Origin: Bacteroidota bacterium
GTDB taxonomy: Bacteria > Bacteroidota > Bacteroidia > B-17B0 > Aurantibacillaceae
NCBI GenBank assembly: GCA_025362395.1
Contig: JANYGK010000009.1
Span: 62,001 to 126,000 of the forward strand
Direction: 5' to 3'
DNA: 64,000 nt
The position numbers and the translations under genes are program-made. This document shows, piece by piece, positions 1 to 64,000 of the stretch. Position 1 is the stretch's first letter. Each line of letters begins with the position of its first letter. A model generated the notes under the pieces. That model saw only the letters and a list, made by a program, of their open reading frames with translations. It did not search any database and had not been told where the DNA came from.

Positions 1-1
1 T

Positions 2-1144
2 TGGTTAATTGAAATGGACTTTAAAAACAAGTGTATAAGGGCTGCGAAATCGCCTTATATTTTATGTGCATTAGCATTATTTGCTTTAATATGCATTGAA
101 TTAATGTTTACGCATAACCATAAAGCAGGACTATTTTCTATTGAAAAAAAGCTGTCTCTTTTGTGCTTTCCTTTGATTATAGGCACTTCCAAGTTTTTTG
201 AAGAAAAAGATATAAAGCATCAGTGCTATCGTTTTTTCTATTTAGGAACATTAGCAGCTGCCGTTATATTAATAAGCATGGCTTGTTATAATTATATAAA
301 TACACACGATAAAGCTTATTTTTTTTACCATCCTTTGGTAACTCCTTTTAAACAGCATGCCGTTTATTTTAGTGTGTATATCTATATAAGTATGGTGTTT
401 CTTTACTACGATTACTATCTTTTAAATAAATTAAAAACGTACCACGTTGCCGGCATCCTGTTCTTATCGGTATTTTTAATATTACTTTCTTCAAAGCTTA
501 TTATTGTGTTGTTTTTAATTCATGCCGGTATTTTAATTTTAAAAAAGTTGGCGACACACGAAAAAAAATTATATACTTATTTAGGATTATCTGTAATTAT
601 AATTGCAGGTTCTCTTCTTTTTTTAACTAAAAATCCTGTGAGAGAACGGTTTAAGGACCTTGGCGCAGGTAATATAGAATTGTTAAGCCAATCAAAATTT
701 AATACAGCTGATTACTTTAATGCCTGGCAGCTGAGAATTTTGTTATGGAAATTTTCAGTTGAAATAGTATCAGAGCAACACAAATGGCTTACCGGTGTAA
801 CACCGGGGGATTCGCAAGACCTGCTAAACGCAAAAGTAAAACAATACGGTATGTACATTGGTGAAAAGCAAAGAGGCGACTATGGCTACCTGCACCATAA
901 CTGCCATAACCAGTATGTAGAAACGCTTTTCCAAACCGGTATTTTAGGATTGTTATTACTGATAAGTATTTTAGTAATATCATTTAAAAAAGTGTGGGAG
1001 CAAAAAGACAGGATCAGTTTTTTTATGATCTTTGCCTTTTCTTATTTTTTTCTAACAGAATCCCCTATAGAAAGGATGATGGGAATAGTACCTTTATTTA
1101 TATTGTTATCTCTTATAAATGTAAAAATGCAGCCAAAAGAGTAA
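2..1144 (+). CDS. O-antigen ligase/polymerase-like membrane protein, 5' end outside the window
   Basis: Polytopic inner-membrane protein with about ten hydrophobic segments. It is of the Wzy/WaaL type, which polymerises or ligates undecaprenyl-linked glycan on the periplasmic face. A soluble loop (about residues 210-300 from the ATG at 14) is followed by HNQYVETLF and a C-terminal pair of membrane helices, the usual family layout. The first ATG is at 14, but the frame is open to base 2. The helix or helices that normally precede a segment like SIEKKLSLLCFPL are short or missing, so the true start probably lies upstream. The flippase gene follows 97 nt later on the same strand, consistent with a polysaccharide locus. 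Ligase and polymerase cannot be told apart from sequence alone. Confidence 0.8.
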   Translation, partial: WLIEMDFKNKCIRAAKSPYILCALALFALICIELMFTHNHKAGLFSIEKKLSLLCFPLIIGTSKFFEEKDIKHQCYRFFYLGTLAAAVILISMACYNYINTHDKAYFFYHPLVTPFKQHAVYFSVYIYISMVFLYYDYYLLNKLKTYHVAGILFLSVFLILLSSKLIIVLFLIHAGILILKKLATHEKKLYTYLGLSVIIIAGSLLFLTKNPVRERFKDLGAGNIELLSQSKFNTADYFNAWQLRILLWKFSVEIVSEQHKWLTGVTPGDSQDLLNAKVKQYGMYIGEKQRGDYGYLHHNCHNQYVETLFQTGILGLLLLISILVISFKKVWEQKDRISFFMIFAFSYFFLTESPIERMMGIVPLFILLSLINVKMQPKE

Positions 1145-1241
1145 GCCATTGTTTTACTGAAGTTTTGTATTTGCATCTGCTCATTTATTGGTTAAAGGCC
1201 TTTAATTATTAGTATATTTGCTTTAAAGAAGCTAATATTAA

Positions 1242-2699
1242 ATGACCCTACCCTCAGTTAAACATAATTTTTTATTTAACTTAACCAATACTTCTTTAAA
1301 AATCTTATTTCCCTTAATTTTACTTCCTTATGTTTCCAGGGTATTGTTACCGGAAGGAATAGGTCGTGTAAATTACGCGGAAGCTATTATTAATTATTTT
1401 ATTTTATTTTCTTCTCTTGGTATTCCGTTATACGGGATCAGGGAGATCGCAAAACATCGCGAAGAACCCGCTAAGTTGTTTCAAAAATTAGCCGGAATAT
1501 TTTCTGTTAATTTTTGTTTGGTCATTTTTTCTTACGTTATCTTACTGATCTGCCTGTCTTTTTCATTCATTGAAAAAGAATTCACATTGGTATTAATAAA
1601 CAGCTCTCTCATCTTTTTTTCTTTAATTGAAGTAGAGTGGTTTTTCCAGGGGACAGAAAACTACAGGTATATTACTATCAGGAATATGATCATTAAAAGC
1701 ATTTCGCTTATTTTGGTTTTCACCTGTGTTAAGACAAAAGACGACACTATTTTATATGCTATGATCCTTGTATTTGGCATAGGCGGTAATGCCCTGTTCA
1801 ATTTTTTTTATATCATGAAAACACACGGCAAAGAAATACTTCCTTATTTTAAGCTCAGTTTTTTTAAGCAGGCATTTAAAGAACATATTAAAGCCATTGT
1901 TATCACATCAGCTATGGCTTTGGCCGCAAGCATTTATTTAAATCTTGATGTTATTATGCTCGGTTATTTTTCAACGAATGTAGAGGTGGGTTATTATACT
2001 GCCTGTATGAAAATAGTTCGCGTGCTTATTACGGTTGTATTGGCTTTGCTTACAGTATTATTACCGCGATCTTCTTATCTTGTAAGCAATAAACACATGG
2101 ATGAGTTTGTAGAGCTTATCCGGTTGAGCTTTAAATTTATTTGTTTTATAGGTTTTCCGTGTATCATCGGAATATTACTGCTTTCAAAATCCATTATTTT
2201 TATTTTTTTCGGACAAGCTTTTTACCCTGCATACAGTGTTATGAATTTATTATGCATCTTATTGTTTTTTGTAAGCATGAATAATTTATTGGGCATGCAA
2301 ATACTGTATCCCTTAAACCGTGAAAGAAAATTTTTGTATTCTATATTAGCGGGCGCCTTAGTTAATGTGGTTTCTAATTTATTTTTGATTTATAAATTCA
2401 AGGCAGTAGGAGCTTCTATAGGCTCTATCCTGGCAGAAGCAGTTATATTTTTCCTGTTATTTCTGTCAGCAAAAGATTATTTTAAGTTAAGTTTCTTTAA
2501 AAAAGGAATTAATTATTTAATTGCCTCGGGTGTTATGGCCCTCGTCATTTTTGGCTTGAACCAACTTTTAAATATCAATATTTATATAGATCTATTTATT
2601 AAAGTAAGTGCAGCTGGTATTACTTATTTATTGGTATTACTGTTGTTAAAAGAAACGGAGTTTTTAAAAGCAGGAATAAAATTAGTACTTAAGAAATAA
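1242..2699 (+). CDS. Wzx-type polysaccharide flippase (MOP superfamily)
   Basis: A 485-residue polytopic protein with 12-14 predicted membrane helices, matching the usual length of O-antigen/capsule repeat-unit flippases (polysaccharide biosynthesis protein, MOP fold). The N-terminus carries the family pattern: an NF-x-N-like start, PYVSRVLLPEGIG around residues 28-40, then a GIPLYGIREIAKHR segment. It would move undecaprenyl-diphosphate-linked sugar units across the inner membrane. It lies between a ligase/polymerase-like gene and an unrecognised gene whose ATG directly abuts its TAA stop (2697-2699 then 2700), so the last two are almost certainly cotranscribed. Confidence 0.88.
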   Translation: MTLPSVKHNFLFNLTNTSLKILFPLILLPYVSRVLLPEGIGRVNYAEAIINYFILFSSLGIPLYGIREIAKHREEPAKLFQKLAGIFSVNFCLVIFSYVILLICLSFSFIEKEFTLVLINSSLIFFSLIEVEWFFQGTENYRYITIRNMIIKSISLILVFTCVKTKDDTILYAMILVFGIGGNALFNFFYIMKTHGKEILPYFKLSFFKQAFKEHIKAIVITSAMALAASIYLNLDVIMLGYFSTNVEVGYYTACMKIVRVLITVVLALLTVLLPRSSYLVSNKHMDEFVELIRLSFKFICFIGFPCIIGILLLSKSIIFIFFGQAFYPAYSVMNLLCILLFFVSMNNLLGMQILYPLNRERKFLYSILAGALVNVVSNLFLIYKFKAVGASIGSILAEAVIFFLLFLSAKDYFKLSFFKKGINYLIASGVMALVIFGLNQLLNINIYIDLFIKVSAAGITYLLVLLLLKETEFLKAGIKLVLKK

Positions 2700-3431
2700 A
2701 TGATTCAAAAATCTCATAGTATTTTATTGCTTACGGCAAGTATAGATCCCGGTATCTCAAATACCCCTATGACATTTATCAATAGCCCAACCGAAAGATT
2801 ACAACAGTATAGAGATAATATTGAACGCCTCCTTACGAATTCAAACTTTGATGTTATTATTTTTTGCGAAAACACGGAGTACTATTACGATTATTCAGCG
2901 CTTAAAAATTTAGCCGATAAACATCATAAAACTCTTGAAACACTTATATTTAAAGGAAATATTAAAAAAATTGAAAATTGCGGTAAAGGATACGGTGAAG
3001 GAGAAATTATAAAATATGCTATTGAAAACAGTAATTATTTAAGGCCTGATTCGGTTTTTTATAAATTAACCGGGCGTCTATACGTTGATAATATAAATGA
3101 GCTTCTTTTAAAAGATGTAGAAAAAGAAAACTGCTTCATTAAATTCAAATATAATAGGCCGATGACAGATACGCGCTTTTTTAAATCGTCTGTATCTTTC
3201 TTTAAAGAAAATTTGATTTTAGCTTATGAAAATGTGGATGACAGGAATGGACGTTTTTTAGAAATGGTATATTTTGATAAACTAAAACATAATCCCAAGA
3301 TCTATACATTTTCAAACTATCCCAAAATACAAGGGCTGTCCGGTTCAACAGGGATGAAATACGATTTAAGCTTTTTTAAATATACGGCCTATCAAACTTG
3401 TTTAAAATTGGGGCTTTTAAGAGTAAAATAA
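2700..3431 (+). CDS. Unrecognised cytoplasmic protein of the polysaccharide locus, possible glycosyltransferase
   Basis: A 243-residue soluble protein without signal peptide or membrane segment. I do not recognise the family with certainty. An alpha/beta N-terminus (strand SILLLTAS, then a strand DVIIFCEN near residue 50) and a KLTGRLYVDN motif near residue 120 resemble nucleotide-sugar-dependent transferases in which a K-x-[TS]-GR-[YL] segment follows the sugar-nucleotide fold. No DxD motif is obvious. The ATG sits directly on the flippase stop codon, which implies translational coupling and a role in the same glycan pathway. The 3' end converges on a GT2 gene with only 5 nt between the two stops. 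Confidence 0.6.
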   Translation: MIQKSHSILLLTASIDPGISNTPMTFINSPTERLQQYRDNIERLLTNSNFDVIIFCENTEYYYDYSALKNLADKHHKTLETLIFKGNIKKIENCGKGYGEGEIIKYAIENSNYLRPDSVFYKLTGRLYVDNINELLLKDVEKENCFIKFKYNRPMTDTRFFKSSVSFFKENLILAYENVDDRNGRFLEMVYFDKLKHNPKIYTFSNYPKIQGLSGSTGMKYDLSFFKYTAYQTCLKLGLLRVK

Positions 3432-3436
3432 TAAAG

Positions 3437-4183
3437 CTATTTTAAAAATAACTTTCGCTTTGTTTTAGAAACTATAATAGCAATACTTTGCTTTATAAGG
3501 TATAATTGATTTAAAAGTGCATGTCCGAAATAAACGGTTTTTATATCTCTTACTTCTTTAATGCCCATCATCCATTTCCTGTCACTGAGCCCGTCGAGCC
3601 TCATATTACTTAAAACAACCGGAAGGTATTTAAAATGATAGCCTTTCTTTAAAAAACGGATCATCAGGTCGTAATCCATAGCGCATTTATACTCTAAACT
3701 AAAGTAGCCTGCTTCCTCATAACAATTTCTTTTCACAAAAACAGTCGGGTGGTTAACGGTCATTTCATATTTTAATTTATCATGATCCCCTTCTCTTATA
3801 AAAACAAGATCCTCCTTGTCATGATACCTTAATTGCCCGTATATAATATCTATAGCGGGGTTTTCCATTTCCTGCATCACTTTAAAAAAAACACCGGGCT
3901 CATACCAATCATCCGCATTTATAAGACCTATAACATTGCCTGTAGCCAATTTAAGTCCTTTATTAAAGGCATCGGAAATGCCTTTATCTTTTTCACTCAC
4001 TACTTTTATATACTCCACGTTTTTGTATTCATCTATAATATGCAGTGTATTATCAGTAGAGCCTCCGTCAATAATAATATATTCTATGTAAGGGTAATTT
4101 TGCCGGATTACACTTTCGATGGTTGTTTTAATATGTTTTTCACCGTTATAAACAACCGTGATGATACTTAATTTAGAAGCCAT
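3437..4183 (-). CDS. Family 2 glycosyltransferase (WcaA-like)
   Basis: A 248-residue GT-A fold transferase. The N-terminus SIITVVYNGEKHIKTTIESV is the classical nucleotide-binding first strand and helix of GT2. It is followed by IIIDGGSTDNT (residues about 36-46) and the metal-binding NADDWYEPG (about residue 90), with the acceptor-side motif DYDLMIRF near 167. It probably adds one sugar to a lipid-linked O-antigen or capsule unit at the cytoplasmic membrane face. It lies on the opposite strand to the three preceding glycan genes and ends 5 nt from the last one. Donor and acceptor cannot be inferred. Confidence 0.88.
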   Translation of the reverse strand: MASKLSIITVVYNGEKHIKTTIESVIRQNYPYIEYIIIDGGSTDNTLHIIDEYKNVEYIKVVSEKDKGISDAFNKGLKLATGNVIGLINADDWYEPGVFFKVMQEMENPAIDIIYGQLRYHDKEDLVFIREGDHDKLKYEMTVNHPTVFVKRNCYEEAGYFSLEYKCAMDYDLMIRFLKKGYHFKYLPVVLSNMRLDGLSDRKWMMGIKEVRDIKTVYFGHALLNQLYLIKQSIAIIVSKTKRKLFLK

Positions 4184-4324
4184 AATTTTAACGACTCAAA
4201 GATGGCATTTTTCTTTGGCTCATTTAATATAAATTTTATATTCAAACTAATTTGTTTTTATGATACACATATCACTATCACCTGCATTAAAAGATGATAA
4301 CAACACATTCAGAAATAAAAAAAC

Positions 4325-5311
4325 TTAATACACCTCGGCGTATTTTTCAGGAATAGATAAAAGCAGCTCGCGGATCTCGTCAATGCTATCTGTAGTGACA
4401 AGCTTCATACGCGTATCTTTAAAATGATCAATGCCTTTAAAATAATTAGTGTAGTGCGGGCGCATTTCCAAAACCCCTAATTTAGGCCCCTTCCATTGTA
4501 TGGATTTATCAAAATGAGCTAAAGCAACTTCTACCCTGTTTTCTAAAGTAGGCTTTGCTAAATGTGTTCCCGTGGCCATAAAATGTTTTATCTCATTAAA
4601 AATCCAGGGATAACCAATACTTGCACGGCCAATCATAATACCGTCGAGCCCGTATTTATTTTTATACTCTAATGCTTTTTCCGGGGTTGTAATATCACCG
4701 TTCCCGAAAATAGGAATATGCATGCGCGGATTATTTTTAACGGCCGCAATCGGTTCCCAGTTTGCAGAGCCTTTATACATTTGAGCGCGCGTTCTGCCAT
4801 GTACGGTTAACGCTTTAATACCTACATCCTGTAAGCGTTCTGCCACTTCCATAATGTTGATCATACTCTCGTCCCAACCCAAACGCGTTTTAACGGTTAC
4901 AGGCAAAGACGTTGATTTTACAACTGCCTTCGTTAAGCGAATCATTAAATCAATATCTTTTAAAACCCCCGCCCCTGCTCCTTTACATACTACTTTTTTT
5001 ACGGGGCATCCAAAATTAATATCCAATATATCGGGTTGAGTAGCATCTACAATTTTCGCGGAAAGTGCCATGGCATCTTCATCACCTCCAAATATCTGGA
5101 TGCCGATAGGTTTTTCGTAATCAAAAATATCGAGCTTTTGCCTGCTTTTTATGGCATCGCGGATCAACCCTTCACTGCTTATAAATTCAGTGTACATTAA
5201 ATCAGCACCGTATTTCTTACAAACGTACCTAAACGGCGGGTCGCTTACATCCTCCATAGGAGCAAGCAACAAAGGAAAATCTCCTAATTCTATGTCAGCA
5301 ATTTTTACGAT
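4325..5311 (-). CDS. dusB: tRNA-dihydrouridine synthase (DusB type)
   Basis: FMN-dependent enzyme reducing uridine to dihydrouridine in tRNA. Motifs in order: LLAPMEDVSDPPFR (FMN-binding first strand), NFGCPVKKV followed by a catalytic-loop Cys (VVCKGAGAG), HGRTRAQMYKG, GNGDITTPEKA and DGIMIGRASIGYPW. The first usable bacterial start codon in frame is TTG at 5272, but the conserved family N-terminus (VKI..IEL.DFPLLLAPMED) is encoded for 13 further codons upstream, back to an ATC at 5309-5311 where relatives have ATG. I therefore extend the gene to that codon. A TAnnTTTG element (5316-5323) would start transcription almost at this codon. Non-canonical initiation, leaderless expression or a sequence error are all possible. 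Function is certain, the exact start is not. Confidence 0.9.
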   Translation of the reverse strand: MVKIADIELGDFPLLLAPMEDVSDPPFRYVCKKYGADLMYTEFISSEGLIRDAIKSRQKLDIFDYEKPIGIQIFGGDEDAMALSAKIVDATQPDILDINFGCPVKKVVCKGAGAGVLKDIDLMIRLTKAVVKSTSLPVTVKTRLGWDESMINIMEVAERLQDVGIKALTVHGRTRAQMYKGSANWEPIAAVKNNPRMHIPIFGNGDITTPEKALEYKNKYGLDGIMIGRASIGYPWIFNEIKHFMATGTHLAKPTLENRVEVALAHFDKSIQWKGPKLGVLEMRPHYTNYFKGIDHFKDTRMKLVTTDSIDEIRELLLSIPEKYAEVY

Positions 5312-5315
5312 AGCG

Positions 5316-5323
5316 CAAAGGTA
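5316..5323 (-). promoter_or_regulatory. Bacteroidota -7 promoter element upstream of dusB
   Basis: On the minus strand this reads TACCTTTG, a perfect TAnnTTTG. The first encoded residue of the conserved DusB N-terminus begins 5 nt downstream, so the transcript would be essentially leaderless. I see no convincing -33 TTG. The element lies in the short gap between the serine hydrolase stop and dusB. Confidence 0.45.
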
Positions 5324-5345
5324 CTAATCTTTTTTTAAATTGGCA

Positions 5346-6512
5346 TTACTCTTCTTCAGGCTCCCGGCTACTGTCCGTTGAAACAGGTCCGTCAATAGCG
5401 CCGTAAATGCGCCAGGTATTGTACACGCTTCGGTTAAGTCTGTTGCTTAACACTATAATAGTTAAACTGTCTTTTAAGCGTCGGTGAAACGATGTTCTGT
5501 AGCCATGCCACCAACCGTTATGAAATACCTCTTTATCGGCAGTGCTCATGTCTTTCATACGCCAACCCAAACCATAATTGCTTAATTTTTTTTCGGGGCT
5601 GTTAGGTGTATAAGCCAATGCCTGCGTTTCTTTAGTTAAAATCCGGTTTTGATATAATGCATTGCTTAATAAAAACAGGTCGTAAGTAGTTGTATAAATA
5701 CCTTTATCTCCCAACACACCGTCGTATCGGTCTTTAGCAACTGCCTTATAAGACATGGTGTAACCGTGCGTAAAATTTTTCCCGGAAAAATCAACGGTGG
5801 CAGATGTGTACGAATGCTTCATGCCTATGGGTTCAAACAACTCATCCTTAAGGAAATCGGAATATGTTTTACCGGATACTTTTTCAATGATAAGCGACAA
5901 TAAAACAAAGTTTGTATTACAGTAATTGAACCTGGCATTTGGCTTTAAATAGGTTGCGGGCTCATGCCTGATCATGACATCCAACACATCCTTTGCAGAT
6001 AATACAGCCTCTTTATCGGGCACAAACTCTCCACAAAAATAAATATAGTTGGGTAAGCCCGATCTGTGACTGAGCAGCTGCTTTACAGTAACGCCATTGT
6101 AAGGAAAACCTGTAAGAATTTCACTTACTTTTGTATCAAGATTCAATTTTCCCTGTTCCATTAAAATTAAAATACACACACCGGTAATTACTTTTGAAAC
6201 AGAAGCTAATTGAAATAAACAAGTATCCGTTAGCATTGTATTTGTTTCTTTAACAGCGTAGCCAAACGATCTTTGATAAATAATATCTTTTCCTTTAGCC
6301 ACCAACACATTCCCGTTAAAGGCATTGGCAGCATATAACTTCCCGAAAAGTGTATCAATTCTGTAAGCTTCTTCTTTATACAAAACAGCATTTCTTAATG
6401 TTGAAATAACCGGACGTTTTGAAGCAGAAGAAACCGAATTATTAAAAGGTTCGGATTGGTTACAGTTAACAATTAAAAAAGAAAAAAGAATAAGTGTAAT
6501 TAAGTATTTCAT
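5346..6512 (-). CDS. Class C beta-lactamase-family serine hydrolase, lipoprotein
   Basis: A 388-residue penicillin-binding/AmpC-fold hydrolase. The N-terminus has a short hydrophobic stretch ending in a lipobox-like FLIVNC (Cys17), so it is probably a periplasm-facing lipoprotein. Catalytic motifs are present: SVSK at 104-107 (nucleophile and base), YCN at 197-199 and HNG at 331-333, the last replacing the KTG of true beta-lactamases as in many D-amino-acid peptidases and esterases. It ends 34 nt before the dusB coding region and follows mtgA by 26 nt on the same strand. A peptidoglycan-linked role fits that neighbour, but the substrate is unknown. Confidence 0.85.
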   Translation of the reverse strand: MKYLITLILFSFLIVNCNQSEPFNNSVSSASKRPVISTLRNAVLYKEEAYRIDTLFGKLYAANAFNGNVLVAKGKDIIYQRSFGYAVKETNTMLTDTCLFQLASVSKVITGVCILILMEQGKLNLDTKVSEILTGFPYNGVTVKQLLSHRSGLPNYIYFCGEFVPDKEAVLSAKDVLDVMIRHEPATYLKPNARFNYCNTNFVLLSLIIEKVSGKTYSDFLKDELFEPIGMKHSYTSATVDFSGKNFTHGYTMSYKAVAKDRYDGVLGDKGIYTTTYDLFLLSNALYQNRILTKETQALAYTPNSPEKKLSNYGLGWRMKDMSTADKEVFHNGWWHGYRTSFHRRLKDSLTIIVLSNRLNRSVYNTWRIYGAIDGPVSTDSSREPEEE

Positions 6513-6538
6513 GTGCGTTTATAGTGCCGGAAAATGAT

Positions 6539-7273
6539 TTATTTTTTTGCTTTAGAGGGTTCATCGTCATCCTTATATGTATTGTAATCGAGTTTATTTC
6601 CCCAAAAATTCATCTGTTGTTTTATCCATATTTTCCTACCGACTATATATTCGCTTGGCAGATTTGCCTTGTATTGCAAGGGGTTTGGTAAAATTGCAGC
6701 TATTGCCGCGGCCTCATCTTTTGTTATTTTTTTAGCGGATTTATGAAACCAGAACTGACAAGCTGCTTCCGCACCGTAAACACCCCTACCCATTTCAATG
6801 CTGTTTAAGTATACTTCCATAATACGTTCCTTACTCCAAAATACTTCTATCAATAATGTAAACCATGCTTCTAACGCTTTTCTTAAATAACTTCTTCCTT
6901 GCCATAAAAACACATTTTTAGCGGTTTGTTGTGTTATAGTGCTTGCGCCTCTGATGCGTTTCCCCGCCTCATTTTCCTTCATCGCTTTTTTTATAGCGAT
7001 CATATCAAATCCAAAATGCTTTAAATAATTTTGATCTTCGCTGCAAACCACTGCCAATTGAAGCTTTGGAGATATCTCTTCTAAAGTCACCCAATTGTGC
7101 TTCATAACGATACCTTTATCGTTGCCAATTTGCTCAACATCTCTTATAAGCATGAGTGGTGTAATTGGTATAGGAACCCACCTGAATATAATAACGGATA
7201 CAGTAGATAAAACAAAAAACACTACAATTGTTTTCCATAAAATAGTCCAGATTCTTCCTAATATTTTTCTCAT
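6539..7273 (-). CDS. mtgA: Monofunctional biosynthetic peptidoglycan transglycosylase
   Basis: A GT51 glycosyltransferase that polymerises lipid II into glycan strands. The 244 residues match the length of stand-alone MtgA. One N-terminal membrane anchor (about residues 12-32) is followed by the GT51 motifs: SEDQNYLKHFGFD with catalytic Glu79, RGASTITQQTAKN, the second acidic site in KERIMEVYLNSIEMG and AAAIAAILPNP. No transpeptidase domain follows. It is probably transcribed with the downstream serine hydrolase (26-nt gap). The divergent thioredoxin gene starts 77 nt away. Confidence 0.95.
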   Translation of the reverse strand: MRKILGRIWTILWKTIVVFFVLSTVSVIIFRWVPIPITPLMLIRDVEQIGNDKGIVMKHNWVTLEEISPKLQLAVVCSEDQNYLKHFGFDMIAIKKAMKENEAGKRIRGASTITQQTAKNVFLWQGRSYLRKALEAWFTLLIEVFWSKERIMEVYLNSIEMGRGVYGAEAACQFWFHKSAKKITKDEAAAIAAILPNPLQYKANLPSEYIVGRKIWIKQQMNFWGNKLDYNTYKDDDEPSKAKK

Positions 7274-7350
7274 AAATTGTAAAATTATTCTATAATTTAC
7301 AGTAAGTTTACATTTTGGTAGTTTTTTAACAACAATTCTTTTTTAATAAC

Positions 7351-7845
7351 GTGAAGGCGAAATACATCTATCTTTCTTTAACAATAATAGCGGCACTTGC
7401 AGCGGGGTTGTACTTTTATAATAAATATAATGTTGCGCCAAAAATCGATATGTCTAAAATTGAGGTGGTTGACAGCGATACTGTACTTTTTGATATACGG
7501 GCATTAAAAGGGAAAAAAGTAATTGTGAGCTTTTACGCAAGTTGGTGCCCCAATTGTATCACCGAGCTGAAAGAAATAAATTCTATAAAATCCGAAAAGT
7601 TGTCTGATGTTACCGTATTAGCTATAACAGATGAAAGTATAGAGAAGATGGTTAACTTTAAAAATAACACACACTACCCTTTTACGTTTGTAACGCTTAC
7701 CAATAATTTTAACACTTTCGGCATTTTTTCTATTCCTACTACCTATTTGTTAAATACAAAGGGGGAAGTGGTTTATGATAATGTTGGATACATTGACTGG
7801 AAAGATGAATCGACCTTGGAGCATTTAAAAAGTTTAATGCAATAA
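7351..7845 (+). CDS. TlpA/ResA-like membrane-anchored thioredoxin
   Basis: A 164-residue thiol-disulfide oxidoreductase-like protein. It has an N-terminal hydrophobic anchor (residues about 5-24), then a redoxin/thioredoxin fold with the active site WCPNC (Cys66, Cys69) and a cis-Pro region in FGIFSIPTTYLL. It would reduce or isomerise periplasmic disulfides, for example in cytochrome maturation, although no such partner lies nearby. The start is GTG at 7351, chosen because it directly precedes the lysine-containing n-region and no in-frame ATG gives the anchor. Confidence 0.85.
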   Translation: MKAKYIYLSLTIIAALAAGLYFYNKYNVAPKIDMSKIEVVDSDTVLFDIRALKGKKVIVSFYASWCPNCITELKEINSIKSEKLSDVTVLAITDESIEKMVNFKNNTHYPFTFVTLTNNFNTFGIFSIPTTYLLNTKGEVVYDNVGYIDWKDESTLEHLKSLMQ

Positions 7846-7912
7846 ATATTAATAATTAGCGTGTATACGTTATTTTTTAAATATATTTAAATCCTGTTTA
7901 CATACTTATTTT

Positions 7913-9319
7913 ATGACAAAAATTAAATTCGGAACCGACGGTTGGAGAGCAATTATAGCAAAAGATTTTACAGTTGAAAATGTAGCGAGAGTTACAGAAG
8001 CCACAGCTGTGTGGATAAAACAAAATTTTAAAGAACCGAGCGCGGTAGTAGGCCACGATTGCAGGTTTGCAGGCGAGTTATTTGCCGAAACTACCGCTAA
8101 AGTATTTATTGCAAACGGGGTAAAAGTGTTTTTAGCAAAAGATTACGTTTCCACACCCATGATCTCTTTAGGAGCACTAAGATTAAGTGCATCTTTAGGA
8201 ATTATTATTACGGCAAGTCATAATCCGCCGTCTTACAATGGTTACAAGTTAAAGGGCCATTACGGCGGTCCGTTAATTCCTGAAAAGATTCAGGAAATTG
8301 AAGATATCATTCCTGAAAAAGCAAATCAGAATTATGATGCCGTTGATTTAAAAGACGCGGAAGCTAAAGGTTTATTGGAATATACAAACCTGGAAGACAT
8401 GTATGTAGAACATGTTGAGAAATCGTTTGATATTAAATCTATTAAATCGTCCGGCTTAAAGTTAGCCTACGACAGTATGTTTGGTGCGGGTAAGCGTGTG
8501 ATGAAACGTTTGTTTCCTGAAATTATTCATTTACATGATGATGATAACCCGGGTTTTCACGGACAAGCACCGGAACCGATCCATAAAAATTTATTGGAGT
8601 TCAGCGAGCTTATTAAAAAAGACGGACACATTAATTGCGGATTATGTACCGACGGCGATGCAGACAGAATAGGCCTTTACGACAGTAAAGGTAATTTTGT
8701 GGATTCGCATCATATTATTTTATTATTGATAAAATATTTAGTGGAAGAGAAAAAATACGGAGGTAAAATTGTGGCAGCGTTTTCTGTAACACCGCGTATT
8801 CATAAATTGGCTAAGCATTATAATTTACCGATCGTTATTACACAAATAGGCTTTAAACACATTGCAGGCTACATGATAAATGAAGATGTAATTATGGGCG
8901 GTGAGGAAAGTGGAGGAATTGCTATTAAAGGCCACATCCCTGAGCGCGACGGTATTTGGATGGGATTAACCATTTGGGAATACATGGCAAAATCAGGTAA
9001 AACATTAGAGCAATTAATTGAAGACCTTTATAAATTAACGGGCGCTTTTGTCTATCAACGTCATGATCTTCACTTAACAGAAGATGTAAAACAAAAAATT
9101 ATTAAAAACTGTGAGAATGATTTATATAAATCGTTCGGTACTTATAAAGTAGAACGTTTAGAAACGATTGACGGTTGGAAATACCATTTTGAGAACGACC
9201 AATGGCTAATGGTAAGGGCAAGCGGAACTGAGCCTGTACTGAGGCTTTATGGAGAAAGCGACACTTTAGAAAATACGCTTAAGCTTTTAAAAGCAGCACA
9301 GGATACTTTATTAGGGTAA
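7913..9319 (+). CDS. Phosphoglucomutase/phosphomannomutase family enzyme
   Basis: A 468-residue alpha-D-phosphohexomutase with all four family signatures: FGTDGWR at residues 6-12, the phosphoserine loop ITASHNPPSYNGYK (Ser102), the Mg2+ site TDGDADRIG (Asp247, Asp249, Asp251), the sugar-binding loop GGEESGG and the C-terminal phosphate-binding RASGTEPVLR. It interconverts hexose 1- and 6-phosphates and supplies sugar nucleotides for glycans such as those of the locus at 1-4183. Preference for glucose or mannose cannot be decided. A small exported protein follows after 4 nt. Confidence 0.93.
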   Translation: MTKIKFGTDGWRAIIAKDFTVENVARVTEATAVWIKQNFKEPSAVVGHDCRFAGELFAETTAKVFIANGVKVFLAKDYVSTPMISLGALRLSASLGIIITASHNPPSYNGYKLKGHYGGPLIPEKIQEIEDIIPEKANQNYDAVDLKDAEAKGLLEYTNLEDMYVEHVEKSFDIKSIKSSGLKLAYDSMFGAGKRVMKRLFPEIIHLHDDDNPGFHGQAPEPIHKNLLEFSELIKKDGHINCGLCTDGDADRIGLYDSKGNFVDSHHIILLLIKYLVEEKKYGGKIVAAFSVTPRIHKLAKHYNLPIVITQIGFKHIAGYMINEDVIMGGEESGGIAIKGHIPERDGIWMGLTIWEYMAKSGKTLEQLIEDLYKLTGAFVYQRHDLHLTEDVKQKIIKNCENDLYKSFGTYKVERLETIDGWKYHFENDQWLMVRASGTEPVLRLYGESDTLENTLKLLKAAQDTLLG

Positions 9320-9323
9320 TATT

Positions 9324-10028
9324 ATGAAATATTTAGCATACCTGATTTTTACTGTAGTTTCATTTACCGGTTTAGTTGCACAAACTATTTCTGTTGAAAC
9401 AAAACAAGGAAAATCAGGTACCGCATACACATTTATTAAAAAGAATACCTGCACCATTGCTTTTACCGATAAGCGGCCCGACGCAACAGATAAAACTGTG
9501 CTTGCTATTATTCCTGCAGCATTTACAAATCTTGAAAATTATAAAATTGACGGGATTTATGCCGTTAACGGTACAGTAGAAAACACGTCTGTTATAAATA
9601 CGTCGCTTGGCGGCGTGTTTTATATTGAAAATAATAAATGTAAAATATTTCAATCCGGTAAAGGCAAATTATTTAAAGACAGCTTACTTAATATTGCAAA
9701 AACAACTAAAGCCTCTTTCTTTCAACAGATCCAATGCATTGAAAATGGGAAAGCGGCACGCTTCAGCGATAAAAAAATATTTCAGCGCAGAGGTATTGCC
9801 ATCTTAAAAGATAATACCATTGCCATTATTGAAAGCACACAAGCCATTACTTTAAAATTATTTTCAGACGACCTGGTTTTGCTTGGTGTAAAGCAGCTCA
9901 TCTATACAGACATGGGTGCCTGGGATGAAGGCATGTATAAGGATCCGGCAGCAGGTAACACAATCATCATAGGCAAAGACTTGTCGCGAACCGCTAAACA
10001 AAGTAACTGGATCGTATTTAAAAAATAA
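9324..10028 (+). CDS. Exported protein, possibly phosphodiester-glycosidase-like
   Basis: A 234-residue protein with a clean signal peptide (cleavage likely after VAQ at residues 18-20). The middle and C-terminus loosely follow the NAGPA/phosphodiester glycosidase layout (PF09992): a YAVNG strand, GGVFYI, a RRGIAILKD segment and a C-terminal YTDMGAWDEGMY where that family has an Asp/Gly-rich active-site turn. The match is by eye only. It starts 4 nt after the phosphohexomutase stop, so the two genes are probably cotranscribed. Otherwise it should be treated as an uncharacterised periplasmic or secreted protein. Confidence 0.6.
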   Translation: MKYLAYLIFTVVSFTGLVAQTISVETKQGKSGTAYTFIKKNTCTIAFTDKRPDATDKTVLAIIPAAFTNLENYKIDGIYAVNGTVENTSVINTSLGGVFYIENNKCKIFQSGKGKLFKDSLLNIAKTTKASFFQQIQCIENGKAARFSDKKIFQRRGIAILKDNTIAIIESTQAITLKLFSDDLVLLGVKQLIYTDMGAWDEGMYKDPAAGNTIIIGKDLSRTAKQSNWIVFKK

Positions 10029-10130
10029 GGTTCGGGAGGAGTATTAAACTGCTTGTCACTTTTCTTTAATAATTTAGATAAAACAGTACGTTAATTTTAG
10101 CAAATTTCATATATTTCACTGAAATTTTAT

Positions 10131-10138
10131 TAAGTTTG
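10131..10138 (+). promoter_or_regulatory. Bacteroidota -7 promoter element of apt
   Basis: TAAGTTTG, a perfect TAnnTTTG, whose last base is 13 nt before the apt ATG. The 5' untranslated region would be only a few nucleotides. No clear -33 element is visible. Confidence 0.5.
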
Positions 10139-10150
10139 TATTCCTATTAA

Positions 10151-10678
10151 ATGTCGTTAGAAAGCAATATAAAAGCGTCGATAAGAGACGTTCCCGATTT
10201 TCCGAAACCCGGTATTATGTTCAAGGACATTACCCCTATCTTCGAAAATCAAGTACTTTGTAACGAGATCACAGAGGGATTTATTAAAGCAATCTCCGTT
10301 AAACCGAATGCTATTGTAGGTATTGAAAGCAGGGGGTTTTTATTCGGTATTTTATTGGCTAATAAATTAAACGTTCCTTTTATCTTGGTAAGAAAAGCAG
10401 GTAAGCTTCCTTACAAAACCATTAGTCACGAATACGCTTTAGAGTACGGCACATCAAAAATAGAAATGCATACCGACAGCATCAAAAAAGGTTGGAATGT
10501 ATTAATACATGATGATCTGTTGGCTACCGGCGGAACGGCAGACGCAGCAGCACATTTAGTAGAACAGCAGGGCGCTAAAGTAAGCGGCTTCAGCTTTGTA
10601 GTTGAATTAGGATTTTTAAACGGAAAACAAAAATTAAATATACACTCAAATAACATAACATGTCTAGCGCAGTATTAG
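10151..10678 (+). CDS. apt: Adenine phosphoribosyltransferase
   Basis: Salvages adenine with PRPP to AMP in the cytoplasm. The 175 residues match family length. The N-terminus has IRDVPDFPKPGIMFKDITP, diagnostic of Apt. The PRPP-binding motif is VLIHDDLLATGGTA (residues 117-130), and VGIESRGFLFG is also present. The 3' end overlaps the acyl-CoA dehydrogenase start by 19 nt in another frame, implying coupled expression of two metabolically unrelated enzymes. Confidence 0.96.
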   Translation: MSLESNIKASIRDVPDFPKPGIMFKDITPIFENQVLCNEITEGFIKAISVKPNAIVGIESRGFLFGILLANKLNVPFILVRKAGKLPYKTISHEYALEYGTSKIEMHTDSIKKGWNVLIHDDLLATGGTADAAAHLVEQQGAKVSGFSFVVELGFLNGKQKLNIHSNNITCLAQY

Positions 10679-11835
10679 AAAACCCGGTTGGAATGAGTTT
10701 CCAAATCAATGAAAATCAGCACATGATTGCTGATATGATCCGTAAATTCGGTAAAGAACATATCTATCCTAAAATGATGGAATGGGACGAAGCTCAAACT
10801 TTTCCTGTAGACGTTTTTAAAAAGCTTGGAGAATTAGGTTTAATGGGCGTTTTGGTTCCTGCAGAATATGGCGGATCAGGATTATCCTATACTGAATATG
10901 TAACGGCTATTATTGAATTAAGCAAGATTTGTGGATCCATTGGCTTATCCATGGCCGCACATAATTCATTATGTACCGGTCATATTTTAGCCTTTGGTAA
11001 CGAAGCGCAAAAAGCAAAATACTTACCAAAATTGGCAACTGCCGAATGGATCGGAGCTTGGGGCTTAACAGAAACGGGCACAGGATCGGATGCCGGCGGA
11101 ATGGCTACAACAGCTGTTAAAGAAGGAGATTATTATATTCTAAACGGTTCAAAAAACTTTATTACACATGCTATTTCCGGTAACGTGGCTGTTGTTATAG
11201 TACGTACAGGAGAAAAAAATGACAGTCACGGTATGAGTGCTTTCATTATTGAAAAAGGAACACCCGGTTTTAAATCCGGTAAAAAAGAAAATAAATTAGG
11301 CATGCGTGCCAGCGAAACAGCCGAGCTGATCTTTGATAATTGTAAGGTTCATAAAGACCAGATGATGGGTAAAGAAGGCGACGGATTTATTCAGGCAATG
11401 AAAGTATTGGACGGTGGCCGTATCTCTATTGCTGCATTAAGCTGTGGTATTGCTCGCGGTGCATTTGAATGTGCTTTAAAATACTCTAAAGAACGTGAAC
11501 AATTCGGGAAACCAATCTCTTCTTTCCAGGGGATTGCGTTTAAATTAGCAGACATGGCAACGGAATTGGATGCTGCAGAATTACTAACCTTTAAAGCAGC
11601 CGATTTAAAAAACCGGGGACAAAAAATGACCAAAGAAGGCGCGTTTGCAAAATATTATGCATCTGAAGTATGTGTAAGAAATGCTAACGAAGCCGTACAG
11701 ATTTTTGGAGGATATGGGTTTACAAAAGATTTTCCGGCTGAAAAATATTACCGCGACAGTAAGCTATGTACGATCGGTGAAGGAACCAGTGAGATCCAAA
11801 AAATAGTTATTGCCAGGGAATTACTGAAAGAGTAA
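10660..11835 (+). CDS. Acyl-CoA dehydrogenase (short-chain/butyryl type)
   Basis: FAD flavoenzyme catalysing the first step of fatty-acid or branched-chain acyl-CoA oxidation. It is 391 residues long and full length. Visible motifs are LGVLVPAEYGGSG-like (LMGVLVPAEYGG), WGLTETGTGSDAG in the FAD/substrate region, and IGEGTSEIQ near the C-terminus, where Glu374 corresponds to the catalytic base of short-chain enzymes. The ATG at 10660 lies inside apt. A strong terminator follows, so apt and this gene form a closed unit. Chain-length specificity is inferred only from the Glu position. Confidence 0.93.
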   Translation: MSSAVLENPVGMSFQINENQHMIADMIRKFGKEHIYPKMMEWDEAQTFPVDVFKKLGELGLMGVLVPAEYGGSGLSYTEYVTAIIELSKICGSIGLSMAAHNSLCTGHILAFGNEAQKAKYLPKLATAEWIGAWGLTETGTGSDAGGMATTAVKEGDYYILNGSKNFITHAISGNVAVVIVRTGEKNDSHGMSAFIIEKGTPGFKSGKKENKLGMRASETAELIFDNCKVHKDQMMGKEGDGFIQAMKVLDGGRISIAALSCGIARGAFECALKYSKEREQFGKPISSFQGIAFKLADMATELDAAELLTFKAADLKNRGQKMTKEGAFAKYYASEVCVRNANEAVQIFGGYGFTKDFPAEKYYRDSKLCTIGEGTSEIQKIVIARELLKE

Positions 11836-11857
11836 TTTTTAGTTCTTTCGGATTATT

Positions 11858-11890
11858 AAATGCCTTCGTTTGTAACGAGGGCATTTTTTT
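11858..11890 (+). terminator. Rho-independent terminator after the apt/acyl-CoA dehydrogenase unit
   Basis: A 13-bp stem (AAATGCCTTCGTT against AACGAGGGCATTT, one G-T pair) closes a 3-nt TGT loop. It runs directly into an uninterrupted T run to 11890, starting 23 nt after the acyl-CoA dehydrogenase stop. Confidence 0.9.
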
Positions 11891-11998
11891 TGCAACAACC
11901 TATGGTGATTACGTAAAGTAAGCTTAACACTAAACATACATTTACTTCTTGTTGTATTAATGAAGAGGAAATAATTTAGCGGTTGAAAATCTCCTGAT

Positions 11999-13822
11999 AT
12001 GTTTACAACCATCCGCACGAAACTACTGGTAATACTTCTTTCATTCATCCTAACAACTATTATTATGTCGGTAATTGTTTTTAATTATTTTGAGAACACG
12101 AAAGACTCCCTTTCAAATATTACGCAAAGTGCCGAAAGCTCGCATGTACTTTTATTAAAAGATATAAAAACAACCCATGAGTTTTTTGAGAATGAAACGA
12201 TTAATCCTAATTTTTTTGAAACCGGCAAAAGTGAGCTTATTACCAAACACCTGCAAATATGCAATAAGCTGAATACAGCGTTAAACGCATTAAATATTGT
12301 ACAGAAGAAAAACAATTTTCAATTAGATGATTCGATCAATCATCTAAAACAGGATTTTAGCTTATATAAAACACTTACTGCAACTGTATTTAAACAAATA
12401 CTGGTAAGAGGCTTTAAAGATTACGGTATAGAAGGGCAAATGAGGAGATATGCCCATGATCTTGAAAATTACAAGGAAGAAATAGGGCTTGTGAACATAT
12501 TACAGCTTCGCAGGCATGAAAAAGATTTTATTATAAGGCAGGAAGATCCATATATAAGTAAGCATAACAATTTGATAGCAACTATTAAAGACGATTTATC
12601 GATTAATAATTCAATTAGTGCCGATAAAAAAACGGAAATTATAAAAACACTTAATGGCTATTCGAAAGAATTTAATAACCTGGTTAACTATGAAAAAAAA
12701 CTGGGTTTAAAAAGCGGCGCCGGTCTTAAAAAACACATTGATATTATTTCTAATAAAATTGAGAGCTCCCTTTCCGCCATGGTCGAATACTCAGCAGACA
12801 AGGAACAAAAGGCATTGGCAAACGTGAAGCTTATTTACCTCACTATTGGTATTATTTTTATTAGTATTGGGATTGTGGTTGCATTAGCCATTTCTAAAAG
12901 AGTTTCCAGATCAATTACCTATTTGAAAGAAAAAATAGATGAGTTTGTAAAAAGTGATTTTACAAAAAGAACGGTTCTGCCAATCAATAACTCATTAAAC
13001 GAAATAGATGTACTGACCACAAATTTCAGTATTATGGAACAACATATTGTAGATCAGATGAGTAGTTTAAAACTAACGAACAATGATTTAGAAATGCTTT
13101 TTTATGCCACTTCTCATGATATAAAGCCCCCACTTTTAAAAGTAAAAGAGCTTACGAGCAGTGCTTCTGCTAAAACAACTGATCCGCTGATTAAAGAATA
13201 TCTTAACCTGATCAATCAATCATGGGAAAAACTGGTTTCCATTATTGATGAACTTGGCATCATAACAAATGTAAGAAGTGAAGATATTAAACCGGAGCCG
13301 ATAGACCTTGATAAACTGATCCGTTCAGTGTTTTCTGAGTTCAAAACGTTTCCCGGGTTCGATGATATTATTTTTTCTTTAGACGTTAGTATTAAAACCG
13401 GATTTCATTCTTCCCCGGGCTTGGTTAAAGCCGTGTTTCGGAATTTAATAGAAAACAGTATTAAATATTCGACAAAAAGAAACAGTTTTAGTTTTCTTAA
13501 AATATCTATTACCGGTCAAACCGAAGACATGCTTAAAATAGAAGTATCGGATAACGGGATCGGTATAAAAAAAGTATACCATGATAAAATATTTGATATG
13601 TTTTTTAGAGGAACCACAGAAACAACAGGTACAGGACTTGGACTATATATAGTTAAAAGCTCGGTTGAAAAACTGCATGGTGTAATAAGTATTGAGAGTG
13701 ATGAGGATACAGGCACGCTATTTACACTATTATTACCAAACAGCTATGAAATAAAAAACATTAAAGAACGCATTATACATAACCGCGAAATTTCGGAACT
13801 TACATATTTAGCTTTAAATTAA
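11999..13822 (+). CDS. Membrane sensor histidine kinase
   Basis: A 607-residue kinase. Membrane segment 1 is at residues about 8-30, followed by a 240-residue helical extracytoplasmic sensor rich in Lys/Glu, segment 2 at about 276-298 and a HAMP-like linker. The HisKA-type helix has His373 in ATSHDIKPPL, and the ATPase domain has LIENSIKYS (N box), DNGIGIK (G1) and GTGLGLYIV (G2). The sequence around the phospho-acceptor (SHDIKPPL) is of the SHDLKAPL type common in this phylum. No cognate response regulator is adjacent, so it is an orphan kinase or works with a remote regulator. The sensed signal is unknown. Confidence 0.92.
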   Translation: MFTTIRTKLLVILLSFILTTIIMSVIVFNYFENTKDSLSNITQSAESSHVLLLKDIKTTHEFFENETINPNFFETGKSELITKHLQICNKLNTALNALNIVQKKNNFQLDDSINHLKQDFSLYKTLTATVFKQILVRGFKDYGIEGQMRRYAHDLENYKEEIGLVNILQLRRHEKDFIIRQEDPYISKHNNLIATIKDDLSINNSISADKKTEIIKTLNGYSKEFNNLVNYEKKLGLKSGAGLKKHIDIISNKIESSLSAMVEYSADKEQKALANVKLIYLTIGIIFISIGIVVALAISKRVSRSITYLKEKIDEFVKSDFTKRTVLPINNSLNEIDVLTTNFSIMEQHIVDQMSSLKLTNNDLEMLFYATSHDIKPPLLKVKELTSSASAKTTDPLIKEYLNLINQSWEKLVSIIDELGIITNVRSEDIKPEPIDLDKLIRSVFSEFKTFPGFDDIIFSLDVSIKTGFHSSPGLVKAVFRNLIENSIKYSTKRNSFSFLKISITGQTEDMLKIEVSDNGIGIKKVYHDKIFDMFFRGTTETTGTGLGLYIVKSSVEKLHGVISIESDEDTGTLFTLLLPNSYEIKNIKERIIHNREISELTYLALN

Positions 13823-13857
13823 TAATCGCCTTAGCATAAATAAATACCTCTACCCCC

Positions 13858-13889
13858 TTGGTACTATTGTTAAATAATTTGTATCTTTA
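13858..13889 (+). promoter_or_regulatory. Possible promoter of the lysine-rich small protein gene
   Basis: TTG at 13858-13860, a 21-bp spacer, then TATCTTTA at 13882-13889. This is one base from the TAnnTTTG consensus and 20 nt upstream of the ATG at 13910. It supports a real short gene here. Confidence 0.4.
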
Positions 13890-13909
13890 TGTAAACCAAA
13901 TTTACTTTT

Positions 13910-14086
13910 ATGAAACACAGTAGCAAAGAAATGCTGAAAACCATTATCAGCAATCAGCATTTAATTATGAAAGCTTTAAAAGTTGAAGTAATTGAAAAAA
14001 AAGCTGAAACTAAGGACTCTAAAAAAGTTGCAGTAAAAAAAGCTCCCGCTAAAAAAGCAGCCGTGAAAAAAACTCACGTAAAATAA
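13910..14086 (+). CDS. Small lysine-rich basic protein (58 residues)
   Basis: This short gene reads M-K-H-S-S-K-E-M-L-K and ends in a histone-H1-like tail of KKxxxKK repeats (KKVAVKKAPAKKAAVKK). The first 30 residues look helical. There is no signal peptide or membrane segment. A promoter-like element lies just upstream, and a perfect 10-bp hairpin follows between it and the convergent VOC gene. The tail is typical of proteins that bind nucleic acid non-specifically, such as Hc1-like chromatin proteins or ribosome-associated tails. That role is an inference from composition only; I do not recognise the N-terminal part. Confidence 0.6.
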   Translation: MKHSSKEMLKTIISNQHLIMKALKVEVIEKKAETKDSKKVAVKKAPAKKAAVKKTHVK

Positions 14087-14104
14087 AATTAAAGCATCCG
14101 CTTA

Positions 14105-14135
14105 GTATTCAAACGGCACCTAGCTGTTTGAATAC
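14105..14135. terminator. Hairpin between convergent genes
   Basis: A perfect 10-bp inverted repeat (GTATTCAAAC at 14105-14114, GTTTGAATAC at 14126-14135) with an 11-nt loop, between the small basic protein gene and the VOC gene. The right arm lies inside the last codons of the VOC gene. There is no T run, so it may instead protect transcript ends. Confidence 0.4.
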
Positions 14136-14533
14136 AAGCAGATCCTGTTACCTTCGCAATCAAGGAACTCAGCATAATACCCGATGTTGCCGTCAATTAA
14201 ATTACTGTTGATCGTTAAATAGCCCTCCGCGTTTTTTTGTTTCAATAAGGTTTTTTCAACAATAATTTTCCCACCGTATTTTTCTACATTCGTTAAGCTG
14301 TCAGAAATTGAAACCACGTAAAAGAATAAAATTATTTCCGATGCCGGCTTGTGGTTTTCTTTAAGTGCTAAAGTCCCTCCAATAGAATTTTTATCCTTAT
14401 CGAAAATTCCATATTCAGTATCCAGAAATTTATTTTTTTGTATTTTAATAGATAATACCGCGCTATAAAAAAGAATAGACTTGTCTAAATCTTTAACGGG
14501 TATTTCAAACCAAACAACCTGACCTTGTACCAT
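14120..14533 (-). CDS. VOC (glyoxalase/bleomycin-resistance) family protein
   Basis: A 137-residue protein starting VVWFEIPVKDLDKSILFYSAVL, the first beta-alpha module of the vicinal oxygen chelate fold. The second module ends YYAEFLDCEGNRICLYS, with the usual D-x-E-GN-x-I-x-L-Y terminus. Such proteins bind a metal in a beta-alpha-beta-beta-beta barrel and act in isomerisation, dioxygenation or drug sequestration. Nothing in the neighbourhood points to a substrate. Confidence 0.85.
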   Translation of the reverse strand: MVQGQVVWFEIPVKDLDKSILFYSAVLSIKIQKNKFLDTEYGIFDKDKNSIGGTLALKENHKPASEIILFFYVVSISDSLTNVEKYGGKIIVEKTLLKQKNAEGYLTINSNLIDGNIGYYAEFLDCEGNRICLYSNS

Positions 14534-14695
14534 GAATCAACGAAATATTTAAGTTTAAAATTAAGTGTTTTTCTTTATCGATCCTGTTCTCCAACTTAAT
14601 TACAGTTTTTAATACCTTTGTAAAGTTTAAAATAACATAAAGTAAATTTTGTATTTTTTGGTTGTTTAATGACAAACATATAATTACCTGCTCCA

Positions 14696-15334
14696 TCAAT
14701 CTGCCACTTCAATAGAAAAAAAGATCAGGTCCTGATTATTTTCAGAACAGTATTGTAGGCCTTCTTTAAGGATAATATAAAGCTTTAATACTTCTTCTCC
14801 CTCTTTAGCGGCAAGAGATTCTATTTTCAAAATGTCTTCCAACAAAGCATGTACTTCATTTTTATCATAATAATTGCAGGTAATTTCTTCTTTCTTAAAA
14901 GGTGTATCAAATATATAACTTGACTTTATGATACGCCTCAGGTCGAATGAGGAGTTCGCATTTGCCATTAAGGTATTTAACTTATTCCAGGAAGTACTGT
15001 AAAATAAGGAGTGATATTCCGAACATAAATGTTTGCCTATATGGTCACATATACATAATAAAGCATAACCATAGTCCGTCCAGTTACCATGCAATCCTCT
15101 GCCATCATTGCCTTTTATAAGCCCAAAAAATTTAGGTGTAGTTGAAACCCTTTCTATTTTTGGAATATAATTAAAAATAATATCATAAAGCTCTCTCTTA
15201 AAACTCAGTTCTTCATCATAATACGTAAATAAATGCGTTTCCTGAACTTCCGTAAAAAGAGTTTCGTTTTTACAGCCGAATGCTGCTTTTACTTTTTCAA
15301 TATCTGCGCCAAAAGGTATTATATGAAGGTCCAT
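14696..15334 (-). CDS. Uncharacterised protein (tentatively DUF7691-like)
   Basis: A 212-residue acidic soluble protein without signal peptide. It opens LHIIPFGADIEKVKAAFGCK and contains a GLHGNWTDYGYALLCICDHIG segment around residues 95-115. This general layout (strand, short helix ending in G-[CS]-K, later a Y-G-x-A-[LI]-x-x-I helix) resembles bacterial proteins annotated DUF7691. The assignment is tentative, by eye. It is transcribed away from the secreted-protein locus. No function can be proposed. Confidence 0.7.
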   Translation of the reverse strand: MDLHIIPFGADIEKVKAAFGCKNETLFTEVQETHLFTYYDEELSFKRELYDIIFNYIPKIERVSTTPKFFGLIKGNDGRGLHGNWTDYGYALLCICDHIGKHLCSEYHSLFYSTSWNKLNTLMANANSSFDLRRIIKSSYIFDTPFKKEEITCNYYDKNEVHALLEDILKIESLAAKEGEEVLKLYIILKEGLQYCSENNQDLIFFSIEVAD

Positions 15335-15692
15335 AGGTTTAGGTTACAAAATGAAAGTGGTTTATGCTTATTATCTTACCTATAAAATAATGTTTATAGG
15401 ATACTCACTTTATTGGACAGGATCATGATTTTTTTGTAAACAAAAATAGAACCACTATGATAACTTAATATTTCCTGCACATTAAGCTTTATTTAAATAT
15501 GTTGATTGAAGAATAGGGAAAACCAAAAAGACTGTTGATTAACGCAACTTGTTTTTAAGGCATCAATAAAATTGATAAAACGGGTATTGTTAATTTCATA
15601 TTACCTAAAATTTACATGGATAGGGGCAAGAGTTAAACAAATGATAACGCTGTTTTAAAAAAAACAACAACTCGCCTCATCATATTTGTAAT
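15335..15692. other. Intergenic region between divergent genes
   Basis: 358 bp without a gene. It separates the uncharacterised gene (minus strand) from the purple-acid-phosphatase-like gene (plus strand). CATATTTG at 15681-15688, one base off the TAnnTTTG element, ends 4 nt before the phosphatase ATG at 15693, so that transcript could be nearly leaderless. I see no strong palindrome or PHO-box-like repeat. Confidence 0.5.
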
Positions 15693-18035
15693 ATGCGATT
15701 CACCTTATTTTTATATTTTATTTTATTCTTTACGTGTCATTTTGTTGTTGGCGCTCAAACTCCCTTAATAACTGCGGGCAGTAATTGGAAATACCTTGAT
15801 AACGGCTCGAACCAAGGAATTGCATGGTATGCTACCGGCTTTAATGATGCCTCCTGGGCAAGTGGGAATGCAGAGCTTGGTTATGGAGACGGCGATGAAG
15901 CAACTACTGTAGGCTACGGCTCAAGCTCATCAAATAAGTACACAACCACGTATTTCCGTAAAACATTTACGGTCACAAATCCTTCACAGTTTTTTTCTTT
16001 AGATTTACAAGCAGTTCGTGATGACGGCATTGTAGTTTATATTAACGGAGCCGAAGTATGGCGAAATAATATGCCCGCGGGCACTGTTACAAATACAACT
16101 TTTGCAAGCTCAACTGTTGCTTTTGGCAGTGAAAGTGCCTGGAACCAAACAGGCATCAGCGCTTCTTATTTAGTGGCCGGTACAAATGTTATTGCAGTGG
16201 AGATACATCAGGATGCAGGTAACAGTTCCGACATCAGCTTTAATTTAAAATTAAGCGGCAGTTTAAATACATCTACAGCCACGGTTGACAGGGGCCCTTA
16301 TTTAAACATTGGTACGGCAAACAGTATGATCGTTAAATGGCGTACAACAGCAGCCACTGATTCAAAAGTATATTACGGTACTACCGCAGGTACTTTAAAC
16401 CAGGTAGCAACATTACCAAGCAGTGTTACCGACCATGAAGTTAAGCTTACCGGGTTAAGCCCCGCCACTATTTATTATTACGCGGTTGGTTGCACGGGAA
16501 GCACTTTAACCGCACAATCAAATGCTACTTATTTTAAAACAAGCCCTGTACAAGGCACAAAAGGACATTATAAATTTTGGGCAATTGGCGATGCGGGTAC
16601 AGGCGATGCCAATCAACAAAGCGCTACAGCCGGCTTTTTAAATTATACGGCAAACAGTCACATAGACGGTTGGATTTGGCTTGGAGACAATGCATACAAT
16701 AATGGTTACGACAGCCAGTACCAAAGCAGTGTGTTTACAAACAACACCTATGAAAATGAATTGAAACGTATAGTGCTTTGGCCCGCGCCGGGTAACCATG
16801 ATTACAATAATCACATTCCTTTTTCTCCGTCACCGGCTTACTATGATATATTTACCTTACCGACAGCGGCTGAAGCCGGAGGCCTGGCTTCAGGAACAGA
16901 AAAATATTACGCTTACAATTACGGTAACATTCATTTCATCGTATTAGATTCTTATGATGAAGGACGAACAGCCACTGATCCTATGGCGGTTTGGCTAACA
17001 AATGATCTTGCCGCAAACACGCAGCAGTGGACCATTGCTTACTGGCACCATCCGCCGTATACAAAAGGAAGTCATGATTCTGACAACGGGAATTTTTTAG
17101 ACGGTGAGCTTCCCGAAGTTCGTCAATATATTATTCCTATTATTGAAGCAGGCGGCGTTGACCTTGTGTTGAACGGCCATAGCCATTCGTATGAACGTAC
17201 CTATTTAATGGACGGGCATTACGGCAATTCAAATACATTAGTACCAAGTATGATAAAAGATAATGGAAGCGGCAACTATCCTACGGCCTGTCCTTATCAA
17301 AAACAGACTACAATTACAAAATCACATAAAGGAACAGTGTATACTGTTTGCGGCTGTTCAGGTAAATTAAGCTCTGTATCTAGCGGCTGGCCTCACCCGG
17401 CAATGTATAAATATTCGAGCGCCACCTTAGGAAGCATGTTGGTAGAAATAAATGATAATAAACTGGATGCTAAATTTATTAATTCAACCGGCACAGTTTC
17501 AGACGCGTTTAGCATTGTAAAAAATGCCGGAAAAAAAATAACGATGACAGCTTGTCCGGGTGATATAAAAAAACTCAAACCCTCATGGCCGGGTACCGTG
17601 CAATGGTTTCCATTAGGAGTGACGTTAGATTCTGTTACCGTTAACCCCATGGTATCTACCACCTACTATGCTTACGATGCCTTAAGCTGTATTAAAGATA
17701 CGTTTGTTGTGAACATGCTGCCTGCTTCAAGCTGCTCAACAGGTACAACCACTACTTCCGTTTATGAGAATGAATTAAACGATCAGGTTATTGTATACCC
17801 TACCCTGCTTAGCGATGCAAACAGTATCGTTAACGTAAAATTTATTCCTGAATTGGTTATTGAAACTATTAATATTTATGACGTTAACGGGAAACAACAT
17901 CCCGCCAACAAACCTGAGCTTATTACTGAATCATCCATGCGCTTTTCAATAGACCGTTTAAACCCCGGAATTTATTTTATTGAATTAAAATTAAGTGACG
18001 GCCGGAGAGTATTTAAAAAAATTATAGTCAACTAA
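15693..18035 (+). CDS. T9SS-exported purple-acid-phosphatase-like metallophosphoesterase
   Basis: A 780-residue secreted enzyme with a signal peptide ending about VGAQ (residue 21). An N-terminal beta-sandwich (about 22-195, with DDGIVVYINGAEVWR as in galactose-binding-like folds) is followed by a fibronectin-like purple-acid-phosphatase N-domain (about 205-290). The metallophosphoesterase domain has the metal ligands GDAGTGD (about 299), GDNAYNN, GNHDYN, WHHPPY and NGHSHSYER (about 494). A type A T9SS sorting domain occupies the last 80 residues (VYPTLLSD to FKKIIVN). It should hydrolyse phosphate esters at the cell surface or in the medium. Three secreted-protein genes follow on the same strand, including a second phosphatase. 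Confidence 0.9.
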   Translation: MRFTLFLYFILFFTCHFVVGAQTPLITAGSNWKYLDNGSNQGIAWYATGFNDASWASGNAELGYGDGDEATTVGYGSSSSNKYTTTYFRKTFTVTNPSQFFSLDLQAVRDDGIVVYINGAEVWRNNMPAGTVTNTTFASSTVAFGSESAWNQTGISASYLVAGTNVIAVEIHQDAGNSSDISFNLKLSGSLNTSTATVDRGPYLNIGTANSMIVKWRTTAATDSKVYYGTTAGTLNQVATLPSSVTDHEVKLTGLSPATIYYYAVGCTGSTLTAQSNATYFKTSPVQGTKGHYKFWAIGDAGTGDANQQSATAGFLNYTANSHIDGWIWLGDNAYNNGYDSQYQSSVFTNNTYENELKRIVLWPAPGNHDYNNHIPFSPSPAYYDIFTLPTAAEAGGLASGTEKYYAYNYGNIHFIVLDSYDEGRTATDPMAVWLTNDLAANTQQWTIAYWHHPPYTKGSHDSDNGNFLDGELPEVRQYIIPIIEAGGVDLVLNGHSHSYERTYLMDGHYGNSNTLVPSMIKDNGSGNYPTACPYQKQTTITKSHKGTVYTVCGCSGKLSSVSSGWPHPAMYKYSSATLGSMLVEINDNKLDAKFINSTGTVSDAFSIVKNAGKKITMTACPGDIKKLKPSWPGTVQWFPLGVTLDSVTVNPMVSTTYYAYDALSCIKDTFVVNMLPASSCSTGTTTTSVYENELNDQVIVYPTLLSDANSIVNVKFIPELVIETINIYDVNGKQHPANKPELITESSMRFSIDRLNPGIYFIELKLSDGRRVFKKIIVN

Positions 18036-18069
18036 CCGGAACTAATCATTTATCCCCTAACCTAAAACG

Positions 18070-19668
18070 ATGAGATTTAAATTTACCAAACTGCTTATTT
18101 TATTTTACACAATAAGCGCCCCCTTAATAAATGCGCAATGCATTACCACAAACATTACAGGTGATTACACCGTTACCGCAAGTATTATTTTATCAGGCAC
18201 TTATAGCATAACAGGCAACTTTGTAGTTCCTGCCGGCGTTACCGTATTCGTTAATAAGTATTCGGCTAACAGCTGCGGTAAATTAATAGTGTATTGTAAA
18301 AAAGCCATTATACAAGGCACCATTAATGCTGATGATGCCGGGTATACAGGTGGAACCGGTGGTTTACCGGGAACTAATGTAACAAGCCTTACGGGAGATA
18401 TTGTTTCCTTAACGGCTTGTAGCAATAAAGATAATACCGGGCAGGTAACTGTTGAAGGAGGCCTTTCGGGGATTGCAGGCTCAGGGCCGGGTGCAGGCTT
18501 ACAGGGAGCAATAGGCCAAAACGGATCGGGCCCTAAACAACAATGTTTATCGAGCAGTGATGAAGCAGGGATGATTGGTTCAGGTGCAGGAGCCGGTGGC
18601 GGCGCAGGAGGAAGTTATGGCGGAAAAGGTACAAACGCGGCAACGGGCGGAAACGGTACCAATTCATACACAGCTACAGGAGTTAACGTTTCTACAGCTT
18701 ATACAGTTATTTCAGGAACGGGAGGAGCCGGTGGAACGGCCGGCACTGTTTACGGTACAACCAATGCAAGCGATATGGATATGGGTTCAGGCGGTGCGGG
18801 CGGCGGCGGCGGCGCACGTTCTTACATACAGGGCGGCAACGGTGGTAAAGGCGGCAACGGCGGCGGTATGGTAAAAATAATAGCACAGGATACATTAGTA
18901 TTTTCGGGAGCAATTACGGCTAACGGTTCTCCGGGTGCAAACGGTGGTATTGGCGGTGACGGGGGCGTTACGGCTAAATGTTGCAGCGACGGGTGCGATG
19001 ATTGCGGTGAAGCTAATTTATCATGCGGTGCCGGTGGCGGAAGCGGTGCAGGCGGCGGTGCAGGCGGCGGTATTTATTTAGAGTCAACCAATTATATGAA
19101 TGTTACAGGTACCATGAGCGCTAAAGGTGGCAATGGTGGCTTGGGGGGCTTAAAAGGAAACGGCGTAAGCTGTAACTACAGCGCTACATTTTGCGGCACA
19201 CAGGTATTAACCAGCGGTAACGGGAACACCGGGAACCTTGGCGGCGCCGCAGGCGGTGGAAGAATAAAGATTTTTGCAACGTCGTGCGTTACCAATACTA
19301 TTAATCCCGTTGCCACGGGAGTTAATGGTGGAACAGGCTTTACAACCGCTGCACCTGGTACTTACAGCTTAATGTGCAGCAACACTACCTCTATTGAAGA
19401 AAATACAGCTTACCATAAATTATTAATTTACCCGAATCCTGCCCACGATATCATTCATGTTAAGTTCAGGTTTCCGCAATACTTAGCGGATGCGGGAGCC
19501 GAGCTGCACATTTATGACCTCAATTCAAAATTAGTCATCTCCGAAAGTTGTTCTTTAAATACGAAAGAAGAACAGGAAATAAACATCGCGGAATTGCCGC
19601 AAGGAATTTATATTTTAAGATTAGTATCCAATGACGTTATTGTAACTGAAAAAATAATTAAACATTAA
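18070..19668 (+). CDS. Glycine-rich T9SS-exported surface protein
   Basis: A 532-residue protein with a signal peptide (to about INAQ, residue 23). A beta-rich N-domain is followed by a long low-complexity region (about residues 90-430) of GG, GAGGGAGG and GGNGG stretches interrupted by Cys-containing segments (for example CCSDGCDDCGEANLSCG). The end is a type A sorting domain (LLIYPNPAHDIIHV to EKIIKH). Gly-rich regions of this kind form beta-roll or coil structures in surface layers and adhesins. No enzymatic motif is visible. It lies 34 nt after one phosphatase and 10 nt before the other, so it is probably cotranscribed with both. Confidence 0.85.
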   Translation: MRFKFTKLLILFYTISAPLINAQCITTNITGDYTVTASIILSGTYSITGNFVVPAGVTVFVNKYSANSCGKLIVYCKKAIIQGTINADDAGYTGGTGGLPGTNVTSLTGDIVSLTACSNKDNTGQVTVEGGLSGIAGSGPGAGLQGAIGQNGSGPKQQCLSSSDEAGMIGSGAGAGGGAGGSYGGKGTNAATGGNGTNSYTATGVNVSTAYTVISGTGGAGGTAGTVYGTTNASDMDMGSGGAGGGGGARSYIQGGNGGKGGNGGGMVKIIAQDTLVFSGAITANGSPGANGGIGGDGGVTAKCCSDGCDDCGEANLSCGAGGGSGAGGGAGGGIYLESTNYMNVTGTMSAKGGNGGLGGLKGNGVSCNYSATFCGTQVLTSGNGNTGNLGGAAGGGRIKIFATSCVTNTINPVATGVNGGTGFTTAAPGTYSLMCSNTTSIEENTAYHKLLIYPNPAHDIIHVKFRFPQYLADAGAELHIYDLNSKLVISESCSLNTKEEQEINIAELPQGIYILRLVSNDVIVTEKIIKH

Positions 19669-19678
19669 AAACCAAGTT

Positions 19679-21562
19679 ATGACTAAAAAAATACTTTTTT
19701 CAATAGTATCGCTGTTGGTTTGCCTTTTAGCTTTTTCGCAACAGCAGCATAAGGTAAGTCTTCAAACCTGCCTTAAGCCGTTTTATCACGGTGTGGCTTC
19801 CGGTGATCCTTTGCCGAATAATGTAATTATATGGACGCGTGTTACCCCCGATTCTGTTCAAATAAATCAGTCGATTGTAGTAAATTGGAAAGTGGCTACT
19901 GATACGGGAATGACGAACATCGTACAAACAGGTGTTTTACTGACCGATTCAAGCGCTGATTTTACTGTTAAAGCAGACGTATCGGGGCTGACACCTAACA
20001 CTTTTTATTATTACGAATTTCAAAGCGGGAATTTTATCTCTCCGCGCGGAAGAACAAAAACAACCCCGGTAGGCAGCACTGCTGACAGCTTACGTTTTGC
20101 CTTAGTATCCTGTGCTAATTTTGAAGCAGGCTTTTTTAATGTTTACGGCAGTTTATTACAAAGAGAAGATTTTGACGCGGTGCTTGCTTTGGGAGATTAT
20201 ATTTATGAATACAATACCGGGGGCTATTCACCAAACGCTACTGCCAACAGACAATGGTCGCCGGGCAATGAAATTATTTCGATAGCCGATTACCGGATGC
20301 GTTACTCGTCTTATAAATTAGATAATGATCTGCAGCGCCTTCACCAACAATTCCCGTTTATTATTATTTATGACGATCACGAATTTGCCAACGATGCCTG
20401 GATGAATGGCGCGGAAAATCATCAACCTAATGAAGGTTTATGGAGTGCACGAAAAGCGATGGCACAAAAAGCATTTTTTGAATGGTTACCGGTAAGGCAA
20501 ACAAGCGTTGCTAATCCTTATCAAATTTACAGAACCATTAAATACGGAACCTTGCTTGAGCTGATCATGCTTGATACGAGGATCACCGGCAGAGACCTGC
20601 AGGCGGGAACAAGCGGCGCAACGATTAATGCTACTTCCAGAAATTTGTTGGGAATAACCCAATATACCTGGTTAACGCATAAGTTGGATTCTTCACAGGC
20701 CAAATGGAAAGTGTTGGGCCAACAGGTTATGATGGCCCCGCTAAAAGTATTCGGCATCGGCTTTAACGGCGATCAGTGGGATGGCTACCCGGCCGAACGC
20801 GACAGGGTTTATAATTATGTACTCAATAATAATATTTCGAACATGGTTGTTATTACCGGCGATATCCATTCATCATGGGCTAACGATCTGCCTACTGCTT
20901 CTTATAATAGTTCAACCGGTGCAGGTTCCGCGGGCGTTGAATTTGTAACACCGAGTGTTACATCCCCGGGTATGGCTATTCCGCTTGGGGCAGCAGCCAT
21001 ACAGGCTGCCAATAGCCATATTAAATATTGCGACCTAAGTAACCATGGATATGTTATTATGGATATTAATAAAGCACGTACACAGGCCGATTGGTATAAC
21101 GTAACTACTATTGACACTCATAATGCAGGATTCAGCTATGCCAAATCTTTTTATGTACCCGATCTTCAACGTCATTTAACGGTGTCTAATTCCGCAGCCA
21201 TACCCCGCGGTTCCATATTTCATACAAAAGCGCCTTTATGCCCCCGAAGTATTCCCGCAGTTGTTACACCTACCACAACCACTACAGGGCTAAACGACTT
21301 GCTAAAACCCGTGGTGCTTTCCGCCTACCCAAACCCGGTAAACGATTATATGACCATACAGGTATACCAACCTTTAAGCGGTACTTTAAAATTTGAGGTG
21401 TATGATCTGAACGGTAAACTGATCAGCACACAAGAACTAAAAGATTTATCAGAAGGCGTTTATAAACATTTTATAGATACGCAAGAACTTACACAGGGTA
21501 CTTATATACTAAATATTAATGCAGCAGGACACTCGCAAACACTTAAATTCATTAAGAATTAA
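19679..21562 (+). CDS. T9SS-exported PhoD-like alkaline phosphatase
   Basis: A 627-residue secreted phosphodiesterase/phosphomonoesterase of the PhoD family (Ca2+/Fe3+ enzymes). A signal peptide to about FSQ (residue 20) is followed by a PhoD N-domain (about 30-130; FYHGVASGDPLPNNVIIWTRV is diagnostic). The catalytic domain has SCANFEAGFFNVY, LGDYIYEY, DDHEFANDAW, LDTR and ITGDIHSSW. A type A sorting domain covers about 545-627 (AYPNPVNDYMTI to LKFIKN). It is 10 nt downstream of the glycine-rich gene. With the upstream purple-acid-phosphatase homologue it suggests an extracellular phosphate-scavenging operon. Confidence 0.92.
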   Translation: MTKKILFSIVSLLVCLLAFSQQQHKVSLQTCLKPFYHGVASGDPLPNNVIIWTRVTPDSVQINQSIVVNWKVATDTGMTNIVQTGVLLTDSSADFTVKADVSGLTPNTFYYYEFQSGNFISPRGRTKTTPVGSTADSLRFALVSCANFEAGFFNVYGSLLQREDFDAVLALGDYIYEYNTGGYSPNATANRQWSPGNEIISIADYRMRYSSYKLDNDLQRLHQQFPFIIIYDDHEFANDAWMNGAENHQPNEGLWSARKAMAQKAFFEWLPVRQTSVANPYQIYRTIKYGTLLELIMLDTRITGRDLQAGTSGATINATSRNLLGITQYTWLTHKLDSSQAKWKVLGQQVMMAPLKVFGIGFNGDQWDGYPAERDRVYNYVLNNNISNMVVITGDIHSSWANDLPTASYNSSTGAGSAGVEFVTPSVTSPGMAIPLGAAAIQAANSHIKYCDLSNHGYVIMDINKARTQADWYNVTTIDTHNAGFSYAKSFYVPDLQRHLTVSNSAAIPRGSIFHTKAPLCPRSIPAVVTPTTTTTGLNDLLKPVVLSAYPNPVNDYMTIQVYQPLSGTLKFEVYDLNGKLISTQELKDLSEGVYKHFIDTQELTQGTYILNINAAGHSQTLKFIKN

Positions 21563-23447
21563 TAAGGTACTTATTATTAAAGTTTTAGTTATTACGCTCT
21601 TTTTTACGTTTGTCTTTTCTTCTTTTATAACAAAAGATGAGCTGCCGGTTTCAGAAAACATCACGCATACCGTAACTGTAAATATTACAGAAATAGCAAT
21701 TCATCTTGATAGTATTGATGCGATTTTTCATTCCGCTATGCCTGATAAAAAAAGATGTATAGGCCATTATGAAGCATCCAGGAAGCTTTACAAAGAAATT
21801 GAATTTTATACGGAATATCATTTTCCGTTTCATTCAAAATACTTTATCAATTCACCATTGGTTAATAAGGCTGAATTTGAATATAGCTATAAAACCTTTG
21901 TCCCGCATGGGTTTCAGGTGGTAGAACAGATTCTTTACAGCGCTGAAGTTGACTCTGCTTTAAACATTAAGTATGAGTTGGCATTATTAAAAAACAGCTT
22001 CAACTATATTAAAGATAAAAGCCGTAATAAACTGTTTAAAAATTCCACGGTTATTGATATGCTCCGTTTTGAAATTGTAAGGATCATGTCGTTATACCTT
22101 AACGGGTATGACTGCACCTTTAATAAACAAAATTTACGGGAGATCATACACATTTTAAAAAGTTTTGAAAATACGCTTGAAGGATTCCCCGGCAATGCGG
22201 CAGGTAAAGCATCTGCACGACAAATGATTGCTCATGCCATACAGTATCTTTCAAAAAATACCGATTATGATGCATTTAACCGGTTGTATTTTATAACTAC
22301 ATACATGAAACCTTTATATCAAGAGCTCTTTACCTTTTATGATGCCGGGGCCACACAAGAGGTAACGAATTATGCCATTAATATTCGCCGTAAATTATTT
22401 TATGATAAGGCATGGCTTAACCCTAATTATTTTTCGGTGGTGCTTAAAGATTCAAGTTTGTTTAATAAACAGGCAGAGCTTGGAAGGTTATTGTTTTTTG
22501 ATCCCGTACTTTCCGGTAATAACCAAAGGGCCTGTGCATCATGCCATGAGCCTACGCATGCTTTTGGCGGGAGTGTAGATTTTAATACTTCCTTCGGTGC
22601 GGATGAAAAGTTAAAGCGCAATACACCTCCATTATTGAACGCGGTGTTTCAAAAAAGTTTTTTTACGGATGGAAGAAGCCTGCAACTGGAAGACCAGGTA
22701 AATGATGTGATGGCCAATCACAAAGAAATGTTTTCAAAACCGGCAGAGGTGATCTATAAATTGCGGCAAAGTCCCGGTTACAGAACCCTTTTTCATGAAG
22801 CCTTTAAAAATACGGAGGATACAACGGTGACCTATTACGCGCTGTTAAAAGCCATCAGCGAGTATGAGCGAAAGCTGGTGTCTTTAAATTCGCGGTTTGA
22901 TAAATACATTCGCGGGGACAACACACAGTTATCGAAAGAAGAGATAAAGGGCTATACTGTTTTTGCAGGGAAAGCCTTATGCGGCAGCTGTCATTTTTTC
23001 CCGTTATTCAACGGCTTAACACCTCCTTTTTATGGAGATAATGAATTTGAAGTGATCGGTGTGCCAAAAAATAAGCTCAATAAAGAGTTGGACGCGGACA
23101 GCGGAAGGTACCATATTTCAAAAAACACCATTCATCTCGCTTCTTTTAAAACACCCGGTATTCGTAACATAGAGCTGACAGCTCCTTACATGCATAACGG
23201 TATTTACAAGACACTGGAAGAAGTGATAGACTTTTATAAAAAAGGCGGTGGCGCCGGTTTAGGCCTTGAAGTGCATAATCAAACACTACCCTTTGATTCT
23301 TTACAACTGAATACAGTTGAGATTACTAACCTAAAAAAGTTTTTATTATCTCTTACTGATAAAACATTTAAAGCTTCTGTTCCTAAAACATTACCGGTTA
23401 TTAATATAAAAGGGCTTGAAAAAAGAAAGGTCGGGGGGAGTTATTAA
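21519..23447 (+). CDS. Di-haem cytochrome c peroxidase with imelysin-like N-terminal domain
   Basis: A 642-residue exported protein. After an unusually long n-region (about 20 residues) comes a hydrophobic signal stretch (KVLVITLFFTFVFSS), then an alpha-helical domain (about 45-300) with IEFYTEYHFPFHSKYF and FVPHGFQVVEQILY, resembling imelysin/EfeO-type domains. The peroxidase domain (about 310-625) has two CxxCH haem sites, CASCH at 339-343 and CGSCH at 488-492, and a distal Met in PYMHNG. It would reduce H2O2 with periplasmic cytochrome electrons. The ATG at 21519 lies 44 nt inside the PhoD gene. No later ATG, GTG or TTG precedes the signal stretch, so this start is kept. Confidence 0.88.
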   Translation: MQQDTRKHLNSLRINKVLIIKVLVITLFFTFVFSSFITKDELPVSENITHTVTVNITEIAIHLDSIDAIFHSAMPDKKRCIGHYEASRKLYKEIEFYTEYHFPFHSKYFINSPLVNKAEFEYSYKTFVPHGFQVVEQILYSAEVDSALNIKYELALLKNSFNYIKDKSRNKLFKNSTVIDMLRFEIVRIMSLYLNGYDCTFNKQNLREIIHILKSFENTLEGFPGNAAGKASARQMIAHAIQYLSKNTDYDAFNRLYFITTYMKPLYQELFTFYDAGATQEVTNYAINIRRKLFYDKAWLNPNYFSVVLKDSSLFNKQAELGRLLFFDPVLSGNNQRACASCHEPTHAFGGSVDFNTSFGADEKLKRNTPPLLNAVFQKSFFTDGRSLQLEDQVNDVMANHKEMFSKPAEVIYKLRQSPGYRTLFHEAFKNTEDTTVTYYALLKAISEYERKLVSLNSRFDKYIRGDNTQLSKEEIKGYTVFAGKALCGSCHFFPLFNGLTPPFYGDNEFEVIGVPKNKLNKELDADSGRYHISKNTIHLASFKTPGIRNIELTAPYMHNGIYKTLEEVIDFYKKGGGAGLGLEVHNQTLPFDSLQLNTVEITNLKKFLLSLTDKTFKASVPKTLPVINIKGLEKRKVGGSY

Positions 23448-23767
23448 TCCCTACAGTATTTAAAGTCATACTGAACTTATTTCAGCATCTCATGAAATCT
23501 GAAACAAATTCAGGATGATGTAATCTATTGGATCATCGTTTTAAATCACATCCGGCTGCATTCCATTCTCTTTTATAGCTGTTTATCAGATAGCTTTGTA
23601 CCTCGCTATGACGAGCCAAAATAACCGGTTTCTTAATATTGGAGAAATATTCATTTTTCATTGGGTCATTACATTTGTTGCTAATTAAGTGAACATCCTG
23701 TAAGAGTTTTGAAGCGCACCGATCGGTGTCCAAAATAATCCGAAACCGCTTTATTAATATAAACACC
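23448..23767. other. Intergenic region with a REP-like inverted repeat
   Basis: 320 bp between the peroxidase gene and the Ig-repeat gene. It contains the inverted repeat described separately at 23466-23518. A 78-codon minus-strand frame (23533-23769) crosses it but has no family signature, and its start lies inside the next gene's initiation region, so I do not call it a gene. No clear TAnnTTTG element is visible before the ATG at 23768. Confidence 0.5.
23466..23518. repeat. REP-like inverted repeat
   Basis: Left arm TCATACTGAACTTATTTCAG (23466-23485) and right arm CTGAAACAAATTCAGGATGA (23499-23518) are inverted copies with 17 of 20 positions paired around a 13-nt loop. The TCAT-x-CTGAA-x-TT-x-x-TTTCAG pattern looks like a dispersed intergenic repeat rather than a terminator, because no T run follows. 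Copy number elsewhere in the genome cannot be seen from this window. Confidence 0.6.
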
Positions 23768-26700
23768 ATGAAACTTTTAATTTTAACGCTCCTAATAGCT
23801 TTAAATACTATACTATTCTCACAGGTAGCGGTGTCAACGGGATCTTATTTCCAAGACTTCGGCACAACAGATATTATGTCGTGGACCAACAACGTTACTT
23901 GTCCCGGTTGGTATGAAACAGGGACGTTTCAGGCACATTTAAATATTACGGCAGCATCGCCAAGCAATACCGGCGGCTTCTACACGTATGAGTGTAATGC
24001 AAACAATGATCAGAAAATAGGAACAAGGGCCAGTGGCGGAACAGGCACCATGAAGTACGGAGTGGTATTGCAAAATACAACGGGCTCAACCATCAGTAAT
24101 ATTATGGTGTCTTATAAAGGTTATCAATTGTCATTAGCGCAAAACGGCAACACCAATGTTATTACATTTGATTATATTGTTGGCGCTACTCCTCCATCTA
24201 TTAGTGCAGCGGGAGGTACGGGCGTAGCGGCATTAAACTTTACACAGCTGCAAAGTAACGCTGCAAGCGGGAGCGCACAAGTAATGGGTTATCCTTGCAC
24301 GCAAGTGGCAAATATTACCGGTTGTATTACGGTTACAATTCCTAATAATTCATATATTTTATTACGGTGGACCGATGTCGATGATTCAGGGAACGACCAC
24401 CACATGGCGATTGATGATATAGACGTTCAATTTATAGCCACTACACTCACCGTAAATTCGCCGGTGATGTGTGCTTCGCAACCTGCTACCTTAACGGTAA
24501 CAGGCGCTGCAAACTACATCTGGGCACCGCCTGCAACTCTAAGTTCTTCTACAGGCAGCGCGGTAGTTGCCAACCCTGCCGGCACTACGGTTTATACTAT
24601 TTCGGCAACTGTAGGATCCTGCCCCACTAAAACAATTACTTCTACAGTTACCGTTAACCCTAACCCGGTTGTTACCGTTAATTCAGAAACCGTATGCGCT
24701 TCGGGCTCAGCCACTTTAACTGCAACAGGCGCCGCATCGTATACATGGAGCCCGGGTACAGGCTTATCTTCCACAACCGGCAGCCTTGTATCAGCAAACC
24801 CCGGCAGTACTACCGTTTATACTGTAACGGGTAACAGCGGAGCTTGTTCCGTAACGCCCGGAACCGCTACAGTAACTATTCTTTCAAGCCCTATATTAGC
24901 TGCCATAGGCTCACAAACCATTTGCAGCGGGAGTTCCACCACGTTAACGGCAAGCGGTGCCACGAATTATACATGGAGCCCGGGTACAGGTTTATCTTCC
25001 ACAACGGGTAGCACTGTATTGGCAAACCCTGCTACTACAAACGTTTATACCATTTCGGGAGATAACGGTACATGTACTGCCCTGCCGGTAACATTTACGG
25101 TAACCGTTATTACAACTCCTACTTTATCCGTTAATTCGGCTACGGTTTGTTCGGGAGGTTCTGTTACATTAACCGCTACAGGGGCAACCGGTTACACTTG
25201 GGTCAATGTGTCAACTTTATCGTCAGGTACGGGAAATACAGTTATAGCAAACCCCTTGAGTACTACAGTATATACTTTAAGCGGCAGCATTGCGTCTTGT
25301 TCTGCAACACCTGTGCCTGCAACAGTTACTGTTCTTCCAAATCCTTCCATTACCATAAACTCAGCAAGCATTTGTACTTCCGGTTTCGCCACATTAATAG
25401 CTGCGGGAGCTGCCAACTATACTTGGAGTCCTTCCGCAACTTTATCTTCCTCCACAGGCAATAGCGTAACCGCTAATCCTTTAACTACTACCGTGTATAC
25501 TGTAACTGGAAGTTTAGGAGTGTGCCCTGTCACTGCAGGCACAGCAACGGTTACCGTATTTTTAAATTCTGTCATTGCTGTAAACTCACAAACCATTTGC
25601 AGCGGGAGCTCCGCCACGTTAACGGCAAGCGGTACCACTAATTATACATGGAGCCCGGGTACAGGTTTATCTTCCACAACAGGCAGCACTGTATTGGCAA
25701 ACCCTGCTACTACAACCGTTTATACCATTTCGGGAGACAACGGTACGTGTACTGCCCTGCCGGTAACATTTACGGTAACCGTTATTACAACTCCTACTTT
25801 ATCCGTTAATTCGGCTACGGTATGCGCAGGGAGGGTAGTTGTTTTAACGGCAAACGGTGCCGCCTCTTATTCCTGGAACCCTGCAACCAACCTTAATATT
25901 TCTTCCGGAAATATAGTTACGGCAACACCTGCGGGTACTACTGTATATACAGTTACAGGAACGGTTAACACTTGTTCAGCGATTGCCGAAAGTACGGTAA
26001 CCGTTATACCTTTTCAAAGCGCTGCCTTTACTTATACTTCTTCAAAGTATTGCCAAGCTGCCGGCAATACTTTACCGGTTATTACGGGCGTTGCCGGCGG
26101 AGTTTTCACCGGTTTACCCGCAGGCTTATCTCTTAATCCGATTACAGGTTTAATCACCTTATCAACAAGTACACAAAACAGTTATACGGTTAGTTACAGT
26201 ACAACGGGTAATTGCACTGATACACAGTTTTTTACACTAAACATTAACCCTACTCCTTCTCTTATCGTAAATTCACGTTCCATTTGCGCCGGTGAAACCA
26301 CCACCCTAACCGCCACGGCAACCATACCCGGGGGAAATTACCACTGGATGCCGGGAAATACTAACGGTACCGGACTTATTGTTTCTCCTTTAGCAAATAT
26401 TATTTATACGGTAACATATATTTTAAACGGTTGTACTGTCGGTGAAACCTTACCGGTAACGGTTAACAGCCTACCCGATGCTTCTGTTGTATCTTCTTCC
26501 GGGTTGGGAACTACCACTGAGGGAGAAGATATTGTATTGACCGCTTCAGGGATGGGAACTTATGCATGGAATACAGGAAGTACCGGCAACACGCTTAAAG
26601 TACAACCAACCGAAAACAGCAATTACTGTGTGACTGTTACCAATAGTTTTGGCTGCAAGAATAGCGCCTGCATCACAATTCACATAGATAAAGAATCGAC

Positions 26701-26968
26701 CCTGTATGTGCCTAATGTTTTTACACCAAACGGCGACGGGTTAAATGATGTGTTCAATATTCCATATTCAAACATCACTGAATTTAATATTAAACTATTT
26801 AACCGTTGGGGCGAACAATTATTTCAATCGGGTGATATTGAAAAAAGCTGGGATGGTACTTTTGGAGGCAAAGAGGTGTCTGACGGGGTTTACGTATATG
26901 TGATCACTGCTAAAGGAACAGATAAAATTGAGTATAATAAAAGAGGACATGTTACCGTATTGCATTAA
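23768..26968 (+). CDS. Large Ig-like-repeat surface protein with T9SS type B sorting domain
   Basis: The start is at 23768, where an ATG begins a clean signal peptide (MKLLILTLLIALNTILFSQ); an in-frame ATG 42 nt upstream would only add a hydrophilic tail. The mature protein of about 1,045 residues has an N-terminal beta-sandwich (about 20-225) and seven tandem modules of 75-76 residues, each built on a [VI]NS-x-[TS][VI]C-x-G / TLTATGA / YTW / TTVYT / C / TVTV pattern. One divergent module and two PKD/Ig-like modules follow. The C-terminal 85 residues (VPNVFTPNGDGLNDVF and a final RGHVTVLH) are the type B T9SS/gliding-motility domain. It is probably an adhesin or cell-surface stalk. Two modules are almost identical at DNA level. 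Confidence 0.9.
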   Translation: MKLLILTLLIALNTILFSQVAVSTGSYFQDFGTTDIMSWTNNVTCPGWYETGTFQAHLNITAASPSNTGGFYTYECNANNDQKIGTRASGGTGTMKYGVVLQNTTGSTISNIMVSYKGYQLSLAQNGNTNVITFDYIVGATPPSISAAGGTGVAALNFTQLQSNAASGSAQVMGYPCTQVANITGCITVTIPNNSYILLRWTDVDDSGNDHHMAIDDIDVQFIATTLTVNSPVMCASQPATLTVTGAANYIWAPPATLSSSTGSAVVANPAGTTVYTISATVGSCPTKTITSTVTVNPNPVVTVNSETVCASGSATLTATGAASYTWSPGTGLSSTTGSLVSANPGSTTVYTVTGNSGACSVTPGTATVTILSSPILAAIGSQTICSGSSTTLTASGATNYTWSPGTGLSSTTGSTVLANPATTNVYTISGDNGTCTALPVTFTVTVITTPTLSVNSATVCSGGSVTLTATGATGYTWVNVSTLSSGTGNTVIANPLSTTVYTLSGSIASCSATPVPATVTVLPNPSITINSASICTSGFATLIAAGAANYTWSPSATLSSSTGNSVTANPLTTTVYTVTGSLGVCPVTAGTATVTVFLNSVIAVNSQTICSGSSATLTASGTTNYTWSPGTGLSSTTGSTVLANPATTTVYTISGDNGTCTALPVTFTVTVITTPTLSVNSATVCAGRVVVLTANGAASYSWNPATNLNISSGNIVTATPAGTTVYTVTGTVNTCSAIAESTVTVIPFQSAAFTYTSSKYCQAAGNTLPVITGVAGGVFTGLPAGLSLNPITGLITLSTSTQNSYTVSYSTTGNCTDTQFFTLNINPTPSLIVNSRSICAGETTTLTATATIPGGNYHWMPGNTNGTGLIVSPLANIIYTVTYILNGCTVGETLPVTVNSLPDASVVSSSGLGTTTEGEDIVLTASGMGTYAWNTGSTGNTLKVQPTENSNYCVTVTNSFGCKNSACITIHIDKESTLYVPNVFTPNGDGLNDVFNIPYSNITEFNIKLFNRWGEQLFQSGDIEKSWDGTFGGKEVSDGVYVYVITAKGTDKIEYNKRGHVTVLH
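24911..25150 (+). repeat. Near-identical 240-bp direct repeat, copy 1
   Basis: Encodes one 75-residue Ig-like module plus the edge of the next. It matches copy 2 at 25586-25825 without indels and with only about a dozen base differences. Other modules in the gene are clearly more divergent, so this pair reflects recent duplication or gene conversion within the coding frame. Confidence 0.8.
25586..25825 (+). repeat. Near-identical 240-bp direct repeat, copy 2
   Basis: Second copy of the 24911-25150 segment, 675 bp downstream and in the same reading frame. Identical runs include the codons for YTWSPGTGLSSTTGS and for TALPVTFTVTVITTPTL. Confidence 0.8.
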
Positions 26969-27176
26969 ATAAGCTATTTCTAAAAATGTGTTTAAAAAAA
27001 TGGACGAACCGGAAGCTCTGCTTGCATCTTTTAATTGCCTGATAGCGATACAGCAATACCTGTTCACAGGTACCCGACCATATATATTAAGATACTTGCC
27101 TATTCGCTGAAAACCGTTTAATTTTGAAATAAGGTGTTAATGCAAACCGTTACACCATAACCTGCCGACCTATTGA

Positions 27177-28082
27177 TTATTTCAATTCTATATGTTCATC
27201 TATTAAAAAGTCTTTTACCGTTGTCCAACGCATGCCGGTATATCTGTTGTTATCGTAAGCGGTAAAAATCACACGTCCTTCCATCATATCCCTCATATAT
27301 TGCATGCCTTGCCATGCAGGGTAAAGTTCCTTAGGTGAAGGAGAAAAAAAACGAGTGATCTTTATGATCATGTTTAATAAACCGATACCTCCCGGCCTGA
27401 ACAATTTATAGTCTTTACCGGTAAGTTCGGTTAACACTTTTACAAAGCCGTTGCACGTTAACCTGTCGCCTGCTATTCGCATATATCTTGGCGTATTGGT
27501 ATCTAAAGCAACCTTTGCGGTAAACTCTGCAATATTATGAGTTGTTGTAAATTCAATGATCTGATTCGGATCTCCCCAACAAAGAATTCGCTTTTTTTTA
27601 ATTAAGATAAGCGGCATATCGGTTACCAACAAATCCATAAACGCACCGTTAAATACAGTTGTTAACTTAATGGGCACTGTATCAGCATAACTGTCAAACT
27701 CTCTCCTGAGATCTAAATTCCTGTTTTGGCCTACAATTAAATTTGTATAATCACTTGCAAAGCCACTCGGGATAAACCTTGGAACATTGGCGGCAACAGC
27801 TGCATCCAACAGTATTTTTTGAGAATCAATAATGGTTTCTTTTAAGCCTGCCAAAGCAGAAACGACGCAATCAACACCCAAACATACGTTTACCACTTCT
27901 TTTTTATCAGCCATATTAATCTTAAAAACATGTACCCCTTTTTTCTCCAATGTATTTACTTTTAAAGGATCCGTTTCTAAACGCACGATCGCTTTTACGA
28001 TGGCTCCTTTTGCAAGCAAAGCGTCTATTATTTTCTCTCCTAAATTTCCTGTAGCGCCCGCTACCAGTATTGTATTTTCCAT
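27177..28082 (-). CDS. NmrA-like NAD(P)-binding oxidoreductase
   Basis: A Rossmann-fold protein of the atypical short-chain dehydrogenase/isoflavone-reductase group. The dinucleotide motif is GATGNLGEKI near the N-terminus, followed by a basic residue after strand 2 (AIVRLE, favouring NADPH), VVSALAG and FIPSGFASD. I place the start at 28082 (MENTILVAG), directly before the first strand. An in-frame start at 28136 would add 18 residues of no known fold. At about 301 residues it matches the family. Substrate unknown. It converges on the Ig-repeat gene across 208 bp that hold only a small hairpin (27057-27072). Confidence 0.85.
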   Translation of the reverse strand: MENTILVAGATGNLGEKIIDALLAKGAIVKAIVRLETDPLKVNTLEKKGVHVFKINMADKKEVVNVCLGVDCVVSALAGLKETIIDSQKILLDAAVAANVPRFIPSGFASDYTNLIVGQNRNLDLRREFDSYADTVPIKLTTVFNGAFMDLLVTDMPLILIKKKRILCWGDPNQIIEFTTTHNIAEFTAKVALDTNTPRYMRIAGDRLTCNGFVKVLTELTGKDYKLFRPGGIGLLNMIIKITRFFSPSPKELYPAWQGMQYMRDMMEGRVIFTAYDNNRYTGMRWTTVKDFLIDEHIELK

Positions 28083-28166
28083 ACTTAATAATTTATTGTA
28101 TAACGGTGAGTGGTATATATCTGCTTGCAATAACATACCCGGCAGCTGATTGTTTACTAACGTCAG

Positions 28167-29216
28167 CTAAACCTTAACAGCCCAACGCAGCTTAGCCGAT
28201 CGGGCCCGTGGATTCGTATTTGATTCCTCTGTGGAAGGTCTGATGGGATCAGGAGCAACTTCACTGTACACTCCTTCACGACATAAACGTTGAAATGATT
28301 TTTTAACGCGTCGGTCTTCACCTGAATGAAATGACAGTATGGCTACGCGTCCGCCCGGAGCAAGTGCAAAAGGAAGCTTTTCTAAAAATTTATCCAATAC
28401 GCCAAACTCATTGTTTACTTCAATGCGTAGTGCCTGAAAGCAGCGTTGACAGGATTTTTTAATGTCCTCTTTGCGGTTTTTTTCAGGAAGAAACTCCAAC
28501 GCTTCTTTAATGATGTGTTGCAATTGTGTGGTGGTTGCTATAACTGTTCCTTTTGCCATAGCCGTTATAATAGCTTTGGCAATGGGCTCATAATGCGGTT
28601 CGTCGGCATTCTCAATAAACAGGTGTTGTAATGTATCGAATGAAATTGTTTTCAAAAGAGCTGCTGCCGACTTCCCGCTTTTAGGATTAAGCCTTAAATC
28701 TAACGGGCCTTCTACTTTAAATGTAAAGCCTCGTTCAGGATTATCTATTTGCATAGAAGATACACCCAGATCCGCCAATACAAAATTCAAAGGGCCGGCC
28801 TCTTCAGCAATCAGGTCTATTCCTGAAAAGTTCATTTTCTTAATCACAACTACTTCAGGCCCATAGCCCAATGCTGACAGGCGCTCCCTTGTTTTTGGCA
28901 ATTCAAAAGGATCCACGTCCATAGCAAATAAGCGTCCTCCCGGCAACAACCGTTTTATCATCTCTACGCTGTGTCCACCATAACCCAGGGTAGCATCCAG
29001 TCCTGTTTGCCCGGGAATTATTTTAAGGAAGTCCATTATTTCATTCACGCAAATAGGCCGGTGCATGCCTGCCGGTGTCCGCCCTTGCTCTATTACTTTC
29101 GCCACATCCTCCGAATAACTTTCAGGCTCAAGCTCTTTGTATTTATCTTTAAAAGATTGCGGGTGCGTACCTTTATACCGGGCACGACGGACACGCTTTG
29201 GCTCCTGATCGTTCAT
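28167..29216 (-). CDS. rsmH: RsmH-type 16S rRNA (cytosine-1402-N4)-methyltransferase, N-terminally extended
   Basis: A SAM-dependent methyltransferase of the MraW/RsmH family, with HRPICVNEIMDFL, DATLGYGGHS (SAM loop), ADLGVSSMQID, ERGFTFKVEGPLDLR, the SCQRCFQALRIEVNNE segment and SFHSGEDRRVK-type C-terminal motifs (ILSFHSGEDR). It modifies C1402 of the ribosomal P site. At 349 residues it is about 40 longer than the dcw-cluster enzyme because of a basic N-terminal extension (RRARYKGTHPQSFKDKYKEL). It does not sit beside mraZ, ftsL or ftsI here. It may be the only copy or a diverged paralogue. Confidence 0.85.
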   Translation of the reverse strand: MNDQEPKRVRRARYKGTHPQSFKDKYKELEPESYSEDVAKVIEQGRTPAGMHRPICVNEIMDFLKIIPGQTGLDATLGYGGHSVEMIKRLLPGGRLFAMDVDPFELPKTRERLSALGYGPEVVVIKKMNFSGIDLIAEEAGPLNFVLADLGVSSMQIDNPERGFTFKVEGPLDLRLNPKSGKSAAALLKTISFDTLQHLFIENADEPHYEPIAKAIITAMAKGTVIATTTQLQHIIKEALEFLPEKNRKEDIKKSCQRCFQALRIEVNNEFGVLDKFLEKLPFALAPGGRVAILSFHSGEDRRVKKSFQRLCREGVYSEVAPDPIRPSTEESNTNPRARSAKLRWAVKV

Positions 29217-29479
29217 ACTTGTAAAGCTAAGCTTTTAAGCGCGGCAAATGATAAAGATTTGTAATGAGGATTTTTGGTATATAGTATCGCTAAATGAACT
29301 AACCTTTAAAAAAATCGGGTCGGAATTTTAAGCGCTAAATGTATTTGTAAAATGTGTTGTAGTAAGTTTCGTTTCATATTCTAATCCTCATCATAGTTTT
29401 TGTACCATGGCATATTAAACAATTAGTTTAGGATTTAAAAAGGACTGATTCTTTATATAACTTATAATATATAAAAACT

Positions 29480-31501
29480 CTATTTCTCCTTTAATAATTT
29501 TTCAAGTCCATACATCTCATCTCTTAAACGAGCGGCTTCCATAAAGTCCATTTCTTTAGAAGCCCTTAGCATAGCTGTTTTTAGCTTGGTAATTTGTTTT
29601 TTCAACTCATCGGCATTCATATACTGAACCACGGGATCGGCCGCATAACTTATTTCTTCAGGCTCTAAATAAGCTTTCACCAATTTACCGTCTGCCCTCA
29701 CTTCAATACCTGAATTAGGCTGCAACAACATTTTTTTACCGGCTTGCTTAGGTGTGATACCATTCTTAAAATTATATTCAATTTGTTTTTGGCGGCGGCG
29801 GGCCGTTTCTTCAATAGTCTGTTTCATACTGTCGGTCATCCTGTCCGCATACATAATTACACGTCCATTTACATTACGTGCTGCCCTACCCGTTGTTTGC
29901 ACCAAGCTTCTCACATTTCTTAAAAAGCCTTCTTTATCCGCATCTAAAATACATACCAATGATACTTCCGGTAAATCCAATCCTTCTCTTAATAAATTGA
30001 TCCCGATCAATACATCAAACATACCAACTCTTAGCTGTCGTAAAATTTCAATCCTATCTAATGTATCCACTTCACTGTGAATGTAACGGCAGCGGATCTG
30101 TAATTTGGTTAAATATTTAGTCAGTTCTTCTGCCATTCGCTTTGTAAGTGTGGTTACCAGTACACGCTCATCTCTTTCAACCACATGATGAATTTGATCC
30201 AGCAGATCATCTACCTGGTTGGTTGCCGGCCTTACTTCAATGATAGGGTCTAAAATTCCTGTTGGTCTTATCAATTGCTCAACTACAATTCCTTCGGCTT
30301 TTTTCAATTCATATTCCGCCGGAGTAGCTGATATATAAATGGCTTGGTTAGTCAGCATTTCAAATTCTTCAAATTTTAAAGGGCGGTTATCTAATGCTGA
30401 GGGTAACCGAAAACCATATTCTACCAAATTTTGTTTACGTGATAAGTCACCGCCGAACATAGCGCCTATCTGCGGAATGGTTACGTGACTTTCATCCACC
30501 ATCAGTAAAAAATCATCCGGAAAATAATCCATTAAACAGAACGGGCGCGTGCCCGGTAAGCGACCGTCCAAATAGCGCGAATAATTTTCAATACCGCTGC
30601 AATAGCCCAATTCACGCATCATTTCAAGGTCGTAGTTAACACGCTCTTCAATACGTTTGGCTTCGAGCTCCTTACCCTGTGATTTAAAAAAGGCAACATG
30701 CTTTTCAAGATCTTCACTGATTTGGAACATCGCGCGCTCAATAGTTCCCGGAGCTGTTACAAATATGTTTGCGGGATAAATATTAAAGGCGTCAAATTTT
30801 TCAATAACAATTCCTGATTCTGTATCAAAGGTTTCAATACTTTCAATCTCATCACCAAAAAAACTGACACGTACACTGTGATCGGTATAGGATAAATTTA
30901 CATCTACCGTATCACCTTTTACCCTGAAAGTGCTGCGCTTAAACTCTTCGGTAGTACGGGAATACAAAGCACCCACTAAAAGATGCAATAATTTGTTACG
31001 GGAAATTACTTTTCCTTTTTCTATAGAAATAATGTTTTTCCTGAAATCGGTCGGATTACCAATACCGTAAATACAGGATACAGAACAGATCACGATGACA
31101 TCTCTTCTTCCGGACAATAACGCGGAAGAAGCGCTGATCCTCAGTTTTTCGATCTCGTCATTAATTTGCAGGTCTTTTTCTATATACGTTCCGGTGGTCG
31201 GCAAATAGGCCTCGGGTTGATAGTAATCGTAATAGCTTACAAAATATTCTACCGCGTTGTTTGGAAAAAATTGTTTGAACTCGCTGTATAACTGTGCCGC
31301 AAGCGTTTTATTATGACTTAAAATAAGCGTTGGTTTATTTACCTGCTGTATCACGTTGGCAGCCGTAAATGTTTTACCTGAACCCGTAACACCTAATAAT
31401 ACCTGGTGTTTGGTATTGGAGTTTATTCCTTCTACCAACTGCTTTATGGCTGTCGGTTGATCGCCCGTGGGCACAAATTCTGAAATAAGTTGAAAAGACA
31501 T
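29480..31501 (-). CDS. uvrB: Excinuclease ABC subunit B
   Basis: DNA-damage verification helicase of nucleotide excision repair, 673 residues and full length. Seen in order: GVTGSGKT Walker A (residues about 38-45), the beta-hairpin region YYDYYQPEAYLPTTGTYIEK, DESHVTIPQ (Walker B-like), SATPAEYE, the helicase C-terminal motifs GINLLREGLDLPEV and QTTGRAARN, and a C-terminal UVR domain (last 40 residues, KAMLRASKEMDFMEAARLRDEM) that contacts UvrC. It is transcribed alone, with 263 bp to rsmH and 125 bp to meaB. Confidence 0.98.
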   Translation of the reverse strand: MSFQLISEFVPTGDQPTAIKQLVEGINSNTKHQVLLGVTGSGKTFTAANVIQQVNKPTLILSHNKTLAAQLYSEFKQFFPNNAVEYFVSYYDYYQPEAYLPTTGTYIEKDLQINDEIEKLRISASSALLSGRRDVIVICSVSCIYGIGNPTDFRKNIISIEKGKVISRNKLLHLLVGALYSRTTEEFKRSTFRVKGDTVDVNLSYTDHSVRVSFFGDEIESIETFDTESGIVIEKFDAFNIYPANIFVTAPGTIERAMFQISEDLEKHVAFFKSQGKELEAKRIEERVNYDLEMMRELGYCSGIENYSRYLDGRLPGTRPFCLMDYFPDDFLLMVDESHVTIPQIGAMFGGDLSRKQNLVEYGFRLPSALDNRPLKFEEFEMLTNQAIYISATPAEYELKKAEGIVVEQLIRPTGILDPIIEVRPATNQVDDLLDQIHHVVERDERVLVTTLTKRMAEELTKYLTKLQIRCRYIHSEVDTLDRIEILRQLRVGMFDVLIGINLLREGLDLPEVSLVCILDADKEGFLRNVRSLVQTTGRAARNVNGRVIMYADRMTDSMKQTIEETARRRQKQIEYNFKNGITPKQAGKKMLLQPNSGIEVRADGKLVKAYLEPEEISYAADPVVQYMNADELKKQITKLKTAMLRASKEMDFMEAARLRDEMYGLEKLLKEK

Positions 31502-31626
31502 TGTATAAAGATAATATCAAATTGACCCAAAAGGGTGTTAATAAATGTAATTATTTTTGTGATTAATGAAATTTTTAACCACATAGAAACATAGAAAAAC
31601 TAAGATAATACTATGCCTTCATTAAA

Positions 31627-32604
31627 TTATATTTTTTTGAAAAGGTCCATCACAGCCTGATAAGGATTAACTGCATTTTGTTTGAGTCGGTTTTCTATTT
31701 TTTGAATTTCGGCTTTCATGTTTGGATCAGCATAAAAACGATCGATCAACATATCGTGAATAGTCTGGTGCAGCCATTGTGTAGACTGATGATCTCGTTT
31801 ACTTTCAAAAAAACCGTTAGCAATTGTATGACGTTTGTATTTATCAATCATATCATACACTTCCTTAATCCCTCTGTTTTCAGTGCTTGAGCAGGTTAAT
31901 ACTTCAGGGATCCAATTACTTTCCGTCGGTGGAAATAAATGCAGGGCATTTGCATATTCTCCTCGGGCCATTTTAGCTTTATCTAAATTAGTGCCGTCCG
32001 CTTTGGTAATGACCATACCATCGGCCATTTCCATAATGCCGCGCTTAATGCCCTGCAATTCATCACCTGCGCCGGCCAACATTAATAATAAAAAAAAATC
32101 GGTCAGCTGATGCACCGCTGTTTCGCTCTGCCCTACTCCCACTGTTTCTACAAGAATATAATCATAGCCGGCTGCTTCACAAATAATGATACTTTCTTTT
32201 GTTTTTCGGGCAACGCCACCTAAGCTTCCGGAGCTTGGCGAAGGACGAATAAACGCTTTCGGATGAATGGATAATTGTTCCATCCGTGTTTTATCGCCCA
32301 ATATACTTCCTTTACTTAGTTGGCTGCTGGGATCAATAGCCAATACAGCAAGCTTATGTCCGCGTTCAATAACTTCCAACCCAAAGCTTTCAATAAAAGT
32401 ACTTTTACCGACACCGGGAACTCCTGTTATTCCTAATCTGAATGATTTGCCGCTGTGTTGAATAATAGCATTTATGATTTGTTGAGCTTGTTCCTGATGC
32501 TCATGCTTTGTAGATTCTACAAGGGTTATGGCTTTACTGACATAAGAGATATTTGATGATAAGATCCCGTCCGTAAATTCAGTTATGTTAAAGGTGTTTT
32601 TCAA
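31627..32604 (-). CDS. meaB: Methylmalonyl-CoA mutase-associated GTPase MeaB
   Basis: A 325-residue G3E-family P-loop GTPase that gates cofactor loading and protects adenosylcobalamin-dependent methylmalonyl-CoA mutase. Visible: GITGVPGVGKSTFIE (Walker A, about residues 58-72), AIDPSSQLSKGSILGDKTRM, RPSPSSGSLGGVARKT, ETVGVGQSE (switch/Walker B) and TKADG (base recognition). No mutase gene is adjacent. The length and the C-terminal dimerisation arm (last 50 residues) are typical. Confidence 0.95.
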   Translation of the reverse strand: MKNTFNITEFTDGILSSNISYVSKAITLVESTKHEHQEQAQQIINAIIQHSGKSFRLGITGVPGVGKSTFIESFGLEVIERGHKLAVLAIDPSSQLSKGSILGDKTRMEQLSIHPKAFIRPSPSSGSLGGVARKTKESIIICEAAGYDYILVETVGVGQSETAVHQLTDFFLLLMLAGAGDELQGIKRGIMEMADGMVITKADGTNLDKAKMARGEYANALHLFPPTESNWIPEVLTCSSTENRGIKEVYDMIDKYKRHTIANGFFESKRDHQSTQWLHQTIHDMLIDRFYADPNMKAEIQKIENRLKQNAVNPYQAVMDLFKKI

Positions 32605-32674
32605 AAACTATTTATAAATTTTATTAGGATGCTTTTTTTGCAAAAATTACTTTATAGAACTATCGTTGTTTTAA

Positions 32675-32773
32675 CTAAGAATGAGCATACTTTCTAACTT
32701 CCTTTATAGAATACAATTTATCCTTTCCTAATTTATGATTATGCAATTCATTTTTTATACCGAATGCTTTCAT
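32675..32773 (-). CDS. Candidate small protein (32 residues)
   Basis: The frame begins MKAFGIKNELHNHKLGKD and ends YAHS. It is rich in Lys and His, with no hydrophobic segment. Its main support is a perfect -7 element (TAAATTTG on the minus strand, 32791-32798), whose last base is 17 nt before the ATG. There is no recognisable family and no ribosome binding site, so it may also be chance. Confidence 0.3.
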   Translation of the reverse strand: MKAFGIKNELHNHKLGKDKLYSIKEVRKYAHS

Positions 32774-32790
32774 TTTTATGTTGGCCTAAA

Positions 32791-32798
32791 CAAATTTA
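32791..32798 (-). promoter_or_regulatory. Bacteroidota -7 promoter element
   Basis: TAAATTTG on the minus strand, located between the VF530-family gene and the 32-codon frame. It could drive that small frame, or a leader for meaB about 200 nt further on. Confidence 0.4.
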
Positions 32799-32804
32799 AT
32801 TAAA

Positions 32805-33017
32805 TTAATCAAAACTCTTTAAATACAATTCCTCTACTTTTTTTCGTGCCCAAGGTGTTTTGCGTAAAAAGTTTAAGCTTGATTTGATGCTCGGGTTTTC
32901 TTTAAAACAATTAATGTCAATATTGTAGGCAAGCCCATCCCAACGGTAACGCAACACCAATTCTTCCAAAATAGACTGAAGGGTTTTACCGTGCAAAGGA
33001 TTGTTTGGTTGAGTCAT
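32805..33017 (-). CDS. VF530 family (DUF2132) DNA-binding-like protein
   Basis: A 70-residue protein with the family hallmarks [16 protein letters not shown], a central [24 protein letters not shown] segment and a C-terminal KVEELYLKS. Members (PF09905) adopt a small helical fold and are thought to bind DNA, although their physiological role is undefined. The start is 6 nt after the murQ stop, so the two genes are probably cotranscribed. Confidence 0.88.
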
Positions 33018-33023
33018 ATTGAA

Positions 33024-33830
33024 TTATTTAAAACTCTCTGTTGCTTTCCGAACACTGCCATGTTTTAACAACAAGGCTTTGGCAGCTTCATAATCTTCGA
33101 GCCCGGTGTTTTTCATGATCATTCGTGTGCCCCTGTCAACCAACTTATTATTACTTAAAGCCATGTCCACCATTTTATTTCCTTTTACTCTTCCCAGTTT
33201 TATCATCACGGATGTTGAGATCATATTCAACACCAACTTCTGCGCAGTACCCGATTTCATTCGGGTTGAACCTGTTACGAACTCCGGCCCCACAATTACT
33301 TCAACCGGAAATTTAGCGGCGGCAGCAACAGGTGAACCGTTATTACATACAATGCAACCGGTTTGAATAGTATATTTATTACAGGTTTCCAATGCTCCAA
33401 TGATGTAGGGCGTTGTGCCCGATGCGGCAATTCCTACCACAACATCATTTAAATTTATATTGTAGGTTTTAAGATCTTCCCACCCTTGATTAATATCATC
33501 TTCCGCAAACTCAACCGCTTTACGAATGGCAGTATCCCCGCCTGCAATTAAACCTACTACCCTCCCCTGCTCAATACCGTATGTTGGCGGACATTCGCTT
33601 GCATCTAATATCCCTAAGCGTCCGCTGGTTCCGGCACCCATATAAAACAACCTTCCTCCACCTTGCATTTTCTCAACAATAACCTCTACCAGTTTTTCTA
33701 TTTGTGGAATCGCTATAGCTACGGCTAAGGGAACACTCGCATCTTCTTTGTTCATGTTCCGCAACAGTTCCTGAACGCTCATGTGTTCAAGGTTTGTGTA
33801 GTATGAATCGGCTTCGGTTTGTTTATCCAT
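33024..33830 (-). CDS. murQ: N-acetylmuramic acid 6-phosphate etherase
   Basis: A SIS-domain lyase that cleaves the lactyl ether of MurNAc-6-phosphate in cell-wall recycling. Signature segments: TEADSYYTNLEHMSVQEL at the N-terminus, MGAGTSGRLGILDASECPPTYG (sugar-phosphate site), GIAASGTTPYIIGAL and GPEFVTGSTRMKSGTAQK. At 268 residues it is slightly shorter than the roughly 300-residue enzymes because the C-terminal helical tail is reduced, as in other Bacteroidota. It lies upstream of the VF530 gene. Confidence 0.95.
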   Translation of the reverse strand: MDKQTEADSYYTNLEHMSVQELLRNMNKEDASVPLAVAIAIPQIEKLVEVIVEKMQGGGRLFYMGAGTSGRLGILDASECPPTYGIEQGRVVGLIAGGDTAIRKAVEFAEDDINQGWEDLKTYNINLNDVVVGIAASGTTPYIIGALETCNKYTIQTGCIVCNNGSPVAAAAKFPVEVIVGPEFVTGSTRMKSGTAQKLVLNMISTSVMIKLGRVKGNKMVDMALSNNKLVDRGTRMIMKNTGLEDYEAAKALLLKHGSVRKATESFK

Positions 33831-33850
33831 ATTGATATATAGTTATTTGA

Positions 33851-33913
33851 AAGATTAAAGTATTAAGATTAAAGATTAGTTAAACGTATAGCAGATCTTA
33901 ATACTTTAATCTT
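33851..33913. repeat. AT-only-rich 19-bp perfect inverted repeat
   Basis: Arms 33851-33869 (AAGATTAAAGTATTAAGAT) and 33895-33913 (its exact reverse complement) with a 25-nt loop, between the sigma-54 regulator gene and murQ. A T run follows on the plus strand, but both flanking genes are on the minus strand. A dispersed repeat or a structured intergenic element is therefore more likely than a conventional terminator. Confidence 0.6.
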
Positions 33914-33922
33914 ATATCTTTT

Positions 33923-35074
33923 TTACGCGAATTGCTTCACGTCTTTATCCGTAATTTCTTTACCGCATAAAATAATTAAACGCTCAATCACATTTCTGAA
34001 TTCACGGATGTTGCCTGTCCAATCTTTCTTCTGTAATTCTGCAAAGCCGGCTTTCGAAATTGTTTTTAAAGGCATACCGTAATCACTGCAGATCATATTT
34101 ATAAAATGCTCTGCAAGCATTGGTATGTCTTCTTTACGATCGTTTAATGACGGAACGTTAATAGGAATTACACTTAATCGGTGAAACAGATCTTCCCTGA
34201 ATTCTCCTCTTTCAATTTCTTTTCGAAGGTCTTTATTGGTTGCCGCTAAAATTCTTACATCTACTTTTATTTCTTTATCACCGCCTACGCGTGTTATTTT
34301 ATTTTCTTGTAAGGCACGCAATACTTTTGCCTGTGCTGAAAGACTCATGTCTCCTATTTCATCTAAAAAAATAGTGCCTCCTTCCGCCAATTCAAATTTA
34401 CCTTTACGGGTTGCTACAGCGCTTGTAAAGGCCCCTTTTTCATGCCCAAATAATTCGCTTTCAATTAATTCACTTGGTATAGCCGCGCAATTCACTTCAA
34501 TTAAGGGGGCGTTGGCGCGATTGCTTTTAGTGTGAATTTCTCTTGCTACAAGCTCTTTGCCGCTTCCGTTACTGCCTGTAATTAAAACACGGGCATCCGT
34601 CGGAGCAACCTTTTCGATCATTTCACGCACATGGTTAAGAGCTTTTGAGTCTCCTATCATTTCATATGCTTTATTGATCTTCTTTTTAAGATTTTTAGTT
34701 TCCGTAACGAGCGATGTCTTATCCAATGCATTTCGTACTGCCACTAATAAACGGTTTAGATCAATCGGTTTAGCCAAATAATCGTAAGCCCCTTTTTTTA
34801 CGGTTTCAACAGCGGTTTCAATATTTCCGTGCCCGCTCATCATAATCAAAGAAGACTCTGTACCGTTAGCCATTAATTTTGTGAGTAATTCAACACCATC
34901 TAACTTTGGCATTTTAATATCACTTAATATGACATCGTAGTGTCCTTTCAATGCCATATCCAGCCCCTGCTGGCCGTCTTCGGCCTCTTCAACAGAATAT
35001 TTTTCAAATTCAAGAATTTCTTTAATAGATCTGCGAATGGCTTTTTCGTCATCAATGATCAGTATTTTTGGCAT
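33923..35074 (-). CDS. Sigma-54-dependent response regulator lacking a Fis-type DNA-binding domain
   Basis: A 383-residue NtrC-type regulator. The receiver domain covers 1-120 (DDEKAIRRS, phospho-acceptor in ILSDIKMPK, conserved KPIDLNRL). The AAA+ domain has the GSNGSGKEL Walker A, the sigma-54-contacting GAFTSA loop (in GHEKGAFTSA), IFLDEIGDM (Walker B) and a C-terminal R-finger region. The protein ends shortly after the AAA+ lid (KEITDKDVKQFA), with no helix-turn-helix. It may activate sigma-54 from solution or without specific enhancer binding, an arrangement seen in other Bacteroidota. Its histidine kinase is not adjacent. Confidence 0.92.
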   Translation of the reverse strand: MPKILIIDDEKAIRRSIKEILEFEKYSVEEAEDGQQGLDMALKGHYDVILSDIKMPKLDGVELLTKLMANGTESSLIMMSGHGNIETAVETVKKGAYDYLAKPIDLNRLLVAVRNALDKTSLVTETKNLKKKINKAYEMIGDSKALNHVREMIEKVAPTDARVLITGSNGSGKELVAREIHTKSNRANAPLIEVNCAAIPSELIESELFGHEKGAFTSAVATRKGKFELAEGGTIFLDEIGDMSLSAQAKVLRALQENKITRVGGDKEIKVDVRILAATNKDLRKEIERGEFREDLFHRLSVIPINVPSLNDRKEDIPMLAEHFINMICSDYGMPLKTISKAGFAELQKKDWTGNIREFRNVIERLIILCGKEITDKDVKQFA

Positions 35075-35076
35075 AA

Positions 35077-35493
35077 CTATCCTATTTTTTTACGTAATTG
35101 TTTTACTTCGCTCTTCACCTTTTTATTATTCAAACGTTTGGCTCTGGCTGCTTTGCTAATTTTGGTTGGTTTACGCGGCTTAAAAACTTTTAAAGCTGAA
35201 AGAATTACTTTATAAAATTTTTCCTTTACTAATTCTTTATTCTTTAACTGGGTACGATCTGTTTGTTCCTGTAAATGAAGGGTGTTTTCTTTATCTAATT
35301 TATTGGCCAGCTTATTTAATAACAAATCTCTTTCTTCACCGGTCAGTTTTTGAGACTCGGTAATATTAAACCACAGCTCTACCTTCATTTCAACCTTATT
35401 TACATTTTGTCCGCCGGCTCCGCCTGAACGTGCTGTTTTAAAAACACATTCTTTAATGAGCCCGCGTTCCTGTATGTCTTCAATTGTCTTCAT
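35077..35493 (-). CDS. ArfB-like class I release-factor-domain peptidyl-tRNA hydrolase
   Basis: A 138-residue protein carrying the catalytic GGQ in RSGGAGGQNVNKVEMKVEL (residues about 23-41) and a highly basic C-terminal tail (about 105-138), which in ArfB/YaeJ enters the mRNA channel of stalled ribosomes. It lacks the codon-recognition domain of RF1/RF2. It would release nascent chains on non-stop or stalled ribosomes. The stop lies 2 nt from the start of the response regulator gene. Confidence 0.9.
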   Translation of the reverse strand: MKTIEDIQERGLIKECVFKTARSGGAGGQNVNKVEMKVELWFNITESQKLTGEERDLLLNKLANKLDKENTLHLQEQTDRTQLKNKELVKEKFYKVILSALKVFKPRKPTKISKAARAKRLNNKKVKSEVKQLRKKIG

Positions 35494-35586
35494 TTCCTAC
35501 ACTGCCCTCTCCAAAGGGGATAAGCTTAACTCAAGATTAAAAATAAATTATTTTTATCCCTTAAGTCCAATAATCTCTTCAGTCTT

Positions 35587-36360
35587 TTAAAGTCTTTGTT
35601 TAACTGCTTCAAATAAAATAATACCTGTTGCTACCGATACGTTTAGAGATGCGATATTTCCTACCATCGGAATCTTCACCTGTATGTCGCTGCGTTTAAT
35701 ATATTCATTAGAAATACCGTTTTCTTCCGAACCCATAATAATAGCTGTTGGCTTTGTCAAATCGGCATCATAATGGTAGCTGTCTGTTTTTTCATGGCAC
35801 GCTACAATTTGCAAGCCGCTTTCTTTAAAATACTCGATCGTGTTTTTTAAATTTTCTTCCCTGCAAACGGGTATTCTATTCAACGCCCCTGCGCTTGTTT
35901 TTACGGCATCGGCATTTATTTGCGCGGCACCGCGGCTTGGTATTACAATAAAATCAACTCCTGCACAGTCAGCACTGCGCGCAATAGCGCCAAAATTACG
36001 TACGTCCGTTATCCTGTCCAATATTAAAACCAAGGGTACTTTTCCTTTTTCGAAAACAGTTGCAAGCATGTTTTCCGCTTCGTAATATGTTACTTGTGCA
36101 ATAAACGCTAAAACTCCCTGGTGATTTTTAGTAGTGATCCTGTTTATTTTTTCGGGCGGCACAATCTGTATCGGAATATCCAGATCTTTAATAGCTTTAC
36201 GAAGTTCCGTGTAAAGTTGGTTCGACAGTCCTTTCTGAATAATAATCTTATCTATTTCTTTCCCTGCATTAACGGCCTCAATAACTGCCCGTGTTCCAAA
36301 AATTAAATTTTCTTCGTTATGGTTGTGCTGATGCCCGGCATCCCTGCGACGTTGTTCCAT
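35587..36360 (-). CDS. rlmB: 23S rRNA (guanosine-2'-O-)-methyltransferase RlmB / TrmH-family SpoU enzyme
   Basis: A 257-residue SPOUT methyltransferase. The N-terminal substrate-binding domain (about 15-90) has LIFGTRAVIEAVNAGKEIDKI. The trefoil-knot domain has LILDRITDVRNFGAIARSADCAG, IMGSEENGIS and IPMVGNIASLNVSVATGI, the three SpoU motifs. It methylates a ribose in 23S rRNA (G2251 in the E. coli enzyme). The start is 1 nt from the stop of the DinB-like gene, so they share a transcript. Confidence 0.93.
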   Translation of the reverse strand: MEQRRRDAGHQHNHNEENLIFGTRAVIEAVNAGKEIDKIIIQKGLSNQLYTELRKAIKDLDIPIQIVPPEKINRITTKNHQGVLAFIAQVTYYEAENMLATVFEKGKVPLVLILDRITDVRNFGAIARSADCAGVDFIVIPSRGAAQINADAVKTSAGALNRIPVCREENLKNTIEYFKESGLQIVACHEKTDSYHYDADLTKPTAIIMGSEENGISNEYIKRSDIQVKIPMVGNIASLNVSVATGIILFEAVKQRL

Positions 36361-36361
36361 A

Positions 36362-36826
36362 TTAATCTAAATTAAATTGCTTTAAATGATGCAACGCGTG
36401 CTTGTGTAATAAATGCAACTGTTCTTCATAATTTAATTCACCGAAAAAAGGATTCATTTCTTTGTGGTCTTCATTGGTACGATAAAAGTTTATGAACGCG
36501 TCTATTTCTTTTCCCAGCTCAGATATGGCTTCTGTAATAGAATTATTTCTGAGTTGAGCAGGTGTTTCAGACATTAACACATTTTTGGTATTTTCCTTAA
36601 AGGGTTTATCACTTAAAGCAAAAGTCCTGCTTTTTTCTAAAAATTCTATAGGAATTGCCAAACCTTGTTTAATACGTCCGTAAGCAACGCCAATACTGTC
36701 TGTCATGTGCTCTATCATACCTTGCGGTGTTAATACTCCCCATAAACCGATTTCGTTATCAGATAATTGGTCTAATAAAGGAATATATTCTTCTTTTAAA
36801 AATTTCTCTTTTGAGTTCATATACAA
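36362..36826 (-). CDS. DinB-like four-helix protein (DUF1569 type)
   Basis: A 154-residue all-helical protein. Histidines at HMTDSI (about residue 40) and in the C-terminal HKHALHHLKQF are spaced as in the DinB/YfiT metal-binding bundle, and LTPQGMIEHMTDS is the usual first-helix motif. Members often act as thiol transferases or are of unknown function. A start 6 nt further in (second Met) is equally possible. It forms a tight pair with rlmB. Confidence 0.75.
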   Translation of the reverse strand: MYMNSKEKFLKEEYIPLLDQLSDNEIGLWGVLTPQGMIEHMTDSIGVAYGRIKQGLAIPIEFLEKSRTFALSDKPFKENTKNVLMSETPAQLRNNSITEAISELGKEIDAFINFYRTNEDHKEMNPFFGELNYEEQLHLLHKHALHHLKQFNLD

Positions 36827-36941
36827 ATGTAAATTATTTACAGATTTTATGGCTTAATAAATCGAAATTATATTAACAGCCTTAAAATATCAAAACGCAT
36901 ACGATTTTAACGGCACCCGTATATTTTTAAATTTAGATGTG

Positions 36942-36949
36942 TATCTTTG
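36942..36949 (+). promoter_or_regulatory. Bacteroidota -7 promoter element of the small lipoprotein gene
   Basis: TATCTTTG, a perfect TAnnTTTG, ending 4 nt before the ATG at 36954. The transcript would start essentially at the start codon. Confidence 0.5.
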
Positions 36950-36953
36950 TATT

Positions 36954-37088
36954 ATGGCGCGCCCCCGGTTTTTTTATATCACATTACTTGCGTTAACAAG
37001 CTCACTGCTGCTTTCGGGATGTTTTATATTCAGGGGTAAAAACAAATGCGATACATGCCCGACCTTTTCCCATAAAAAAAGACATTAA
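36954..37088 (+). CDS. Small lipoprotein (44 residues)
   Basis: The short frame encodes a positively charged start (MARPRF), a hydrophobic stretch and the lipobox LLSGC (Cys23), then a short basic tail with a CDTC pair and a CPTF segment ending in HKKRH. A perfect -7 element immediately upstream supports expression. Lipidation would anchor about 20 residues of Cys/Lys-rich peptide to a membrane. Similar tiny lipoproteins with a Cys-Pro-[ST]-[FW] end and a Lys-rich tail occur in this phylum to my recollection, but I can give no function. Confidence 0.65.
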   Translation: MARPRFFYITLLALTSSLLLSGCFIFRGKNKCDTCPTFSHKKRH

Positions 37089-37392
37089 TTAATAGTTTTA
37101 TTAATTGTATAAATGTGTCAATTTCATTTTTTTACAGAAAAACATTGACATAAAAATACTTTTGGAATCATATCAATTTGCTTGTTAACCTCTTTCTTCC
37201 GGTCAGCAAATTAGGTTTGCTAAACAGTGAATGAATTGCAGATTATTTATGTACTTCTATAATTGCCGGCGATTTACTTTACACCGGTATTGAAGCATTA
37301 GATGCCTTTTAAGTAAAGAAAATTTAAGTGATAACGCTGTGATAAAATTATTTAAATTCTAAAAATATAAGGGAATAAATAAAGCAATCAAT
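37089..37392. other. Intergenic region, nothing recognised
   Basis: 304 bp between the small lipoprotein gene and the convergent receiver/SpoIIE gene. It contains a TACTTTTG element on the plus strand near 37160 with no frame downstream and a weak 6-bp inverted repeat (AGCAAA/TTTGCT) near 37204-37220. I find no credible gene, terminator or repeat. Confidence 0.4.
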
Positions 37393-38601
37393 CTACAATT
37401 GCAGGCCCAATAAGAGAATGTCATCGGTTTGCTCTATACTGCCCTGCCATTTATCAAGGCATGAATTTAATTTATTACACTGTTCCGTTAAACAAGTTGA
37501 TGCTGTATGACCGATAAATTTTACCAGGTTTTTGGTCATCATTCGTTTTTCTTTTTCCCCGCCAAACTGATCGGCAAAACCATCCGTAAAAAAATAAATA
37601 CGGTCCTCTTTATTATACAGTATTTTATGGTTTATAAATGCTTTATGGGAATTGATGTGTGACCCGCCAATACCGAATTTATTGCCTTTTATCTGCTCGA
37701 TCCGATTCTCGGTATAATAATATAAATGCCTGTTTGCGCCGGCAAATTCAAGCTGCGAATTTTCTTTATCAATCGTACAAATAGCAATATCCATTCCATC
37801 ATAACTTTGGTTTTCTCTTGACTTTTTTAATGCAGTGTTCAAACTCTCATTCATTTTTTTTAAGATCTCGGCAGGCTGTGTAATATGTTTAAGATTTACG
37901 ATTTCATTTAAAATCCCATAGCCGATCATACTCATAAACGCCCCCGGAACACCATGTCCCGTGCAATCTACAATGGCAATAACCAACTTATTATTGTGCT
38001 GCGAAAACCAGTAAAAGTCACCACTTACAATGTCTTTTGGCCTAAATATGATAAAAGAATCCTTCACGTAATCCTTTAGCATGCTTTTATCCACAAACAT
38101 GGCATTTTGGATCAGCTTAGCGTAATTAATACTGTCAGTAATGCTTTTACTGCTATCTTCTATTTTTTTATAGGCAATTAATAATTCTTTATGCAATAAT
38201 TCTACAATGTCTTTTTCACGCTTTACTTTATTTTTAGATAAAATATTTTCTATGGAAGACGGCAACCTAATAAGGCTGTTTTTTAATATATAATCGTCTA
38301 CCCCCGCTTTCATGCATTCTACGGCAAACTCTTCAGACACGGAACCTGTAATGAGAATAAAAGGAATATTCATTTTCTTTTTTCTCGCTATCTGTAAGGC
38401 CTCCAGCGAAGAAAATTGCGGCAAAGAATGGTCTGATAATACCAGGTCAGGATCAAATTCAAACATTTTCTTTTCAAAGTCATGCCTTGTAGACACTACT
38501 TCTATAGAAAAAATAAAATTATGCTTCATTAATACCCGTTTGATCATATCAACATCGGCCGGGGAATCTTCCAGTAATAGTATTTTTAAAGGGTTATGCA
38601 T
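37393..38601 (-). CDS. Response regulator with SpoIIE-type PP2C phosphatase output
   Basis: A 402-residue cytoplasmic protein. The receiver domain is about 1-125 (LLLEDSPADVDM, phospho-acceptor in LVLSDHSLP, then ITGSVSEEFAVECMKAGVDDYILK). A linker with the SINYAKLIQNAM motif precedes a PP2C domain (about 185-402) with the metal-binding sites SGDFYW, DCTGHGVPGAFMS, DGMDIAI, FTDGFADQFGG and QTDDILLLG. Phosphorylation of the receiver would switch dephosphorylation of a phospho-serine target, usually an anti-sigma-factor antagonist. It is the last gene of a three-gene signalling block with a Rcp1-like regulator and a PAS kinase. Confidence 0.92.
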   Translation of the reverse strand: MHNPLKILLLEDSPADVDMIKRVLMKHNFIFSIEVVSTRHDFEKKMFEFDPDLVLSDHSLPQFSSLEALQIARKKKMNIPFILITGSVSEEFAVECMKAGVDDYILKNSLIRLPSSIENILSKNKVKREKDIVELLHKELLIAYKKIEDSSKSITDSINYAKLIQNAMFVDKSMLKDYVKDSFIIFRPKDIVSGDFYWFSQHNNKLVIAIVDCTGHGVPGAFMSMIGYGILNEIVNLKHITQPAEILKKMNESLNTALKKSRENQSYDGMDIAICTIDKENSQLEFAGANRHLYYYTENRIEQIKGNKFGIGGSHINSHKAFINHKILYNKEDRIYFFTDGFADQFGGEKEKRMMTKNLVKFIGHTASTCLTEQCNKLNSCLDKWQGSIEQTDDILLLGLQL

Positions 38602-38619
38602 AGGACGGTATTTAGAAAA

Positions 38620-39057
38620 TTATTTTGGAGTTTGATTAAGAATAAGCCAGTAAAATCCAAGCTCTGAAATGGCTTTTAAAAAATTTTCGAATCCCACAGG
38701 CTTAACAATATAACTGTTAACCCCAAGCTCATAACAGGTTTTAATATCGGGATCTTCTTTTGAAGAAGTTAATATAACTATGGGAATTGCTTTTGTAAGC
38801 TCATTAGATTTTAGGTTTCTCAACACTTCCATACCGTCTACTTTAGGCATTTTCAGATCCAATAAAATTACTTTTGGTACAGCGTTTATGCATCTTCCTT
38901 CAAACATACCCTTCCCATAAATAAAATCCAATGCTTCCGCACCATCCTTTAAGTGAATGATCCGGTTGGCCATGTGGTTTTTCTTTAAGGCGCGTAAGGT
39001 CATTTCGGCGTCATTAGGATTATCTTCTACCAATAAAATTTCAATTTCGTTTTCCAT
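38620..39057 (-). CDS. Single-domain response regulator (Rcp1-like)
   Basis: A 145-residue receiver-only protein. The start at 39057 (MENEIEILLVEDNPNDAEM) is chosen because it gives the canonical first strand. An in-frame start at 39165 would add 36 residues overlapping the kinase gene. Acidic pocket EDNPNDAEM, phospho-acceptor in ILLDLKMPK, Thr/Ser in VILTSSKED, and KPVGFENFL. The DNP-x-DAEM-x-[LM]-RAL pattern is that of phytochrome-associated receivers. It lies between the PAS kinase (10 nt) and the SpoIIE regulator (18 nt), so it could shuttle phosphate between them. Confidence 0.92.
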   Translation of the reverse strand: MENEIEILLVEDNPNDAEMTLRALKKNHMANRIIHLKDGAEALDFIYGKGMFEGRCINAVPKVILLDLKMPKVDGMEVLRNLKSNELTKAIPIVILTSSKEDPDIKTCYELGVNSYIVKPVGFENFLKAISELGFYWLILNQTPK

Positions 39058-39067
39058 ATCCTTTATT

Positions 39068-40939
39068 TTATTTTTCCGGCAAGCTAAAACTAAAAACAGA
39101 GCCTTCGCCCACTTGCGAATTTGCCCATATTTTACCGCCATGTTTTGTAATAACACGCTGCACAATGGCTAAGCCTACTCCTGTTCCTTCAAACTCATCC
39201 ATAGTATGCAAACGTTGAAATACGCCAAACAACTTATGTGCGTATTTCATATCAAACCCTACCCCGTTATCTGTAATACTATAAATGATTTCATTATTTT
39301 CTTTCTTCGAAGTGATGCTTACAACAGGATTTTCTTTTTTAGACGAATATTTTACGGCATTAGAAATCAAATTCATTAATACCTGGTGTATCAGGCTGTA
39401 ATCGCCCATTATAGGGCGAAGCTTAGCAACTTCAAGCTTTGCATGGTGCGTAACCGATTTGTCAATATCAATTAAAACACCTTCAACAAGTTCATTCATA
39501 TCAAGCTCCTTTCGCTGTAACACTTTTTTGCCGAGTCTTGAAAAGGCTAAGAGGTCGTCAATTAAATTGCTCATTTTTTTTGCATTTTGCTGTATATTTC
39601 CTAAAAGTCGTTTTCCTTCATCATCAAATAGTTTTTCATAATCTTCTTCTATCATGCCTGCATAGCCGTCAATAGCCCTTAACGGCGCTCTCAAGTCGTG
39701 CGATACGGAATAGCTGAAAGATTCCAGTTCCTTGTTAACAGCTTCAAGTTGGGCAGTGCGTTCTATTACTTTTTGTTCAAGCCCGTCATTTAAATATTTA
39801 ATTTTTTCCTCCCCGGCCTTTCTTTCAGATACATCCCTAAAGTTCATGACGATCGCTTCTACACTTTTATCTTCCAACATATTAGTTAATAAAGCTTCCA
39901 ACCATATATAGTTACCGTTCTTATTTTTAACCCTGAAAGTGGATATTATTGATTTGGAAGGTATTTTTAGAATTTCTTTCATGATGCTGTGTAATTCCGG
40001 CACATCCTCGGGGTGCATTTCTTGCAACTGAACTTGGTTTGATCGCTCATCACTTGTCCAACCGGTAATTCTATAAGTAGAAGGACTTCTGTACAATATT
40101 TTAAAGTCTTTATCTAAAAGCGTGATACCTTCCGAACTGTTTTCAATTAATGCCCTGTAACGTTTTTCAGCTTTGAGCCTGTTCTCTTCCGCTTTTTTTC
40201 TTTCCGTAACATCGATTGATAAAATAAATAATCCTTCTACCGACGGCTGAATGCGGAGCTCGAACCAACCCGTTGAATTATCGGGAAAGGTAAATTCATT
40301 TTCAATATATTCAATGGAACGCTCCTTCATGCACCGTTTCAACATTGTGAATAAGCCCGATTTTTCTATACCCGGATATAATTCCGGCATGGTACGGCCA
40401 ATTATTTTATCTTCCGTATAACGGCTTTGCACAATTGCCGCAGGGTTTAAATACACATACCTATAGTCAAAATCAATAATCTGCAAGCCTTCTAAAATGG
40501 AATTCAGGATATTATGATAACGCTCATCTTTTTGGCGGTTAGCCTCCTCCGCCTCTTTTCTTTCTGTAATATCAAAAAAAACACCTTTTAACCTTACCGG
40601 TTTACCTGACATATCTTTATCGACTATGGCTTGTGAATACACATAGCGTATCGTCCCGTCAGGCCTTACAATTCTTTTTTCAATTTTATAATCGTTCCCG
40701 AATTGAACCGTTTGCCTGAATACATATTCTGATATTTCCTTATCATCCGCATGCACCATAGCCATACTAAGTTCAATGGATGGGATTACTTCATTGGGTT
40801 TATAGCCGCAGATCTTAAAAAACTGTTCAGACCATGATACTGAATTTGAGATCAGATCAATTTCCCAACTTCCTAAATTTGCTATTTCCTCGGCCTGTGA
40901 AAAGTATTTGTTTTGCATATACATTTCGTTTAGATTCAA
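39068..40939 (-). CDS. Soluble multi-PAS sensor histidine kinase
   Basis: 623 residues without membrane segments. Three PAS domains are at about 10-130 (ANLGSWEIDLISNSVSWSEQ start, PAC end VFFDITERKEAEE), 138-250 and 260-378 (each ending DVTERKKAEE or DVSERKAGEE). A coiled linker is followed by HisKA with SYSVSHDLRAPLRAIDGYAGMIEED (His near 418) and an ATPase domain with LMNLISNAVKYS, DNGVGFD and GTGVGLAIV. Cofactors of the PAS domains cannot be predicted. The adjacent receiver and receiver-SpoIIE genes are its probable partners. Confidence 0.93.
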   Translation of the reverse strand: MNLNEMYMQNKYFSQAEEIANLGSWEIDLISNSVSWSEQFFKICGYKPNEVIPSIELSMAMVHADDKEISEYVFRQTVQFGNDYKIEKRIVRPDGTIRYVYSQAIVDKDMSGKPVRLKGVFFDITERKEAEEANRQKDERYHNILNSILEGLQIIDFDYRYVYLNPAAIVQSRYTEDKIIGRTMPELYPGIEKSGLFTMLKRCMKERSIEYIENEFTFPDNSTGWFELRIQPSVEGLFILSIDVTERKKAEENRLKAEKRYRALIENSSEGITLLDKDFKILYRSPSTYRITGWTSDERSNQVQLQEMHPEDVPELHSIMKEILKIPSKSIISTFRVKNKNGNYIWLEALLTNMLEDKSVEAIVMNFRDVSERKAGEEKIKYLNDGLEQKVIERTAQLEAVNKELESFSYSVSHDLRAPLRAIDGYAGMIEEDYEKLFDDEGKRLLGNIQQNAKKMSNLIDDLLAFSRLGKKVLQRKELDMNELVEGVLIDIDKSVTHHAKLEVAKLRPIMGDYSLIHQVLMNLISNAVKYSSKKENPVVSITSKKENNEIIYSITDNGVGFDMKYAHKLFGVFQRLHTMDEFEGTGVGLAIVQRVITKHGGKIWANSQVGEGSVFSFSLPEK

Positions 40940-40995
40940 AAACTATTAGCCGGCATTTCCAATGATGCGCGAGCTCATTCACTGTCAATACATAC

Positions 40996-41178
40996 TTAAT
41001 TAATTTCTTTCTTATTGTGCATTTCTAAATATTCATCCACTGCTTTAGCGGAATCACCGATCACGGCAATTGCACTATGCAATTCTTTTTCATTGCAGTT
41101 TAACACTTCACACCATGCATTTACAGAAGCTGCGTCATGCAATACAATTTTTATAGTAGATATGTTAACTTCTCTCAT
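40996..41178 (-). CDS. DUF3606 family small protein
   Basis: A 60-residue protein starting MREVNISTIKIVLHDAASVN. The central VNAWCEVLNCNEKELHSAIAVIG and final KAVDEYLEMH follow the DUF3606 pattern (short strand, two helices with a W, then a [AV]-x-x-[VI]-G-x-[SD]-x-x-A-V-x-x-[YW]-L end). The start at 41178 is preferred. A longer frame to 41292 would run through a repeat-bearing promoter region. Function of the family is unknown. It is divergent from the LuxR-type regulator gene. Confidence 0.75.
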   Translation of the reverse strand: MREVNISTIKIVLHDAASVNAWCEVLNCNEKELHSAIAVIGDSAKAVDEYLEMHNKKEIN

Positions 41179-41210
41179 TTTACTAAGTAAAAAAAAATTG
41201 CATGGCTTTT

Positions 41211-41252
41211 TATCCGTAAAATCCCTGATTTTTCTGTTATCCGTAAAATCCC
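41211..41252. promoter_or_regulatory. Direct repeat, operator candidate
   Basis: TATCCGTAAAATCCC occurs twice, at 41211-41225 and 41238-41252, with a 27-bp period, in the divergent region between the DUF3606 gene and the LuxR-type regulator gene. Exact 15-bp direct repeats at this position suggest a binding site for a transcription factor, possibly the adjacent NarL-type regulator. Confidence 0.5.
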
Positions 41253-41253
41253 C

Positions 41254-41278
41254 TACTTTTGCACGTAGTTTTACGTGC
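41254..41278 (+). promoter_or_regulatory. Promoter element overlapping a palindrome upstream of the LuxR-type regulator
   Basis: TACTTTTG (41254-41261) is a perfect TAnnTTTG. Its last G is the first base of GCACGTA-N4-TACGTGC (41261-41278), a perfect 7-bp inverted repeat at the expected transcription start. Such a layout fits a repressor site or a 5' hairpin. A second weaker element, TATCTTTA, lies at 41303-41310, closer to the ATG at 41327. Confidence 0.5.
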
Positions 41279-41326
41279 TTCTCGTAATGCAATTTTATTA
41301 TTTATCTTTACTGAGACCCTGTTATT

Positions 41327-41977
41327 ATGACCAAAAAAATTAAAATAGCTGTTGTTGATGACCATTATCTTTTTCGGCAGGGACTCGTCAGCTTGCTGAA
41401 TGAGTATGAAGATCTTGAAATAATAATAGAAGCTTCAACGGGTAAAGACCTTTTGAACCAACTAAAAAATGTTCAGCCGCATATTATTTTAATGGACATT
41501 CAAATGCCCGAGATTAATGGAATTGAAGCTACTATTGAAGTTAAAAAAAAGTACCCGGAGATTAAAATAATTATTCTTACCATGCACAATGATCAGGCCC
41601 TTATGTTTGACCTGGTTAAAAAAGGCGCTAATGGTTTTTTATTGAAGGATAAAAGCGTAGATCATGTGATTGAGGCGATTTATTCGGTAGACGAAAAAGG
41701 GTTTTATTATACAGAAGATGTGACCAAAGCCATGATAAAAGGTATTAAAAACACACATAAGGTCAAACATTCATTAACTTCTACATCCCTTACCGAGCGG
41801 GAGCTAAAAATAATACAGCTTATTTGTAAGCAATATTCGTTTAAAGAAATTGCCGATCTATTGGTATTAAGCCCCAGAACCATTGAAACACATAAAGAGC
41901 ATATTTTAGTAAAAACAGGGTCTAAAAATATTGTAGGAATAGTACTTTATGCGGTAGAGCATGAACTCATCAATTAA
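41327..41977 (+). CDS. NarL/FixJ-type response regulator
   Basis: A 216-residue transcription regulator. Receiver domain 1-125: VVDDHYLFRQGL, phospho-acceptor in ILMDIQMPEINGIE, ILTMHND, then GANGFLLKDKS. C-terminal LuxR-type helix-turn-helix about 150-213: LTERELKIIQLICKQYSFKE and SPRTIETHKEHILVKTG. It presumably binds promoter DNA as a dimer when phosphorylated. Direct repeats and a palindrome upstream are candidates for autoregulation. The kinase could be the PAS protein on the other side of the DUF3606 gene, but they are divergently transcribed. Confidence 0.94.
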   Translation: MTKKIKIAVVDDHYLFRQGLVSLLNEYEDLEIIIEASTGKDLLNQLKNVQPHIILMDIQMPEINGIEATIEVKKKYPEIKIIILTMHNDQALMFDLVKKGANGFLLKDKSVDHVIEAIYSVDEKGFYYTEDVTKAMIKGIKNTHKVKHSLTSTSLTERELKIIQLICKQYSFKEIADLLVLSPRTIETHKEHILVKTGSKNIVGIVLYAVEHELIN

Positions 41978-42015
41978 TAGCAATACACTGCCGTTATAAA
42001 TAACAATAAGGCAAA

Positions 42016-44253
42016 TTATTTGATCTTAAACCGCAGGCCGGCATATAGCATTCTTCCATAAATAGGCCCCCAAACCATACTTGCATCAAAATACGGGCTA
42101 AACGGCGCATCGCTTGCCACTATAGGGTTTAACTGTTTATAATCCATTGCGTTTTCAACCCCAACATAAATATTAAAATCGGCCCGTTTAATTTTAGTAA
42201 CGTATGTAATTTGCGCCAGTACATTATAAAAACCGGGCGAATAGTCTGCCCTTTGATACTCTGCAGGGTTTGTATGCGTTTGAGGCAAGCGCTTTCTGCC
42301 GTTATATTGGAGTGTTGCATCAAACAGCCAGTGCTTGTTTTTTGTTTCGTAGCTCATATTTATAAAAGCGCGGTGTGTTGATACAAAAGGCTTTTGAAGC
42401 AAACCACCGGTGTAAAACACCTTTGTATCTACAAAACGGTAGGCTGTTTTTACGTTCAACCGTTTTCGTACCTCCCAACCAAACTCTACTTGTGCTGTGT
42501 TTGAATAAGAGGGTCCGTTTAAATTATAAAAAACAACCTGTTGTGTATTTCCATCAAGGTCTGCTACCACCTGTTGTATAAAATCAGTGCGGTACAAGTC
42601 AACCGTTACATAAGCGTCTTTATAATTCAACTTCATTTTTTGTGTAAAATTTAAACCATAATTCCAACCTACTTCAGGCTTTAAGCCGTAAGGCAAACTT
42701 AAATCGCTGCTTTTAATGATCCAATTACGCGATGTTGCCATATATGCCATGTTTTCCGCAAATACGTTGGCTGTTTTTAAAGCCCTGCCGCCACTTAATC
42801 TGAATACTGTTTTATTATTATTAAGCGCATAACGCAAATGCAGGCGCGGTGTAAAAAATAAGCCGTAATAATTATGGTAATCGGCTCTTAAGCCGGCCAC
42901 CATATTAAATTTATTTCCTGTGTTATGAGCAAACTCCGCAAAGGCGCCGCCTACTTTTTCATTACGGCTGAAATTAAACAACCGGTAGTCTTCGGCAACT
43001 TTATCGTTGGTATAGCTTGCCCCTACTTTGTAAGTATTGGCGGCAGACTTAATAACACCCTGATAAATATAGTTGGCATAAAAAGTAGTTTGTAAACCGT
43101 TATACTTATTTAAACCATAAGTGTTGTGCTGCTCATGATCGAGATAAGACAATTGTAAACCCATACTTGTGCCCGGCTTTTTCTTAAACACATAGCCTGT
43201 TTTACTGTACAGCTCCCATTTTTTATTTTGAATTTCGATTCCGTATAAAGGAATAGTAGCCAAAGGTGCGGTTAAATTAAACTGTCCGCCTTTTCTGTAA
43301 TCCGTTAAATAAGCCACGCCAAACTGTGCTTCAAAACCTTTGCCGCTGTTATAACTGTACTTATTCATTATGTTATATTGTTTACCGATAGGTATATCGG
43401 CAAAGCCATCTTTATTAAAATCCTGAACCAAAGGGTTAAAGCTGGCGTGTGATAAAATACCTGCCGAAAACTTATCGTTGAACCGGTGCTTTACATTTAA
43501 GTTATATTCATTACGCCCGTTTTGATTGACGTAAGTATTAAAATTTAAACGGTCAGATGTTTCAGGACTTTGCAGCTCCGTATTAATTTGTCCCGTAAAG
43601 CTTTCGTACCCGTTAACAACAGAGCCCGCTCCCTTGCTTAATTGTATAGATTGTATCCATGTGCCGGGCACAAAGGTTAATCCGTAACCGGTAGCAAGTC
43701 CGCGTAAATAAGGCATATTCTCTTTGGTTATTTGTGCATACTGGCCTGATAAACCAAGCATTTGAATTTGCTTGGTTCCGGTAACAGCATCTGCAAAACT
43801 TACATCCACACTGGGGTTTGTTTCAAAGCTTTCTGATAAATTACAGCAAGCCGCTTTCATTAGCGAACGCTCATTTAATATTTCTACTTTAATAGGATTC
43901 ATGTAGGAAAGCTCAGTGCCTGTAGTTTGATACACCACATCCACTTCATTTAAATTAATACCGCTTTTTAAAACGAGGGTGATAAATTTAGTGGTGTCCT
44001 TAATAAAAATCGTATCAGCATCATAGCCTGTGGCACGGATCACTAATTTATTTGTTTCGGAAGTGGTTTTTAATGTGAACACACCGCTCTCGTTGGTTAC
44101 TGTATTAACGGAGGTGTTTTCCCAAAATAAGATGACTCCGGGTACCGTACTCGTATCCTTTTTAGTTCCGATTTCCAACACCCTGCCTCTTATTTGCGAA
44201 AACCCAAGCAAGGCATAAACAATCCCCGTAAGGGAAAATAATAACCGTTTCAT
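42016..44253 (-). CDS. TonB-dependent outer-membrane receptor, metal-associated type
   Basis: A 745-residue receptor. A signal peptide to about GFSQ (residue 20) is followed by a carboxypeptidase-regulatory-like domain (about 20-110; RGRVLEIGTKKDTSTVPGV), a plug domain (about 125-235) with a KAACCNLSESFETNPSVDV segment, and a 22-strand barrel ending in YAGLRFKIK. The Cys-Cys pair in the plug and the two downstream-facing neighbours (HMA domain, HYC_CC_PP) suggest a metal or metallophore substrate. The gene starts 14 nt after the HMA gene stop, so the two are cotranscribed. Confidence 0.92.
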   Translation of the reverse strand: MKRLLFSLTGIVYALLGFSQIRGRVLEIGTKKDTSTVPGVILFWENTSVNTVTNESGVFTLKTTSETNKLVIRATGYDADTIFIKDTTKFITLVLKSGINLNEVDVVYQTTGTELSYMNPIKVEILNERSLMKAACCNLSESFETNPSVDVSFADAVTGTKQIQMLGLSGQYAQITKENMPYLRGLATGYGLTFVPGTWIQSIQLSKGAGSVVNGYESFTGQINTELQSPETSDRLNFNTYVNQNGRNEYNLNVKHRFNDKFSAGILSHASFNPLVQDFNKDGFADIPIGKQYNIMNKYSYNSGKGFEAQFGVAYLTDYRKGGQFNLTAPLATIPLYGIEIQNKKWELYSKTGYVFKKKPGTSMGLQLSYLDHEQHNTYGLNKYNGLQTTFYANYIYQGVIKSAANTYKVGASYTNDKVAEDYRLFNFSRNEKVGGAFAEFAHNTGNKFNMVAGLRADYHNYYGLFFTPRLHLRYALNNNKTVFRLSGGRALKTANVFAENMAYMATSRNWIIKSSDLSLPYGLKPEVGWNYGLNFTQKMKLNYKDAYVTVDLYRTDFIQQVVADLDGNTQQVVFYNLNGPSYSNTAQVEFGWEVRKRLNVKTAYRFVDTKVFYTGGLLQKPFVSTHRAFINMSYETKNKHWLFDATLQYNGRKRLPQTHTNPAEYQRADYSPGFYNVLAQITYVTKIKRADFNIYVGVENAMDYKQLNPIVASDAPFSPYFDASMVWGPIYGRMLYAGLRFKIK

Positions 44254-44267
44254 ATATAAAAGCCCGG

Positions 44268-44609
44268 TTATTTAGTGTGCTTGTTGCTTTCGTACTTACA
44301 GCATTCAGGCAATGCATTATATGCTGCCGAGTCCTGTTTTTGGTTCGCTGTTTTATGGCCTGATTTTGCAATGGATTTTTCGATCTGTTCCAACGTTACT
44401 TTTTTTGAATCGTAGGTAACGGTTACGGCCTGTTTGGTTTGATCCCAAACACAGTTTTTAACTCCCTTAATATCGGCAGCGTTTTCAATGCGTGCTTTAC
44501 AGTCTTCGCAATTTCCTTTAACGGATACTGTAGCTGTTACGATTGTAGATTGCGCCATGCTTGTAACAGAGAACAGCAAATTTATAATAATGGTGATGAA
44601 TAATTTCAT
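44268..44609 (-). CDS. Exported heavy-metal-associated (HMA) domain protein
   Basis: A 113-residue protein with a signal peptide (to about SMAQ, residue 20) and one ferredoxin-like HMA domain carrying the metal-binding loop KGNCEDCKARIE (Cys34, Cys37). A Cys-Cys pair and several His/Lys residues lie in the C-terminal tail (ECCKYESNKH). Cytosolic HMA domains shuttle copper to P-type ATPases. This one is exported and could hand metal to or from the adjacent TonB receptor. Metal identity is not decided by the sequence. Confidence 0.88.
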   Translation of the reverse strand: MKLFITIIINLLFSVTSMAQSTIVTATVSVKGNCEDCKARIENAADIKGVKNCVWDQTKQAVTVTYDSKKVTLEQIEKSIAKSGHKTANQKQDSAAYNALPECCKYESNKHTK

Positions 44610-44682
44610 GTGTAACGTTTTTTTAAAAATGGTTGAAAATGGAAATTGTCAGTTAAAATGTATTTTGTCCTCCTCTTACAAG

Positions 44683-44698
44683 CCCGATAAATATCGGG
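44683..44698. promoter_or_regulatory. 16-bp palindrome upstream of the HMA/TonB genes
   Basis: CCCGATA-AA-TATCGGG, a perfect 7-bp inverted repeat centred about 80 bp upstream of the HMA gene start. It lies in the 171-bp gap after the HYC_CC_PP gene. It could be an operator for a metal regulator or a dispersed palindromic repeat. Confidence 0.45.
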
Positions 44699-44780
44699 AG
44701 TATAGAGAACTTAACAAAATACGTATCGAGTAGTATTTGCAAAAAACAAGCAAATGTTACTCTAAATAACAAAACTTTAA

Positions 44781-45182
44781 TCAAATCCTTAAAACCCCGG
44801 TGGAAACAATATCATCCTGCACAAGGTTAGGAGGATGATTTTTTTTATGAATTAAAAAATGAGAGTGAACTGTAGTATTAAATAAATAAGCAGTTATTGA
44901 GCAATGATCAAGAATAAACAATTGCTGAACTGAAACTTTACAATCGGATACAATAGTAAAAAATGTAAAATCCATTTTAAAGGCTACATGTTTACTGTCA
45001 TTTTTACAGCAAGTGTTCATTTCACTTTCGTCTTCGCCCGAGCAGCAGGAGTTAGATTTGAATAGGGATACTTTTTCAAGATTTCCTCCACAATAGTGAG
45101 AAACAACAGAAATACCTACCGTAGAAAAAACATAGATAAATACTAATATGAAAAAGGATATCTTAAAAATTGATCTTTTCAA
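44781..45182 (-). CDS. HYC_CC_PP family membrane/exported protein
   Basis: A 133-residue protein with one N-terminal membrane segment or uncleaved signal (about 8-27). The diagnostic residues follow: HYC at 29-31, paired cysteines at 46-47 and 58-59, and a Pro-Pro near residue 118 (NHPPNL). Proteins with this HYC...CC...CC...PP pattern are commonly encoded beside TonB receptors and HMA proteins in Bacteroidota, as here, and probably bind metal at the membrane surface. A strong -7 element lies upstream. Confidence 0.85.
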   Translation of the reverse strand: MKRSIFKISFFILVFIYVFSTVGISVVSHYCGGNLEKVSLFKSNSCCSGEDESEMNTCCKNDSKHVAFKMDFTFFTIVSDCKVSVQQLFILDHCSITAYLFNTTVHSHFLIHKKNHPPNLVQDDIVSTGVLRI

Positions 45183-45201
45183 TGCTGTTAATTTCTGCTT
45201 A

Positions 45202-45209
45202 CAAATTTA
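45202..45209 (-). promoter_or_regulatory. Bacteroidota -7 promoter element of the HYC_CC_PP gene
   Basis: TAAATTTG on the minus strand, 19 nt upstream of the ATG at 45182. Next to it, 45231-45244 is a perfect 14-bp palindrome (TAACAAATTTGTTA) lying between this promoter and divergent ligA. Confidence 0.5.
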
Positions 45210-45217
45210 CTGTGTAA

Positions 45218-47290
<2,073 letters not shown>

Positions 47291-47308
47291 TTTATACATT
47301 AGACTTGT

Positions 47309-48667
47309 ATGAAAAGAAAATCCCTCTTCATTTTAATGCTTTTATTTATAAACGGCTTTGCCTTTTGCCAGGTAAATTTTAACCTGGGAATGAAAAATTA
47401 TAATGAAGAAAATTACCCGGAAGCTATTTACTGGCTTAATAAATCTATTAATTCAGGAACGGAAAACATTTATAAAGCATTAACGGTGCGAGGCCTTGCT
47501 AAAAGTAAATCAGGCGATTTTAAAGGCGCCGACAAAGATCTGTTTGAAGCGTTGAAGCTAAACCCGAAAGATAAATATGCGTATTATAACCTTTCCTTAT
47601 GTTTTACGGATCAAAAAAAATACAGCGGCGCGCTCACTTATATTGATTCTGCCATGGCGCTTTCTGAACCTCAATTTTATTTATACAATCAAAAAGCATT
47701 GGTGTATGGCTTGATGAACGATTATACAAAAGCCATTGACGAAGAAACAAAAGCACTGAAACTGGCCCCGGGTGATTTTAACAGCAATCAAAACATGGGA
47801 TGGTTTTATTTTTTATTAAAACAATACAATATTGCTTTAAAGTATTATAATATATCTTTAAGCATTAATCCTTACCATATCAAAGGCCTTGCAAACCGTG
47901 CGGAATGCTTTATAAACCTGCAACTGTATGACAGTGCCATTGTTGACCTTAACACTATTTTAAGCAAGCATCCTTTAACCCCTGCTGTTATTGCCAAAAA
48001 GGGCGAAGTAAGGTTTATGCAAAAAAAATACAATGAGGCCTGCAACAATTTTGAAGACCTACGGACTATTAATGATACGATGGCAAAAAGATACATTGAA
48101 ACATACTGTAATAACCGCGAGCTTATTAACTATTATGCAAACGGACTAAAGGAAGAGATATGTACTTATAAAAACGGCACTAAAAACGGAAAACACCTTA
48201 CATGGTTTGAGAATGGAAACCCCGCGCTGGAAAGTGAATACGTGAATGGAAAACAGGAAGGCAAGTACACAGAATATTATGAGAACGGGAAGATAGAAAA
48301 GACCGGGATGATGGTAGATGATTCGCCCGAAGGCGTTTGGTTGCATTATTATGAAAGCGGTAAATTAAACTCCAGGGGTTATTTATCGGTCGGAAAACAA
48401 GACGGCGAATGGTTTTCATATTATGAGAACGGAGTTTTAAAAGCGCAGGGAGATTTTTGTTTAGGATTAAAAACGGGTTTATTTATAGAAAACTATGAAA
48501 GCGGCAAACTTAAAGCCTATTACTATTATAAAAATGACATTACCAATGGGGAATATAAATTATTTTATGAGAACGGGCATTTAAAACAACAAGGAACCCT
48601 TTTAAGCGGCAAGGAATATAATACCCCGCAGCGATGGGATGATAAAGGATATGAACTACCGGATTAA
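47309..48667 (+). CDS. Exported TPR protein with YwqK/MORN-type repeats
   Basis: A 452-residue protein with a signal peptide (to about AFCQ, residue 21). TPR repeats span about 22-265 (NYPEAIYWLNKSINSG, KDKYAYYNLSLCFTDQKKYSGAL and similar). At least six roughly 23-residue repeats follow (about 275-430) of the form YYENGK-x-x-x-x-G-x-x-x-x-G-K-x-x-G-x-W, the YwqK/MORN_2 pattern. These beta-hairpin repeats occur in periplasmic and surface proteins of this phylum. Despite the YwqK antitoxin label attached to the repeat, no toxin gene is adjacent. It follows ligA by 18 nt. Confidence 0.85.
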   Translation: MKRKSLFILMLLFINGFAFCQVNFNLGMKNYNEENYPEAIYWLNKSINSGTENIYKALTVRGLAKSKSGDFKGADKDLFEALKLNPKDKYAYYNLSLCFTDQKKYSGALTYIDSAMALSEPQFYLYNQKALVYGLMNDYTKAIDEETKALKLAPGDFNSNQNMGWFYFLLKQYNIALKYYNISLSINPYHIKGLANRAECFINLQLYDSAIVDLNTILSKHPLTPAVIAKKGEVRFMQKKYNEACNNFEDLRTINDTMAKRYIETYCNNRELINYYANGLKEEICTYKNGTKNGKHLTWFENGNPALESEYVNGKQEGKYTEYYENGKIEKTGMMVDDSPEGVWLHYYESGKLNSRGYLSVGKQDGEWFSYYENGVLKAQGDFCLGLKTGLFIENYESGKLKAYYYYKNDITNGEYKLFYENGHLKQQGTLLSGKEYNTPQRWDDKGYELPD

Positions 48668-48729
48668 ATAACCGTAAAAAAAATTTTGCCTTGGAATAAT
48701 TATTACCTTTAATAGCCTTCCAAATTTAA

Positions 48730-49143
48730 ATGAGCCACAAGTTAGAACTTGAAAATTATGCAGTATCCGAGGTGTATACTTTTAAGGGATATAGCATTTT
48801 TATGCGCCGCAATACTATTATTCAGCTTAAATTTGAGCAAGGTTTTCATTCTGATATTGAAGATGCAAAAAACATGGTGCGTACCATTACAAAGGTTAAA
48901 GGAGACGGAAAATGCTTATTACTTGTTATTTACGCAGAAGACAATACGTTTACAAAAGAGAACCGTGAATACATTGCAAGTGATGAAGTAAGCGCCATTA
49001 TTAAAGCCGACGGTTTAGTCATTAAAGGATTGGCGTTACGCATTATAGGGAATGGTTATTTAAAAATTAATAAACCAAAGCGCCCTACCCGATTGTTCAA
49101 TACAAAAGATGATGCCGTTGCCTGGTTAAAACAGTTTCAATAG
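48730..49143 (+). CDS. STAS/SpoIIAA-like protein (DUF7793 type)
   Basis: A 137-residue soluble protein. Alternating strands and helices (GDGKCLLLVIYAED, SAIIKADGLVIKGLALRIIGNGYL, FNTKDDAVAWLKQF at the end) match the SpoIIAA/STAS-like fold of proteins in which a final F-x-[ST]-x-x-[DE]-A-x-x-WL helix packs on the sheet. Such proteins could be targets of the three SpoIIE phosphatases in this window, but the phospho-Ser site of classical STAS antagonists is not obvious. It ends 1 nt from the stop of the convergent lipoprotein gene. Confidence 0.7.
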   Translation: MSHKLELENYAVSEVYTFKGYSIFMRRNTIIQLKFEQGFHSDIEDAKNMVRTITKVKGDGKCLLLVIYAEDNTFTKENREYIASDEVSAIIKADGLVIKGLALRIIGNGYLKINKPKRPTRLFNTKDDAVAWLKQFQ

Positions 49144-49144
49144 A

Positions 49145-49684
49145 TTACTTCATTTTTACGGGATAAAAAACAAATTTCTCTTTAGGTGCGTTTTTGTCGT
49201 ATGAGGGCTTATATACATCTTTTACCGAATCAGGAAGAGTTACATTAGCTCTTAATTCCATTACATCGTTGATGATTTTTCCATTATACTTTATGATATA
49301 ATTATCTGAAATTTCTGTAAAAATAATGCTGTCATTATTATAAATATTATAAGTAAGGTCGCTGATCCATAATTGTTTTCTTCGGTTTTCAATATAGTCT
49401 TTATCATCTATAATTTTATCGTATATATTCTGTACACTTTTATTAAAATTGGTTTTATCAACCACTTCAGAAATTTTAAGAGCTTGCTTATCATTCATTA
49501 GTTTTATTATTAAAACATTAGGTATTCCTAATATTTTCCCGTTATTTAATTTGGTCATTAATTCCATATCTAATTCATTAACAAATAATCCTTCATAATA
49601 AGGATTAATATTATTTGAAGTTGCTTTATCGGTTTTACAGGAATAAATTAAAACAAATGCTGTTAAAATGTATAGATATTTCAT
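49145..49684 (-). CDS. Hypothetical lipoprotein
   Basis: A 179-residue protein with a lipobox ending LIYSC (Cys16). The rest is hydrophilic and rich in Asn, Asp and Lys, with no recognised domain. Lipidation would anchor it in the periplasm or at the outer surface. Its stop codon is separated from that of the convergent STAS-like gene by one base, so transcription must read into the neighbour on at least one side. Confidence 0.75.
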   Translation of the reverse strand: MKYLYILTAFVLIYSCKTDKATSNNINPYYEGLFVNELDMELMTKLNNGKILGIPNVLIIKLMNDKQALKISEVVDKTNFNKSVQNIYDKIIDDKDYIENRRKQLWISDLTYNIYNNDSIIFTEISDNYIIKYNGKIINDVMELRANVTLPDSVKDVYKPSYDKNAPKEKFVFYPVKMK

Positions 49685-49741
49685 ACTATATTTTGTAAGA
49701 ATAGATTCGGAATTACTTAATGCTAAAAAATGATATGGCTA

Positions 49742-50974
49742 TTACTTCTTTTTATTAGGCTTCTTTTTGTACTTTTTATCTTCTACTTCGGCTTCGCGCA
49801 ACAACTGTTTCCAGTTATCATTTACATCGTCCGTCAAGGCCAAAGTTTCAGAGTAATCGGCTTTATCAACTTTTAAAACGTTAATGGCCTTATCCATAAA
49901 ACTTTCTATTTCATCCAACACCGGCTTTTCTTCCGGGCTGCAAAAAGATACAGCTACTCCTTTATTATTTCCACGACCTGTACGGCCCACACGGTGTACA
50001 TAGTTTTCCGCCACATCGGGCAAGTCATAGTTTACCACATAATCAACATTGGCAATATCCACACCGCGCGCACTAATATCGGTAGCAATTAATAATTTTA
50101 CTTCACCGCTTTTAAATTGCTGCATTACTTCCAATCGGTTTTCCTGGTCTTTACCGCCGTGCATGGTAAGGCTTTTAATGTTAACGCGTTTCATAGCTTC
50201 ATGCACACGCTCTGCACGTACCTTGGTTCTTACAAAAACTAAAATTTTTGTTTCAGGATTTTCATTCACAATCCGTTCTAAAAAGAAACGTTTGTCATCC
50301 ATATTAACATACATCACAGAATGTGTCACATTTTTTGATACTGGATCTTTCGGTGAAATTTGAATACGGATAGCGTTTCGCACCAATGAATACGCCAGTT
50401 TTTTAATTTTTTCATTAATGGTAGCCGAGAAAAAAAGGGTTTGCCGATTACGCGGTAAATATTTAATCAGGTCTTCAATATCTTTATAAAACCCAAGGTC
50501 AAGCATCAGATCTGCCTCATCTAATACTAATACTTTTATATCTCTTAAGTTAATATGCCTTTGGTTTACCAGATCAAATAATCTGCCCGGTGTAGCAACT
50601 AAAATATCAACGCCGCCGGCCAATTCTTCAATTTGCGGATTTTGGTCTACACCGCCAAACACGCCTAACGTTTTAACATCCGTATATTTTCCGAGTTTGT
50701 TAAAAACTTCCGTAATTTGTATGGCCAGTTCATGTGTAGGCACCATAATAATAGCCTGTATACCTTGGTTAACGCCACCCTTCGAAATTAAATGGATAAT
50801 AGGAATGGCAAACGCCGCCGTTTTACCGGTACCCGTTTGTGCAATCGCCAACACATCTTCTCCGTTTAAAATATTGGGTATAGCTTTAAACTGAATGTCA
50901 GTCGGACGTCTGAAGTCTGCTTCTTCTAAGCTCTGTTTTATTTCAGGGATAATATGGTAGTCAGCAAATTTCAT
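49742..50974 (-). CDS. DEAD-box RNA helicase (RhlE-like)
   Basis: A 410-residue ATP-dependent RNA helicase with all core motifs: the Q-motif region (FRRPTDIQFKAIPNIL), AQTGTGKTAAF (I), PTHELAIQ (Ia), ATPGRL (Ib), VLDEADLM (II), FSATIN (III), ATDISARGVDI (V) and HRVGRTGRG (VI). The short Lys-rich C-terminus (KKYKKKPNKKK) is an RNA-binding tail. It probably acts in ribosome assembly or RNA turnover, often cold-induced. It is transcribed alone. Confidence 0.95.
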   Translation of the reverse strand: MKFADYHIIPEIKQSLEEADFRRPTDIQFKAIPNILNGEDVLAIAQTGTGKTAAFAIPIIHLISKGGVNQGIQAIIMVPTHELAIQITEVFNKLGKYTDVKTLGVFGGVDQNPQIEELAGGVDILVATPGRLFDLVNQRHINLRDIKVLVLDEADLMLDLGFYKDIEDLIKYLPRNRQTLFFSATINEKIKKLAYSLVRNAIRIQISPKDPVSKNVTHSVMYVNMDDKRFFLERIVNENPETKILVFVRTKVRAERVHEAMKRVNIKSLTMHGGKDQENRLEVMQQFKSGEVKLLIATDISARGVDIANVDYVVNYDLPDVAENYVHRVGRTGRGNNKGVAVSFCSPEEKPVLDEIESFMDKAINVLKVDKADYSETLALTDDVNDNWKQLLREAEVEDKKYKKKPNKKK

Positions 50975-51045
50975 TAAAAGCGTATTAATAATAAACCGTA
51001 AATGTACTACAATAAAACGGGTGTATAAACAGGGTATCGGGTATT

Positions 51046-51074
51046 TTGAATTTTCGAAAATTGTTATATATTTG
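51046..51074 (+). promoter_or_regulatory. Promoter with an internal 14-bp palindrome
   Basis: TTG at 51046-51048, an 18-bp spacer, then TATATTTG at 51067-51074, a well-spaced Bacteroidota promoter 20 nt upstream of the ATG at 51095. The spacer holds AATTTTCGAAAATT (51049-51062), a perfect palindrome at a position typical of repressor operators. Confidence 0.6.
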
Positions 51075-51094
51075 GTATAACAAAATATAAAGCC

Positions 51095-51769
51095 ATGGTA
51101 AAAAATTATTCTAAAAGCCTTTTATTTATTTGTGCTATTTTATTGAGCTGTATTCATTTATCTCTAAACGCGCAGGCTTTTCGTAAAGGTTCCCTATTGA
51201 TAAGTCTTTCGGAAGGTTCAACGTTTGCTGATTATAGTACAAACGATGTAAGCGGTAAAAAACCGACACGTGTAAATTCACAATTTATGTGCGGCGACAG
51301 GGATCCTTTTATTATTGAGTATGGTTTAACAAACAAATGGGGCATCGGCTTAAGCTCAGGAACGGATATTTTTAAAGTTAATTCTGCAACATTTTACAAT
51401 GTTTCAACGGCCGATAATACAATGAAAGTTTCTACAAGTGAGCTTACGTTTGATGTTAATTACCATGTGTTCGTTAATAAGCGTTTAGACCTTTCTATTT
51501 TTGTTTCTACAGGGTTGTTTTCCGCAAATTCTAAAAGTACTGCCGGCGATGTTTCATACAACTATAGTTCGGGTGGCACCATATTGCGTGCCGGCATAAA
51601 AGCAAGGTATTATTTTTGGAAACGTTTGGGAGCGTTTGGAATGATCAGCTCCTATAGCGCAAGCGGTTCACCTAAAAATGTAAAAGATAATACAGTCGGT
51701 AAAAACTATGCTACCTCGGTTACAGGCATGGCTATAGAGGCAGGATTTTGTTTCCGTATCCTGAAATAG
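51095..51769 (+). CDS. Outer-membrane beta-barrel protein, function unknown
   Basis: A 224-residue exported protein: a signal peptide to about LNAQ (residue 26), then about eight amphipathic strands (for example KWGIGLSSGTDIF, STSELTFDVNYHVFV, GTILRAGIKARYYF) and a terminal Phe-rich strand (MAIEAGFCFRILK), as in small OmpW/OmpX-like barrels. No specific family is recognised. A good promoter with a palindromic spacer precedes it, suggesting regulated expression. Confidence 0.75.
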   Translation: MVKNYSKSLLFICAILLSCIHLSLNAQAFRKGSLLISLSEGSTFADYSTNDVSGKKPTRVNSQFMCGDRDPFIIEYGLTNKWGIGLSSGTDIFKVNSATFYNVSTADNTMKVSTSELTFDVNYHVFVNKRLDLSIFVSTGLFSANSKSTAGDVSYNYSSGGTILRAGIKARYYFWKRLGAFGMISSYSASGSPKNVKDNTVGKNYATSVTGMAIEAGFCFRILK

Positions 51770-51944
51770 CATGATCTTATCTGTATAACATTTATTGTTT
51801 TCTTACATTCTTGCTCCCCTTTTGCTTTGATGACTGCTGCTCCCGGGGCGTAATGAGCTGCAAATTACTCGTTACAGGTTAAAACAGGTTGATCCTAAAT
51901 ACTACTAATGCCCCATTATTAAATAATAATTTATAGTTGATTAA

Positions 51945-52805
51945 ATGGTTAAACTTTTACTCCCCTTTTTTCTTATTTCTTTTAGTGCATTTTCTTCTAA
52001 CGGCGATGGTCCTATTGGAGCGAGGTCAGCCGCCTTAGGGCATGCCTCAGTTACACTGCAGGATATATGGAGCACCCGCAACAACCAGGGATGCCTGGGG
52101 TTTTTAAGGCAGGCGCAGGTTGGGGCATTTTATGAAAATCGTTTTTTTGTAAAAGAACTCACGCAAAGCGGCTTTGCAGCAATTGTTCCCGTAAAAAAAG
52201 GAACATTCGGCGTATGCTATTCTTCCTTAGGTTATAAGCTTTACCGCGAGTCGCAATTGAGCTTAAGCTATGGTATAAAATTAAGTGAGGCTATTTCTGC
52301 CGGTGTTGCTTTCGATTATTTAAATACAAAAATTGCCGACATTTATGGGCAGTCACATGCCTTTACCGGATCTTTTGGGATTACGGCAAAATTGCTCCCA
52401 CAGGTAATTATAGCAACCCATATTTATAACCCGTTCAGGGCAAAGATCACCGATTATAATCATGAAAAAATTCCTACCATTTTTAAAATAGGCGCGCAGT
52501 ATATTTTTTCAAAAAAAGTATGCTTATTAATAGAAGCGGAAAAAGCCTCCGGTAAAACCATAAATGTAAAAGCGGGTATTGAATACATGCCTTCTAAATT
52601 AGTATACATTCGGGCGGGCGCTTCCTCCTCCCCTACACAAGCCGCGTTTGGCCTAGGTGTAAATTATAAGGGCTTAAAAATAGACCTGAGTTCCATGTAT
52701 CACAGCATTTTGGGTTTATCTCCACAAATAGGATTAAGCTATGCGTTTGGTAAAGTAAAAACAAAAGCCCCCGGCACCGGTACCGAAGAACCTGAAAAAC
52801 TATAG
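51945..52805 (+). CDS. PorV/PorQ-like outer-membrane beta-barrel protein
   Basis: A 286-residue exported protein with a signal peptide to about AFSS (residue 18). The mature start GPIGARSAALGHASVTLQDIWSTRNNQ is the signature of the PorV/PorQ (UPF0164-like) barrels: an R-[AS]-x-x-[LM]-G-x-[AS] motif, then W-[SA]-x-x-NN-x-[AG]. PorV-type proteins shuttle T9SS cargo at the outer membrane. This one lacks clear evidence for a T9SS role and is shorter than PorV. It overlaps the next gene if that gene starts at its CTG codon, so the two are translationally coupled. Confidence 0.8.
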   Translation: MVKLLLPFFLISFSAFSSNGDGPIGARSAALGHASVTLQDIWSTRNNQGCLGFLRQAQVGAFYENRFFVKELTQSGFAAIVPVKKGTFGVCYSSLGYKLYRESQLSLSYGIKLSEAISAGVAFDYLNTKIADIYGQSHAFTGSFGITAKLLPQVIIATHIYNPFRAKITDYNHEKIPTIFKIGAQYIFSKKVCLLIEAEKASGKTINVKAGIEYMPSKLVYIRAGASSSPTQAAFGLGVNYKGLKIDLSSMYHSILGLSPQIGLSYAFGKVKTKAPGTGTEEPEKL

Positions 52806-54921
52806 CTTTATCAGTTCAAAATTTTATATCCTTAGTCTTTGTATCAGCATGTGTTTTTTAACACACGCCCAAAATGATACCGTGAAAACTAAAAACAATG
52901 AGCAGGTAGAGGATATGATCAATCAAAATATTGAGCTGTTGTCAGAACAGCTTCAATCTGAAGAAGGCGATCTGTCGAGCCTGACAGATGTTTGGAATTA
53001 CTATAAGAAAAATCCGTTGAATTTAAACCGTGCAAAAAAAGAAGAGTTGCAGGAGTTGCAATTGCTGAATGACATCCAGGTAAATAATTTATTAAAGCAT
53101 CGCGAAAAAAACGGGTTTATGATCAGCATTTATGAGCTGCAAAGCATTGAAGATTTTGATCTCGTAACCATTAAAAAAATTCTGCCGTTTGTGTATGTGA
53201 GCGATAATTTTAATTCAGCCTTTTTTAGCGTCAAGGAAATGTTTAAGGACGGTAAACATGAAGTAGTGATGCGGTATCAAAGAATAGTAGAAAAACAATC
53301 AGGTTATAACTTTCCTGACAGCATTAAATTAAAAAAACCAAACTCTTATTATTTAGGAGACCCGAATCGTGTATTTGCCAGGTACCGGTTTCAATATAAT
53401 AACAATGTATCCTTTGCTCTTAGCGGTGAGAAAGACGCGGGCGAACAATTTTTCAGGGGGACACAAAAACAAGGGTTCGATTTTTACAGTGGGCATATTG
53501 CCGTTAAAAATATCAGGTTTATTAAAACGCTTGTAGTCGGCGATTACCAAGCAACATTTGGCCAGGGTTTAACTATATGGCAAGGGTTTGCATTCGGCAA
53601 ATCGTCTTCACCGATGAATGTTAAACGTTTCGGTTACGGAATAAAACCGTATTATTCGTTTGATGAGAACCGTTTTTTTAGAGGAGTAGCCGCTACGGTG
53701 CGCTACAAAGCATTTGAATTTACGGGCATGGCTTCTCACAAAAATATAGATGCCAATGCCATTGCAACAGACACCCTTAATAACGGTGAAATTGATGTGG
53801 TTGGCATCAGCAGCTTGGAAGCCGGGGGAATGCATAATACAAATTCTTTAATAGCCGACAAAAGAGCCATTAAGCAAACTGTTTTTGGAGGTAATGCCGC
53901 GTTTAATAACAGAAGCTTGCATGTTGGCATAACAGCGCAAAGCACGCACTTAAGCGCAGAGCTTATTAAGTTGTCCACTATTTATAACCAATACGATTAC
54001 CGGGGCAAAGCAAATTTTGTTGGAGGAATAGATTATAATTATGTGTTTAAAAACGTGAACCTGTTTGGCGAATATGCAGGCAGTTCGAGCACCGGCAAGG
54101 CTTTTTGCCAGGGAGTAATTGTTGCACTCGATCCTAAGCTGACCTTTACGGCGCACTATCGTAATTTTGATCGCAACTTTCAAAATTTATTCGGCAACGC
54201 TATTTCTGAAAACACTTTACCACAAAATGAAAAAAGCATATACATTGGTATGGAAGCTAAACTATTCAGAAATCTTACCTTTTCGGTATATCTTGATCAA
54301 TATAAATTTTCATGGATAAAAGCGGGTGTCAGCGCGCCATCGAACGGAAGAGATATTTTTGCACAGCTTAATTATGCGCCCAATAAAAAAATGGATATGT
54401 ATATACGATTCAGGCACCGCACTAAATTTGAGAACAACAGTACGGATAATGTGTATGAATACATTGTACCCTATATACAAACTAATTACCGGTACAATGT
54501 ATCGGCGCAGCTTACACCTGAACTTAAATTTAAAAGCCGTATTGAATATACGCATGTCGAAAAATTAAATGATCCCGGTGATAACGGCGTTGCACTGATC
54601 CAAGACCTTATCTATAAAAAATTAAAATTCCCATTCTCTTTTACCTTGCGTTATGCGGTGTTTGATACTAAAAGTTACGACAGCCGCGTTTACGCTTTCG
54701 AAAACGATGTGCTTTACTCTTACTCTGTACCGGCATTATATTATAAAGGACAACGCGCTTACTTTTTGGTAAACTGGGACATTACCCGCAAGTTTGAGAT
54801 CTGGATACGTTTGGCAAGAACTATTTACGACAATCAAACTGTTATATCAGCGGGAAGTTTAAATGAAATTAATGCCAATCATAAAACGGAAGTTAAGCTG
54901 CAGGCAAGATTTAAGTTTTAA
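52792..54921 (+). CDS. Helix-hairpin-helix domain protein with outer-membrane barrel
   Basis: The ATG at 52849 leaves a truncated signal (MCFLTHAQ). Reading upstream in frame gives a perfect signal peptide starting at CTG 52792 (LKNYSFISSKFYILS, hydrophobic core to THAQ), and an in-frame TAA lies just before. I therefore use 52792, 14 nt inside the preceding gene. The mature protein has an acidic linker and two helix-hairpin-helix units (about 70-135: NLNRAKKEELQELQLLND, then NNLLKHREKNGF and IYELQSIEDF) like ComEA DNA-binding domains. About 550 residues of barrel strands follow, ending EVKLQARFKF. It is a conserved but uncharacterised Bacteroidota architecture. DNA binding at the surface is an inference. 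Confidence 0.85.
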   Translation: MKNYSFISSKFYILSLCISMCFLTHAQNDTVKTKNNEQVEDMINQNIELLSEQLQSEEGDLSSLTDVWNYYKKNPLNLNRAKKEELQELQLLNDIQVNNLLKHREKNGFMISIYELQSIEDFDLVTIKKILPFVYVSDNFNSAFFSVKEMFKDGKHEVVMRYQRIVEKQSGYNFPDSIKLKKPNSYYLGDPNRVFARYRFQYNNNVSFALSGEKDAGEQFFRGTQKQGFDFYSGHIAVKNIRFIKTLVVGDYQATFGQGLTIWQGFAFGKSSSPMNVKRFGYGIKPYYSFDENRFFRGVAATVRYKAFEFTGMASHKNIDANAIATDTLNNGEIDVVGISSLEAGGMHNTNSLIADKRAIKQTVFGGNAAFNNRSLHVGITAQSTHLSAELIKLSTIYNQYDYRGKANFVGGIDYNYVFKNVNLFGEYAGSSSTGKAFCQGVIVALDPKLTFTAHYRNFDRNFQNLFGNAISENTLPQNEKSIYIGMEAKLFRNLTFSVYLDQYKFSWIKAGVSAPSNGRDIFAQLNYAPNKKMDMYIRFRHRTKFENNSTDNVYEYIVPYIQTNYRYNVSAQLTPELKFKSRIEYTHVEKLNDPGDNGVALIQDLIYKKLKFPFSFTLRYAVFDTKSYDSRVYAFENDVLYSYSVPALYYKGQRAYFLVNWDITRKFEIWIRLARTIYDNQTVISAGSLNEINANHKTEVKLQARFKF

Positions 54922-54940
54922 CATAATTCTCCGGATATAT

Positions 54941-55360
54941 ACATAAAACTACGGATGAATTTTAAAAACTACCGGGGCATTCATAAAACTACCGGGGCAT
55001 TCATAAAACTACCGTAGCATTCAAAAAACTACTGCTGAATTCATAAATAAACTGCTGAATTCATAAATAAACTCTTGCATTCATAAAACTACTGCTGAAT
55101 CTAAAAATAAACCGCTGAATTCATAAATAAACTATTGAATTCATAAATAAACTGTTGAATTTATAAAATTACCGTTGCGTTCATAAAACTACCGTTGCAT
55201 TCATAAATAAACTGCTGAATTCATAAAACTACCGTTGCATTCATAAATAAACTGCTGAATTCATAAATAAACTGCTGAATTGATAAAACTACGGATGAAT
55301 TCAAAAAAATACCGGTGCATTCATAAATAAACTACGGCATTCATAAAACTACAGTTGCAC
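54941..55360. repeat. Tandem array of 21 x 20-bp repeats
   Basis: Twenty-one consecutive units, each exactly 20 bp, start 19 bp after the stop of the helix-hairpin-helix/barrel gene. Two unit types intermix: A, TCATAAAACTACCGTTGCAT, and B, TCATAAATAAACTGCTGAAT. Units at 55041, 55201, 55241 and 55261 are identical type B, and those at 55181 and 55221 are identical type A. Edge units (54941-54980, 55281-55320) are more diverged. There are no spacers, so it is not a CRISPR array. The period is not a multiple of three and all plus-strand frames carry stops, so it is non-coding on that strand. A protein-binding array, a minisatellite or an RNA element are possible. Confidence 0.9.
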
Positions 55361-55678
55361 ATAAAGATTATTTTTTGCGTTTTAAACTTAACTTACTTAC
55401 CGGTTATGCGCTAAAAACAACCGGTTATAAAATTGATTCAGCTAAGTTTTGTTAATGGTGTACTTAAACACAATACGCCGCGTTACAGGTAAAAACGTTT
55501 CAATGCGGAACGCTTTATCATTTAAACGTAACACCGCTTACAGAGTTTAAAAAAAGAAGGGATTGTAAATAAAATTTAGTTTACACCGCAAGTTCCAAAG
55601 CCTACTTGTTCCCAAGCAAACGACTTTAATTGTCCCGAGTTAATTAAAATCATTTTAAATCTTTTAAAATCTAACACC
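55361..55678. other. Intergenic region between the 20-bp array and the fibronectin-III gene
   Basis: 318 bp with no gene. ACCGGTTAT occurs twice, at 55399-55407 and 55420-55428 (21-bp period). I find no good TAnnTTTG element close to the ATG at 55679, although the run 55567-55590 is AT-rich. Together with the array, this makes the longest gene-free stretch of the window (757 bp). Confidence 0.5.
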
Positions 55679-56269
55679 ATGAACTCAATAAAATTGTCTT
55701 TGAACTATGAACAGTACGATCCAAGCGGATTAGCTGTATTCGGTAAACACATCTCAACCTGTATGACCGGTAATGCAAACATGCCGAGCGCGATAAGTGT
55801 TTTGCCCTTGCTCGATACGGCAGTGGTAAATTTAACCAACGCTATTAATAACCAACACCCCGATACTGTAATTATAGACGCAAGGGTAAGAGATGTAAGA
55901 CAAAGACTCAAAGTTTTAATACGCCTGGCTGAAATGGACGGCGCTAACACTGAAGAAATTGCCTTAAGCAGCGGCTTCGATTTAAGAATGCCGACTATTC
56001 GTAAACCACAGGTGTTTTCTGTAAAGCAGGGTTTATTAAGCGGTACGGCAGACCTTAGCTGTTCTGTTTACAGGAACTCCGCTTACATTTGGGAAATGAT
56101 CAGTGATCCTATTGATACAAACACCTGGTCGGTATACGATACAAGCGTTGTATCAACCCAACAGGTAACAGGTTTAATGCCCGGTAATAAATATTGGTTC
56201 AGGGTTAAAACGGTGTTATCAAAAAGCAAGCTGCCGTACAGCGATCCATACATGATCCACATTGTTTAA
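55679..56269 (+). CDS. Fibronectin type III domain protein
   Basis: A 196-residue protein without a signal peptide. The N-terminal helical part (1-100: SLNYEQYDPSGLAVFGKHIS, CMTGNANMPSAIS, IIDARVRDVRQRLKVLIRLAEMDG) belongs to a bacterial family whose members begin KLSL... and contain TGN-A-N-[FM]-P. It is followed by one fibronectin-III domain (about 110-196, ending GLMPGNKYWFRVKTVLSKSK). The function of such proteins is unknown. This one stands alone behind the 20-bp tandem array and before a terminator. Confidence 0.85.
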   Translation: MNSIKLSLNYEQYDPSGLAVFGKHISTCMTGNANMPSAISVLPLLDTAVVNLTNAINNQHPDTVIIDARVRDVRQRLKVLIRLAEMDGANTEEIALSSGFDLRMPTIRKPQVFSVKQGLLSGTADLSCSVYRNSAYIWEMISDPIDTNTWSVYDTSVVSTQQVTGLMPGNKYWFRVKTVLSKSKLPYSDPYMIHIV

Positions 56270-56288
56270 AATACAGTTCAGCTCATTT

Positions 56289-56318
56289 AAAAACGCGGAT
56301 TAACAACCCGCGTTTTTT
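56289..56318. terminator. Bidirectional terminator between convergent genes
   Basis: AAAACGCGG and CCGCGTTTT form a 9-bp stem around a 9-nt loop. An A run precedes it and six T follow, so it can end both the fibronectin-III transcript and the convergent TPR/SpoIIE transcript. Confidence 0.85.
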
Positions 56319-56324
56319 AACGAC

Positions 56325-58316
56325 TTATAATTTAATCCCTATCATCAACACATCATCTACCTGCTCGTAGTCTTTTTTCCAGTTCATAAAAGAAGATTCA
56401 ATTTTTTCATGTTGTGCTTTAGCGGGTAGCTCCGCAATGGAAATTAATAATTCTTTCAGGCTTTTAGACATGAATTTTTTACCTTCTTTGCCGCCGAACT
56501 GGTCGGCATAACCATCGGTAAATAGATAGATGGAATCATTTTTTTGTAAAGAAATTTTAGTCGTTGTAAATTCTTTATCATCGTGCGTAAAGCCTGCAAT
56601 GGCTGTTTTATCGGGCCTGTACTCTAAAAGTTCATTCTGCCTGATGATATATACAGGCCTGTTTGCTCCCGAAAATTCAACTTCGGTTAGGGCACCGTTA
56701 AATTTTAAAATAGCAATGTCCATTCCGTCTTTTTGTTTCGACTCGTCGGAATGTTGTTTTAAAACCTGTTTGATCTGTTTGTTTAAAAAGGAAAGGATTT
56801 TACCGGGTTCAGATATGTTTTTTTCAAATACAGCCTGCACTATTTTATCTATCCCGATAATACTCATTAAGGCTCCCGGAACCCCATGCCCGGTACAATC
56901 GGCAGCTATACAATAAAAATAATCATTTACCTTGCTGAACCAATAAAAATCGCCGCTCACCACATCTTTGGGCTTATAATAAATAAAGCTTTGTTGAAAC
57001 ACCTCACTTAAATCTTTAATATGAGGTAATATTGCCTGTTGAATTCCTTTAGCGTATTGTATGCTGTTATCTATTTCCTGTTTTTTTTCCGCTATGATAT
57101 GGTTTTGCGCCGCTAATTGAATATTTGTAAATTGCTTTTGTTTATTTTGCCTGTACAGTAAAACTACCGCAATAATAACTATCAGGGCAACAGCCAACAG
57201 AATAAAAATAAAATAGATGTTTTTTTTATTTCTTAATTCCTGTATTTCATTGGCCTGTTTCAATTGGCCGACATTTGCTTCCGCTTTTTCAAGCGAGTAG
57301 CTGCCTTGTAAATTACTTATGCTTGTAGAATATGCTTCTTTATCAAGCTCTTCTTTTAAGTTCATAAATTTTTCATAATAGCTGTATGCCTTTTCAAAGT
57401 TTTTTAAATTATAATACGCTTTTGCCAACCCCTTTAATGCCATAAGCCGTATATCTTTAATATCGTGCCTTATATTATAACTATTAACAAAATCAAATTT
57501 AGTAATGGCATCTGCTGTTTTACCTAATTCTAAATTACATAAACCCATATTAAGGTTACAGATGATGATGCTTGAGGAATCATTTATTTTTTGATGGATC
57601 TGCAGGCTTTTTTCATTGTAGAAATTAGCCGATCTATAATCTTTTTCTACATAAAACAGATCGCCTAAATTACCATAGAGCCTTCCCATCTCAGAAAACA
57701 AACCTGCTTTTTTTGCGGCATCTATCCCTTTATTAAAATAGACCAGCGCTGAGTCAAAATATTGTTTTTTTCCATTCGCGAGGTTCCTGTCGGCATAATA
57801 ACTTGCCATGGCATTATAAATTTTCATTAAGCCCGACGTATCCCGGCATTTTTCAAACAGGGCTAATGATTTATAGAGGTATTTATCTTCTTTGTAATTA
57901 TGCTGCTGAATACAAAGGATCCACCCGATGTTATATAAGGAAAAGGCGATCCCTTTTTCATTATGAATGGAATCATTTATACGGTATGCTTTAAAGTAGT
58001 TTTGCTGAGCTTTATCGTAATCGGAATGGAACCAATACGCATCGGCTATACAGTTATAGGATGTAGCCATCCCCTTTGTATAGTTTAATTTTTTAGAAAG
58101 TTCGAGTGCTTCGTTAGCATAGTTTATGGCTTCTTTAAACGCATTATTACTAAGGTTATAAGAAAGAGAAATTAACTTTGTAATTTTTAAGGTATCCGTA
58201 TCCTGTAATCCCGCAATTTCAAATTTAAGCGCTTTAATATTCTTAAGGTTTTGAGCCGAAAGAATGAAATGGAAAGAAAAGAAAAGGAAGAAATATAAAA
58301 AACGAAATTGATGCAT
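56325..58316 (-). CDS. TPR sensor with SpoIIE-type PP2C phosphatase
   Basis: 663 residues: a signal peptide (to about LSAQ, residue 22), a periplasmic TPR superhelix (about 40-345; AINYANEALELSKKLNYTKGMATSYNCIADAYW and similar), a coiled linker, one membrane segment (about 370-392, YFIFILLAVALIVIIAVVLLY), a second coiled coil and a cytoplasmic PP2C domain (about 435-663) with SGDFYW, DCTGHGVPGALMS, DGMDIAI, FTDGYADQFGG and QVDDVLMIG. A periplasmic event would be relayed to dephosphorylation of a cytoplasmic Ser/Thr-phosphoprotein. It shares the SI[QN]YAKGIQ linker motif with the phosphatases at 37393 and 61055. Confidence 0.92.
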   Translation of the reverse strand: MHQFRFLYFFLFFSFHFILSAQNLKNIKALKFEIAGLQDTDTLKITKLISLSYNLSNNAFKEAINYANEALELSKKLNYTKGMATSYNCIADAYWFHSDYDKAQQNYFKAYRINDSIHNEKGIAFSLYNIGWILCIQQHNYKEDKYLYKSLALFEKCRDTSGLMKIYNAMASYYADRNLANGKKQYFDSALVYFNKGIDAAKKAGLFSEMGRLYGNLGDLFYVEKDYRSANFYNEKSLQIHQKINDSSSIIICNLNMGLCNLELGKTADAITKFDFVNSYNIRHDIKDIRLMALKGLAKAYYNLKNFEKAYSYYEKFMNLKEELDKEAYSTSISNLQGSYSLEKAEANVGQLKQANEIQELRNKKNIYFIFILLAVALIVIIAVVLLYRQNKQKQFTNIQLAAQNHIIAEKKQEIDNSIQYAKGIQQAILPHIKDLSEVFQQSFIYYKPKDVVSGDFYWFSKVNDYFYCIAADCTGHGVPGALMSIIGIDKIVQAVFEKNISEPGKILSFLNKQIKQVLKQHSDESKQKDGMDIAILKFNGALTEVEFSGANRPVYIIRQNELLEYRPDKTAIAGFTHDDKEFTTTKISLQKNDSIYLFTDGYADQFGGKEGKKFMSKSLKELLISIAELPAKAQHEKIESSFMNWKKDYEQVDDVLMIGIKL

Positions 58317-58438
58317 ACAGAACTAAAGATATAAAAATAAATTGAAGATATTGGTTTATCAATGTCTTCAATTATTTATAAAGCAGCGCTTACCAACCGG
58401 ATGTTCTTAAATACCTTTAAACCCGGGTAATGAAGGGC

Positions 58439-58474
58439 CTATGCTCCTCCTAATAATAATGTAATTCTGTTCAT
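58439..58474 (-). other. Possible 11-codon leader-like frame
   Basis: Minus-strand frame MNRITLLLGGA then TAG, containing an unusually good AGGAGG sequence in its last codons. It follows the stem-loops at 58491-58597 downstream of the citrate synthase gene. No gene lies within the next 120 nt on this strand except the distant TPR/SpoIIE start. It may be a leader peptide, part of a structured RNA, or chance. Confidence 0.2.
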
Positions 58475-58490
58475 AGTATAAAATTTATTT

Positions 58491-58516
58491 ATATAAAAAT
58501 ACGGGCTCAATGCCCG
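58491..58516 (-). terminator. Second hairpin downstream of citrate synthase
   Basis: On the minus strand a CGGGC-ATTGA-GCCCG stem-loop is followed by a T-rich run. Together with the hairpin at 58566-58597 it would ensure termination, or it may belong to a separate small structured transcript. Confidence 0.5.
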
Positions 58517-58565
58517 CCATGATAGAGGGGTAGCACCTCAAACCGCACTAAAGTTTCGGTAAATT

Positions 58566-58597
58566 AAAAATCCCCGTATGATGGACTCACACAGGGA
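58566..58597 (-). terminator. Terminator of the citrate synthase gene
   Basis: On the minus strand TCCCTGT and ACGGGGA pair (7 bp, one G-T) around a 13-nt loop and run into five T. The hairpin begins 27 nt after the citrate synthase stop. Confidence 0.6.
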
Positions 58598-58623
58598 CTA
58601 AACCAAATTAGAAAATTGAATTA

Positions 58624-59946
58624 TTAAACTTTTGCTTCCTGCGCTTTTTTAATAATTGCTTTAATATTTTCGGTTGTTGTAGAGTTTGGCCTTTCAATAG
58701 CTGAACCTGTAGCTCTATCCCAAATTAAGCTTGCCAATACGCCAAGTGCTCTTGACACACCGAATAACACGGTATAAAAATCATACTCATGCATGCCGTA
58801 GTGTACTAATAAGGCTCCTGAATGCGCATCCACATTTGGCCAGGGATTTTTAATTTTTCCGGTCGATTCTAATATCGGAGGTGCCACTTCATATACCATT
58901 TGTACTATTTCACAAATGTTATCGTGCTTAATATATGTTTTATAAAAATCCTGTTGGGCCGTAAAGCGGGGATCTGTTTTGCGTAATACGGCATGGCCGT
59001 ATCCGGGAACTACTTTTCCTTCGGCCAATGTTTTCCGGATGTAGTCCGCTATTTGCTCTTTAGTAGGTAAGCCACCGCCTAAATTTTCTTTTAATTCCAT
59101 AATCCAACTTAATACTTCCTGGTTTGCCAAGCCGTGTAAAGGGCCCGCTAAACCATTCATACCCGCCGAAAATGCCAAATACGGATCGCTTAGTGCTGAA
59201 CCAACCAAATGTGTTGCATGCGCTGATACGTTCCCTCCTTCATGGTCTACGTGAATCGTTAAATATAAACGCATTAACCGTTTCATATCAAACTCTTCAT
59301 AACCCAACATGTGAGCAAAGTTTGCTGCCCAATCTAACTTGTGATCCGGTTCAATATGAACGCCGTTTTTATATTTACGGCGGTAGATATAGGATGCGAT
59401 CCTTGGTAAACGTGCAATCAGGTTCATTGAATCTTCATACACGTAATCCCAATAATCTTTTTTATTAATTCCTTTTGCGTATGCTTTTGCAAATAAGCTT
59501 TCTGTTTGCATAGCCATTACGCCAATAACAAATTGGGTCATTGGGTGCGTATCTGTAGGTAAGGCTTCAATCACATCAAACACGTGTTTAGGGACGTTGC
59601 TGCGTTTTTGCCATTCGTTGGTAATAAAGCTTACATCGTCTTGCGTAGGTAATTCACCCACCAACATTAAGTAAAAAATTCCTTCGGGAAGCGGCTCTGT
59701 TCCGCCCGGTGCTTTTGGTAAGGCTTTACGTAATTCAGGGATAGAGTATCCTCTGAACCGAATCCCTTCTTCCGGATCTAATTTAGAAGTTTCTGTTACC
59801 ATACCGGTCATACCCTTCATCCCTTGGTATACCTGTGCTACAGTAATTTCACCTAATTTCAAATCACCATGATTTTTGATAATGTCTTTAATTTCTGCTG
59901 CCAAAGGCACTGCTTTCTCACGAAATTTATCTTTTAACCTATCCAT
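58624..59946 (-). CDS. gltA: Citrate synthase, eukaryotic (mitochondrial-like) type
   Basis: Condenses oxaloacetate and acetyl-CoA in the first TCA-cycle step. The 440 residues have catalytic His in GLAGPLHGLANQE and in GYGHAVLRKTDPR, and Asp in PNVDAHSG. The N-terminal GMKGMTGMVTETSKLDPEEGIRFRGYSIPE and VDHEGGNVSAHATHLVGSALSDPY segments are those of the mitochondrial-like branch, rather than the hexameric Gram-negative or the Bacillus type. Expected to be dimeric and not NADH-regulated (family knowledge). It is a single gene with a 9-bp inverted repeat around its promoter region. Confidence 0.95.
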   Translation of the reverse strand: MDRLKDKFREKAVPLAAEIKDIIKNHGDLKLGEITVAQVYQGMKGMTGMVTETSKLDPEEGIRFRGYSIPELRKALPKAPGGTEPLPEGIFYLMLVGELPTQDDVSFITNEWQKRSNVPKHVFDVIEALPTDTHPMTQFVIGVMAMQTESLFAKAYAKGINKKDYWDYVYEDSMNLIARLPRIASYIYRRKYKNGVHIEPDHKLDWAANFAHMLGYEEFDMKRLMRLYLTIHVDHEGGNVSAHATHLVGSALSDPYLAFSAGMNGLAGPLHGLANQEVLSWIMELKENLGGGLPTKEQIADYIRKTLAEGKVVPGYGHAVLRKTDPRFTAQQDFYKTYIKHDNICEIVQMVYEVAPPILESTGKIKNPWPNVDAHSGALLVHYGMHEYDFYTVLFGVSRALGVLASLIWDRATGSAIERPNSTTTENIKAIIKKAQEAKV

Positions 59947-59950
59947 CTTT

Positions 59951-59990
59951 TTACACTGTTTAATTAACCATGTAAATTTATACAGTGTAA
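59951..59990. promoter_or_regulatory. Inverted repeat flanking the citrate synthase promoter region
   Basis: TTACACTGT (59951-59959) and ACAGTGTAA (59982-59990) are exact inverted copies separated by 22 bp, 5 nt upstream of the citrate synthase ATG. On the minus strand a TAAATTTA -7-like element lies between the arms. The layout fits an operator bound by a dimer or a 5'-leader hairpin. Confidence 0.45.
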
Positions 59991-60129
59991 TGATTTAAAC
60001 AAACTTTATTTGTATTATTTTTCAGGAAATTGGTCTAAATATAAGCTGCAACTATCCGCATGCTTTAATTTATACTATTAAGAGCGGTTAAAGAGGTAGT
60101 TGCTACCTATTTAAGCCTCCGGGCGGCTG

Positions 60130-61035
60130 TTACTTTTTGCGCAGCTTTGCTTTTCCTGTTGCTGTTATTTCGAGCGGTATATTCGACTTTTTATAAAAGT
60201 TGTTCTCATCCAACTCCGCGGTTACTTTAACGTTATAGGATAATTTTTCGTTGGTTGCATACTTCCATGCCGTTTTAAAGATTTTATTTACTTCTACTGT
60301 TATAGGAATCTCAACCGTTGTTTCACCGGAAGGTTTAATCATTACAGGCTTATTATAACTGCCGGTGGAAGTTACGAGGTTATCTCCTAATGCTAATTTA
60401 TAATGAATGTTATGTATGTTCAGATCGATCATATTTCCTTTATTGATAATTTTAATTTTTGCGGTAATATTTACTGTTTTATCAAAAAGCTTAATATCAT
60501 TAATGTCAACACCCTCCACTTTTAGTTGAGGCGGTACAGGCACTTTAATTTTAATGCGTTTTGATACCGGAATTTTTGTATTCCCTAAGATGGTATTATA
60601 TACGATGTAGGATTCTATTTGAACATAGGTTGAATCTTGTTTTTGAAGTGATTTTATGGTTCCCATCGTTTTAGTGATAGGAATTCTTAAGGGCATTTCA
60701 ATTTTAGAAGTTTCGCCGGGTTTTTGCTTAATATTCATTGCTTTGGTTTCATTAAACAGTAATGAATCGGCTAATGTTATTTTGTAAGACAGGGTATCAA
60801 TATCGAGCTTAAAAATACTTTTATTTTCCAGCACCATATCAATTCCAATATAAGCAGTATCATTTTTTATAGTTGTTTTCACGAGGCTTATATCATCCAG
60901 ATCGGGCAACACAAGCTTTAAGCCTTTTTTAGGATTAAAAAAAATAAATACTATTCCTGCTCCTATAATCAGGAAAAGCGCGGTAAAGATGATCCACCTT
61001 TTTGATCTTTTTTTGTGCTCCATGGTACTTTTCAA
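60130..61035 (-). CDS. LEA14-like (LEA type 2/WHy domain) membrane-anchored protein
   Basis: A 301-residue protein with a basic cytoplasmic start and one membrane anchor (about 14-31, WIIFTALFLIIGAGIVFIFF). Two successive beta-sandwich domains follow (about 45-160 and 170-295), each with the LEA2/WHy pattern: a strand of [VI]-x-[VI]-x-x-x-[IV]-x-[NL]-K-[SG], then KPGETSKIEMPLRIPI and KPSGETTVEIPITVEV. Periplasmic localisation is likely. The domain is linked to desiccation or envelope stress in some organisms, but no role is established here. It lies 19 nt after the propeller/SpoIIE gene, which is not its obvious partner. Confidence 0.8.
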   Translation of the reverse strand: MKSTMEHKKRSKRWIIFTALFLIIGAGIVFIFFNPKKGLKLVLPDLDDISLVKTTIKNDTAYIGIDMVLENKSIFKLDIDTLSYKITLADSLLFNETKAMNIKQKPGETSKIEMPLRIPITKTMGTIKSLQKQDSTYVQIESYIVYNTILGNTKIPVSKRIKIKVPVPPQLKVEGVDINDIKLFDKTVNITAKIKIINKGNMIDLNIHNIHYKLALGDNLVTSTGSYNKPVMIKPSGETTVEIPITVEVNKIFKTAWKYATNEKLSYNVKVTAELDENNFYKKSNIPLEITATGKAKLRKK

Positions 61036-61054
61036 GTATCAAGTTTGTTGCCGG

Positions 61055-64000
61055 TTAAAACCTGATACCCATCACACATACATCGTCTGTTTGCTCGGTT
61101 GCGCCTTTCCAATTTTCAAATTTTTCTTCCATAATTTTTTTCTGCATAGGTAAAGGCATAGTACAGACTAGGGCGAGGATCTCTTTAAATCGTTTATAAT
61201 TAAACTTTTTATCTTTTTCTCCTCCAAACTGATCCGCATAGCCGTCAGAAAATAAATAAATCATATCATCTTTTTCAAGATCAAAGGCTTGCAAATTATA
61301 ATTGACCGTATGATCGGTTACCGACCCGATGGCTTGCTTATTGGGTTTTAATACAATTAATTGGGGCGCATTAGCTTTTTTACGATACACATATACAGGA
61401 TTATTTGCCCCTGAAAAATAAAGCTTACTTGCCGTATAATCAATCCCTATCAATGCAATATCCATCCCGTCCCTCATCCTGTTTTTAAGCGTACCCGACT
61501 GATTAAGGTTAGCGGTAATATTTGCATTTAAAAAATCTAACGCTTCGGCCGGCGAATTAACGGACTCTTCCGTAAGCGATTGTTTTAAGAAATTGCAGGC
61601 TACTATGCTTAAAAATGCACCGGGCACTCCGTGGCCTGTACAGTCTGCTACCGCTGCCAATGAAAACCGCCTTGGATTATTACCGCTTGTTGTGGTTGAA
61701 GCTGCCCAATAAAAATCGCCGCTTACAATATCTTTAGGTTTATATAAAATAAAATAATTAGAATCAAATAATTCATCGAGCATTTCTATTTGAGGCAAAA
61801 GTGAGTCCTGGATACGTTTGGCATAATTGATACTATCTGTAATATCTTTGTTTCTATGCTCAAGCTCAATTTTTATTTTTTCCGCTTGTTCTTTTTCTTT
61901 TTGTAATAAATATGTTTTTTCCCTTACTTTTTTCTGTAATAATTGCTGAGCTTTTCGTAAGCTTTGCGTTCTCCAATACACAATTGCATAGGTTAATAAT
62001 ACAATGAATATAGTGATGATAACATAGAACCATATTTTTTTCCAAACCGGTTCATTTATTTTAAGTATTACTTCGGCAGGCGATGTGCTCCATAAGCCTT
62101 CGCTGTTACAGGCCAAAACCTGGAAAACATATTCACCGTCGCTTAAATTTGGGTAATCAACAAATCCCGAAGTTGTTATTTTCCAAAGTGAATCAATACC
62201 GATAAGCCTGTATTTATATTTTATTTTTTCGGGATTTATAAATGAGATCCCTAAAAAATCAATGCGTACCGTATAATAACCATATTTTTTTTCAATCCTT
62301 TTTTTGGAATTATAGGTGTCTTTGTCAATAATAACTTTTACGATTGATACTTTAGGCTCTACCCTGTTTTCTTTCTGTATTTCAAAATTATAATGAACAA
62401 TGCCTTTAATGGTGCCAAACCAAACATTGCCTACGCTGTCTTTATATAGAGCATTTAAATTATTTTCAACAAACAATAAGCCTTCATTCTCCGTTATGCC
62501 GCGAAACTCTTTTAAAAACGCTTTTTTCTCGCTTAACCCGTTTTTATGGGTAACCCAAACTGAATTGTTATTATCCGTAAGTATTCCGTAACAGTAGTTC
62601 GATAATAAACCGGATGACACTCTATAGTTAACAAATATTTTCCCGTTATATTTAAATACACCATCCCCCTCGGTTGCTATCCAAATAATTCCGGTTTTAT
62701 CTTCATATACCCCGTTTATATTAAATGATCTTAATTCATCAATATCTTTAAAAAAGGTAAACTTTGAATCTTTTAAAAAATAAGGCGGTGACCCGTGCGA
62801 TGAGATCCACAGCCTGTCTTTACTATCTAAAAATAAGTTTACAATGTTATTATGCAATAACCCATCAAGCGTAGTGATTATTTTTATAGTTTTTGAATAC
62901 TGATTATATGTGTACAACCCTTCATTTGTACCTATTATTATATTTCCATTATGTCCTGCAATAATTGTGTTAACCGATAGATTAGCAAGTGCGTGCAGTT
63001 TCGAAAAATTTTCAAATTTTAAAGTGGTAGTATTTAAGGTATAAAGGCCTTTCGAGTTAGTACCGATCCATAATGTTTCCGCACCGTCAAACATAAGGGC
63101 GTTTATTTTATCTGTTACAAAACCGGTATGCGAATCAAATAATTTAAAAGACTTGCGGGAAGGAATAAAGCTTCCCAAACCTGTTTCATTTCCTATCCAT
63201 ACTACACCGCGTTTGTCAATAGCAATGTTTTTTATATCCGGATTTTTTAGTCCGTCCTTATCATTATAAAACGTCAGTTTTTCAATCGGCTTTTCAATGA
63301 GCCCGGCACCAAAAGTCCCAAACCACATGTTACCTTCAAAATCCTGAAATATAGATTGTATATATTCATTTTTTAATCCGTTATTCTCATCAATTGTTGA
63401 AATATTATAATTTATGTATTGATTTCCCGAGAAAGTCAATTTCCTCAATCCTTCACCGAATAAGCTGATCCATAAATTATTTGAACGATCCGCGTAGATC
63501 GCTGAAATAATAATGTTTTGAGAATTTAATTGAGTTAATATGTGATTAAATGGAAAGTATGTATCATCCAAACTTCTGATCCCATAAACACCATCACTTT
63601 CGGTTGATACCCAAAACGATTTTTTTGTAGCGTTTACAGGAATAATTTGCTTTACATTTTTCCCTTTAAATTCCTCAAGTTCACTAATGCTTTCTGAATT
63701 AGTATTTAACACATAAGCGCCTTCGGGTGTTGCTGCTATTATATGTCCTGATGCATCAAACCGGAATGAGTTTACGGAATTGATGCCCCTATAGTGTTTT
63801 TGTTTTAAATTAAATAAGGTATCAACTGTAAAAAAGCCGCCGCTTGTAGCTATCCATATTTTGCGATACTTATCTTCAGAAATTTGGTTTACTTTAAAAT
63901 CCTTAATACCGGCATTTTTCAAGGAATTAAATTTCCCGTTCTTTATATATGAAACTCCATTTTGCGATTGCCCAAGCCAATAAATATTTCGTGTATCGAG
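61055..64000 (-). CDS. Beta-propeller (two-component-regulator type) sensor with SpoIIE-type PP2C phosphatase, 5' end outside the window
   Basis: The frame is open to the last base, and the residues encoded at 63923-64000 continue the propeller (IYWLGQSQNGVSYIKNGKF), so the start lies beyond the window; the TTG at 63922 is not the start. Visible domains: at least ten propeller blades ([IV]W[IF]GT-x-x-x-GL-x-x-Y and similar), a Y_Y_Y domain (YKYRLIGIDSLW ... SDGEYVFQVLACNSEG), one membrane segment (WFYVIITIFIVLLTYAIVYW), a coiled coil with DSINYAKRIQDSLLP, and PP2C with SGDFYW, DCTGHGVPGAFLS, DGMDIAL, FSDGYADQFGG and QTDDVCVMG. It is the third SpoIIE sensor in the window. The periplasmic ligand is unknown. 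Confidence 0.92.
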   Translation of the reverse strand, partial: LDTRNIYWLGQSQNGVSYIKNGKFNSLKNAGIKDFKVNQISEDKYRKIWIATSGGFFTVDTLFNLKQKHYRGINSVNSFRFDASGHIIAATPEGAYVLNTNSESISELEEFKGKNVKQIIPVNATKKSFWVSTESDGVYGIRSLDDTYFPFNHILTQLNSQNIIISAIYADRSNNLWISLFGEGLRKLTFSGNQYINYNISTIDENNGLKNEYIQSIFQDFEGNMWFGTFGAGLIEKPIEKLTFYNDKDGLKNPDIKNIAIDKRGVVWIGNETGLGSFIPSRKSFKLFDSHTGFVTDKINALMFDGAETLWIGTNSKGLYTLNTTTLKFENFSKLHALANLSVNTIIAGHNGNIIIGTNEGLYTYNQYSKTIKIITTLDGLLHNNIVNLFLDSKDRLWISSHGSPPYFLKDSKFTFFKDIDELRSFNINGVYEDKTGIIWIATEGDGVFKYNGKIFVNYRVSSGLLSNYCYGILTDNNNSVWVTHKNGLSEKKAFLKEFRGITENEGLLFVENNLNALYKDSVGNVWFGTIKGIVHYNFEIQKENRVEPKVSIVKVIIDKDTYNSKKRIEKKYGYYTVRIDFLGISFINPEKIKYKYRLIGIDSLWKITTSGFVDYPNLSDGEYVFQVLACNSEGLWSTSPAEVILKINEPVWKKIWFYVIITIFIVLLTYAIVYWRTQSLRKAQQLLQKKVREKTYLLQKEKEQAEKIKIELEHRNKDITDSINYAKRIQDSLLPQIEMLDELFDSNYFILYKPKDIVSGDFYWAASTTTSGNNPRRFSLAAVADCTGHGVPGAFLSIVACNFLKQSLTEESVNSPAEALDFLNANITANLNQSGTLKNRMRDGMDIALIGIDYTASKLYFSGANNPVYVYRKKANAPQLIVLKPNKQAIGSVTDHTVNYNLQAFDLEKDDMIYLFSDGYADQFGGEKDKKFNYKRFKEILALVCTMPLPMQKKIMEEKFENWKGATEQTDDVCVMGIRF

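Follow-up and report, generated by a model that had tools for sequence, protein, structure and literature searches.

FnIII-family genes across the class Bacteroidia usually carry, on their upstream side, a non-coding tandem array with a period of 20–22 bp, whose units are unrelated in sequence between loci and whose period clusters on the gene tree. The array analyzed here is situated in a stretch of 64,000 nucleotides from a Bacteroidota bacterium (hereafter the window) and belongs to the 5′ region of a gene encoding a fibronectin type III (FnIII) protein. Such arrays, fixed in period and variable in sequence, are strongly associated with the upstream side of this gene family. For the underlying mechanism, we infer a putative protein-binding platform from where the arrays lie, how their units are spaced, their dyad symmetry and the absence of indels.

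Organization of the window array

The array is an unbroken run of 21 units, each exactly 20 bp long and free of indels (Table 1). An earlier note on this DNA had described the same uninterrupted run, beginning 19 bp past the stop of the upstream gene; the coordinates and the TRF call (20.5 copies, 54942–55352) confirm the former, and the stop codon of the upstream barrel gene at 54921 confirms the latter. Lag-20 identity within the array rises to 0.76–0.80, while the window as a whole averages 0.27 (sd 0.04). Seventeen of the 21 units are distinct and their pairwise identity averages 0.74, with diverged units at the ends and a homogenized middle. The two intermixed unit types distinguished earlier (ACT or TAA at columns 8–10) are the ends of one mixture rather than two clean classes. 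The region has a GC content of 30% and is closed in all six frames; it is thus non-coding, and coding repeats are ruled out. No Rfam family scored above its gathering threshold in a search of the array.

Table 1 Features of the FnIII locus in the window
Feature	Position	Strand	Remarks
Tandem array, 21 × 20 bp, core TCATAAA-N3-AC-N4-G-NAT	54941..55360	+	Distal element 5′ of the FnIII gene; contig C35 has a paralogous array and right flank; arrays upstream of FnIII orthologues and paralogues
Direct-repeat box ACCGGTTA-N13-ACCGGTTA, half-sites 21 bp apart	55399..55427	+	8 exact sites in the genome, 6 with an array directly upstream
CGTTACA, candidate −10-like element (family form CGTTATA, often after TGTAAC)	55481..55487	+	One mismatch to the family form; predicted
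FnIII-family gene, 196 aa, N-terminal helical bundle and C-terminal FnIII domain	55679..56269	+	AlphaFold2 model, PDB matches, weak Pfam fn3

The window comes from a draft genome of 4.08 Mb in 118 contigs, where its contig is designated C25. A genome search with the 20-mer pattern returned 41 forward, 0 reverse and 0 control matches. Window-type units occur in ordered arrays only, at C35:1414–1985, C36:39908–40145 (a contig end) and C2:1–85 (a contig start), with no scattered single copies; since some arrays fall on contig ends, array copy numbers in this draft are uncertain. C25 and C35 share the array together with approximately 140 bp on its right at 80% identity, and in C35 the right flank continues into a decayed FnIII gene copy. 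The 49 units of these two arrays are all exactly 20 bp long and differ by approximately 68 substitutions (minimum spanning tree) and zero indels, with invariant columns AAA (5–7), A (11) and G (17).

Other repeats were observed elsewhere in the same draft and in the additional loci inspected; array counts for the genome as a whole were drawn from a 464-kb sample. Contig C42 (L064:6688–7212) has a 21-bp array past the rng terminator, with a related core (ATTCATAAAACTTC), between convergent genes and with no FnIII gene near. Two further 21-bp arrays (L179:15479–15726 and L192:17695–17770) have GAACAGGGAATA in common, with no FnIII gene beside either. In addition, a dispersed repeat, GAGATTGCTTCGTGCCTCGCAATGACGA, is present in several copies around a GIY-YIG-like gene (L192:17800–18620).

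The FnIII gene as the associated neighbor

The gene upstream of the array, whose product carries helix-hairpin-helix motifs, was found in 31/31 genomes searched, and a 20–22 bp array follows it in 0/28 of the orthologues with readable downstream DNA. Synteny therefore rejects an association with the barrel gene. In relatives, the arrays accompany the downstream FnIII gene instead. A 20-bp array built on a TGCATAAA core immediately precedes an orthologue of the FnIII gene in a second species of the same genus (G014), and FnIII paralogues in the window genome, as well as relatives in G001 and G008, also have upstream arrays, composed of different unit sequences. The earlier note had named unordered copies with no conserved neighbor as what would refute its reading; the arrays in relatives do have a conserved neighbor.

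The FnIII gene itself had been described as an orphan, which is incorrect: the draft genome contains six full-length paralogues of it, besides the decayed copy on C35, and the paralogous family reaches up to 17 detected matches per genome. The AlphaFold2 model of the window protein (mean pLDDT 93.5) predicts a helical bundle in the N-terminal part and an FnIII domain in the C-terminal part. Among the PDB matches listed in the structure search, all were to FnIII domains and none to the bundle. The Pfam fn3 match is weak, and no model in Pfam, NCBIfam or PADLOC exceeded its cut-off over the whole protein, fn3 being the most that was recognized; the full-length family is unnamed in these resources. 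No hydrophobic N-terminal segment was evident by eye. Further along the window, on the minus strand, two large proteins (56325–58316 and 61055–63922) that by eye share the same C-terminal SpoIIE/PP2C-like phosphatase region flank the citrate synthase gene.

Survey of FnIII-family loci across Bacteroidia

A set of 98 distinct FnIII-family proteins was assembled from the same taxonomic family and from the class Bacteroidia. The upstream kilobase was scanned at the 91 loci with at least 600 bp of upstream sequence, and an array was called at a lag identity of at least 0.48 (Markov null: 95% below 0.46, maximum 0.49). Upstream arrays were identified at 62/91 loci (68%), in a sample picked by best match rather than at random and in which paralogues from the same genome are not independent. 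Their period was 20 bp in 16 cases, 21 bp in 45 and 22 bp in one, arrays of any other period reached the threshold at only three loci, and about a third of the loci have no clear upstream array. Downstream of FnIII-family genes, a 20–22 bp array was present in 3/94. For comparison, arrays were counted at 9/628 ordinary ORFs, including the window FnIII gene itself and integrase loci, and at 7/134 genes with at least 400 nt of free upstream sequence, again with FnIII and integrase loci among them.

The arrays agree in period and not in sequence. Only 3/1,891 array pairs are similar, and mean identity within arrays falls from 0.55 at the period to 0.30 when the lag is shifted by one base. Mapping the period-20 label onto the gene tree takes 9 changes, compared with a mean of 15.0 for shuffled labels, and 0/500 shuffles were as low; every array in the window's clade of six FnIII genes has 20-bp units. 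These features suggest that the spacing of the arrays, rather than their letters, is kept. Of 43 long 21-bp arrays, 34 are closed in all six frames and are therefore not heptad-coding repeats. Dyad symmetry of the unit exceeded that of column-permuted controls in 29/61 arrays at p<0.05 (Fisher 1e-26), as would be expected of sites bound by dimers; the symmetry of the window array itself is not significant (p=0.52).

Box and promoter elements downstream of the array

Between the window array and the FnIII gene lies a direct-repeat box built from two ACCGGTTA half-sites. Six of its exact genomic sites, the one in the window among them, plus one near-match, stand directly after a 20- or 21-bp array, and the box is also found before FnIII paralogues and orthologues. 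One copy precedes an ExbB-like gene (named by eye), where no clear array is present. The idea that the array units are themselves degenerate ACCGGTTA half-sites is unsupported (p=0.12).

The motif CGTTATA occurs upstream of 23/92 FnIII-family loci, where 3.1 would be expected, and is often preceded by TGTAAC. Promoters recognized by ECF sigma factors have a −35 AAC element and a −10 CGT element separated by approximately 16–17 nt, and the TGTAAC...CGTTATA arrangement at many family loci looks like a promoter of this type. The window copy, CGTTACA, is degenerate.

Integrase loci

Several of the arrays lie 5′ of integrase genes. Such arrays, of 20–22 bp and with other sequences, were identified in G001, G014, G066, G108 and perhaps G039, and no FnIII gene was found near them in the loci scanned. 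In the window genome, L061:136–1269 (C35) encodes an integron/XerA-like integrase, which scores below the curated NCBIfam cut-offs, and L062 (C36) is a contig on which attC-like repeats (GCTAACG...TGTTAGC) separate small genes, among them an ImmA/IrrE-type and PIN-like gene pair. L061 and L062 probably represent a chromosomal integron with its cassettes 3′ of the integrase. A conserved dyad, TGCTAC-N5-GTAGCA, is located approximately 50–60 bp upstream of integrase starts (e.g., L141 and L148). Its N5 layout resembles that of the Bacteroidetes SOS boxes, CTAA-N5-TTAG (PMC8565304), and SOS control of the integrase through this dyad is possible.

Proposed mechanism and alternative explanations

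We propose, with about even confidence for and against, that the array is a helically phased multi-site platform, with roughly two helical turns per site, feeding the predicted FnIII promoter. According to this proposal, the array would make up the portion of the FnIII 5′ regulatory region farthest from the gene, each 20-bp unit being one putative site for a DNA-binding protein. The spacing of about two turns would place all sites on one face of the helix, and 15–25 copies would build an extended nucleoprotein platform, which may cooperate with the ACCGGTTA box in controlling the FnIII promoter. The unit sequences would turn over by recombination, either co-evolving with the binder or being tolerated by it, with the spacing kept. 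The proposal is favored by the excess of upstream arrays at FnIII loci over downstream ones and over ordinary ORFs, the mostly non-coding character of the arrays, the tree-clustered period, the boxes that follow arrays, the lack of indels, the dyad symmetry seen across arrays and the array-free barrel orthologues. Against it, paralogues within one genome have unrelated units, which is hard to reconcile with one protein that recognizes a specific sequence; dyad symmetry is not significant in the window array, and its units are not recognizable as box half-sites; clear arrays are missing from about a third of the FnIII loci; and similar arrays with no FnIII gene are found near rng and 5′ of some integrases. 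The putative binding array suggested in the earlier note is still the best of its options.

A bolder claim, of which we are doubtful, is that the arrays constitute a class-wide cis-element defined by period alone, a 20–22 bp rhythm upstream of FnIII genes in which the letters are free. If true, it would imply that the binder responds to spacing or shape and not to sequence, or else that a dedicated mechanism of amplification regenerates arrays from local DNA. If the association holds, it offers a simple rule that lends itself to counting: in one paralogous gene family, the repeat period is fixed and the repeat sequence is not. It would make testable whether selection acts on promoter-array spacing independently of the letters, and would provide a handle on an uncharacterized FnIII protein family and on the proteins binding its control regions.

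The strongest competitor of the platform, although we consider it unlikely, is a neutral minisatellite produced by replication slippage or unequal exchange where upstream regions are long and free of selection, its period reflecting the amplification mechanism rather than function. The diverged ends and homogenized middle of the window array, the unrelated unit sequences and the arrays found elsewhere, such as those on C42, at L179 and 5′ of some integrases, are consistent with such an origin. It is opposed by the strong upstream bias toward one gene family, the narrow period and its clustering on the gene tree, the zero indels in 49 units, and the rarity of arrays among genes with long free upstream sequence. 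A plain variable minisatellite, as listed in the earlier note, leaves unexplained why unrelated arrays at nearly the same period stand upstream of the same gene family.

The array could instead act as RNA or single-stranded DNA, with transcribed repeats folding into rows of hairpins that regulate the gene or provide a scaffold. Arrays do fold better than column-permuted controls on both strands (mean z −1.63 and −1.37), and the minus strand of the window array reaches z −3.7; dyad symmetry alone, however, would give better folding on both strands. On its plus strand the window array is ordinary (z −0.97), which rejects a structured RNA on the strand of the FnIII gene in the window, and Rfam offers no match. 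Its position ahead of the box and promoter elements probably places the array outside the FnIII transcript. We therefore judge this reading to be quite improbable.

It is very unlikely that the arrays are recombination elements, that is, sites used or left by integron-type integrases that spread FnIII blocks as mobile units. The C35 array lies 144 bp 5′ of the integron/XerA-like integrase, the end of C36 has an integrase 5′ remnant plus a window-type array, an integrase relic on C82 adjoins an FnIII gene, and integrases in other genomes also have 5′ arrays. Most integrase loci, however, have none, so that the arrays were rejected as integrase sites; the attC-like repeats are on the 3′ side of the integrase, no integrase stands beside the window array, and the integrase arrays of the other genomes have no FnIII gene beside them in the loci scanned. 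Finally, a 3′-UTR or downstream element of the barrel gene, which the earlier note had offered and the short distance from the stop codon favors, has a negligible probability given a barrel gene present in every genome searched and array-free in every readable orthologue.

Comparison with known repeat systems

CRISPR arrays consist of repeats of approximately 23–50 bp separated by unique spacers and accompanied by cas genes; the window array, with 20-bp units, no spacers and no cas gene recognized among the neighboring ORFs, is not one of them. Searches for a viral, plasmid or phage origin gave no match in the records searched. Iterons and plasmid partition-site arrays are similar in having head-to-tail repeats of approximately 20 bp, about two helical turns, with a system-specific sequence, and the window array likewise has tandem units of approximately 20 bp in fixed register. 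They differ in having a Rep or Par neighbor, neither of which was recognized among the ORFs beside the window array, whereas the latter is tied to the FnIII gene family on a chromosomal-type contig carrying citrate synthase and DEAD-box helicase genes. LytTR-type operators, which are bound by LytTR regulators, resemble the ACCGGTTA box in their two direct half-sites 21 bp apart; the match of the ACCGGTTA half-site to the LytTR consensus is poor.

Phase-variable promoter repeats and VNTRs, whose copy number differs between strains and switches expression, also consist of tandem repeats upstream of genes. Here, in an analysis covering one genome per species, the unit is 20–22 bp, the array lies upstream of a box and promoter elements, and it is the period, not the sequence, that clusters on the gene-family tree. 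A literature search, with most subscription papers and preprints outside its reach, found no account of FnIII genes with upstream repeats, which is weak evidence of novelty. A parallel in being intergenic direct-repeat arrays upstream of genes is provided by the TAACTGA repeats of Beggiatoaceae, some cyanobacteria and Bacteroidetes, which are long in some Bacteroidetes (PMC4679880). Those repeats are built from one fixed heptamer, mostly lie a few bases from start codons and follow no gene-function pattern (PMC4679880), whereas the FnIII arrays share no sequence, keep a 20–22 bp period and accompany one gene family.
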